From positions 52,422-89,837 of the forward strand of contig JADDQF010000069.1 in NCBI GenBank assembly GCA_016781505.1: a DNA stretch of 37,416 bases, read 5' to 3'. Source of the stretch: a bacterium. Lineage in GTDB: Bacteria; Chloroflexota; Chloroflexia; Chloroflexales; Kallotenuaceae. Of the stretch, positions 1-37,416 are shown in pieces. Position 1 is the first letter of the stretch. Each line of letters starts with the position of its first letter. The position numbers and the translations under genes are program-made. The notes under the pieces were generated by a model. It was not told the origin of the DNA. It worked only from the letters and a program-made list of their open reading frames with translations, and did not search any database.

Positions 1-1809
1 GAGCGGCTGGATAGCAACGGCGATGGCCTGCCGGATCGTGATATCTTTCCGTACGGCTACTACGACACCGTTGAAAACAGCGTCATGCATACCTATGCCC
101 TGGCTAAATTCTACGGCGCGTATCGCAGCATGGCGCAGTTGGAGCGTTGGATCGGGCGCGACGGCAGCCGGTATGATGGGCTGGCCGGCAAACTTCGCCG
201 CGGCTTTCATTTAGGCGAGCGCAGCGGCGGCTATTGGCGGTCGGGCCAAGCCTGGCCGATTGCTTGGCGCAAGGCAGACGGCCGTGTCTTCCCGTTTCTT
301 GAAACATTTGGCGTGCTGCAAGCCACCAAAGAAGGCTTGATCAGCCCCCAGGATGGCTGGCGCTACCGCGAGCTTCATGCCGCGCTCCATGCTTCCCGCG
401 ACCGGCAGATCGATCCCCTCACGCCAACCAAGCTCACACTGGGCGGGTATCCCCTCACTATTCGCCGGGATGTCGTGCCGCCGACCCATAACTGGATGCT
501 TGACGCAGCCGCTCCCTGGATCGTCAGCCTCGATGTGCCCGAACGCGCTCGGGCGGGCTATCCGGAAGACGCTGCGCTTTTTTTGAACGCGTATCGGGCC
601 ATGGCGCAGCGGACGCAGCCGGCCGTACTTGAGTTCGCGGCGTCGCAGGGCTCCAAATACGGTGCAGGCGAGAGTGGCGACCGCGGCCGGACCTGGGACA
701 GCGCTGCCTGGTTTGAGGCGGTGTACGGCGGCCACTACGGCGTGCGTATGACGCTTGATGCGCTGGAGATCGCGCCACAGCCCGTGGCTACCTTGCCCGA
801 CGACGGCATTACCAACCTCCTCTACCAGGGAGCCAATGTGCAGCTTGCCTTGGATGCCGGCGCGCGTACCTATCGGGTCACCAGCGACCAGCCCGTCAAT
901 CTGGTGTTGCGACCAATCGCGGATGGGGCCGTGGTTGCGCTGAATGGCGTGGAGCAGGGTCGGGTGGCCCGCCTGACCCTCGCCGCCGGACAAACAGTGC
1001 ATGTTCAATCGCTGGGCGTAACCCGTTACCGCTCGGATACAGCCTTTGCCAGTGTGTGGCAGCGCGCGGATGGTCCCGTGCAAGCAGGTGCCGCCCGCCG
1101 CTCTTGGCTATGGGGTCCGGCTCCATTTCGTACCACGATCGAGCGCTATGCCCAAAGTCCAGGCTCCGAACGGCTGGTAGAATATTATGACAAATCCCGC
1201 ATGGAGCTGACACAGCCAGGCGCGGATCGTGCGCAGCGCTGGTTTGTCACCAACGGATTGCTGGTCAAAGAGCTGGTCAGCGGCCGAATGCAGATTGGCG
1301 ACGCCGAATGGGAGCAACGCGCTCCTGCCTCCGCCGCGATTGCGGGCGACCCCGACGGCGCGAACCCTGCTCCCGGTTACGGAGCCTTCGCCAACGTTGT
1401 TTCGCTCAACAACGATCAACGGGCAGAGCGCCGGATCGGAGCTGATGTTACGGCAACCATTGATGCCAGCGGCACCACCGGCAACAATCTTGGGCTGGTG
1501 CGTCCTGAGACCAAAATCGCGGCCTACGACGAAAATCTGGGCCATAACCTGCCGTCCGTTTTTTGGCGCTACATGACAGCGCTGCCCGACGACTGGGTTT
1601 TTGCCTTTGGCTATCCGATCAGCGAGCCGATGTGGACCACAGCGCGTGTGGGCGGCACGGACAAGCCCGTGCTGGTGCAGCTCTTTGAGCGCCGCATCTT
1701 GACCTACACTCCCGGCAATCCGCGCGGCTTCGAGGTTGAAATGGGCAATGTTGGCCAGCACTACCACCGCTGGCGCTATGGCTATGCACCGTGGGAAGGC
1801 GCAAATTAA
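1..1809 (+). CDS. Six-hairpin glycosidase-like secreted protein with Chloroflexota C-terminal modules (5' end missing)
   Basis: The reading frame is open from base 1, so the gene begins upstream of the window; 602 codons are visible. The N-terminal part (about visible residues 1-260) resembles alpha/alpha-toroid glycosidases: it opens with a calcium-loop-like LDSNGDGLPD, followed by helical stretches with conserved aromatics and ending in WDSAAWFEAVYGGHYGV. A beta-rich linker follows. Two C-terminal modules are visible. The first (about 390-470) contains RLVEYYDKSRMEL and WFVTNGLLVKELVSGRMQIG. The second (about 514-596) contains FGYPIS, QLFERR and GFEVEMGNVG, and is related to the repeats of the next gene. 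The protein is probably exported and acts on polysaccharide, but the signal peptide and any catalytic residues in the missing part cannot be seen. The fold call rests on general sequence character; the substrate is unknown. Confidence 0.6.
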   Translation, partial: ERLDSNGDGLPDRDIFPYGYYDTVENSVMHTYALAKFYGAYRSMAQLERWIGRDGSRYDGLAGKLRRGFHLGERSGGYWRSGQAWPIAWRKADGRVFPFLETFGVLQATKEGLISPQDGWRYRELHAALHASRDRQIDPLTPTKLTLGGYPLTIRRDVVPPTHNWMLDAAAPWIVSLDVPERARAGYPEDAALFLNAYRAMAQRTQPAVLEFAASQGSKYGAGESGDRGRTWDSAAWFEAVYGGHYGVRMTLDALEIAPQPVATLPDDGITNLLYQGANVQLALDAGARTYRVTSDQPVNLVLRPIADGAVVALNGVEQGRVARLTLAAGQTVHVQSLGVTRYRSDTAFASVWQRADGPVQAGAARRSWLWGPAPFRTTIERYAQSPGSERLVEYYDKSRMELTQPGADRAQRWFVTNGLLVKELVSGRMQIGDAEWEQRAPASAAIAGDPDGANPAPGYGAFANVVSLNNDQRAERRIGADVTATIDASGTTGNNLGLVRPETKIAAYDENLGHNLPSVFWRYMTALPDDWVFAFGYPISEPMWTTARVGGTDKPVLVQLFERRILTYTPGNPRGFEVEMGNVGQHYHRWRYGYAPWEGAN

Positions 1810-1924
1810 GGCTGGCCCACCAAAACTAATCCAGCTGATCATGCGTTTATCTCAGTAGGTGTCGGTTTTGTTTCGCTGGTTCGCTACGTTGTCACCCACC
1901 CTGGGAGAGGAAGAAAAACACACC

Positions 1925-3928
1925 ATGCGCATCCGAGTCCTGTTCCCTCTGCTCATCGTGGCGCTGTTTGCCCCCGCAGTTCTGCCAGGAAGCTCCATTG
2001 TTCACGCGGACGAGAACGCCCGTGGCGTGCTGGCCCAGCCGTACAGCAAAAGCGCTCCGTTTGGGATCGTTGCCACGCTTGGTAATCGCGTCCGTGATGA
2101 CGAGCAAGACGCGGCTGTTGCCCTCATGCGTGAAGCCGGTGTCCAGTGGGCGCGTGAAGAGATTAGCTGGGATAAGCTGCAGCGCACCAAAGGCGGGCCC
2201 TTTTTGTGGGGTGGTGATGGCAGTGGTTTTTACAACTATGACCGCTCGATTGAGCGCATGACCAAGGCCGGCATCAACGTTCTGGGATTGTTGGCGTATA
2301 ACCCAGCCTGGTTTAAGAGCAAAAATCCAACTGTGGACGAGTGGCTCAGCGACTACGGCACGTATGTGTACGAGACCGTCGCGCGCTACGGCCGTGACCG
2401 CAAGCAAATTCAATATTGGGAGATCTGGAACGAGCCCAATATTCGGCCGTCCGGCTATGAGAGCGGTTTGTACACGATCAAAGACTACGTGCGCGTGCTC
2501 GACACAGCGCGCGCTGCCGCCAAGGCGGCCGATCCCAACGCCGTGATTGTGTTGGGCGGCATCACCAGCGTTTGGAGCGAGCTGCCGACGCCCGAAGATT
2601 ATGACATCCCGACCTACCTGCGGCTGCTGTATGACAACGGCGGTTGGAACAGCTTCGACGTGCTGGCAATCCATCCGTATAGTCCGGGCGCGCCTGAGGC
2701 GGCATCATGGCGTCGGATTCAGACGCAAGATTTCGAGGGTGAACTGCGCGCTGTGGATGCGCTGCTGCAGGAGTTTGGCAACAAGCCGGTCTGGATTACC
2801 GAGGTGGGGTGGTCCTCCTACAACGGCTTTTACGGCGTTTCCGAAACCGATCAAGCAGCCTTCATGGTGCGCATGTATCTGGTTGCGATGGCCCATCCTT
2901 CGGTTCAGCGCGTCTTCTGGTACGACCTGCGCAATGATACCCAGCCGGGCACGCCCTATGATCGGCCGGTCTACGACGACACTGAGGTTCAATTCCATTA
3001 CGGCATGTTACGCCGGTCTTTTCCCCTCGATCCAAGCCGCGGCGACCTACGCAAGCCGATTTTTGCCGCGTACCGCACCCTTACATCAATTCTGGGCGGT
3101 ATGGAGTTCGAGGGTGTGCTGACCAACGGCGATAATCCGGCCATGCCGGGCACCTTTGCGTATCGCTACAACGGTCATGGCCGCGCCGCGGTGGTGCTGT
3201 GGCGAGTCAATGCTGCTTCGGCTCCAACCATGACCATCGACTGCCGCTGCAAAGAAGCCCGCATTCGGCAGTGGGACGGTAAGCTGCTAGCATCGGTGCA
3301 AACCGACGGCCCGGTCACGGTGCGGCTTGACTACATCGGCACTCCGTTATACGTCGAGTGGGGCGTGGATCGCAACACGGACGGCCAGTATTTCGAGCAG
3401 ACCAGGCATCGCTTGGCCGCTCCGTTCGCCGCCTACTGGCGCAGTCGTGGCGCGCTCGCGCAGTTCGGCTATCCGATCACGGGACAGCTCAAGGAAACGG
3501 AGCCCAGCACCAACAAACTGCGGCTGGTGCAATACTTCGAGCGCAACCGCTTCGAATATTATCCCGACCTGGCAGGCAGTCCTTTCGAGATCCAGATTGC
3601 GCGGCTGGGCGACGATATTCTGCGGCGTGAAGGCATCGACTGGTCTACGCTGCCTAAACAAAGTGAAGCGCCGCCCGAGTGCTTGTTCTTTGCCGAGACG
3701 GGGCACCGGCTCTGCCCGCCCTTCCGGCAGTATTGGGAAGATACGGGCGGATTAGCCCTGTATGGCATGCCGCTCTCGGAAGCCTACGAGAATAACGGCC
3801 GACTCATTCAATACTTTGAGCGCAACCGCTTTGAGCATTTTCCGGAAAAGGCGGGCACGCCTTTTGAGGTGCAGCTTGGCCTGCTCGGCCGCGAGCTGTA
3901 CACCACACACCGCACCTGGCCGAAATAA
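1925..3928 (+). CDS. Secreted glycoside hydrolase, clan-A (GH5/GH39-like) TIM barrel with two C-terminal FGYP/QYFER repeats
   Basis: The 667-residue product starts with a classical signal peptide (MRIRVLFPLLIVALF, likely cleaved after HA near residue 28). The ATG at 1925 is preferred over the in-frame GTG at 1859 because GGGAGAGGAAG lies just upstream and the signal peptide begins there. The barrel (about 45-400) has EIWNEPN with Glu170 as candidate acid/base and WITEVGW with Glu293 as candidate nucleophile, the arrangement of retaining clan GH-A enzymes. Two repeats follow (about 490-570 and 590-665), each with HRL.PPF..YW, a G-Y/M-P-[IL] motif, QYFERNRFE and PFE[IV]Q. These modules also occur at the end of the preceding protein and probably bind the cell surface or carbohydrate. 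The exact GH family and substrate cannot be assigned by eye. Confidence 0.72.
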   Translation: MRIRVLFPLLIVALFAPAVLPGSSIVHADENARGVLAQPYSKSAPFGIVATLGNRVRDDEQDAAVALMREAGVQWAREEISWDKLQRTKGGPFLWGGDGSGFYNYDRSIERMTKAGINVLGLLAYNPAWFKSKNPTVDEWLSDYGTYVYETVARYGRDRKQIQYWEIWNEPNIRPSGYESGLYTIKDYVRVLDTARAAAKAADPNAVIVLGGITSVWSELPTPEDYDIPTYLRLLYDNGGWNSFDVLAIHPYSPGAPEAASWRRIQTQDFEGELRAVDALLQEFGNKPVWITEVGWSSYNGFYGVSETDQAAFMVRMYLVAMAHPSVQRVFWYDLRNDTQPGTPYDRPVYDDTEVQFHYGMLRRSFPLDPSRGDLRKPIFAAYRTLTSILGGMEFEGVLTNGDNPAMPGTFAYRYNGHGRAAVVLWRVNAASAPTMTIDCRCKEARIRQWDGKLLASVQTDGPVTVRLDYIGTPLYVEWGVDRNTDGQYFEQTRHRLAAPFAAYWRSRGALAQFGYPITGQLKETEPSTNKLRLVQYFERNRFEYYPDLAGSPFEIQIARLGDDILRREGIDWSTLPKQSEAPPECLFFAETGHRLCPPFRQYWEDTGGLALYGMPLSEAYENNGRLIQYFERNRFEHFPEKAGTPFEVQLGLLGRELYTTHRTWPK

Positions 3929-3934
3929 TTTCGG
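3920..3934 (+). other. Palindrome spanning the stop codon of the glycoside hydrolase gene
   Basis: CCGAAAT-A-ATTTCGG is a perfect dyad containing the TAA stop at 3926-3928. As RNA it could form a 5-bp stem (CCGAA/TTCGG) with a 5-base loop. There is no T-run after it, so it would be at best a weak 3' end structure. Confidence 0.3.
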
Positions 3935-4082
3935 AAAGTTACAAGCCACACCTGTTGCTCCTCAAGCACCATGTTGCAACACACACTCCACAGCATCGCA
4001 CCCTGTGGACGGTCGTTTTTTGGACGCAGCGCAGCTCTAGCCCAGACCGATCCGCCGCTCGTGTGCCCTGCGTTGTGTGCAT

Positions 4083-4101
4083 TGTGACCGTAGTTGTCAC
4101 A
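4083..4101. promoter_or_regulatory. Operator-like dyad TGTGAC-N7-GTCACA upstream of the TPR gene
   Basis: A perfect 6-bp inverted repeat, TGTGAC (4083-4088) and GTCACA (4096-4101), lies about 50 bp before the start of the TPR protein. A possible -10 (TATACT, 4111-4116) follows ten bases later, so a bound regulator would sit over the -35 region. The half sites resemble those of CRP/FNR-family regulators, but the spacing is three bases wider than the CRP consensus (TGTGA-N6-TCACA), so a family assignment is not justified. Confidence 0.35.
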
Positions 4102-4152
4102 CCAGGACACTATACTTGCCTCAGATATAGGACAAAGGTATGAGGAGGCGGT

Positions 4153-5022
4153 ATGGCACTGGTTAGCGACATTGGCAGCAAACCAAACAAGCGAACAACA
4201 TTCTGGCGTGTGCTAGCCCAGCGCGTGCTCCTCATTCCGGAAGCAGCAGTGATTGTTGGTTTGCTCGTCGTCGGCTGGGCGTGGGGCTTTCCACCGGTGC
4301 TTGGGTTTCTTGCCTTCGCGACAATGCTGGCCTTTGGTGTACGGCTTGGATTGATGGCCCTGGCTGAGCAGCAGCTCGCACGGGGCGCATACGCGCGCGC
4401 CAGCAGATTGACGCGAGCCGCGCTGCGGCTTAACCCATGGTCGGCAGACGCGCTTGCGCTCCAAGCGCAAGGTCTGAGTCAGCAGGGCGAGGACGAGGCA
4501 GCCGAGCAAGTGTTGAGACGGGCAATGACCTTATACCCCGACGACCGCTTGCTGCTCAGCGCTTTGGCTTCCACAGTGCTGGCGCAAGGACGCGTTGCCG
4601 AAGGTTGGCAGCTAGTCCGGGCGAATGACGACCTTGCTGTCACCACACCTGTGATTGCTCAGCAGCTAGCTTGGTACGCCCTGCATGTCGAGCACGATCC
4701 GTCGCATGCGCGCATGCTTGTACAGCGAACCGACCTCGAACGTTTACCCGTCGCGGTTGGCTTACCACTCCGCGCCACACTCGTGGAGGCACAAATCGCA
4801 CTCGGCGCGCACGACGACGCTCGGCAAGCATTAGCAATGATCGAGCAGCAGCTCGGCCTGTGTGTTCCAGCCCAACAAGCCGAGCTCTTGTATCACCTCG
4901 GGCAGCTCCATACGGCCTTGGGCGAGAACGGCAGCGCGTACTTCCGCCGCAGCGTCGAGCGCGATCCAGACGGTCGCTATGCCCAGGCGGCTTGGCGTAG
5001 CGCTGTGAATGCTGGGGTATAG
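4153..5022 (+). CDS. Membrane-anchored TPR protein
   Basis: The 289-residue product begins at an ATG preceded by a strong AGGAGG. Two closely spaced hydrophobic segments (about 27-47 and 49-70) anchor it in the membrane. From about residue 78 it consists of helical repeats of TPR character (for example ARASRLTRAALRLNPWSADALAL, split here only by helix breaks, and later LLYHLGQLHTALGENGSAYFRRSVERDP). No catalytic motif is visible. TPR arrays usually mediate protein-protein contacts, so a scaffold role in the envelope is likely. The gene stands alone between a hydrolase gene and the convergent htrA-like gene, so context does not define its partner. Confidence 0.65.
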   Translation: MALVSDIGSKPNKRTTFWRVLAQRVLLIPEAAVIVGLLVVGWAWGFPPVLGFLAFATMLAFGVRLGLMALAEQQLARGAYARASRLTRAALRLNPWSADALALQAQGLSQQGEDEAAEQVLRRAMTLYPDDRLLLSALASTVLAQGRVAEGWQLVRANDDLAVTTPVIAQQLAWYALHVEHDPSHARMLVQRTDLERLPVAVGLPLRATLVEAQIALGAHDDARQALAMIEQQLGLCVPAQQAELLYHLGQLHTALGENGSAYFRRSVERDPDGRYAQAAWRSAVNAGV

Positions 5023-5071
5023 GTGGGTTGGGGCAACCAACCAATGGCGTACCGAAAGCGCAAGGCGGAAC

Positions 5072-5104
5072 TGTGTCCAACGGGGACAAGCTGGCTTGGA
5101 CACA
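5072..5104. terminator. Inverted repeat TGTGTCCAA / TTGGACACA
   Basis: A perfect 9-bp inverted repeat (5072-5080 and 5096-5104) with a 15-base loop lies in the gap between the convergent TPR and htrA-like genes. It probably contributes to 3' end formation or RNA stability together with the hairpin that follows. It has no T-run. Confidence 0.4.
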
Positions 5105-5129
5105 AGGAGCAGCATTGAACGCCAAACGA

Positions 5130-5156
5130 GGACGTGCCTCGGCATGAGGCGCGTCC
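5130..5156. terminator. Bidirectional terminator-like hairpin between convergent genes
   Basis: GGACGTGCCTC (5130-5140) pairs with GAGGCGCGTCC (5146-5156) over 11 bp with one G-T wobble and a 5-base loop. It is GC-rich, lies between the stops of the rightward TPR gene (5022) and the leftward htrA-like gene (5181), and has short T-containing tails on both sides, so it could serve both genes. Confidence 0.55.
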
Positions 5157-5180
5157 TGTTGCGAGTATTGAACGAGCGTT

Positions 5181-6431
5181 CTACTGACCGCCAGCCAAGG
5201 TTAGCTGAGTTTGTTGTTCGCGGCCCTCACGTAAAAAGGTAATCGTTATCGTATCGCCTACATCCGCTTCCGTCTCGATAATGTTACGTAGATCGCCCGG
5301 CGTGCGCACCTGCTGGCCGTTGACGCCAATAATGATGTCGCCATTGGTGGGATAATTCTCGCCGTTACGCAGCTGCACGCCCTCGGTAGCACCGCGTAGC
5401 CCGGCTTGATCCGCCGGCCCGCCCGGCTCAACGCTGGCAATAATCACGCCCTTGGTGGTTGGAAAGTTGAGTTCCTGGGCTAGGCTCGGAATAATCCGTT
5501 GAATCCGCACGCCCAGGATCGGCCGCTGATACCGGCCCGTCTCGATCAACTGTCGTGCCACGCGCTTAATACGGTTTACCGGCACGGCAAATCCCAGGCC
5601 GACATTACCCTGATTGCGCGTCGCAATCAAGGTGTTCATGCCGATCACACGTCCGCGCGAGTCGAACAAGGGGCCGCCCGAGTTACCCGGATTGATCGAC
5701 GCGTCCGTTTGAATCAAGCCTTGCAAACTGCTCTGCGGATCGGATTCGCCCAAATCCTCGGCGGATCGATTCAGGGCGCTGATGATACCGGACGTTACCG
5801 TCTGTTGCAGGCCGAGCGGACTGCCGATAGCTACCGTGATCTGGCCGACAGAAACGTTCGCGGAGTCGCCTAGTTCCACCGGCTCAATCCCCTGGGGCAG
5901 CTGATTCGCCCGTACAACCGCGATATCGCCCTGGGGAAACGTCCCGACGAGTTCACCCTGTCCCGGGCTGCCGTCGCCGAAGGTAATGTCGATAAACTGC
6001 ATCCCTTCGACCACATGGTTGTTGGTAACAATGTATCCCTGCTGGTCGATCACAAAGCCGGAACCCGTGCTTTGGCCATCAGTCAAGTTCACGACGGCGT
6101 TGATATTTCGGCCATACACATTGTTGACAATACGCTCATACTCTGAAAGGGCCGAGGCTTCACCCGGCAATGCCGTCGGTTGTTCCTGAGCATAGGCTAC
6201 GCCGCCCCGGCCGATCTGTTGATCATTCAACGGAGCCGATGAGCTACCGCGGGGTGTGGGCTGATTTGTTGTTTGCTGCCCTGTTTGCGCCTGCCCCGCC
6301 GGCGTTTGCTGTGCAGGTGCTGCGCTGTTCCCCGCTTGTCCTTCCGTACCTGCGACGTCGCAGCCGGCAAGAACCAGTGTCGACGCCAGAACCAATGCCA
6401 CTGCCGTGTGGCCCGCTCGCTTAAGCCGCAT
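5181..6431 (-). CDS. HtrA/DegP-like serine protease lipoprotein with PDZ domain
   Basis: The 416-residue protein is an envelope quality-control protease of the S1C (HtrA/DegP/DegQ) family. It has a lipoprotein signal peptide with lipobox LAGC (lipidated Cys24), then a low-complexity Gln/Thr/Pro/Ala linker to about residue 95. The trypsin-like domain carries the catalytic triad His139 (TNNHVV), Asp169 (GDIAVV) and Ser251 (PGNSGGPL). One PDZ domain spans about 305-410 (GVIIASVEPGGPADQAGL). The ATG at 6431 follows GAGGGAAGG. Most HtrA proteins are soluble or anchored by a transmembrane helix; lipid anchoring on the outer face of the membrane is a variation of this copy. The gene is monocistronic, divergent from the ABC-associated gene to its right. 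Confidence 0.92.
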   Translation of the reverse strand: MRLKRAGHTAVALVLASTLVLAGCDVAGTEGQAGNSAAPAQQTPAGQAQTGQQTTNQPTPRGSSSAPLNDQQIGRGGVAYAQEQPTALPGEASALSEYERIVNNVYGRNINAVVNLTDGQSTGSGFVIDQQGYIVTNNHVVEGMQFIDITFGDGSPGQGELVGTFPQGDIAVVRANQLPQGIEPVELGDSANVSVGQITVAIGSPLGLQQTVTSGIISALNRSAEDLGESDPQSSLQGLIQTDASINPGNSGGPLFDSRGRVIGMNTLIATRNQGNVGLGFAVPVNRIKRVARQLIETGRYQRPILGVRIQRIIPSLAQELNFPTTKGVIIASVEPGGPADQAGLRGATEGVQLRNGENYPTNGDIIIGVNGQQVRTPGDLRNIIETEADVGDTITITFLREGREQQTQLTLAGGQ

Positions 6432-6633
6432 ATCCTTCCCTCACTATGTTTCTGTCTGATACCCGGAAGGCAAGATGAATACCACCAGCTTGCGCTGCTT
6501 CCAGCGGCTGCGCGGCTCGCTGTTCCAGCTTTGGTAAGCGGTAAGCTGGTTCCGGTGCAGCAGGAGCGAGCGTACGAGATGCTGGTAACGCCGCCGTCAG
6601 CGCCATATCATCGTTTAGTTTGATGGCAACGCA

Positions 6634-6639
6634 TACAAT
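6634..6639 (+). promoter_or_regulatory. Possible -10 element (TACAAT) for the ABC-type system
   Basis: TACAAT lies 63 bases before the ATG at 6703, in the 271-bp intergenic region shared with the divergent htrA-like gene. No good -35 stands at 16-18 bp and there is no upstream TG, so this is only a candidate. The rest of 6432-6702 shows no other feature that I can support. Confidence 0.25.
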
Positions 6640-6702
6640 GGGAACAACCACACGCCACGCGCCGTCTATCTTGCATTACCGACGATCACCTAGGAGCCGC
6701 AT

Positions 6703-9054
6703 ATGCGCCGCCGTCACTTATGTTCACTGTTGTGGATCTTGGTGCTCTTGATTGGCGCCATCGGCGTATGGCCAAGCGGCGTGCGGGCCATAGCTGCGCC
6801 CGACGACATTCAACTCACGGTTCAGCCCTTTTTCGAGGGGCGCTATCGGGCCAGCAGCTGGTTGCCGTTTAGGATAAGCGTGGCCAATACGGGCGCCGAT
6901 GTAAACGCGGTGGTCAGCGTGCAGACCGGCTCACTTTTTCAAACAGCGCTTGAGCTGCCCCGCGGCGCGCAGAAGAATGTCGTGGTGTATGCCCAAGCGT
7001 CGGCTGGTTTTCGCCGCACAGCGACCGTACGTGTGGTTGCAGGTGAGACCGAGCTCCAAAAAGTGGAAGTGCCCATAACCAACCTTGCAGGTTCAACCCA
7101 TGTGATCGGCACACTCTCCGCGCAGCCGTTGACCCTACCCAAGCCGCCGAACCAGCAAAACCGCAAGTTTGAGATGCTAACCCTCACCGGGGCTGATCTG
7201 CCGGAACGGGGTGAGGGACTGTCCCTGTTCGATGTACTGATGCTGGATGGCGCTCCACTTACAGATTTGTCTGTGGCACAGCAACAAGCGCTCGCCGACT
7301 GGGTCAGAACCGGCGGTCAGCTGATCATCGGCGGTACCAAACTCGATCTGGCGCTTGAACAGTTACCCGAGCCCCTGCGTCTAGCTACCCTCGGCGCGCC
7401 TGCTCCAACCGCGCCAATCTCGCTCTTTCCCGAGCTTGGACAGGCAGCCACCCTGACAGCAACGGCGCTCGTTCCCGGCGAAGGGGTCCGGCCGGTGGCC
7501 ATGGCTGGCGGAGCAACCGTGGGCGTACAACGCCCATTCGGCAAAGGGCGTGTTACAGCGTTAGGTTTTAGCTTGGCAGCGCCTGAGCTGGCCCAGTTAC
7601 CGGCAGAGGCCAGCTTTTGGTCGCAGCTTCTGCGCTTTCGGTCGTTGCCGGCCGAGATGATGGGCGTGTTGTCTCCCGACGATATGCAGGCTCAGCAGCT
7701 TGGCTTTGCCCTGATGACCCTGCCGGTGTTGGCGATTCCCCCACTCGGAGTGTTGGCTGGTTTGCTGGGCGCATATCTGTTGATTGTCGGGCCGGGGCTT
7801 TACTTTTTGCTGCGGCGTCTGGATCGTCAAGCCTGGGGGTGGGTCGCGATTCCACTCGTCACTCTCCTTTTTACGCTCGGCGCCTACGCGTATGGCCTGC
7901 GGCTCCGCGGCGACGATATTATCCTGAACCAGATCAGTATCGTCGAGCCGGCTGCTGGCCGCGCCCGCATTCGCACCTACGCCGGCTTGTTCTCGCCGCG
8001 CACGGATACGTACACCATCAGCAGCCCCCATGATGCCCTGTTCAAGCCAATGCCTACGGGCGACTTTGGGCCGGGCGGACCGCAGGCGGCAACTGTTGCC
8101 GGTCACTTTGTACAGGGCGGTGGTGGTGTCAGCGATCTTAACGTCGCCCAATGGTCGATGAGTACCTTTGCTGCCGAGCAGATGCTTGATAGCACGCCAC
8201 TGGCAGCTGAGCTCACGCTTGGGGACGATATTTTACGCGGCACGGTGCACAACACTGGCACGACCTTGATTCGTGACGTGGCGTTGTTCCAAAACATGCG
8301 CATTGCCAAAGTGGGCGATGTGGAGCCGGGACAATCCCGCACAGTGGAGCTTAAGCTCTCCGATGCGCCGGCGCTGGAGTGGGGCGGATCGCTATCGATG
8401 CTGCTGCTGCGCGACAAATGGGATTTTAACAAGCCGATGCAGCCGCCAGCCGAGGTTCGGATGCAGATGATGGTGCTGGATGCCCTGTTTAGCACGCCGT
8501 ACGACCGGCCTACCGAACCGATGTTGCTCGGCTGGCTCGACACAGCCCCAATCGAGCTCAACATCAGCGAAGGCCGCATTCATAAGCAACAGCTAGCCCT
8601 GATCACGGCGCCGGTTGGAGCCGAATACGAACAAGGCGGCCACGTCAAGTTGCCGCGTGGCTGGATCATGCCCTCGATAGAAGTCAGCTCGATGGGCGGC
8701 GGACCCTGTATGACCCAGTTTGGCAGTGGCTGGTATATGGATACCGGCGTGCTCACAACCACGCTGCAGCTCCCGCTGGAGCTGCAGTCGGTCAAGCTCG
8801 ACAAAGCGACCGTTTACGTACAAAGCGAAGGGCCACCGCCGGGCGCGACAAAGTTCGACGTGTACGATTGGTCGACCAACCAGTGGGTGCCCCATGATAA
8901 CGGCACCAACACGGTACCCCTTGAGCAGCCGCAGCGCTTCTTCAGTCCTACCGGCACGCTGCAAATGCGGATGGATTGGCAAGCTGCCGCTATGCAGGGC
9001 AAGGGCGGCGGATGCGTCAATATGGATCTGAGCGTCGAGGGAACTTTGCAATGA
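6703..9054 (+). CDS. Large extracytoplasmic membrane-anchored subunit linked to an ABC-2 system
   Basis: This 783-residue protein has an N-terminal signal or anchor (about 7-30) and a beta-sandwich-like region (about 35-130) containing LPFRISVANTG. A Rossmann-like region around 150-320 (FDVLMLDGAPLTDLS, LADWVRTGGQLIIGG, GKGRVTALGF) resembles the glutamine-amidotransferase-like domains of ABC-associated proteins. Two transmembrane helices follow (about 345-370 and 383-400), then a large C-terminal beta-rich domain with no recognised motif. Its stop overlaps the start of the ATPase gene by 4 bases (ATGA), so the two products are probably made together. GldG-like auxiliary subunits of gliding-motility ABC systems have a comparable fold, but this is an analogy and not an identification. 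GGAG precedes the start. Confidence 0.6.
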   Translation: MRRRHLCSLLWILVLLIGAIGVWPSGVRAIAAPDDIQLTVQPFFEGRYRASSWLPFRISVANTGADVNAVVSVQTGSLFQTALELPRGAQKNVVVYAQASAGFRRTATVRVVAGETELQKVEVPITNLAGSTHVIGTLSAQPLTLPKPPNQQNRKFEMLTLTGADLPERGEGLSLFDVLMLDGAPLTDLSVAQQQALADWVRTGGQLIIGGTKLDLALEQLPEPLRLATLGAPAPTAPISLFPELGQAATLTATALVPGEGVRPVAMAGGATVGVQRPFGKGRVTALGFSLAAPELAQLPAEASFWSQLLRFRSLPAEMMGVLSPDDMQAQQLGFALMTLPVLAIPPLGVLAGLLGAYLLIVGPGLYFLLRRLDRQAWGWVAIPLVTLLFTLGAYAYGLRLRGDDIILNQISIVEPAAGRARIRTYAGLFSPRTDTYTISSPHDALFKPMPTGDFGPGGPQAATVAGHFVQGGGGVSDLNVAQWSMSTFAAEQMLDSTPLAAELTLGDDILRGTVHNTGTTLIRDVALFQNMRIAKVGDVEPGQSRTVELKLSDAPALEWGGSLSMLLLRDKWDFNKPMQPPAEVRMQMMVLDALFSTPYDRPTEPMLLGWLDTAPIELNISEGRIHKQQLALITAPVGAEYEQGGHVKLPRGWIMPSIEVSSMGGGPCMTQFGSGWYMDTGVLTTTLQLPLELQSVKLDKATVYVQSEGPPPGATKFDVYDWSTNQWVPHDNGTNTVPLEQPQRFFSPTGTLQMRMDWQAAAMQGKGGGCVNMDLSVEGTLQ

Positions 9055-10046
9055 CCGCGGCTATTGAAACCACCAACTTGACCAAACGCTACGGCCGTAC
9101 GCTGGCGCTCGATCAGCTTAATCTCGTCGTGCAGCCCAGCACAATTTATGGCTTTGTCGGGCCAAATGGCGCCGGCAAGACGACGACGCTGCGCATGGTC
9201 GCCGGGCTGCTGGAGCCTTCCAGCGGCGATGTGCGTTTGCTGGGCGAGCGCCTTGACCGCGACGGCCGCGCCTCGCAGCGCCTGGTGGGCTACATGCCGG
9301 ACTTTTTCGGCGTGTACGACGACCTGCGCGTGTGGGAGTATCTTGATTTCTTTGCCCGCTGCCACAAGTTGCCCGCGGCCAAGCGTCGCTCCACCGTGGA
9401 TGGTCTGCTTGAGCTGGTGGACCTGACGCCCAAGCGCGACGCGTTTGTGCAAAGTTTGTCGCGTGGTATGCAGCAGCGGCTCTGTTTGGCGCACGCCCTG
9501 GTTCATGATCCGCCGATCTTGCTGTTGGACGAGCCGGCATCTGGCCTCGATCCACGCGCACGGGTTGAGCTGCGTGAGCTGCTCCGCACGCTGCGGGACA
9601 TGGGCAAGACCATTATCTTGTCGTCGCATATCTTGTCGGAGTTGGCCGAGGTGTGTACGGAGCTGGGCATCATGCAGGGTGGCCATTTGGTTGCGAGTGG
9701 TACCCTGGTTGAGGTGCAGCGGCAGCTGGGCGGCGAACGACGCCTGCGGATCGGCGTGCTGCGGGGCCTGGAGCAGGCGAAGGCGGTGCTTGCCGCCACA
9801 CCGGGCACCGGGCCGATTGAGGCGTTGGAAGACGACACGCCGGCCCTGCCTGCGGACACGTCCACAACCCAACGGCTACCGGAGTTTCACGCTGCCCCGA
9901 CTATGCTGCAGGTAGCGTGGGCTGGCGATCCCGAAGCAACGGCAGCACTGATCAGCCGACTTGTGTCTGCGGGCGTCGCCCTGACCTCTTTTGTGGACGA
10001 GACCAACGATTTGGAAGAGTTGTTCTTGCAGCTGACCGCTGCGTAA
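9051..10046 (+). CDS. ABC transporter ATP-binding protein (ABC-2 type)
   Basis: The 331-residue protein has a complete nucleotide-binding domain: Walker A GPNGAGKTT (37-45), signature LSRGMQQR, Walker B LLLDEPASGLD and an H-loop SSH. An additional C-terminal region of about 100 residues, typical of ABC-2 exporter ATPases, follows. The ATG at 9051 is chosen because it overlaps the previous stop as ATGA; an earlier in-frame ATG (8976) would lie deep within the upstream gene. It presumably energises the permease encoded 81 bp downstream. The substrate is not evident. Confidence 0.9.
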   Translation: MTAAIETTNLTKRYGRTLALDQLNLVVQPSTIYGFVGPNGAGKTTTLRMVAGLLEPSSGDVRLLGERLDRDGRASQRLVGYMPDFFGVYDDLRVWEYLDFFARCHKLPAAKRRSTVDGLLELVDLTPKRDAFVQSLSRGMQQRLCLAHALVHDPPILLLDEPASGLDPRARVELRELLRTLRDMGKTIILSSHILSELAEVCTELGIMQGGHLVASGTLVEVQRQLGGERRLRIGVLRGLEQAKAVLAATPGTGPIEALEDDTPALPADTSTTQRLPEFHAAPTMLQVAWAGDPEATAALISRLVSAGVALTSFVDETNDLEELFLQLTAA

Positions 10047-10127
10047 CACACATCAAGCCGCAGTCGCAGCGCCGGGCCGGAAATATGTAACCTGCGCCTA
10101 GAGCCCGCGACGCATTGGGGAAGCAAT

Positions 10128-11165
10128 ATGTTTAGTGTCCTGCAACCTAATCCGATCATCGTTAAGGAGCTGCGCTCGCGCATGCGCGGCGGGCGGCTCT
10201 ACCTGATTTTGACGGGCTATCTGCTCGGATTAAGCCTGGTCTGCTACGGCATTTTGCGCGTATTTGAAGGCCAGGCCCAAAACGGCATGCAGATCATCAG
10301 CGCACACGTCGGCCAAGGTTTGTTTGCCGCCCTCGCGCTGGCCGAAACGCTGCTGATTGTCTTTCTAACACCCGCCCTTACCGCGGGTGCGATCAGCACC
10401 GAGCGCGAGCAGCTTACCTATGATCTGCTGATTGCCACGCCACTGCGGCCCGGCCGTATTTTGTCGGGCAAGCTTGTGGCGGCGTTGTGGTATGTGCTGT
10501 TGCTGATCTTTGCGGCCGTGCCGCTTGGCAGTGTTGTGTTGCTCTTTGGCGGCGTCGCTCCCCGCGATCTGGTCAAGGCGCTGTTGTTGCTGCTGCTGAC
10601 GGCGCTGGCTGCCGGCATGCTGGGCTTGCTCTGCTCCACCTTAGCAAAACGCACGTTACGCGCGACGATCATGACCTATTTATGTATCCTGGCGATCGTG
10701 GTTGGCTCGTATTTCTACGTCCTGCTGCGCACGGCGAGCGCTCAGCCGGGCATGCCCGTGACATCCCGGGCGCTGGCGGTCAGCCCCTTCAGCGCTATGA
10801 CGTCGATCGTGATGCGCGGCACCAATCCTGGCGCGGTTCCGGTGCCAGCCGGTCACGGCATGGCCATGGACATCGCACGGCCAATGATGATGTTTGACGC
10901 GAATATGCTGATGAACATGCCGCCGTTCAACAATTTCACCTATGGCTTGATCGACTACAACAATCCCAATGGTCCGGTCGTCCAGCCCGTGTACCGCTAT
11001 GCCTACGTCGCGTATCCGCTCTTCAGCATCGCCTGTTACTGGCTGGCCAGTCACTTTGTCAGGCCCCGCCGGCGCTGGCGCATCGGCCTCCACGACCTGC
11101 TGATGCTCACCCTTATGCTGGTGGTCGCTGGAGCAGGTACCTACTGGCTCGACATGTGGCCCTAG
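10128..11165 (+). CDS. ABC-2 type permease
   Basis: This 345-residue polytopic protein begins after GGGGAAG. It opens with PIIVKELRSRMRGGR, the amphipathic start usual in ABC-2 permeases, and has about six or seven hydrophobic segments. The stretch AGAISTEREQLTYDLLIATPL after the second segment is the coupling-helix-like motif typical of the family (the core is TEREQLTYDLL). A long extracytoplasmic loop rich in Met, Pro and Asn (about 200-290) separates the fifth and sixth segments. With the preceding ATPase and large extracytoplasmic subunit it forms a three-part exporter or envelope machine of unknown cargo. Confidence 0.85.
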   Translation: MFSVLQPNPIIVKELRSRMRGGRLYLILTGYLLGLSLVCYGILRVFEGQAQNGMQIISAHVGQGLFAALALAETLLIVFLTPALTAGAISTEREQLTYDLLIATPLRPGRILSGKLVAALWYVLLLIFAAVPLGSVVLLFGGVAPRDLVKALLLLLLTALAAGMLGLLCSTLAKRTLRATIMTYLCILAIVVGSYFYVLLRTASAQPGMPVTSRALAVSPFSAMTSIVMRGTNPGAVPVPAGHGMAMDIARPMMMFDANMLMNMPPFNNFTYGLIDYNNPNGPVVQPVYRYAYVAYPLFSIACYWLASHFVRPRRRWRIGLHDLLMLTLMLVVAGAGTYWLDMWP

Positions 11166-11213
11166 ACCCGCCTACTGCGCTAGGGCTGGGTTTGAAACAC
11201 AAGGTTGGTACGG

Positions 11214-11241
11214 AGACCGCCAAGGATCTGCTTGGCGGTCT
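11214..11241 (+). terminator. Rho-independent terminator-like hairpin after the ABC permease gene
   Basis: AGACCGCCAAG (11214-11224) pairs perfectly with CTTGGCGGTCT (11231-11241) over 11 bp around a 6-base loop, followed by a short TTGG rather than a long T-run. It lies 50 bp after the permease stop and before the LCP gene, and probably ends the ABC operon. Confidence 0.6.
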
Positions 11242-11260
11242 TGGCATGCCGTAGTTCGAT

Positions 11261-11266
11261 TACAAT
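11261..11266 (+). promoter_or_regulatory. Possible -10 element (TACAAT) for the LCP gene
   Basis: TACAAT stands 26 bases before the ATG at 11292. TTGGCA at 11241-11246 would be a good -35, but the spacer is only 14 bp, shorter than the usual 16-18, so the assignment is tentative. Confidence 0.3.
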
Positions 11267-11291
11267 GCACCCAACAAGCTAAAGGATAATT

Positions 11292-12809
11292 ATGTCAGGA
11301 CGAGAGCCCCAGCCCGAGCCATATAACGAGCCATACACCGACAACACAATTCCAATGCGGCGTCCACCGGATCGTCCGCCGCAGGATCGGCGTGCGCCGG
11401 CGCCCAGCCGCGCACAACCGCCACGGCAGCCACCGCCCCAGCCGCCGCGTCAACCGCACCATCAGCCACCCGCACGGGTCGCGCCACCACTGCCGCGGCC
11501 CGGCCAAGGCCCGGTCTCGGTGCGACGTTGGTTCCGCCGTACCCTGCTGTTTTTGATCGGCGCGCTCCTGCTAGCGTGTGTTGGCTTGATCGTTTTTCAG
11601 CAGCGGATTGCAGGCAAGGTTGCGCTAGCCGACGTGCGCACAAGCCGCCCCCCGACGAACCTGTTGACCTCGCCCATGAACATTTTGCTGCTGGGCGTCG
11701 ACCTGCGGGAAGACTTTCCTGAGGAAGGCATCCGCTCGGACTCGTTGATCATGCTGCATCTTGATCCCGCTGGCGGTTGGGGTAGTATGCTGTCAATCCC
11801 GCGGGATACAGCGGCCGAGGTGCCAGGATTTGGCGAAGCCAAAATCAACACCGCATTTGCCCGCGGGTATGAAAATGCGGCTGATCTGTATGGCGCGGGT
11901 ACCGACCCAACCGCGGCCGGTGCGGCGCTAGCCGCGGACACCGTGGAGCGCTTTTTGGACCTCCCCGCGCACAATGCCCGCATTAACTATGTGGCTACCA
12001 TCAACTTCAATGGTTTTGCCGACCTGATCGACGCGGTGGGAGGCATCAAGGTCGATGTGCCGCGCGAGATTGTTGACACCGAGTATCCGACCGCTGATTT
12101 TGGCTATACCACCATTCGGATTCCCGCCGGGCCGCAACATATGAACGGCGAAACCGCGCTGCAATACGTTCGTACCCGCCACGCCGACAGCGATTTCGGC
12201 CGGGCGCAGCGTCAGCAACAGGTGCTTCGCGCCATCGTTCAAGCGCTCCGCGAGCAGCCTGCCGTGCTGCGACCCCTGGCCGCAATGCGGCTCGTCAATG
12301 CCGCCAGCAGCGCTACCCGCACCACAATGCCGATCGGGCGGCCCGACGCTCTGGTGATGTCGGCGTTGCTGGCCCGGGTAGACCCCAGCCGACTCGCGCA
12401 ATATCGGCTTGATCCTGAGCGCGTTGGCCTGCAAGAGATCGGCTCCGACCTCGTCTGGAATCCGGCGGATGTGCAAAGCCTGGTCCAGGAAGCGCTTTCC
12501 GCGCCCGGCGAGGCCAAGGAGCAGGCATCCATTCAGGTGCAAAATGGCGTGGGCACGGCTGGCATTGCCGGCGCGCTTACCGATGTACTGGCCGACGAGC
12601 GTTTTAGCACAACCGATCCCGCCGATGCTGAGCAGACCGAACGCAGCCAAATCATCGATTACGGCGATCACCCTGCCACGCGTGAGCGTCTAAGCGCAAC
12701 GTTGGGCGATATGCCGATTGTTGAAGGCTCGTCGGACGATGCGCCGCCGGGAGTGGACATCGTTGTTCGGCTCGGCGCAGATTATGAGCAGTACTGGAAT
12801 GGCCGCTAG
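11292..12809 (+). CDS. LCP (LytR-CpsA-Psr) family cell-envelope glycopolymer transferase
   Basis: LCP proteins attach glycopolymers from lipid carriers to the cell wall. The 505-residue product has a cytoplasmic Pro/Arg/Gln-rich tail (1-80), a transmembrane helix (about 83-103) and an extracytoplasmic LCP domain (about 128-340) with the family's charged residues: NILLLGVDLRE (Asp137, Arg139), RSDSL (Arg148, Asp150), SIPRDT (Arg171, Asp172) and YVRTRHADSDFGRAQRQ. A LytR_C-type domain follows (about 412-500, starting SIQVQNGVGTAGIA). AAAGGA precedes the start. The proline-rich cytoplasmic tail is longer than in most LCP proteins. Its acceptor is unknown; the glycan genes at the right end of this window are possible suppliers, but this is inference. 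Confidence 0.9.
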   Translation: MSGREPQPEPYNEPYTDNTIPMRRPPDRPPQDRRAPAPSRAQPPRQPPPQPPRQPHHQPPARVAPPLPRPGQGPVSVRRWFRRTLLFLIGALLLACVGLIVFQQRIAGKVALADVRTSRPPTNLLTSPMNILLLGVDLREDFPEEGIRSDSLIMLHLDPAGGWGSMLSIPRDTAAEVPGFGEAKINTAFARGYENAADLYGAGTDPTAAGAALAADTVERFLDLPAHNARINYVATINFNGFADLIDAVGGIKVDVPREIVDTEYPTADFGYTTIRIPAGPQHMNGETALQYVRTRHADSDFGRAQRQQQVLRAIVQALREQPAVLRPLAAMRLVNAASSATRTTMPIGRPDALVMSALLARVDPSRLAQYRLDPERVGLQEIGSDLVWNPADVQSLVQEALSAPGEAKEQASIQVQNGVGTAGIAGALTDVLADERFSTTDPADAEQTERSQIIDYGDHPATRERLSATLGDMPIVEGSSDDAPPGVDIVVRLGADYEQYWNGR

Positions 12810-12976
12810 CACACATGGGAGGCAATCTCGGGTGATGGGTTGAACAGCGCTAGACTGCCCGCTATGGCATAACTTCTGCTGGTGTGGGGCTCGCTTTAAC
12901 TTTATATGTCGAACGCGGCAGGTTAACGCAGTACATCAGGCCCGTAAAGGGGCTTTGGTCGGTTCATAACGGCGAT

Positions 12977-12995
12977 GGACCTAGGCTATTGGTCC
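12977..12995. promoter_or_regulatory. Small dyad GGACC-N9-GGTCC just upstream of the cupredoxin promoter
   Basis: A 5-bp perfect inverted repeat ends two bases before the -35 element of the cupredoxin gene promoter, a typical position for an activator site. The arms are short, so it may be chance. The rest of the gap 12810-13084 shows nothing else that I can support apart from the promoter and the leader dyad listed next. Confidence 0.25.
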
Positions 12996-12997
12996 GA

Positions 12998-13026
12998 TTG
13001 TTCGAGTTTGTGAAGTATGCTACAAT
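12998..13026 (+). promoter_or_regulatory. Sigma-70-like promoter of the auracyanin-like gene cluster
   Basis: TTGTTC (12998-13003), a 17-bp spacer and TACAAT (13021-13026), with TGC directly before the -10 (extended -10, TGCTACAAT). The expected transcription start is near 13033, giving a leader of about 50 bases before the ATG at 13085. Confidence 0.6.
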
Positions 13027-13035
13027 CCCCAGCGT

Positions 13036-13052
13036 CGATCACAAGATGATCG
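13036..13052 (+). promoter_or_regulatory. Leader dyad CGATCA-N5-TGATCG
   Basis: A perfect 6-bp inverted repeat with a 5-base loop falls at the expected start of the transcript of the first cupredoxin gene. It could be an operator just downstream of the promoter or a 5' stabilising hairpin; a copper-responsive regulator is conceivable given the gene products but is not shown. Confidence 0.35.
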
Positions 13053-13084
13053 GCAGCTGAAGTGGGTAGTCAAAGGAGTGGTGT

Positions 13085-14008
13085 ATGCAGGTTCGCGGCT
13101 TGCTCGCGCTTTCGGCCTTAGCAGTAGCTCTCACACTGGCCGGATGCAGCCGCGCTGACCCTTCGATCATTGCGGACTCAACTGGCGGCCAGGATACGCC
13201 GGCGGGAGATGCCGGCCCGGCGACGGTTGACGTTGCGGCGGTCACCAATGGTTTACAGTTTCAACAGACAGCACTAACCGGGCCGGCTGATACGCCGATC
13301 GCGGTGAATTTCAACAATCCTGCGGCGTTGGAGCATAACTGGGTGCTCGTACAGCCAGGGCAGGAGCAAGCAGTTGCCGATGCCGCCAAGGGAACCGGCG
13401 GTAATCCGGCCGGATTGAATGGCGTGATCGCGGGTGGTGCTCCGATCGCGAATGGGAGCGAAACTGTTCAGGTTCCGCCGACCGCGGCCGGCCAATATCC
13501 CTACCTGTGCACCGTGCCCGGCCACTACGAGGCCGGGATGAAGGGCACCATGACATTGGGAGCGACGGCCGAAGGCGGGACGGGCGAGCCAGCAGATGCT
13601 GCACCCCAGACCGCAGTCGAGGAAGCAAGTGCCGCGGCGGCCGCCGAAGGTGATGCCGCCGGGTTAACGGCAGCGGCTGATCCGAGCGGCGCGCTCAAAT
13701 TCCAACAGACGACATTGCAAGCTCAAGCAGGCACCGGTTTCACCGTCAACTTTGCAAACTCTGCTCCGCTGCAGCACAACTGGGTACTGGTACAGCCTGA
13801 TCAAGCCGAGGCTGTAGCGACGGCAGCGCAGGCAAAGGGCGGCGATCCTTCCGGCATTCCGGGGGTAATCGCTGGCGGCAAACCAATTTCCAACAGCAGT
13901 GAGACGGTCGAGGTTCCGGCGCTTGAGCCAGGTACCTACCCATATATCTGCACCGTTCCCGGCCACTTTCAGGCGGGTATGGTAGGCGAGCTTACGGTTG
14001 CACCGTAG
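13085..14008 (+). CDS. Auracyanin-like blue copper lipoprotein with two cupredoxin domains
   Basis: The 307-residue lipoprotein (lipobox LAGC, Cys21) carries two type-1 copper domains in tandem. Domain 1 (about 55-158) has ligands His84 (EHNWVLV), Cys142, His147 and Met152 in LCTVPGHYEAGM. Domain 2 (about 197-307) has His231, Cys289, His294 and Met299 in ICTVPGHFQAGM. Both sites are complete. An Ala/Glu-rich linker joins them. The sequence around the C-terminal ligands closely matches auracyanins, the mobile or membrane-bound copper carriers that replace cytochromes between the quinol oxidoreductase and downstream acceptors in Chloroflexus and Roseiflexus. AAAGGAG precedes the ATG. A two-domain form could pass electrons between two copper sites. 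Two related genes follow on the same strand. Confidence 0.88.
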   Translation: MQVRGLLALSALAVALTLAGCSRADPSIIADSTGGQDTPAGDAGPATVDVAAVTNGLQFQQTALTGPADTPIAVNFNNPAALEHNWVLVQPGQEQAVADAAKGTGGNPAGLNGVIAGGAPIANGSETVQVPPTAAGQYPYLCTVPGHYEAGMKGTMTLGATAEGGTGEPADAAPQTAVEEASAAAAAEGDAAGLTAAADPSGALKFQQTTLQAQAGTGFTVNFANSAPLQHNWVLVQPDQAEAVATAAQAKGGDPSGIPGVIAGGKPISNSSETVEVPALEPGTYPYICTVPGHFQAGMVGELTVAP

Positions 14009-14063
14009 CTCAAACGTATGGCACGGATGTGCCCTTATACCACACTTTAGAGAGAATTAACGA

Positions 14064-14564
14064 ATGAACACGCACAAATTTTTTGGCGGTATTGCACTGG
14101 CGGCTGCGCTGGCACTCAGCGCATGTGGTGGCGGCGGCGGTAACGAAGGCGGTACGACCGGTGGAACAACCGGCGGAACAACCGGTGGTGCGGCAAGTGG
14201 TGCGGCAGCCGGTGGCGCTGCCATCACAGTGAACGCTGACCCGACGGGCCAGCTGAAGTTTGCTGAAACGACGCTGACCGGGGCCGCAAACCAGGCGCTT
14301 AGTGTCACCTTCAACAACCCGGCAGCCCTTGCGCACAACTGGGTGCTTGTCCAGCCAGGACAGGATCAAGCGGTCGCGGAGGCCGCTATGGCGAAGGGTG
14401 GAGATCCGACCGGCATATCCGGTGTGATTGCAGGCGGTAAGCCAATTACTAGTAGTAATGAAACGGTTCAGGTACCGGCGACGCCGGCCGGGACGTACCC
14501 CTACATCTGCACCGTTCCCGGCCACTATCAGGCGGGCATGAAGGGCACGATGACGATCCAGTAG
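14064..14564 (+). CDS. Auracyanin-like blue copper lipoprotein, single domain
   Basis: The 166-residue protein has lipobox LSAC (Cys21), then a Gly/Thr linker and one cupredoxin domain (about 55-166) with copper ligands His91, Cys149, His154 and Met159. It is strongly similar to the domains of the preceding gene, including the loop between the first His and the Cys (QAVAEAA, GGDP, GVIAGGKPI), which indicates recent duplication. The start has only a weak AGAGA upstream, so it may depend on read-through from the gene 55 bp upstream. It probably acts as an electron carrier on the outer face of the membrane. Confidence 0.88.
   Translation: MNTHKFFGGIALAAALALSACGGGGGNEGGTTGGTTGGTTGGAASGAAAGGAAITVNADPTGQLKFAETTLTGAANQALSVTFNNPAALAHNWVLVQPGQDQAVAEAAMAKGGDPTGISGVIAGGKPITSSNETVQVPATPAGTYPYICTVPGHYQAGMKGTMTIQ
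14148..14195 (+). repeat. 12-bp coding tandem repeat (Gly-Gly-Thr-Thr)
   Basis: Three units of GGYGGNACNACC (14148-14183) and a fourth degenerate unit (14184-14195) encode GGTT-GGTT-GGTT-GGAA, the flexible tether between the lipid anchor and the copper domain. Unit number could vary between strains and change tether length. Confidence 0.7.
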
Positions 14565-14592
14565 TCAACGTTTCAATCACGTAAAAATGGTG

Positions 14593-14617
14593 GCCCAACC
14601 CCTGCAAGGGGTTGGGC
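14593..14617 (+). terminator. Terminator-like hairpin after the second cupredoxin gene
   Basis: GCCCAACCCCT (14593-14603) pairs perfectly with AGGGGTTGGGC (14607-14617) over 11 bp around a 3-base loop and is followed by TGTTTGT. It separates the second cupredoxin gene from the third, which may therefore have its own promoter. Confidence 0.7.
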
Positions 14618-14668
14618 TGTTTGTATGTATAGGGTCGAACCACACGGATAGGACAAGGAGAAGGCAGA

Positions 14669-15322
14669 ATGCGACGGCGAGAAGTATGGAGCGTTGCTAG
14701 CTTAGTGGCAGTATTAGCCCTTGCTGCCTGCGGCAACAACGAGATCGACCAAAGCTTGAGTCGAACCGCCACGGCAGGGGAGGCGGTCGAGAACGCGCAG
14801 CAGCCAGGCGCGAACGAGCCGCTCGACAGCATCAACCAGCAGGGTGCCGCCACGGCGACGGCAACGGGCGAAGACGAGGGCACGACGGCGACGGCAACGG
14901 GCGGACAAGGGGGCGCGGCGGAACCGGCAGGGACAACGGTGACCGGTGCAAATGGAGATCCAACCGGAAATGTTCTGACGCTTTCGATCACCAACAGTCC
15001 GAGCGAGCCGTTGTACAGCCAGGGCGTGATGCAGGCACCGATCGGCTCGCCGATTGTGGTGCAGTATAACAACCCGTCCGATCAGCCGCACAACTGGGTG
15101 CTGGTGCAGCCAGGGCAGGAGCAGGCTGTGGCGGACGCAGCGGAGGCCAAGAATGGCGATCCGTCCAACATCGAGGGCGTGATCGCCTGGAGTGAGACCA
15201 TCACCGGCTCCACAACCAATATCGAGGTACCGCCCCTGCCCGAGACTGGCGGCTATCCCTACATCTGCACGGTGCCCGGCCACTACGAAGCCGGCCACAA
15301 AGGTGCGCTCAACGTACGGTAA
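14669..15322 (+). CDS. Auracyanin-like lipoprotein with His in place of the axial Met
   Basis: The 217-residue lipoprotein (lipobox LAAC, Cys21) has a long Thr/Ala/Glu/Gly-rich linker (about 30-95) with two near-identical TATATG segments, then one cupredoxin domain (about 98-217). Ligands His141 (PHNWVLV), Cys200 and His205 are present, but the position occupied by axial Met in the three sibling domains is His210 (CTVPGHYEAGH, codon CAC at 15296-15298). The domain also has a longer first part (ITNSPSEPLYSQGVMQAP) than its relatives. It probably binds copper, but its spectrum and potential should differ from true auracyanins. AAGGAGAAGG precedes the start. Confidence 0.85.
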   Translation: MRRREVWSVASLVAVLALAACGNNEIDQSLSRTATAGEAVENAQQPGANEPLDSINQQGAATATATGEDEGTTATATGGQGGAAEPAGTTVTGANGDPTGNVLTLSITNSPSEPLYSQGVMQAPIGSPIVVQYNNPSDQPHNWVLVQPGQEQAVADAAEAKNGDPSNIEGVIAWSETITGSTTNIEVPPLPETGGYPYICTVPGHYEAGHKGALNVR

Positions 15323-15357
15323 CGAACGCTAGCCCATGGTCGCAGCCACTGAAGCCG

Positions 15358-15395
15358 AGCATAGCGAAGCTTGCTCAACGAAGCTTTGTTATGCT
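15358..15395. terminator. Hairpin after the third cupredoxin gene
   Basis: AGCATAGCGAAGCTT (15358-15372) pairs with AAGCTTTGTTATGCT (15381-15395) over 15 positions, two of them G-T wobbles, around an 8-base loop. Together with the next hairpin it separates the convergent cupredoxin and CoA-binding genes. Confidence 0.5.
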
Positions 15396-15412
15396 CACAC
15401 CACCATCCACAG

Positions 15413-15447
15413 GGTGGCCTCAGCAACCAGTCGCTGCTGAGGCCACC
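15413..15447. terminator. Strong hairpin between convergent genes
   Basis: GGTGGCCTCAGCA (15413-15425) and TGCTGAGGCCACC (15435-15447) form a perfect 13-bp stem with a 9-base loop. It lies 21 bp from the stop of the leftward CoA-binding gene and probably serves it as terminator, although no long T-run is present. Confidence 0.55.
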
Positions 15448-15468
15448 AGCCGAGCTGCTAGCTCCCCA

Positions 15469-15909
15469 TCAGCGGCGCCAGCGTACCAGGCGGTTATGTT
15501 CCACGGCTAAGCAGCGGTTGGTAATAACCGGAATGCCAGCTCGGCGCGCTCGGTCAGCCGCCGCGTCGTCGCGCACGCCCAGCTGCATCCAGATCAGCTT
15601 AGCGCCCTTTTCGATCACCTCGTCGACGTGCCCGCTCACCGCCGACGACCGCCGAAAAATATCCACGATATCGACCGCGTCGGGAACGGACAGCAGGTCG
15701 GGATAGGCGGGCTCGCCCAGCACCGTGGATATCTCGGGATTGACCGGAATGATGCGATAGCCCTGGCGTTGCAGATACTGCGCAACGCCGTAGCTGGGGC
15801 GATCAACATCGTCACTCAGCCCGATCACCGCAATCATGCGCGCCGCGGCCAGCACCTCCCGTAGCTCGTCGTCCGTCGCGATGCTTGGCGCTGAATTATT
15901 GTGCTGCAT
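15469..15909 (-). CDS. CoA-binding domain protein (YccU-like)
   Basis: The 146-residue protein has the Rossmann-type CoA-binding fold: MIAVIGLSDDVDRPSYGVA near the start (glycine turn, then the RPSY motif), IIPVNPEI, and a C-terminal part with MQLGVRDDAAADRARRAGI. The ATG at 15909 is chosen because AAGGAGT lies at the right distance and the fold begins there; the longer open frame up to 16014 has no ribosome site. Proteins of this family are small, soluble and of unclear role, related to the CoA-binding part of succinyl-CoA synthetase. The gene lies 168 bp downstream of the HdrDE-like gene on the same strand; that gap holds nothing else that I can support. Confidence 0.85.
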   Translation of the reverse strand: MQHNNSAPSIATDDELREVLAAARMIAVIGLSDDVDRPSYGVAQYLQRQGYRIIPVNPEISTVLGEPAYPDLLSVPDAVDIVDIFRRSSAVSGHVDEVIEKGAKLIWMQLGVRDDAAADRARRAGIPVITNRCLAVEHNRLVRWRR

Positions 15910-16077
15910 ACACAACTCCTTCCTCCAGTGATACCCACCTTCTTTTAGCAAGATTGACGCGCCAAGTCCCAAAAACAATGCTCCCGCGAACAGGCCACGG
16001 GCATGGCAGCTCACGAGAGCACAACATCAAATTCAATTGTTCGTCGCCACGTGCGCTGGGCGCCGCATCCAGCGGCT

Positions 16078-18327
16078 TTAGGCGGATGGTGTGCCCTGGG
16101 CTTGGGCCGGCAATGATTGCAACAGCAGCTCGGCCACATCTTTACGCGCCAAGGTGTCGCCAACGCCTGTGTTCTTGGCTGCGTCTTCAAACATCACCAT
16201 GCAGAACGGACAGCTCATCGCCAGTGTTGTCGGCTCGGCCTTTTGAATTTGCTCAAGCCGAATCACATTGATCCCTTTTTTGCCCCAGCCTTCCATCCAC
16301 ACGTTTCCGCCACCCGCGCCGCAGCACATCGCTTTTTCCCGATTGCGCTCCGGCACTTCGACCAGATCAACCCCCGGGATGGCAGCCAGCAGATTGCGGG
16401 GATCGTCGTACACGTCATTGTAACGACCAATGTAACACGGGTCGTGGTAGGCTACCCGCTCGTCGATGCGCTCGGTGGGCTGCAGCTTGCCGTCCTTGAC
16501 CAGACCAGCCAGAAACTGCGTGTGGTGTACAACCTCGTAGTCTTTGCCGGCGCCGCCGCCGAACTGCGGGTACTCATTTTTGATTGTGTTGAAGCAGTGG
16601 GCACAGGTCGTCACAACTTGCTTGAATTTGTACTGGCCCATCGTCTCGACGTTCGCCTGCGCCTGGGTCTGGTACAAAAATTCTTCGCCCATGCGCCGGG
16701 CCGGATCGCCGGTGCAGGTTTCTTCCTCGCCCAAGATGGCAAAGTTGACACCCGCCCGCTGCATCAGCTGCACCATTGCTCTGGCGGTGTTGCGGGAGCG
16801 TGCATCGTAGCTGGGCGCGCAGCCAACCCAGTAGAGCACGTCCACCTCTTCGACCTCGGCCAGGGTGGACACGTCAAGTCCATCCGCCCAGGCCGACCGC
16901 TCGCGCTGCGGCAGCTTCCACGGATTGCCATTCCGCTCGATGCCCGTCAACACGTTTTGCACGCCGTCCGGCACATCGCCTTCAACCAGCGCCAGCTTGC
17001 GCCGGATATTGACGATGTCGTCCACATGCTCGATCATCGCCGGACACTCCGTCATGCACGCGCGGCACGTCGTGCAGCTCCACAGCTCGTTCTCGGAGAT
17101 GAAATTACCGTAAAGTGGGATCGTCTCGGGATTGCCCTTCACAAACTTGACATCGCCACCTTTGAAGCGGTTGAGCCCGTGTAGCTCGCCGTTGCTGCCT
17201 TCATGCACGGGCTCAGCTGGCGCGCGATCAGCCGCGGCCAGCTTGCTTTCATCCTCGGTCAGATGGACCAGCGTGCCGTCTTTCATCAGCACGGGCGCAC
17301 CGCGCATCAGGTCGTCCAGCTTGGTGATCAGCCACTTCGGCGACAGATCCGAGCCCGAAGCATAGGCCGGGCAGTTCGCCTGGCAGCGACCACAGCGCAT
17401 GCACGCGTCCAGGCTCAGGCGCTGCTTCCAGGTAAGGTCGGCAATGCGGTTGATGCCCAGCTCTTCCTCTTCCTTGTCTTCAATATCCTCGATCTTGGGT
17501 AATGCGCCTTTGGCATCGGTGTCGCGGAAAAAGCTGTTCAGCGGCGTGTAAAAGATGTGCTTGAATTTGGTGTAGGGGATCGACGCCACAAACGCGAAGG
17601 TGACGATCATGTGCGGCACCCACAGCAATCGATGCACGATCAGCCCGGCCTCGCCCTCCAGGCCAAGCACCCGATACACATTGGCCAGGCCGTAGCCAAC
17701 CCAGGCATACTGCGCCCAGCTCTGGGTAAACACGCGCACGCCGCCGATCTCCTGATTCAGCAGCCGAATCCCTTCGATCAGATAGCCGCCGATCCCGATA
17801 AACAGCATCGCGCCGAGCACCCACCAGTCGGTGTTGCGATTGTCGAGCCGGTCAGGCTTGGTGACATAGCGCCGGTAGGTGGCCCAGACCAACCCGGCCA
17901 CGAACAGCAAGCCCAGCGTATCAAGGATAAACTCGTAGAAAGGGTAGAACGTGCCCGTCAAAATTTTGCCGGCGTCGGGGCCAAGCGTTGGGATGGTGAA
18001 GTCTTCTTCCAGCGCAATAATGTCGGTTCCGATAAACAGCGTCAAAAAGCCATAAAAGATCAGCGTGTGCATGATGCCGGGCGCGCGGTCGCGCAGCACC
18101 CGCTTCTGGCCAAAGATCTGCTGCAAAAACTCGCTCAGACGCGCCGCCAGATGTGTATCACGCCGGGCAGGACGGCCGCGCCGCCAGCGCCGCACGTCGC
18201 GCCAGATACCATAGGAGAGCGTGCCGATCGAGGCAACCGCCAACACGTACATCAACGTTTGGATATACGGAATATGACCCTGAATATTCCAGTAGATTTC
18301 GCGAACAGGGACAATCGTGTCGTTCAT
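16078..18327 (-). CDS. HdrDE-like fusion: membrane cytochrome b domain plus Fe-S heterodisulfide-reductase-type domain
   Basis: The 749-residue protein fuses an N-terminal membrane part with about six helices (20-260), resembling NarI/DsrM/HdrE cytochrome b subunits (His87, His232 and His239 are candidate haem ligands), to a cytoplasmic HdrD/GlcF-type part. Two 4Fe-4S motifs are present (Cys309, 312, 315, 319 and Cys418, 421, 424, 428). They are followed by two CCG domains: Cys503/Cys538/CxxC575-578, where the usual Cys pair is Cys-Thr, and Cys631/CC668-669/CxxC706-709. Such proteins transfer electrons between the quinone pool and a thiol/disulfide or other cytoplasmic donor. The 100-residue spacer between the Fe-S motifs is long. 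A promoter of its own lies upstream, so it need not depend on the ccm operon. Confidence 0.85.
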   Translation of the reverse strand: MNDTIVPVREIYWNIQGHIPYIQTLMYVLAVASIGTLSYGIWRDVRRWRRGRPARRDTHLAARLSEFLQQIFGQKRVLRDRAPGIMHTLIFYGFLTLFIGTDIIALEEDFTIPTLGPDAGKILTGTFYPFYEFILDTLGLLFVAGLVWATYRRYVTKPDRLDNRNTDWWVLGAMLFIGIGGYLIEGIRLLNQEIGGVRVFTQSWAQYAWVGYGLANVYRVLGLEGEAGLIVHRLLWVPHMIVTFAFVASIPYTKFKHIFYTPLNSFFRDTDAKGALPKIEDIEDKEEEELGINRIADLTWKQRLSLDACMRCGRCQANCPAYASGSDLSPKWLITKLDDLMRGAPVLMKDGTLVHLTEDESKLAAADRAPAEPVHEGSNGELHGLNRFKGGDVKFVKGNPETIPLYGNFISENELWSCTTCRACMTECPAMIEHVDDIVNIRRKLALVEGDVPDGVQNVLTGIERNGNPWKLPQRERSAWADGLDVSTLAEVEEVDVLYWVGCAPSYDARSRNTARAMVQLMQRAGVNFAILGEEETCTGDPARRMGEEFLYQTQAQANVETMGQYKFKQVVTTCAHCFNTIKNEYPQFGGGAGKDYEVVHHTQFLAGLVKDGKLQPTERIDERVAYHDPCYIGRYNDVYDDPRNLLAAIPGVDLVEVPERNREKAMCCGAGGGNVWMEGWGKKGINVIRLEQIQKAEPTTLAMSCPFCMVMFEDAAKNTGVGDTLARKDVAELLLQSLPAQAQGTPSA

Positions 18328-18388
18328 GGCGACGCTTTAAACCTTCACTACTCTGTGAATATGATGCCGGATGAGCTGAACGGGGTGT

Positions 18389-18417
18389 ATCCTACCAGTG
18401 CTACGCATGTGCGTCAA
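18389..18417 (-). promoter_or_regulatory. Promoter of the HdrDE-like gene with overlapping dyad
   Basis: On the minus strand TTGACG (18417-18412), a 17-bp spacer and TAGGAT (18394-18389) form a good sigma-70-type promoter about 55 bases before the expected leader end at 18328. The inverted repeat ACGCA-TG-TGCGT (18403-18414) overlaps the -35 and spacer and could be an operator. Confidence 0.5.
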
Positions 18418-18453
18418 AAAACAGCCGAGCATCAAGGAGGCCGCTATGCCTCC
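18416..18453 (-). terminator. Terminator at the end of the ccm operon / response regulator gene
   Basis: On the minus strand GGAGGC (18453-18448) pairs with GCCTCC (18441-18436) around a 6-base loop; a run of six T (18421-18416) follows 14 bases later. It lies 35 bp after the regulator stop. The T-run overlaps the -35 of the next promoter, so the elements are tightly packed. Confidence 0.4.
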
Positions 18454-18487
18454 GTCAATAGTTGTTTACGCAGCTATGTGGGGGTGA

Positions 18488-19168
18488 TCAGGGCGCCAAG
18501 CGATAGCCTACGCCCCACTCGGTCATCACAATATTGGGATCGTGCGGATTTTGCTCAAGCTTGCGGCGTAGATGCCAGATATACACTTTGAGGTAGGCGG
18601 TGTCGTTGATATACTCGTCGCCCCATACGCGCTGCAGCAACGTATGATGATCCATGACCTGGCCTGGATGCTGAGCCATCAGCAGCAGCAGCTGATACTC
18701 GGTCGGCGTCAGGTCTACTTGCTCGTTGCGCACCCGCACCACACGCATCTTGGTATCGATCTCGACCTGTCCGTCGCCTACGCTGATCGGCTGATCGGTC
18801 GACGGCACGCGCCGCAGCAGGGCCCGCACGCGGGCCAGCAGCTCGTCGGGCTTGAAGGGCTTGGTCAGGTAATCGTCCGCGCCACTATCAAGCCCACTCA
18901 CAATATCGGTGCTTTCGGTACGTCCCGTCAGCATCAGCACGGGCACGTTGGAGAGCCGGCGCAGCTCCCGTACCACCTCAAAGCCTTCCATATCCGGCAG
19001 CATAACGTCCAGAATAATCAGATCCGGCGCGGCGTTTGCAGCCTGGCTGAGCCCATCCTTACCCGTCGGCGCCGCAAAGACCTGATAATCCTGCGTCTGG
19101 AGAACGAGTGTTACCGTCTCGCGAAGCTGCGGGTCATCATCAACGATCAGAACACGTCGTTCGGCCAT
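18488..19168 (-). CDS. OmpR/PhoB-family response regulator, last gene of the ccm operon
   Basis: The 226-residue protein has a receiver domain (about 5-115) with acidic pocket Asp11/Asp12, phospho-acceptor Asp54 (LIILDVMLPDMEGF), Thr81 and Lys103 (TKPF). A winged-helix DNA-binding domain follows (about 130-224) with LTPTEYQLL, QVMDHHTLLQRVWG and the DNA-recognition helix YLKVYIWHLRRKLE, as in OmpR/KdpE. TAGGAGTGG precedes the ATG, and the start lies only 9 bp after the stop of the J-ResA gene, so it is co-transcribed with the cytochrome c maturation genes. No histidine kinase gene is adjacent. Autoregulation of the ccm operon or of respiratory genes is a reasonable guess. Confidence 0.92.
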   Translation of the reverse strand: MAERRVLIVDDDPQLRETVTLVLQTQDYQVFAAPTGKDGLSQAANAAPDLIILDVMLPDMEGFEVVRELRRLSNVPVLMLTGRTESTDIVSGLDSGADDYLTKPFKPDELLARVRALLRRVPSTDQPISVGDGQVEIDTKMRVVRVRNEQVDLTPTEYQLLLLMAQHPGQVMDHHTLLQRVWGDEYINDTAYLKVYIWHLRRKLEQNPHDPNIVMTEWGVGYRLAP

Positions 19169-19177
19169 GCACCACTC

Positions 19178-19969
19178 CTATTCGTTGCGCGCTTGATCCG
19201 TACCGGTCTGCAAATGCCGAAACGTTTGTTCAACGTCCGCTGCAGTAAGTTCACCCACCCGAATATAGCGCACCTTGCCTTGCTGGTCAACAAAAAAGGA
19301 GGTCGGCAGCGGCGAAATACCGTAGGCTTGCGTGGCTATCCCGCTATCGTCAAGCACAATCGGATACTCGACGCCGTACTGATTGGCAAACTGGCGCACA
19401 TGCTCGATGTTGCGATTAAAGGTGCGCTCGCTGTTGAGCAGGTTAACGCCCAGCACCACCAGTCCGTCGGCCCCTAGTTTGGCGTACGACCGTTGCAGGG
19501 CGGGCGTTTCCTGCTTGCATGGCTCGCACCAGGTGCCCCAGAAGTTAAGCAACACAACCTTGCCCTGGTAATCGCTGAGCGAAACAGTTTGGCCCTCAAG
19601 ATTTTGGAGCGTGAAGTTGGGAGCGGCGTAGGGCTTGACCTCGGTCAGGGCAGCGGTTGCTTCAGGCTGACCGCCGCTGAGCAGCCACACAGCGCTCAAC
19701 ACCAGCAAGCCCAACACCACCCCCATGATCCCGTACACTACCTCGCGCGTGCTAATACCCCGCTTCTCGGCCCGAGCTGCGACGCCATGGCTGGCATCAT
19801 ACGCCCTTCGCTTGTCAGGATGCGACAACACCTCGGCAGCTCGCTTAAGCTCGGCCACGTCGCCCAGCTCGTCCGCTGCCTCAGCGCGCCGACGCTCATA
19901 CGCGGCCAGCACCTCATCGGTGGTTGCTGTCGGAGACACCCGCAGCAGCGTGTAGTAATTTTGTGTCAT
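19178..19969 (-). CDS. J-like domain / TM / TlpA-ResA thioredoxin fusion (CcmG-like)
   Basis: This 263-residue protein has three parts. Residues 4-62 align with a DnaJ J domain (NYYTLLRVSPTATTDEVLAAY ... LSHPDKRRAYD; in pieces: YYTLLRVSPTAT and DEVLAAYERR), but the HPD loop after helix II is absent. A TM helix spans 77-97. Residues 115-255 form an extracytoplasmic TlpA/ResA/CcmG thioredoxin domain with active site WCEPC (Cys148, Cys151), the preceding FWGTW and a cis-Pro loop (SPLPTSFF, Pro222). CcmG/ResA keeps apocytochrome c cysteines reduced for haem attachment. The ATG at 19969 is chosen because the upstream stop reads TGAcATG, implying translational coupling; an upstream extension to 20062 would lie inside the previous gene. 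The J-like domain is not part of known CcmG or ResA proteins. Confidence 0.85.
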   Translation of the reverse strand: MTQNYYTLLRVSPTATTDEVLAAYERRRAEAADELGDVAELKRAAEVLSHPDKRRAYDASHGVAARAEKRGISTREVVYGIMGVVLGLLVLSAVWLLSGGQPEATAALTEVKPYAAPNFTLQNLEGQTVSLSDYQGKVVLLNFWGTWCEPCKQETPALQRSYAKLGADGLVVLGVNLLNSERTFNRNIEHVRQFANQYGVEYPIVLDDSGIATQAYGISPLPTSFFVDQQGKVRYIRVGELTAADVEQTFRHLQTGTDQARNE

Positions 19970-19970
19970 G

Positions 19971-20966
19971 TCAGGATTGTCCATAGCTTTGTAGTAAACG
20001 TTCAGCGGTTTGCGCTTCGGGCGATTGGGGCGCAATCTCGCGTACTTTACGCCATAGCGCAAAAGCTTCTTCGCGGCGCGGCGGCTGCACCTGCGCCAAG
20101 ATCAGGCCATAGCTGATCAACGCCCGTGGCTCAGCAACCTCCCCGGTGATACCGCGCTCAACCTCAGCCAGCGCCTCCGCCACACGTTGCGGATCCGGAG
20201 CATCTTGACCATAGTTGAACAATGCGAGCGCGCGGTCGGCGCGCACCGTGGCGTTATCCTGGATCGCCAACGCACGCCCGTACGCCTCCGCCGCATCGAG
20301 CCAGCCGCCCAACAATCCCCAGTATTGCGGTGATTGTGGCGCTTGTTCGCGCAGGGTTTGCAGATTATCAAACACGGCGTTGCCGAACTCGATCCACGCC
20401 TGAGCCGTATTACTTGCCGTGGCCTGCGTCCGATACAGGTTAAGTTGCGCCTCGGTGTACGGCAGCGTAACACCGCTGATGGTCGGCGTCGCCAAGGCCG
20501 CCGGGCCGCTTGTTGTGCGCACGCCGCTCAGAAGCAGCAAGAGCAAAACGGCCAGCAGCGCCGACCCAAGCGCCAGCCCCGGCAGCCAGCCACGCACTCC
20601 AGATCTTTGAGCCGTTCGCGCTGGCCGCGGCCGTTCCGCCACGCTTGGAACGGTGTTGCGCTCTTGGCCGTGGGCAGGCGGCAGTGGCCTGTAGTCGAGC
20701 GTCTCCCCCTCGGCCACGCCTTGCGCAAAACCTTGCCGGCGGTCATAGGCCTCACGCCGAGCGGCATCCGTCAGCACCGCATAGGCCTGCTCCAGCTGCT
20801 GCCGTTTTTGGGTTGCCAGCGCTTGCAGATCCGGCGCGGCCTCCGCCGTCCGCTCGGCACTATACAGCTCCCGCAGTCGCTCGTAGGCCGTCGCAATCTC
20901 GTCGCGCGAGGCCCGCGGAGTTACCTGCAGGATCGCGTAGTGGTCTGGGTCTTCCCGAAGTTTCAT
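19971..20966 (-). CDS. J-like domain / TM / TPR protein (CcmI-like position)
   Basis: The 331-residue protein has an N-terminal J-like domain (8-78: DHYAILQVTPRASRDEIATAY and AYAVLTDAARREAYDRR), in which the HPD tripeptide is replaced by SAE (YSAERT, 36-38). A charged linker (79-126), a TM helix (127-148) and an extracytoplasmic helical TPR-type domain (175-331) follow. In the classical cytochrome c maturation system a TM-anchored TPR protein (CcmI, or the C-terminal part of CcmH) presents apocytochrome to the CcmF haem lyase; the position directly after ccmF fits that role. Its ATG abuts the ccmF stop (TAGATG) with no intervening base, so translation is coupled. The function assignment is from architecture and context only. 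Confidence 0.78.
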   Translation of the reverse strand: MKLREDPDHYAILQVTPRASRDEIATAYERLRELYSAERTAEAAPDLQALATQKRQQLEQAYAVLTDAARREAYDRRQGFAQGVAEGETLDYRPLPPAHGQERNTVPSVAERPRPARTAQRSGVRGWLPGLALGSALLAVLLLLLLSGVRTTSGPAALATPTISGVTLPYTEAQLNLYRTQATASNTAQAWIEFGNAVFDNLQTLREQAPQSPQYWGLLGGWLDAAEAYGRALAIQDNATVRADRALALFNYGQDAPDPQRVAEALAEVERGITGEVAEPRALISYGLILAQVQPPRREEAFALWRKVREIAPQSPEAQTAERLLQSYGQS

Positions 20967-23321
20967 CTAACGATACGTACCGCGCCAGCCGAGTGCGCCT
21001 GTGCCGAGCGCACCGCCTCCACTGCGTACGACCTCAGGCGCAGGTGCCTGGACCCAACGCCGGCGCACCACAGCCAGTGCTCCGCCAAACGCCATCAGCA
21101 GTGCGCCCAGCCACACCAGCGCAATTGCCGGCTTGGTGCTGACCGTAAAGACGGCGCGTGCGGGCACCGGCGGCAGATTGAGGCCATCGACGCGCAGCTT
21201 CGCCATCTGCGCTCCGGGATTGATGTTTTCCAGCACCAGTGACTTGCCGTCGGGCAGGGCAACCGGAACCTCGGTAAAGACTTTGTCCGCTTCCAACCGC
21301 AGCTGCGGCGTGAGCACCTGGACCTCGTTTTCGTAGGTCACGGTCACGGTAGCCTGCACGATCGCATACTTATCGGTCGCCAGATGATCCTGCACATCGA
21401 ATTTGTCGAAGCGCATGCTGTACGGCCCGATCTCTTGCTGCACGCCCGGCACGACCTCGGCCGAGTTCAGGTCGACCGCGGGCAGATATTGCTCAGGCGA
21501 GATGTACAGATCCTGCCACAGGTAGCGCTTGATCGCCGGAGTGCGCACATCGGCGCCCATGCGCGCATTGAAGTACACATCCGGGGCGGCGATGAACGGT
21601 TCCCCGCCATCTCGTGCAACTTCTAGGCGCAGCACATGCTTGCCATTCGGCTTTTCGTCGTAGCCCCAGAAGCTAAAGCAGTGCTCAAAGATACATTGTG
21701 TCTCGCCCTGGGGAATGACCACTTTTTCCTCGGGCGAGGCGTACACATACGAGCCGACTACTCCCACCAACAGCAGCGCCATGCCGACATGCGCCAGATA
21801 GCCGCCGATCCGCAGCCAGCCGGAACGCAGCGTACGCACGATCATCAGCAGGTTCGTGCCGAGCGCAAATGTCGCAACCGCCACAAACGCAACCGACAAG
21901 CCGTGGCGTACTCCCAAGAAGATACCAACGCTGGTCAGCACAACTGCCGCCGCGAACGGCCAGCGCACTGCCAGCAGCAGCTTACGGCCATCGGTGTTGC
22001 GCCAGCCCAGTAGCGGGCCAATCGCCATCAGCATGGCCAGCACCAGCGCAAGCGGACTTGTGGTGCTCTTGAAAAAATCCGGCATCAGCGAGAAGCGACC
22101 GTCCGTGAAGGGCTGTCCGCCAAACTGGGTGCCGTTGTCGATGTTGAACGCCCGACCAAAAAACTGCTCCAGGTTATAGCTCAGCCCCTTGATCGACGTG
22201 ATCCACGGCATCGACGTGCCAAACGCAATCACCAGCCCGACGATCACAAACGTCAGCATCAGCAGCACAAACACCGTATCCCGCGACAGCAGCGCCTCGG
22301 ATAACGGCTTGCGCGGCACATCCCGCCAGCGCAGCAGCAACAAGCCCGATCCAAACACCACCAGCGTGAGCATCGCGCCCAGCATGACAGCTTTGAGGCC
22401 TTCCTCCACGAACGAATGCACCGAGAATTGAGATAGCACGCCGGAGCGTGTCAAGAACGAGGCGTAAAAGACCAGGCCGTAGGTCAGGATCGCTAAAAAG
22501 AAGTTGGCCCGACGTAAGCCGCCATGTGTCCGCTGTACCAGCAAGCCATGCATCAGCGCGGCACCGGTGAGCCAGGGCACCAGCGACGAGTTTTCAACCG
22601 GGTCCCAGCCCCAGTAGCCGCCCCAACCCAGTGACTCATACGCCCAGTAGCCCCCCATGGTCAGCGCGAGACCCAAAATTGTCCAGCCGGCCACGGTCCA
22701 AGGCAGTGCCAGCTGCGCCCAGCCGTCGTAGTCGCGCCGCCATAAGCCGGCCAGCGCCATGCAAAACGGGATGCCCAACAACCCGTAGCCGATAAACAAC
22801 GTCGGCGGGTGAATCACCATCCACACGTTGTGCAGCTGCGGATTGAGGCCACGGCCATCCTGGGGTGGATACGGCATGCCCACGACCGGCTCGGTCGGCA
22901 GGAACGGATTACGGATCAGCATAAAGACGATCAGCATCGCCTGCACCATCATCAGCAGCGCCAGAACGTAGGGCTCGTAGTGGCGGGTGCGCCGCATCAG
23001 AAAGGGCGCGATGATTAATCCGGCTAGCGCCCAAACCACCAGGCTGCCGGGCTGACCGGCCCACACTGCCGCGATGCGGTAGCGCAGCTCAAGTTCCCGT
23101 GAGCTGTAATCGTAGACATAGCGGATGTCGTAGCGCTGCAGCACAAACAGCGCCAAAATCAGCAGCGCGGAGGCACCGGCCAGCAGCAGAGCGCCATAGG
23201 CGCCGACTCGCCCCCACCGCAGCAGCTGCGAGCGTCCGCTGACCACCAGCGTATAACATGCCGACGAAAAAACCGCGGCCAGAATCGCACCAAAGATCAG
23301 ACTTGTGCCAATGTAATACAT
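20967..23321 (-). CDS. ccmF: Cytochrome c haem lyase CcmF
   Basis: The 784-residue polytopic protein is the haem handling and ligation subunit of system I cytochrome c maturation. It shows the CcmF hallmarks: HNVWMVIHPPTLFIGY (His164, His171), the WWD haem-binding region GWGGYWGWDPVENSSLVPW (232-250), and more than a dozen TM helices. A large extracytoplasmic domain precedes the last helix. That domain carries a Cys pair (Cys543, Cys548; TQCIFEHC) that I do not recognise from the family. It is longer than the typical 630-680 residues of proteobacterial CcmF, with the excess mainly in the C-terminal extracytoplasmic part. The gene follows ccmE after 45 bp and abuts the J-TPR gene. Confidence 0.95.
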   Translation of the reverse strand: MYYIGTSLIFGAILAAVFSSACYTLVVSGRSQLLRWGRVGAYGALLLAGASALLILALFVLQRYDIRYVYDYSSRELELRYRIAAVWAGQPGSLVVWALAGLIIAPFLMRRTRHYEPYVLALLMMVQAMLIVFMLIRNPFLPTEPVVGMPYPPQDGRGLNPQLHNVWMVIHPPTLFIGYGLLGIPFCMALAGLWRRDYDGWAQLALPWTVAGWTILGLALTMGGYWAYESLGWGGYWGWDPVENSSLVPWLTGAALMHGLLVQRTHGGLRRANFFLAILTYGLVFYASFLTRSGVLSQFSVHSFVEEGLKAVMLGAMLTLVVFGSGLLLLRWRDVPRKPLSEALLSRDTVFVLLMLTFVIVGLVIAFGTSMPWITSIKGLSYNLEQFFGRAFNIDNGTQFGGQPFTDGRFSLMPDFFKSTTSPLALVLAMLMAIGPLLGWRNTDGRKLLLAVRWPFAAAVVLTSVGIFLGVRHGLSVAFVAVATFALGTNLLMIVRTLRSGWLRIGGYLAHVGMALLLVGVVGSYVYASPEEKVVIPQGETQCIFEHCFSFWGYDEKPNGKHVLRLEVARDGGEPFIAAPDVYFNARMGADVRTPAIKRYLWQDLYISPEQYLPAVDLNSAEVVPGVQQEIGPYSMRFDKFDVQDHLATDKYAIVQATVTVTYENEVQVLTPQLRLEADKVFTEVPVALPDGKSLVLENINPGAQMAKLRVDGLNLPPVPARAVFTVSTKPAIALVWLGALLMAFGGALAVVRRRWVQAPAPEVVRSGGGALGTGALGWRGTYR

Positions 23322-23366
23322 GATCTACCTAAACCAATGGCTTGGGCTACCGTAGCGGCCGGGCAA

Positions 23367-23798
23367 CTAGCCGTTGGAGGCCTGCTCCTGATACTTGGAT
23401 GGACACTTCACCAGCAGCTGATCGGCTTCAAACACACCCTTATCTGGGTTGAAGCGTCCGGTTGCCGCCACACTGATCGCATCGTCAAAATTTCCGGGCT
23501 TGGTGGCGTGCACCACCTTGATGGTTGCACCGGTACTGTCCTGAATATCAAAGGTCCAGTTGAGCTTGTCGTCGTACGCGCCCTTGCTGTACAGGTAGCC
23601 GAAGACCTGCACGGTGCCGCCCGCCTGCTTGGCCTCAGTGATCGTGACCGCACGTGCCAGCGAGCCGCGCAACGACCAGCCGCCAAAGCCCAGCGCAAGC
23701 GCCACAATACCCAGCATCATCCACTGGACCGGCTTCAAGCCCCATGTACGGCGGGAAGCTCCAGGACTGAGGCTATGCTCACCGGCGATTGAGGCCAT
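23367..23798 (-). CDS. ccmE: Haem chaperone CcmE, CxxxY type
   Basis: CcmE receives haem at the outer face of the membrane and hands it to CcmF. The 143-residue protein has a TM helix (about 25-45) and an OB-fold beta barrel (about 50-132: VQVFGYLY, KLNWTFDIQD, ATGRFNPDKGVFEADQLLVKC). The covalent haem ligand motif is Cys-Pro-Ser-Lys-Tyr (Cys132, Tyr136) instead of the His-x-x-x-Tyr of Escherichia coli, so it belongs to the CxxxY class known from archaea, Desulfovibrio and some other bacteria. The start at 23798 overlaps the upstream ccmD-like gene by 20 bases. Confidence 0.93.
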   Translation of the reverse strand: MASIAGEHSLSPGASRRTWGLKPVQWMMLGIVALALGFGGWSLRGSLARAVTITEAKQAGGTVQVFGYLYSKGAYDDKLNWTFDIQDSTGATIKVVHATKPGNFDDAISVAATGRFNPDKGVFEADQLLVKCPSKYQEQASNG

Positions 23799-24027
23799 CG
23801 CTGAGCTCCTTCTCGATGCGCTGCGGCCTTAGCGGCTCGCGTTCAATGACCGAAGGCGTTTGGGCCGCATCGCGAGCAGGGATCTGCTCGGCATCCAGCG
23901 CTCGCTGCAGCTCACGCACGCTCCGGTCCATCCGCCATAAATACCCAAAAAATCCGATCATCACGACCAGCGCAACGGCTGCTGCGACATACATCGCGAT
24001 GGCGGGATTGTTGATAATGCCGAGCAT
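23779..24027 (-). CDS. ccmD: Small membrane protein, CcmD-like
   Basis: This 82-residue protein has one TM helix (about 8-30), then a basic and charged helical tail (MDRSVRELQRALDAEQI). CcmD in other bacteria is a short single-helix protein that stabilises the CcmABC complex and aids release of haem-loaded CcmE. The call rests on size, topology and position between ccmC and ccmE. Its ATG overlaps the ccmC stop by one base (TAATG) and its end overlaps ccmE, which indicates coupled translation. Confidence 0.75.
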   Translation of the reverse strand: MLGIINNPAIAMYVAAAVALVVMIGFFGYLWRMDRSVRELQRALDAEQIPARDAAQTPSVIEREPLRPQRIEKELSDGLNRR

Positions 24028-25019
24028 TACGCAAGCCCCCGTGCCTCCACACGCCGCTGCAATCCAAGCAGCGTCGTGCGCAGATTGTAAACCCAGAAAA
24101 ACAGCCCGGTGAAGCCGATCAGCGACGCGAACAACGTCGTTCGCGTTGCAACATTGCCGCGCTGGCTAGTGTTGCCGGGCGCTTGAATGTTGAGCTGCAC
24201 ACCGGTTTCGTCTACACCCTGCAACGCCAGCATAAACCGGCTATCGGGAAAGTTCGGCGTGTCCACTTGCCGCTGTGTAGCTCTATTATACGTCGGGCGC
24301 AGCGTCGTGCGATTGGAAAATCCCACACCGGATACATCAACTACGGCCGTTACCAAATCGCCGTTGCGCTCGACGTTAAGGAGCTGCAGCCGCTGATCGC
24401 CAAGCTGCCCAACGCCGTTGTTGGCCAGCGTGATGCCGTTGCACCGTGACCCGGGCAAAAACGCGCAGTTCGGATGCAGCGTGTTCTCATACATGCGCGG
24501 CACTACGTACGTGAGCAGCGGTGCGCTCACAAAGGCAAACAGCGCATACACCGCGGCTAGCTGGCGGCGGCGGTCCGGATCGTCGATGGCCGACCGCAGC
24601 GCGAAGTAGGCGCCGTAGATCAGCAGCAGGATCAGGATCGAGGTTTCACGCGGCTCCCAGTTCCACCACGAGCCCCACACCACCTTGGCAAACATCGAGC
24701 CCGTTACGGTGGCCAAAACGGAGAACAAGAAACCGAGCTCGGTTGCAACCAGAGCACGGTCGTCGTCCCGGGCTTGCCGTCGGCGTAGATACACGATGCT
24801 GTACCAGGCGGCAATCGCAAAGGCAAAGGTGGAAAGCCACGCCGTTGGCACATGCATCATAACAATGCGGCCGGTGTTGCCCAGACCTTCATAGGGTGGC
24901 ACCCACAAAAACATCGCGAGCACAACGCCGAGCATCCAGAAGGTCAGCCCCACCTTCGCTACGCGCGGCACCCAGCTCAGTGGTGATCGAGACTGTGCAG
25001 TTACCATGTTATCAACCAT
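24027..25019 (-). CDS. ccmC: Haem exporter/handling protein CcmC with extended extracytoplasmic loop
   Basis: CcmC binds haem and loads it onto CcmE with CcmAB. The 330-residue protein has six TM helices, haem ligand candidates His56 (MMHVPTAW) and His182 (NTLHPN), and the WWD-type motif VVWGSWWNWEPRETS (about 114-126). It is about 85 residues longer than E. coli CcmC. The excess is an extracytoplasmic beta-rich loop (about 185-290) between the last two helices that begins directly after His182 with a Cys pair (Cys185, Cys193). Start: ATG at 25019 or the second Met (25007); neither has a clear ribosome site. Confidence 0.92.
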   Translation of the reverse strand: MVDNMVTAQSRSPLSWVPRVAKVGLTFWMLGVVLAMFLWVPPYEGLGNTGRIVMMHVPTAWLSTFAFAIAAWYSIVYLRRRQARDDDRALVATELGFLFSVLATVTGSMFAKVVWGSWWNWEPRETSILILLLIYGAYFALRSAIDDPDRRRQLAAVYALFAFVSAPLLTYVVPRMYENTLHPNCAFLPGSRCNGITLANNGVGQLGDQRLQLLNVERNGDLVTAVVDVSGVGFSNRTTLRPTYNRATQRQVDTPNFPDSRFMLALQGVDETGVQLNIQAPGNTSQRGNVATRTTLFASLIGFTGLFFWVYNLRTTLLGLQRRVEARGLA

Positions 25020-25088
25020 CTACACCAACATACATAGACAACGTCAAGGCTTTGCTGCGGGTTCCCGGTTCGCGTGCTGCTGCGCTCC

Positions 25089-25829
25089 TTAGGCATCCCA
25101 CACATAGGGAAACAAAAACAGGGCTGCGGCAGTCATCGCTACGGCATACGCCCCCAACCCTTGCAGCTGCGGCAAGGCGGCGCGCCAAGGAGCGCCCGTT
25201 AGCGCCTGCTCGGTCGCCAGCATCGCAATCACCAGCTGCGGAAAAACCACCGGAAAGGCGAGGGCTGCAAAGAGCGCCGAGCGAGCCGATGCCTTGGCAA
25301 TCACCGCCGCCAGCAGCGTGACCGTCGCCGCCAGACCGAAACCGCCCAAAAGCAAGCACAACCCCAGCATCAGCACGTTCGCAATGCGCATGTTCAGAAA
25401 CAAACCGAGCAACGCCGTCACCACCACGCTCAGCAGCATAAGCAGGATCACGTTGAGCAGCCACTTGCCGACAAATACCGCCGCCGGCGGTGCGTTGAGC
25501 CGCAAGAACGTCGCGGTTTGAACCTCTTCCTCATGCACAAATGCGCGGCCCAGCCCGGTCAGCGCGGCGAAAAAGAGCGCAACCCACAGCAGCGTTGCTT
25601 GAATTGCCGGTGTAATCGACTCACGCGGCGCGAGGCGCGGTCCCAGATAAAAGCTGACAACCAACACAATCGTGAGCGCAAACATCGCCAAGGCATTGAG
25701 CGCATACCGCGTCCGCAGCTCGCTCCGCACATCTTTCCGCAGCACCGCCCAGATAGCCCGCCCCATGTGCGGAGTGCGGAACCTACTCGGTTCTACGTAT
25801 GCTGGGCGCCGTTCGATCTGCTTAGCCAA
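25089..25829 (-). CDS. ccmB: Haem exporter permease CcmB
   Basis: The 246-residue protein has six hydrophobic segments and the family's features: RKDVRSELRTRYALNAL at the cytoplasmic start, then FVHEEEVQTATFLRLNAPP after the second helix. With CcmA it forms the ABC module that drives haem-CcmE release. The proposed TTG start (25829) has GAGGT 9 bases upstream and lies 2 bp after the ccmA stop; the first ATG is at 25766 (MGRAIWAVLRKD), closer to the usual family start, and remains possible. A 69-bp gap separates it from ccmC. Confidence 0.88.
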   Translation of the reverse strand: MAKQIERRPAYVEPSRFRTPHMGRAIWAVLRKDVRSELRTRYALNALAMFALTIVLVVSFYLGPRLAPRESITPAIQATLLWVALFFAALTGLGRAFVHEEEVQTATFLRLNAPPAAVFVGKWLLNVILLMLLSVVVTALLGLFLNMRIANVLMLGLCLLLGGFGLAATVTLLAAVIAKASARSALFAALAFPVVFPQLVIAMLATEQALTGAPWRAALPQLQGLGAYAVAMTAAALFLFPYVWDA

Positions 25830-25831
25830 AG

Positions 25832-26464
25832 CTAAACCTCGCCCAACGGCAGCACAAAATCACCAAACGCTCGGTCACGCGGATCGTTGGTGGCAATCAC
25901 CGTAATGCCGCACGCGCGCTGCTCAGCCACGACTCGCTCCACCATTGCAACCCCGGTCGCATCCAGATTGGTGGTAGGCTCGTCCAACAGCAGCACGGGA
26001 GGTTGATGCAGCAATGCCAGGGCATACCGCAAGCGCTGAACCATCCCGGATGAAAAGCGCGCCACGTATTCGTCGGCCCGTTGTTCAAGCCCGACACGAG
26101 CAAGGGCTTGCCGCTGACTTGCCGCATCGCAGCGTATGCCGCGAACATCCGCGACGAATGCCATGTGTTCCTGCGCCGTCAGCTCCCGATACAGTTGAAT
26201 ATCCGGACCAATCATCCCGATCAACGGCTGTGCCTCCGCCGGCTCCCATTCACACCCAGCGGCTACATAGCGGATCGTACCGCTACTTGGCCGCTGTAAC
26301 CCGGCCAGCAGCCGCAGCAAGGTTGATTTGCCAACACCGTTATGGCCGGTAACGAGCAGGACATCGCCCGTGGTCAGCTCGGCGACAATGTTGTGCAGCA
26401 CCTGCCGCGCGCCGTACAGCTTACTCACATGGTCGATCACAAGGCGAACTTCAGCCGCTTTCAC
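25832..26464 (-). CDS. ccmA: Haem exporter ATPase CcmA, first gene of the ccm operon
   Basis: The 210-residue ATPase has Walker A GHNGVGKST (40-48), signature FSSGMVQR (137-144), and Walker B LLLDEPTTNLD (158-168). The H-loop histidine is replaced by Asn193 (IATNDPRD). The GTG at 26464 is taken as start because the family begins a few residues before VIDHVSKLYG and an extended -10 (TGCTAAAAT) lies 8 bases upstream, which leaves no room for transcription of the longer frame that would start at 26521. It energises haem release to CcmE with CcmBC. No Shine-Dalgarno sequence is visible beyond AAGAG, consistent with a leaderless mRNA. Confidence 0.88.
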   Translation of the reverse strand: MKAAEVRLVIDHVSKLYGARQVLHNIVAELTTGDVLLVTGHNGVGKSTLLRLLAGLQRPSSGTIRYVAAGCEWEPAEAQPLIGMIGPDIQLYRELTAQEHMAFVADVRGIRCDAASQRQALARVGLEQRADEYVARFSSGMVQRLRYALALLHQPPVLLLDEPTTNLDATGVAMVERVVAEQRACGITVIATNDPRDRAFGDFVLPLGEV

Positions 26465-26471
26465 TGCTCTT

Positions 26472-26480
26472 ATTTTAGCA
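26472..26480 (-). promoter_or_regulatory. Extended -10 promoter of the ccm operon
   Basis: On the minus strand TGCTAAAAT is an extended -10 (TGn plus hexamer TAAAAT). No recognisable -35 lies 16-18 bp upstream. Seven bases separate the hexamer from the GTG, so transcription would start at or near the first codon of ccmA. Confidence 0.45.
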
Positions 26481-26650
26481 CAACGCACTTGCATCCGCTT
26501 AGGTTGCTGACTGTAGATCACGGCCCGGCACTGGTATCGGTTAGGAGATGGAGGAATGGATCAGTACGGCTGCATAGACACCGTTGGAAGGGCTTAGCCT
26601 TTTGTTCATCCGCCTAAAGCTTAGGACTTAAGCAGGACTCATGAAAACCA

Positions 26651-26683
26651 GCGCCGCCTTATGTCGCAAGCACAAGGAGGCGC
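26651..26683. terminator. Hairpin between the alpha/beta hydrolase and ccmA genes
   Basis: GCGCCGCCTT (26651-26660) pairs with AAGGAGGCGC (26674-26683) over ten positions with one mismatch and a 13-base loop. It lies 67 bp after the stop of the leftward hydrolase gene and before the ccm promoter, a sensible place for a terminator. The remaining 26465-26749 gap has short dyads (for example GGGAC-GT-GTCCC at 26712-26723) but no gene that I can support. Confidence 0.4.
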
Positions 26684-26749
26684 GAACTTCTGAATCACCT
26701 ATTGCTTATATGGGACGTGTCCCTCGGTGCACCAAAGGTTTTGAGGATA

Positions 26750-27631
26750 CTAGGCGGCGGGATCGATGGAAGGGGTGGGGTGGTCGAGGGTATGCGCACG
26801 ATGGCCATCTGCGGCGGTTGCCACCTCCGGCATGATTTCGCCGCGGGGAGCACGTAGATACTCCATCAGCTGCGCATGAAAGATTTCGGGCTGGTCGGCC
26901 CAAGGGAAGTGCCGCGAGCCCTGCACGCTGAGCTGCCGCAGGAACGGCGCCGTCGGTTGGGCCCGCCGAATGACCTCGATCTGACTCGGCATCACGATGT
27001 CATCGCGCGTGCCATGGATCACCAGCGTCGGCACGGCTAGGCGCGGCAGATCGGGTCGGAGATCCGTCCGCATCATCGAGCGCACCGCCGCCCGCACGCT
27101 GTCGGCGGTCGGCTTGACGCTGTCTTCCAGGATCTCAAGCATGTCCTGCTCGTCGGCTTCCCGGAGAAAGTAGTGAAACAACCGCTGCGTGAGCCAGGGC
27201 AGCGCATTCATCCCCCGCGCGATTGGGCGGAACGCGGTCATTTTCAAGAGCGGCGCCAGCGACGAGCCAACAATCGGCGCGCCCACCGTCACCACCCGCT
27301 CGATCCGGTCCGGATGCTGGATCGCTGTTTTGAGGGACACCATACCGCCCATGGAATGGCCGACCAACGTAATCCGGCCAATACCAAGCGCATCCAAAAA
27401 GCGAATAACTTGATCGGCATAGGCGCCGATCGAGGGCTCAATCGCGCGCTGGTAGGTGTCGCCGAAGCCGATCAGATCAAAGGCGTAGGTTCGAAAGTGG
27501 GACGAGGCCACTTCCATCGAGGGCAGCCAGTAGCGCCATGAACCAAGCCAGCCATGCAGAAACAGAACCGGCCGGCCTTTGCCAAAAACCTCGTAATGGA
27601 CCGCCTGCTCGTCGATATACACAACGCTCAT
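26750..27631 (-). CDS. Alpha/beta hydrolase
   Basis: The 293-residue protein has the alpha/beta hydrolase fold with oxyanion region LFLHGWLGS (24-32), nucleophile Ser93 in GHSMGG, acid Asp210 or Asp211 (HGTRDD) and His241 (GSRHFPWADQPE). The lid (about 120-175) contains two aromatic-rich helices. It most resembles haloperoxidase- and esterase-like members of the family; the substrate is unknown. The C-terminal 25 residues are a low-complexity tail. AAAAAGGAATCTC precedes the ATG. The upstream membrane coiled-coil gene ends 76 bp before it on the same strand. Confidence 0.88.
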   Translation of the reverse strand: MSVVYIDEQAVHYEVFGKGRPVLFLHGWLGSWRYWLPSMEVASSHFRTYAFDLIGFGDTYQRAIEPSIGAYADQVIRFLDALGIGRITLVGHSMGGMVSLKTAIQHPDRIERVVTVGAPIVGSSLAPLLKMTAFRPIARGMNALPWLTQRLFHYFLREADEQDMLEILEDSVKPTADSVRAAVRSMMRTDLRPDLPRLAVPTLVIHGTRDDIVMPSQIEVIRRAQPTAPFLRQLSVQGSRHFPWADQPEIFHAQLMEYLRAPRGEIMPEVATAADGHRAHTLDHPTPSIDPAA

Positions 27632-27707
27632 GAGATTCCTTTTTCTGATGCGTAGGGCAAGAACGAAGCGCTGTGTCAGGCCAACAGGCTACGGCTTGGA
27701 GGCGATG

Positions 27708-28394
27708 CTACGCGGCACGATGATCCATTTTCAGGCTACCGCCCACCTGCGCCCGCAACGACGCCAAGTTGGTTTCCCGCTCAATCACCGACCGGCGCAA
27801 CTTCCACTGCAGGCTGGCGATCTCATCCGCAATGCCGCGCAGGCTTTGCATCTCCACTTCCAGCGCTTCCACAATCCGATCAGCTGCAACGGCCGGTTGT
27901 GCTTGCTGCGCGGCAACTGCTTGATTCAACACGGCAATCCGATCCTGCATGGTTGCCAGCAGCCCCATCAAATTACCCCAGCTTTCGCTGTCAACGAGCC
28001 GCTGTTTCTGCTGCGAGCGCACGCCCGTTTCAAACCATTCGCCCAGCTGCCCCTGCAATGTTTCAATCCGATTCTGCAGCTGCGGTAGCCCAGTGGCTTC
28101 GGCAATCTGTTCGGGCGTAATGGTGATGTTTGCTGTATGCTCCGCAGTGGCCAGCTGACCAATTTGATCGTGCATGTACGAGATTGAGCTGCCGATCTGC
28201 GCCTGACGCAACGTGACTGCTTCCTGTTCGCTGAGCACGTCGAGCAACATTTCCCGTAACCGCGCTGCTTCTTCTGTTGCACGCCCTTCCTGCCGATTCA
28301 AGATGCGCGGCATCATCAGGATCAGCCCGAGCAACAACAACACATTCAGCACCACTGCTGCGCCAATAAGGAAACCGATGTACGATGATTGCAT
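27708..28394 (-). CDS. Membrane-anchored coiled-coil protein of unknown function
   Basis: The 228-residue product begins with a TM helix (about 5-28, IGFLIGAAVVLNVLLLLGLIL) and continues as a long, mostly helical region with heptad-like spacing and no enzyme motifs (for example LQNRIETLQGQLGEWF and VEALEVEMQSLRGIADEI). The ATG at 28394 is chosen because GGGAGG lies upstream and the TM helix starts directly after it; an earlier Met at 28469 has neither. I do not recognise the family. It is divergent from the response regulator gene and has a strong promoter of its own. Confidence 0.65.
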   Translation of the reverse strand: MQSSYIGFLIGAAVVLNVLLLLGLILMMPRILNRQEGRATEEAARLREMLLDVLSEQEAVTLRQAQIGSSISYMHDQIGQLATAEHTANITITPEQIAEATGLPQLQNRIETLQGQLGEWFETGVRSQQKQRLVDSESWGNLMGLLATMQDRIAVLNQAVAAQQAQPAVAADRIVEALEVEMQSLRGIADEIASLQWKLRRSVIERETNLASLRAQVGGSLKMDHRAA

Positions 28395-28467
28395 GAAAAA
28401 GTGCCTCCCGCGATGCGGTGTGTGTCGAAGCTGCAACAGCGCAGCACTGAGATCTCTCAATTGCCGC

Positions 28468-28497
28468 ATTATAAAAACCGGGAGAACCCTGGGTCAA
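28468..28497 (-). promoter_or_regulatory. Strong promoter of the coiled-coil membrane protein gene
   Basis: On the minus strand TTGACC (28497-28492), an 18-bp spacer and a perfect TATAAT (28473-28468) stand about 75 bases before the start codon. This is among the best sigma-70 matches in the window. Confidence 0.65.
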
Positions 28498-28534
28498 CGG
28501 TTCAAGCGCCGCAGCGATTACAGATCCATGACAC

Positions 28535-28543
28535 TGCTACAAT
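28535..28543 (+). promoter_or_regulatory. Extended -10 promoter of the second response regulator gene
   Basis: TGCTACAAT ends six bases before the ATG at 28550, so the expected first transcribed base is the A of the start codon. No -35 of quality and no ribosome site are visible. A leaderless mRNA is the simplest reading. Confidence 0.5.
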
Positions 28544-28549
28544 ACGCCT

Positions 28550-29287
28550 ATGCAACGTATTTTACTGGTTGACGACGAGCGTGTGATCGCCACCATGGTC
28601 GAACAGCGCCTCCGTCGTGACGGCTTTGATGTAACAAGTGCCGCCAGCGGCACGGCTGCGCTGGCGGCGCTGCACGAGCAGCCCTACGCCGCGATGCTGC
28701 TCGATCTTGGCTTGCCCGACATGGATGGATTTGACGTGCTCCGCCGGGTGCGCGCCGCGAACCATCGCCTGCCTGTGATCGTGCTCACAGCGCGGGGCGA
28801 CGAGGTGGATCGCGTGGTGGGCTTGGAGCTAGGCGCCGATGATTATGTCGTTAAGCCTTTCTCGCCACGTGAGCTGGTAGCCCGTATTCGTGCCTTGTTG
28901 CGGCGCACGGCCGAGGTCGAAGCGCTCCGCGCTCAGCTGCAGCCATTGCCTGCGACCGCGAGCGGGATCAACATTGACCATGCCCGCCGCCTGGCGCATT
29001 TCCAAGGCCAGCCGCTTGAGCTCAGGCCTCGCGAATTCGACTTACTCGTCCTGTTGGCGACGCATCCGGGCCAGGTTTGGACCCGCGAAGCGTTGCTGCG
29101 GCAAGTGTGGGGCGGCGATCAGCATATCGATGCACGTACGGTTGACGTGCATGTACGGCGGCTGCGCGCCAAGCTGGCGGCCGTGACCACCGAGATTGAG
29201 CCAATTCACACCGAGTGGGGCGTCGGCTACCGCTGGATTGATGGTGTTGGTGGCGCCGCCAGCGTGCAAAGCACGACCGGCGGCTGA
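28550..29287 (+). CDS. OmpR/PhoB-family response regulator
   Basis: The 245-residue protein has a receiver domain (1-115) with Asp8/Asp9, phospho-acceptor Asp52 (MLLDLGLPDMDGF), Thr80 and Lys102 (VKPF), and a winged-helix domain (about 135-232) with LRPREFDLLVLL, WTREALLRQVWG and RTVDVHVRRLRAKL. It differs clearly from the regulator at 18488-19168. The start lacks a Shine-Dalgarno sequence and follows an extended -10 directly. Its stop lies 9 bp from the stop of the convergent kinase gene, which is the obvious candidate partner. Confidence 0.92.
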   Translation: MQRILLVDDERVIATMVEQRLRRDGFDVTSAASGTAALAALHEQPYAAMLLDLGLPDMDGFDVLRRVRAANHRLPVIVLTARGDEVDRVVGLELGADDYVVKPFSPRELVARIRALLRRTAEVEALRAQLQPLPATASGINIDHARRLAHFQGQPLELRPREFDLLVLLATHPGQVWTREALLRQVWGGDQHIDARTVDVHVRRLRAKLAAVTTEIEPIHTEWGVGYRWIDGVGGAASVQSTTGG

Positions 29288-29296
29288 GCCAGGAAG

Positions 29297-30373
29297 CTAG
29301 CCCGTGGGCGTTGGAACCGCGGCCACCACCCGCGTACCACGGCCAGGCGCGCTTTCGATCCCCAGCTGCCCGTGCAGCAGGGTTTCAACTTGCTGGCGCA
29401 TCACGGCAAAGCCCATGGCCACACGACCGGGCCGCTCCACCAGCGCTTCGGCAATATTGAAGCCGGTGCCATCGTCCTCAACCAACAGCTGGGCCTGATT
29501 ACCTAACGCGTCCAGCACCACGCGCACCGAGCCTGCACTGGCGTGCTTGGACACATTGTTGAGCGCTTCTTGCACGTAGCGAAACAAAGCGACTTCGTAG
29601 TGCCGCGGAAAGCGGGTGTCCATGTTCTGGACCACCACCGAAATTTCCAGATTGTATTTCTCACCGAAGTCCCGGGCATAGCGACGCAGCGTCGGCACCA
29701 GCCCAAGGTCGTCCAGAATCATAGGGCGGAGATCAAAGATAAAGCGCCGGGTTTCTTGCAGCGTCGTGTTGATCGCTTTTTTCAAGGATGCCAGCTCCGA
29801 ACGCGCCTGAGCTACATCGCGATCAACCAGCCGTTCACATATTTCGGCCCGCAGGATCAGGTTGGAAAGGGTTTGGGCCGGCCCATCGTGCATTTGGAGC
29901 GAGATCCGGAGTCGCTCCTTTTCCTGGGCCTGAATCACTTCCGAGATAAGGGTGTCGTTCACTTGCGGGCCTGCCGCTGAGCCGGACCCAGCCACGCTCC
30001 GGACGCCTTCTTCCACCTGCGCCAGCACCCCTGTCAGCGTGGCCAACTCTTCTTGTCGGCTGCGCAGACGCTGCTGCTTGGCCTGGATCTGCTCCACTTG
30101 CAGCCGCACCGAGGCGAGCCGAACCTGAACTTCCTGCACCATGGTAAAAACGTTGCGGATGTCTTCCTTGGAAAAGCGATCAATATTCGCTTGCAGGTTG
30201 CGCAATTGGCTGGACGCGCTGAGGTCACGCTGCGCCAGCTTCTCAGCCTCGGTCTGGGTTTGACGCAGCAAGCGCTCGATTTCGTCTAGCTCACGCCGAT
30301 TCCGCTCTTGCTCCTGGCGATAGGTCTCGCGCAACTCTTGCAACTGCTCAGCAACCGGAATAGTCTCGACCAC
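29297..30373 (-). CDS. Soluble histidine kinase with HisKA_3 domain (DegS-like)
   Basis: The 358-residue protein has no TM helix. Residues 1-125 are a long coiled coil, then comes the HisKA_3 dimerisation domain with phospho-acceptor His162 (SLQMHDGPAQTL, the HDGPAQ form found in DegS) and a HATPase_c domain (about 245-355) with N box EALNNVSKHA, G1 box DDGTGF and G2 box GRGTRV. The GTG start at 30373 is supported by GAGG five bases upstream and a perfect -10 (TATAAT) further up. HisKA_3 kinases normally act on NarL/LuxR-type regulators, whereas the adjacent regulator is OmpR type. The signal is probably cytoplasmic. Confidence 0.9.
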   Translation of the reverse strand: MVETIPVAEQLQELRETYRQEQERNRRELDEIERLLRQTQTEAEKLAQRDLSASSQLRNLQANIDRFSKEDIRNVFTMVQEVQVRLASVRLQVEQIQAKQQRLRSRQEELATLTGVLAQVEEGVRSVAGSGSAAGPQVNDTLISEVIQAQEKERLRISLQMHDGPAQTLSNLILRAEICERLVDRDVAQARSELASLKKAINTTLQETRRFIFDLRPMILDDLGLVPTLRRYARDFGEKYNLEISVVVQNMDTRFPRHYEVALFRYVQEALNNVSKHASAGSVRVVLDALGNQAQLLVEDDGTGFNIAEALVERPGRVAMGFAVMRQQVETLLHGQLGIESAPGRGTRVVAAVPTPTG

Positions 30374-30411
30374 AAGAACCTCGCTTTGGGGAAACCCACC
30401 AAATGTGGTTC

Positions 30412-30417
30412 ATTATA
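30412..30417 (-). promoter_or_regulatory. Perfect -10 element upstream of the histidine kinase gene
   Basis: TATAAT on the minus strand, 38 bases before the GTG start of the kinase. The -35 region (GAGATT at 17 bp) does not match the consensus, so activation by a protein is possible. Confidence 0.45.
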
Positions 30418-30511
30418 GCGACCGCTGCGCGCAAAATCTCCGTGGTCACTAACCATCTGGTCCTGTGTTAACCTCTACATTGTGGGCACAGCGGAAAGGG
30501 TCTGGTCCACG

Positions 30512-30540
30512 TTGACCAGCCGTATCCAGCCGCCTATAAT
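30512..30540 (+). promoter_or_regulatory. Near-consensus promoter pointing antisense into the mannose synthase gene
   Basis: TTGACC (30512-30517), a 17-bp spacer and TATAAT (30535-30540) match the sigma-70 consensus at 11 of 12 positions. Transcription would run rightwards from about 30547, against the leftward GT2 gene whose stop is at 30561. No credible plus-strand gene lies downstream until 31399. The inverted repeat CTGGTC-N6-GACCAG (30502-30519) overlaps the -35 and could be an operator. Confidence 0.5.
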
Positions 30541-30560
30541 GCTGTACGCCAGCTTGGCAG

Positions 30561-31328
30561 CTATAACAAGCCGAGCCGCAAACGTACGACGTTCAGCAAG
30601 GCCTCAAACACAATGTTGCGGTTCATTTTGGACGCGCCGACGCGGCGATCGGGAAAGATAATGGGGACCTCGCCAACCCGCAGGCCGGCTTGGTGGACGC
30701 GGTAAGCCATCTCGATCTGGAAAGAATAGCCGTTGGACTTGACCTGATCAAGCTTGATCGCTTCAAGCGCGCGGCGACGGTAGCAGCGGTAACCACCGGT
30801 CAGATCGGCCACCGCAAGGCCAAGGATCAGCCGAGCATACACATTGCCGCCGCGACTGATGAGCTGCCGACCAAGACCCCAATCGGTTGTGCCGCCACCG
30901 GCAATATAGCGGGAACCAATCACCAGATCATAGGCCGTCTCGGCCGCGTGCAACAGATCAGGCAGATACTTGGGATCATGGGAAAAATCGGCGTCCATCT
31001 CGAAAATATACTCGGCTCCGCGCGCCAGGGCATACCGAAAGCCGGCAAGGTAGGCCGTGCCCAAGCCTTGTTTGCCGGAGCGCCGGATCAGATGCACGCG
31101 CGGGTTATGGGCTGCTTCGGCCGCCACCAGGTCACCGGTACCATCGGGCGAGCCGTCGTCGACGACCAGCACGCTGAGCTGCCCATAGTCCAAAACGCGT
31201 GGCAACAACGCTGGGATATTCTCACATTCGTTGTAGGTCGGAATAACAACGCAGGCGGGTGTTGTCAATGGACGGTCGAGCTGCCTCGCGTTCGCGGGTG
31301 ACGTTGTCACCGCACTATCGATCACCAT
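30561..31328 (-). CDS. Polyprenol-phosphate mannose synthase-type glycosyltransferase (GT2, DPM1-like)
   Basis: The 255-residue enzyme belongs to the GT2 family and resembles dolichol/polyprenol-phosphate mannose synthases: VVIPTYNECENIPALL (27-42), VVDDGSPDGT, GLGTAYLAGFRYA, the metal-binding DAD (112-114, EMDADFSHDP), GSRYIAGGGTTDWG, and the acceptor-loop region SNGYSFQIEMAYR and FPDRRVGASKM. It would transfer a sugar from a nucleotide donor to polyprenyl phosphate on the cytoplasmic face; there is no C-terminal membrane domain. GGGAGAAGGA precedes the ATG. It is divergent from the polytopic protein gene at 31399 and probably supplies lipid-linked sugar to membrane transferases nearby. Confidence 0.9.
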   Translation of the reverse strand: MVIDSAVTTSPANARQLDRPLTTPACVVIPTYNECENIPALLPRVLDYGQLSVLVVDDGSPDGTGDLVAAEAAHNPRVHLIRRSGKQGLGTAYLAGFRYALARGAEYIFEMDADFSHDPKYLPDLLHAAETAYDLVIGSRYIAGGGTTDWGLGRQLISRGGNVYARLILGLAVADLTGGYRCYRRRALEAIKLDQVKSNGYSFQIEMAYRVHQAGLRVGEVPIIFPDRRVGASKMNRNIVFEALLNVVRLRLGLL

Positions 31329-31388
31329 GTATAGTCCTTCTCCCTGTATTGATTACCTGATGTGCAGCTTGACCGCCATCGAAAGCAA

Positions 31389-31397
31389 ATTGTAGCA
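31389..31397 (-). promoter_or_regulatory. Extended -10 promoter of the polyprenol-phosphate mannose synthase gene
   Basis: TGCTACAAT on the minus strand, with an expected start near 31382 and a leader of about 55 bases to the ATG at 31328. The downstream bases (ACAATTTGCTTTC, 31393-31381) recur near 37401-37389. The element touches the start codon of the divergent gene at 31399. Confidence 0.45.
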
Positions 31398-31398
31398 C

Positions 31399-32925
31399 AT
31401 GCGCCTCCATCGTCAGTTTACTCTCCAAACCGATCATCTGTGGCCGCTGGTTGTGCTGGTTGCATTCGGCTGTCTTGCCGCGCTTATTCCGATCGATCAA
31501 GTTGACTTCTGGTGGCATATGGCCATCGGCCGCGACATTGTCGCATTGCGCAGCATTCCCCGTGTCAGCAACCATAGCTGGGCACTGCCGCCCAACACCC
31601 CGTTTATTTACGGCAGCTGGCTAAGCGAACTGGTGTTATACGGGCTGCACGTCCTGGGCGGGATACCGTTAATCGTGCTCGTGCGCAACCTGTTGTTGAT
31701 CGGGGCGTATGGATTGGTAGGAGTGGAAGCACGGCGCCGTTCCGGCTCGTGGCGGCTGGCCGCGCTCGCTATCGGCTGCGGCGGCATGATGGCGCTGAAC
31801 AACATCAGCGTGCGCCCCCAGATGTTTGCCTGGGTGCTTTTTGCGCTCACGGCACTGCTTGTTGGGGCCTTTCGAGCGGGCCAGATCGGGCCCCGCTGGC
31901 TCCTCCTGGTGCCAGCGCTGATGGTCTTGTGGACAAACCTGCACGGCACCTTTGCGTTAGGCTTGGGAGTTTTGGGGTTGACGGCCGGCGGTGAAACCCT
32001 TGCCTGGTTGCTGGCGCGAACGCGCCAAGGCGCTGTGTATCGGCTGCGGTGGCTGTGGTTGACAACGATTGTGAGCGGGCTGGCGATATTTTGCAATCCG
32101 CGCGGTGTCGCTATCATCGATTTTGTGCAAAACCTGGTTGGGCATCCAGCGGCCCAACAGTTCGGCGGCGAGTGGCAGCCGCCGGATTTGCTGAGATTTC
32201 CGGGTATTTTGGTTCCCTTAACGCTGCTGGTCGGCATTCTTGGTTGGCTGCGCCGGCCACAACACAGCGACATCACGGATGCCCTGGTGCTGCTTGCTTT
32301 CGGCTGGCTGGCGCTCAGCTCGATCCGCAATGTGATCTGGTTTGGCATGATCGCCTGGCCAATTGTGGTCGGGCTGCTTGCTCAAAGGAAGCGGCAGCCC
32401 AGCCAACGCCGTCTCCGCCTGCCCTTCCTGAATTACGGCATCGCCGTGCTGTTGTCCGTACCCTTGCTCTTGGTACAGCCGCCGTTCAAGGCCAGCCTTG
32501 CGCTTGGACCAGCCTTCACAGGGATGGGAGCAAGCACGCGGGACGGCATCTACATTGGAGCCGGCACCCCAGTTCAAGCCGTGGACTGGCTGCGCCAACA
32601 GCGGCTGCCGGCCGACACGCGCTTGTTTCATGACATGGTGTACGGCTCGTACCTGATCTGGGCGCTGCCGGAAACGCGGGTCTTTGTTGATGGGCGGATT
32701 GAGCTGTATCCCTACGATCTGTGGCTCCGCTACCGGGAGATTGATCGAGGAGCTCATGCGCTGGCGGGGCTGGCGGAGCTCCAAGCCACGCATGCGCTGC
32801 TGAGCCGATCTGGTCAGGCCAAGCTGATCAGTGTGCTCAGCGCATCCGGATCAGACTGGCAGCAAGTTTACGCCGACGACGTGGCCGTCATCTTCCAACG
32901 CACACCTTCGGCGGGGGCACAGTGA
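31399..32925 (+). CDS. Polytopic membrane protein, GT-C-like, first of a tandem pair
   Basis: The 508-residue protein has about ten TM helices and a C-terminal extracytoplasmic domain. The first extracytoplasmic loop has DFWWHMAIGRDIV, and a later one has SWLSELVLYGLH. Conserved elements at the end include RLFHDMVYGSYLIW and RVFVDGRIELYPYDLW. An acidic residue in the first loop next to a WWH motif is reminiscent of GT-C membrane transferases, which use polyprenyl-phosphate sugars, and the neighbouring DPM1-like gene would make such donors. This assignment is inference. It overlaps the next gene by 4 bases (GTGA) and is its paralogue. No ribosome site precedes the ATG. Confidence 0.6.
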   Translation: MRLHRQFTLQTDHLWPLVVLVAFGCLAALIPIDQVDFWWHMAIGRDIVALRSIPRVSNHSWALPPNTPFIYGSWLSELVLYGLHVLGGIPLIVLVRNLLLIGAYGLVGVEARRRSGSWRLAALAIGCGGMMALNNISVRPQMFAWVLFALTALLVGAFRAGQIGPRWLLLVPALMVLWTNLHGTFALGLGVLGLTAGGETLAWLLARTRQGAVYRLRWLWLTTIVSGLAIFCNPRGVAIIDFVQNLVGHPAAQQFGGEWQPPDLLRFPGILVPLTLLVGILGWLRRPQHSDITDALVLLAFGWLALSSIRNVIWFGMIAWPIVVGLLAQRKRQPSQRRLRLPFLNYGIAVLLSVPLLLVQPPFKASLALGPAFTGMGASTRDGIYIGAGTPVQAVDWLRQQRLPADTRLFHDMVYGSYLIWALPETRVFVDGRIELYPYDLWLRYREIDRGAHALAGLAELQATHALLSRSGQAKLISVLSASGSDWQQVYADDVAVIFQRTPSAGAQ

Positions 32926-34415
32926 GTACAAGCGCGCGGAGATTGGACTGGCCCTCGCTGGATCAACTCTGGGCCCTGGCTACCGTTACCCTGCTGGCGC
33001 TGCGGGTACAGCTAACGCCGATCGCGCCGAATGATCTTTGGTGGCACCTGGCGACGGGACGGCTGATCTGGCTGACGGGAAGCGTCCCGACCGTGGATCG
33101 CTTCTCGTACACGCAGTACGGAGAGCCATATTTCAATCAGCCCTGGTTGGCGCAGCTGATCATGTTTGGTGGCTATCAAGCTGGCGGCACGGCGCTGCTG
33201 GAATTGCTGCAAGCGGTGCTGATCGGCGTGTCATTTGCGATGATGTACACCATGTGCCGCCGTGAAGGCGTGGGACCGCGCGCGTCCACCATCGCGACCT
33301 TAGCCGGCGCACTGATTGCTATGGGCAACTGGCAGATTCGTCCGCAGACCTACGCCCTGCTACCCTGTATCAGCACGCTTGCGATTCTGCTTGAGTGGAG
33401 ACGCACTGGTCGGGGACCGCTGTGGGTACTGCCGCTGCTGATGCTCGTCTGGGTCAACCTCCATGGCACATTTACGCTGCTGCTGGTGCTGTGCGGGCTG
33501 GTCTGGCTTGGAGCGGTGTGGGAGCGGGTGTGGCATCAGCGTGGCCGAACCTGGCGGGAGTGCTGCACACTGGCTGCTTGGAGCGCAGCAGCATTGCTGG
33601 CAACCTTGGCCAATCCACACGGCATTGGTATCTGGGGCTATGTCGCGGGCTTATTAGGGAACCAGTCGGTGAGCCAGCTCGTCACCGAATGGGCCTCGCC
33701 CTTCAACGACCTCCACTCAGCCAATACCTGGTTGTTCTTTGGGCTATTGGCCTGCTTTCTGGCGCTGGCAGCCTGGCGCTGGCGACGACTAACATTGGCG
33801 GATGGGCTGCTGGTGCTGCCGTTTCTGCTGCTGGCCCTGCAGTCGGTACGGAACATCCTGTGGTTTGGCATCGTCGCGACGCCGCTCACGGCCCGGTTAC
33901 TGGCCGCGCCGGCACCAACATCGCGGCGTTCGACTGAAATCGTGCTGCTGAATCGTTTGATTGCGGGCCTGCTGCTTGGGCTTTTGGTGGCAACGTTGCC
34001 GTGGTGGAAGGAGCAACTGGGGTTGCCGCCGGCACTGGGGCTGCTGCTCAGCGCAGAAACTCCGGTAGCCGCAACCGAGCACCTACGCGCGCTGCCCCAG
34101 CGCCCCGCACGGCTGTTTCACGATATGGGCTTTGGCTCGTATCTGATCTGGGCCGCGCCCGAGCAGCGCGTCTTTGTCGATCCACGGATCGAGCTGTACC
34201 CATACCAACAATGGATTGATTACATCGAGCTTGGCCAGGGCAAGGCCGTTGACACGCTGACAAGGCGGTATGGGTTCGACGGCTGGCTGCTGGACCCCCA
34301 AGCGCAGGCGGGGCTGGTGGCAGCGCTTGAGCAGGATGACCGCTGGCAGCGCATGTTTACCACGGATGAAGCGGTCTACTTCGGGCCGCGGCTTAGGGCA
34401 GCTCAAGCACCGTAA
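32922..34415 (+). CDS. Polytopic membrane protein, GT-C-like, second of a tandem pair
   Basis: The 497-residue protein is a clear paralogue of the preceding gene: NDLWWHLATGRLIW corresponds to the first-loop motif, RLFHDMGFGSYLIW and RVFVDPRIELYPYQQW to the C-terminal ones, and the two share the order of about ten TM helices and the NLHGTF, NPHG and RNILWFG elements. The GTG start overlaps the upstream stop (GTGA). The last 23 bases overlap the 3' end of the convergent DUF2079 gene. The shared motifs probably line an active or binding site. A direct sequence-to-function link is missing. Confidence 0.62.
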   Translation: MSTSARRLDWPSLDQLWALATVTLLALRVQLTPIAPNDLWWHLATGRLIWLTGSVPTVDRFSYTQYGEPYFNQPWLAQLIMFGGYQAGGTALLELLQAVLIGVSFAMMYTMCRREGVGPRASTIATLAGALIAMGNWQIRPQTYALLPCISTLAILLEWRRTGRGPLWVLPLLMLVWVNLHGTFTLLLVLCGLVWLGAVWERVWHQRGRTWRECCTLAAWSAAALLATLANPHGIGIWGYVAGLLGNQSVSQLVTEWASPFNDLHSANTWLFFGLLACFLALAAWRWRRLTLADGLLVLPFLLLALQSVRNILWFGIVATPLTARLLAAPAPTSRRSTEIVLLNRLIAGLLLGLLVATLPWWKEQLGLPPALGLLLSAETPVAATEHLRALPQRPARLFHDMGFGSYLIWAAPEQRVFVDPRIELYPYQQWIDYIELGQGKAVDTLTRRYGFDGWLLDPQAQAGLVAALEQDDRWQRMFTTDEAVYFGPRLRAAQAP

Positions 34416-36378
34416 TCACGACCTCGTCGCCGATCCGGCTGCGCACGTCGGTCTCGGCGGCGTACAAGTTGCGGGTATCGTACCAGCCCACGCGCCAGGC
34501 ATGGCTGCCCGCAACACCAGCCGGCACTTGAACCTCCCATTGTTCTTCCCACACATCGCCGGCCCGCCAGGAGGTGGTCGGCTGCAGCGCATAGCTCGGC
34601 AGATGAGCCATGCGGTTATGTGGCACACCCTCCAAAGCGCTGACGGCCACAAACTGTTCGTCGGGCTGGAAATCGCGCAGCGCCCGCCAGCGAAAGGTCG
34701 CCTGGTAGCGGCGCTCACCTATCGGGTCAACCCTGCTCTGCACCAGCTCGATGACGTCCGCAAAGCGGGCCTGCGCTGCAGACGAATCGGCGACGCGCGC
34801 AATACGCTGCTGAAGCACCCGCTCCGGCTGCGGCTCGCGCTCAAAACGGAGCAAGCCGTCGCGAGCCGCCGTCAAACCCCAGGTTGGAGCTTGCAGCAGC
34901 TGGCGAATCGCATCCACGTCGTAGGCTACTCCACCCACAAAGCCAGCGCCGCTCCGCTGCACAAAATCAAACAGGGCATCGGGGATGGCGAGCTGCACCT
35001 GCGGCAAAATCTGCGGCAGTCGCGCTGCCGTCGGCTCGTCGGGATAGCGGACCAGATACAGGCTCTCGCGTTTGAAGAGATGTGGCGCCAGAAAGTTCGA
35101 GGCAGCCAGCGGCACACCCGACGGCACAGCCTCGGCCAGCCAACGGTCTTTCAAGGCATCCCGGCTGGTCCGGCCATAGCTACCGGGGCTGAGGCCAAAG
35201 CCCGGCTCCGAACGCCAAAAGGTGAGCCCAAGCGGCGTGTCGTTGAGGCCGACATGAAATACGAGACTTGCGCCCAAAAAGAGCGCGCCCACGGCGACAG
35301 CATTACGGCGGCGCAGCCGGGCATTTTTGGTCTGCTCAACCAAGCGGGCCGCGCCCATGATCGAGCCCGCGACAATAAACGGCACGGCCGCCGCATAATG
35401 GTGATACGACCAGGCATACGCCGCGCCAGGCCCGGTGCTGATCAAGGCCGGCCCGATGATCGCAAAGGCCGGTGCCGCCGTCGGGAGTGCCCGCCACCAC
35501 AAGAACGCGCTTGGCGTTAACACTGCCAGCAAATTCAGCACACGATCCAGCACGCCGATAAGGCCAATGGACGATACAGCACCAAAATAGAACTGCGCAT
35601 ACGACCCGGAGTGACCGCTGATCGAGGTCGAGAAGAATGGCCGCACAACCAAGAGCGTCAAGAGGCCATACAAAGCCGCGGTTGTGCAGATGGCTAAGCC
35701 AAGTCGCCGCCGACGCGGAAAATCCGCCAGCTCAAATGGAGCTGTGCGCACTGTTAACAGCGTTAAGCCGAGAGCAAAGACCGGCGCAGCAATATAAAAC
35801 TTACACAACAAGCTAAGGCACAAGAACAGCCAGAATCGAAGCCACGCTCGCGCGTCCAGAGCATCCAGCATCCAAAGCAGCAATGGCATAGCCAGGGTAT
35901 CACCATGGAAATCAAACAACACTGCTGCCACCGCCGTCGGAAACAGCAGGTAGCCGAGCGCAAAATGGAAGCTACTCGTGACAGGCAGTCGGCGGCGGGC
36001 TATGCGATAAACCGGAATCGCTCCCATGGCTACAAGCACAGATTGGGCGATAAGCAATGCTCGTGGATCAGACCAGATGCGCAGCAGCAAGGCAAAAAGA
36101 TAGTATATAACTTCGACATGGCTTGCCAAGCGGCTCGTGTTTCCATTAGGGCTCGTGTACACAAGCGGGGCACCACGATTAATCGAGGCGATAGCCTGAG
36201 CAATGTTGCCTAGATCCAGCATACCAACGTTGTAAGCCTCATAGCGGGCAAGGCTAAGCCAACAAAGCATGATACCCCAGGCGAGCGTCGCAGCCCAGAG
36301 CAGCACAGAAGGACGCACTTTGCGGTTGGCTACATGTTGAGAGCGTGTACAATCTGTGGAAGTTGTTGCTTTAATCAT
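34393..36378 (-). CDS. DUF2079 family polytopic membrane protein
   Basis: The 661-residue product has the DUF2079 pattern: an N-terminal TM helix, a first extracytoplasmic loop with YNVGMLDLGNIAQAIASIN and SRLASHVEVIYYLFALL, then about ten more TM helices, and a soluble extracytoplasmic C-terminal part (about 400-660). DUF2079 proteins are regarded as GT-C-like; the Asp in the first loop (MLDLGN) sits where the catalytic acid of such enzymes lies. The ATG at 36378 is preferred over the one at 36393 because it overlaps the stop of the upstream gene as ATGA. Its end overlaps the convergent gene by 23 bases. Confidence 0.75.
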   Translation of the reverse strand: MIKATTSTDCTRSQHVANRKVRPSVLLWAATLAWGIMLCWLSLARYEAYNVGMLDLGNIAQAIASINRGAPLVYTSPNGNTSRLASHVEVIYYLFALLLRIWSDPRALLIAQSVLVAMGAIPVYRIARRRLPVTSSFHFALGYLLFPTAVAAVLFDFHGDTLAMPLLLWMLDALDARAWLRFWLFLCLSLLCKFYIAAPVFALGLTLLTVRTAPFELADFPRRRRLGLAICTTAALYGLLTLLVVRPFFSTSISGHSGSYAQFYFGAVSSIGLIGVLDRVLNLLAVLTPSAFLWWRALPTAAPAFAIIGPALISTGPGAAYAWSYHHYAAAVPFIVAGSIMGAARLVEQTKNARLRRRNAVAVGALFLGASLVFHVGLNDTPLGLTFWRSEPGFGLSPGSYGRTSRDALKDRWLAEAVPSGVPLAASNFLAPHLFKRESLYLVRYPDEPTAARLPQILPQVQLAIPDALFDFVQRSGAGFVGGVAYDVDAIRQLLQAPTWGLTAARDGLLRFEREPQPERVLQQRIARVADSSAAQARFADVIELVQSRVDPIGERRYQATFRWRALRDFQPDEQFVAVSALEGVPHNRMAHLPSYALQPTTSWRAGDVWEEQWEVQVPAGVAGSHAWRVGWYDTRNLYAAETDVRSRIGDEVVITVLELP

Positions 36379-37340
36379 TTCAGTGTTACCCATATCTGCC
36401 GAAAGCGGGACAACCCATATGAGAGCAAAACGGCAAGCATTTCACCAACTGTTAACACGAGCCGAAACACAAGACTAGCCGCAACAGCGAGCGGAAGTGG
36501 ATACTGTTGAACCAATAATGCCACCAGCACAGCTTCTCGCACACCTAGTCCGCTTGGGGTAAGGAAACTTAGGAATCCAACAGCCCAAGCAAGGGCGGCT
36601 GCGCCAAGGATAAATGGTACCGCGGCTAGGGATACTGGCGTGAGCGAACCGACGAGCGTAAGAAGCGCAAAACCGGCGCAGAGCATGGCTAACACATAGA
36701 GCAATAAATAGATGAAGATATCACGATAGGTATGGTGAAAAACCAGGGCAGGACGCTTCAATAAACGATTGGCCGTCATAAAGACGCGATTAAGGAGCTT
36801 GGGATGCAGGCAGCCTAGACCAAATGGCACAAGCAGCAATAGCCAACCTTTGGCAGTTGGTTGCGCGCTCCAAAATGGCAGCGTGACAGCACACAGTATG
36901 AGTGCGGCTAACAACATCAGTACTTGCTCGATCGTCGCGCTTGCGATCACCAATGCCGACGGAACATTGTGCTGTGTCGCCAGTACGACGCGGCCTACAA
37001 TGTGCCACACGTTTCCTGGAACATAGCGTGTAAGCATCGAGCGAAGCCAAATATGGATGCTAAGTACGAGCGACAAACCGTTGGCAGCACCAAGCATGTG
37101 CTGCAGCACCACAGCCCAGCAGAAGCCTAAGCCAACAAAATAAAGGGTTCCCCATACGATAGCCGCAACCAAAAAAGTTGGTTGAATAAGATTAAGGTGA
37201 GGCTTCAACATGGGCATTTGTTGATACAAAACCAGTGCCCACGCAAAACATACACCCAAAACAATCGTTATACGTAGCCAGCGTGATTGCATCGAGCGAC
37301 GAATAAATGTCACAGAATAGCGTACACGACTCCTACCCAT
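36375..37340 (-). CDS. LPG-synthase-TM/flippase-like membrane protein (UPF0104/AglD2-like)
   Basis: The 321-residue polytopic protein has about eight TM helices and two family motifs: LTRYVPGNVWHIVGR (about 105-119), matching the K-Y-[IV]-P-G-x-[VW] region, and FLTPSGLGVREAVLV (about 263-277), matching the P-x-G-x-G-x-R-E signature of the lysylphosphatidylglycerol synthase TM domain family. Members without the synthase domain are proposed lipid or lipid-linked sugar translocases. The start ATG at 37340 has no good ribosome site; a Met at 37292 is an alternative. It is translationally linked to the DUF2079 gene by an ATGA overlap. Confidence 0.75.
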   Translation of the reverse strand: MGRSRVRYSVTFIRRSMQSRWLRITIVLGVCFAWALVLYQQMPMLKPHLNLIQPTFLVAAIVWGTLYFVGLGFCWAVVLQHMLGAANGLSLVLSIHIWLRSMLTRYVPGNVWHIVGRVVLATQHNVPSALVIASATIEQVLMLLAALILCAVTLPFWSAQPTAKGWLLLLVPFGLGCLHPKLLNRVFMTANRLLKRPALVFHHTYRDIFIYLLLYVLAMLCAGFALLTLVGSLTPVSLAAVPFILGAAALAWAVGFLSFLTPSGLGVREAVLVALLVQQYPLPLAVAASLVFRLVLTVGEMLAVLLSYGLSRFRQIWVTLK

Positions 37341-37396
37341 TTATCAGACCTTTGGCCATTATCCAGAACCTCTCAACACCACGGAATTGAAAGCAA

Positions 37397-37402
37397 ATTG
37401 TT
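37397..37402 (-). promoter_or_regulatory. Possible -10 element of the flippase/DUF2079 operon
   Basis: AACAAT on the minus strand, followed by TTTGCTTTC, copies the -10/start region of the DPM1-like gene at a similar distance (57 versus 61 bases) from the start codon. The matching -35 would lie beyond the window. The rest of 37341-37416 holds nothing recognisable. Confidence 0.3.
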
Positions 37403-37416
37403 GGCTAGCGTGGTAT

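Follow-up and report, generated by a model that had tools for sequence, protein, structure and literature searches.

HPD-less J-like domains on CcmI-like and CcmG/ResA-like proteins of a Chloroflexales cytochrome c maturation operon, and their possible role as docking modules

In the window, the whole stretch of 37,416 nucleotides analysed here, a cytochrome c maturation (ccm) operon ends in two proteins that join a J-like domain to outer domains resembling those of CcmI and CcmG, which raises the question of what J-like domains are doing in cytochrome c maturation. Two adjacent genes follow ccmF (features of the operon are all on the minus strand). The first, P1 (19971..20966, 331 aa), is CcmI-like, with a J-like domain, one transmembrane (TM) helix and a TPR outer domain, and the second, P2 (19178..19969, 263 aa), is CcmG/ResA-like and has the same plan except that its outer domain is a thioredoxin domain. 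A preliminary description had proposed that the two genes are coupled to ccmF, and both junctions are found in the sequence: TAGATG holds the stop of ccmF and the start of P1, and TGAcATG the stop of P1 and the start of P2. P2 might instead start at an in-frame ATG that lies 15 bases upstream, or at a TTG beyond it.

The shared plan of J-like domain, TM helix and outer domain is confirmed for both proteins by Pfam, AlphaFold2 and recurrence in relatives, which agree. The Pfam search proposed in the preliminary description matches DnaJ (PF00226) above the cut-off of 27.8 bits in both, at residues 8-75 of P1 (38.3 bits) and residues 4-58 of P2 (29.6 bits). From the Pfam matches and the AlphaFold2 models, and in P1 also the comparison of HPD sites below, the J-like domains are placed at residues 8-78 of P1 (20733..20945) and residues 4-60 of P2 (19790..19960). 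Rather than lacking a J-type helical hairpin, both are predicted by AlphaFold2, with high confidence, to have the four-helix J fold with the helices in order (9-13, 21-34, 45-66, and 68-78 in P1; 5-9, 17-30, 35-49, and 51-60 in P2), and pLDDT is >94 across most of the P1 J domain. When the genome itself was searched for J domains, P1 and P2 passed, together with three other J proteins. In the J-profile sequence search DnaJ ranks first and Pam16 is not among the best 60 rows; fold searches of the PDB hardly probed the J part, as the outer domains of P1 and P2 filled the lists. A chance or misread J domain is ruled out by Pfam, AlphaFold2, and conservation. The genus of the window has a P2 J-like domain shortened by about 13-17 residues between helices II and III, which is among the most degenerate forms.

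A single TM helix is found in all 33 P1 homologues and all 31 P2 homologues; in the window it spans residues 128-146 of P1 (20529..20585) and residues 74-97 of P2 (19679..19750), as located by AlphaFold2 and a hydrophobic window. Lysine and arginine together are more numerous before the helix than after it in 28 out of 33 P1 and 29 out of 31 P2 homologues, and these positive-inside counts place the J-like domains of both proteins in the cytoplasm.

Beyond the membrane, P1 has helical repeats at residues 172-329 (19980..20453) by AlphaFold2, assigned to a TPR domain of the CcmI/CycH type. The TPR_CcmH_CycH model (PF23914) matches 20 of the 33 P1 homologues (best 9e-8) and general TPR models match up to 22 of them, although the window's own TPR region is below the Pfam threshold. 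A structure search with the outer fold of P1 returned only general TPR-like and 14-3-3 matches (Z about 14), which are not diagnostic; CcmI and NrfG are absent among the matches listed. In P2, residues 109-255 (19205..19645) form a thioredoxin-like domain after the TM helix, with ResA (1st9) as the best structural match (Z 23.3, rmsd 1.4, 137 residues aligned, 38% identity). The redox motif WCEPC is at residues 147-151 (19517..19531), and both cysteines of the CXXC are invariant across the 31 P2 homologues. The outer domains had been described as TPR/CcmI-like and as TlpA/ResA-type with WCEPC, CcmG-like, and these assignments stand, based on PF23914 in the P1 homologues and ResA 1st9 for P2.

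CcmI (CycH) of System I and NrfG resemble P1 in having a membrane anchor and an outer TPR domain and in being encoded next to ccmF. It had been stated that CcmI of known systems has only TM and outer domains; these parts are present, but the statement is not quite right, since in R. capsulatus and P. aeruginosa CcmI crosses the membrane twice and its two TM helices are linked on the cytoplasmic side by a short stretch, with a leucine zipper in R. capsulatus (PMC3884852). P1 differs from it in having one TM helix and a folded J-like domain, and by analogy the J-like domains sit where R. capsulatus CcmI has its leucine zipper stretch. Likewise, ResA and CcmG (DsbE) share with P2 the TM anchor, the thioredoxin fold, WCEPC with the following Glu, and a place in a ccm operon, whereas P2 adds a cytoplasmic J-like domain and scores under the NCBIfam cut-offs for ResA (133.8 vs 170) and DsbE (72 vs 123.15). 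The parts of P1 and P2 are of known kinds; their combination was not found in the literature searched (open-licence papers only), where J domains on Ccm proteins are nowhere described.

Upstream of P1 the genes are in the order ccmA, B, C, D, E, F. By Pfam, ccmD, ccmC, ccmB and ccmA occupy 23779..26521, with ccmA at 25832..26521 and a weak match for CcmD (22.2 bits vs 23.5). CcmE (23367..23798; PF03100) is of the cysteine type, with CPSKY as its heme site, and ccmF, for heme ligation (20967..23321; PF01578, PF16327), is immediately upstream of P1. The CPSKY sequence is present in CcmE of all 22 operons from the order, and CcmH (PF03918) was detected in none of 41 genomes (controls match in 4). 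Together these indicate System I*, the form with a CXXXY CcmE that is found in Desulfovibrio and archaea and has been reported in some Chloroflexi (PMC3601427). The system of Desulfovibrio works without CcmG and CcmH, whereas the present operon does include CcmG-like and CcmI-like genes, whose products carry J-like domains. A DsbD/CcdA-type transporter is encoded in the genome and could supply electrons to P2.

Other features were observed around the operon and in related loci. An OmpR-type response regulator gene (18488..19168) comes after P2, and almost all loci read from the order have it there. Also adjoining the ccm operon is the gene of a large Fe-S membrane protein that contains CCG and ferredoxin-type domains (16078-18327); among the loci read, only those of the window's own family have this gene in that position. 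Three adjacent cupredoxin genes (plastocyanin/azurin family; 13085-15322) lie near ccm, the first of them two-domain, giving four domains in total. Upstream of ccmA, several genomes of the order retain a protein with an N-terminal TM helix and no Pfam match (27708-28469) together with the neighbouring gene for an alpha/beta hydrolase (26750-27631). In genome G005 there is a second, stand-alone ccmF (L096:8237-10603, plus strand), 63% identical to the window's, with no other ccm genes found within the 16 kb read. Elsewhere in the phylum, an 846 aa protein fuses CcmF to a thioredoxin domain (L099:6589-9129, minus strand), a fusion that speaks for CcmF and the CcmG/ResA domain working directly together.

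At the catalytic loop between helices II and III, HPD is present in none of the 48 P1 and P2 domains compared (28 and 20, respectively) and in all of 32 other J domains, which include E. coli DnaJ, the two DnaJ proteins of the genome itself, and J proteins with a TM helix from the phylum. The catalytic loop of the window's P1 is YSAER, vs YHPDR; at the HPD site, the P1 domains have DPA, APE, SAE and similar letters and the P2 domains APE, NPE, DPA and similar. The sole HPD letters in P2 are residues 50-52, at the start of helix IV and off the catalytic site. The mean net charge of helix II is -0.71 in P1 and -0.40 in P2, compared with +1.97 in the other J domains.

These results go against the suggestion in the preliminary description of a DnaK- or Sec-linked chaperone module, in which the J domains would function as co-chaperones and bring DnaK, or a link to Sec, to apocytochromes before or during export. 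A real J fold with a Pfam match above cut-off and its cytoplasmic side by the positive-inside rule would suit such a role, but the HPD is missing throughout and helix II is net negative, while HPD is retained in the J proteins used for comparison, several of which also have a TM helix. Recruitment of DnaK is rejected on the HPD and helix II tests, and nothing in the analysis points to Sec. A co-chaperone role is very unlikely. With its HPD residues lost, the domain is probably a docking piece and not a DnaK recruiter. DjlA-type proteins and the HPD-bearing J proteins with a TM helix in Chloroflexota are like P1 and P2 in joining a J fold of the same family to a TM helix; however, they retain HPD and are not beside ccm genes in the loci read. 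One such protein, of 498 aa, is encoded in the window's own genome (L053:10242-11738, plus strand), and across the order there are J-domain ORFs of comparable length.

Loss of the HPD has not been accompanied by loss of constraint. Between close pairs, most dN/dS values of the P1 and P2 J domains are 0.03-0.29. They are comparable to those of the outer domains or slightly higher, and in general lower than that of the linker; such low values indicate that both J domains are constrained. If the domains were instead vestigial or neutral remains of a gene fusion, the shortening in the window's genus and the several losses from P2 would be expected; it is the dN/dS, far under 1 in both J domains, and the keeping of the P1 J-like domain in all four families of the order that disfavour this and make it highly improbable.

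The families in question are those of one order, across which the architecture recurs. Searches with P1 covered a sample of 60 genomes from the order and found the J-like domain, TM helix and TPR region in 50, one of them with an incomplete J domain; the remainder are six genomes of one genus with the TPR region and no J domain, one fragment, and three with none. The P1 search of genome contigs returned one close relative only. Full loci from all four families have the gene order ccm, ccmF, P1, P2, response regulator. The preliminary description had asked whether relatives in the Chloroflexota have the same architecture beside ccmF; far from being absent near ccm genes, it recurs in all four families, and recurrence on this scale is not chance. 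Among 251 genomes sampled across the phylum, the listed matches from outside the order have the J or the TPR part alone, never the whole architecture. Of 20 further ccmF neighbourhoods, one is the second ccmF of a genome in the order and 19 are from outside it (two on short contigs); no J domain was found in these 19, where the CcmG-like proteins consist of TM helix and thioredoxin only.

In a tree of J domains built without the HPD columns, the P1 and P2 domains are on one side and all HPD domains on the other (SH-aLRT 96), which indicates that the two J-like domains share common ancestry within the order. Tests do not reject either the P1 or the P2 domains as a single group, and the inner forks of the tree are unsure because the J alignment is short. 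On a CcmF and CcmC tree of 23 genomes, the state of the P2 J-like domain changes four times and that of P1 once. The P2 domain has been lost at least four times with the P1 domain retained, and none of the 23 genomes has it without the P1 domain. Family f2 includes one genus with both J domains, one with the P1 domain and a decayed P2 domain, and one (g4) in which both were lost and the operon kept; some operons of this kind can therefore do without the module. The P2 J-like domain is missing from genus g7, where dN/dS of the P1 domain is still 0.10-0.15, so the P1 domain has work to do without that of P2. An obligatory heterodimer of the two is disfavoured by this continued constraint after repeated loss of the P2 partner, and there must be a further role or partner for the P1 domain.

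Between the J-like domain and the TM helix of P1, at residues 91-98 (20673..20696), an alignment of homologues identifies the cytoplasmic motif DYRPLPPA. The pattern D-[YF]-x-P-L is present in every aligned P1 homologue (consensus DYRPLPPA), with D, P and L invariant in 33, and the motif is kept in P1 homologues that lost the J domain; it is the most invariant inner-side stretch of P1. The 4.18 Mb genome has a single match to the pattern DYRPLPP. The motif probably serves for binding at the inner face. This has a bearing on whether the J-like domain could be a structural N-terminal cap that helps P1 and P2 to insert into the membrane, take up their topology or stay stable, without any partner, as might be thought from its repeated loss from P2 with the gene kept. 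CcmG-like proteins at ccm loci outside the order manage without a J domain, the domain is clearly constrained, and the conserved DYRPLPPA beside it suggests binding; a cap is thus unlikely.

A precedent for dimerising J-like domains without HPD comes from Pam16. Pam16/Tim16, CJD1 and CPP1 are like P1 and P2 in having an HPD-less J-like domain on a membrane-anchored protein, and Pam16 shows that such domains can serve as dimerising regulators (PMC3806816). The P1 and P2 domains might be regulators of this type, which would bind DnaK or a J protein that has HPD but not activate it, and would thereby keep the chaperone away from the complex or position it there. Pam16, membrane-bound and HPD-less, does pair with an HPD partner (PMC3806816), and the 498 aa protein described above is an HPD-bearing J protein with a TM helix in the same genome. 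There is, however, no HPD partner beside the operon in the loci read, and whereas Pam18, the partner of Pam16, keeps its HPD, neither P1 nor P2 does; Pam16 and its like also belong to other compartments and pathways. Regulation of this kind is regarded as improbable here.

From the computed features (architecture, predicted fold, operon location, HPD loss, constraint, and common J ancestry) we infer a docking role and putative partners. It is moderately probable that the J-like domains are non-catalytic cytoplasmic docking modules that organise the assembly of CcmF, CcmI and CcmG in System I*. This is argued by a J fold that has lost its HPD and reversed the charge of helix II yet is constrained, in an operon-wide gene order that is kept, by the absence from the 23 genomes of a P2 J-like domain without that of P1, and by Pam16 as a dimerising precedent without HPD. 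In such a machine P1 and P2 would be the CcmI-like and CcmG/ResA-like subunits. By homology, P1 would use its outer TPR domain to present apocytochrome c to CcmF, and P2 its outer ResA-like domain to keep the CXXCH thiols reduced, while the J-like domains on the inner face would hold P1 and P2 to each other and probably to CcmF or the CcmABCD side, possibly through a contact between J domains as in Pam16-Pam18. Against docking, Pam16 works on an HPD-bearing partner and both J domains here are without HPD; the P2 domain has been lost several times with that of P1 still constrained; and one genus without either keeps the operon. A bolder form, in which paired J-like domains, duplicated within the order from one ancestor, are an inner-face scaffold joining P1, P2 and CcmF and compensating for the missing CcmH, and so the first J-fold assembly module in cytochrome c maturation, is possible but doubtful.

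These proteins provide a clear bacterial case of a J fold under selection after loss of the residues for DnaK function. They bear on how System I* works without CcmH and on how CcmI, CcmG and CcmF are held together. A cytoplasmic domain on the chaperone and reductant subunits, naturally lost in some genera, gives a ready comparison and a handle on assembly.
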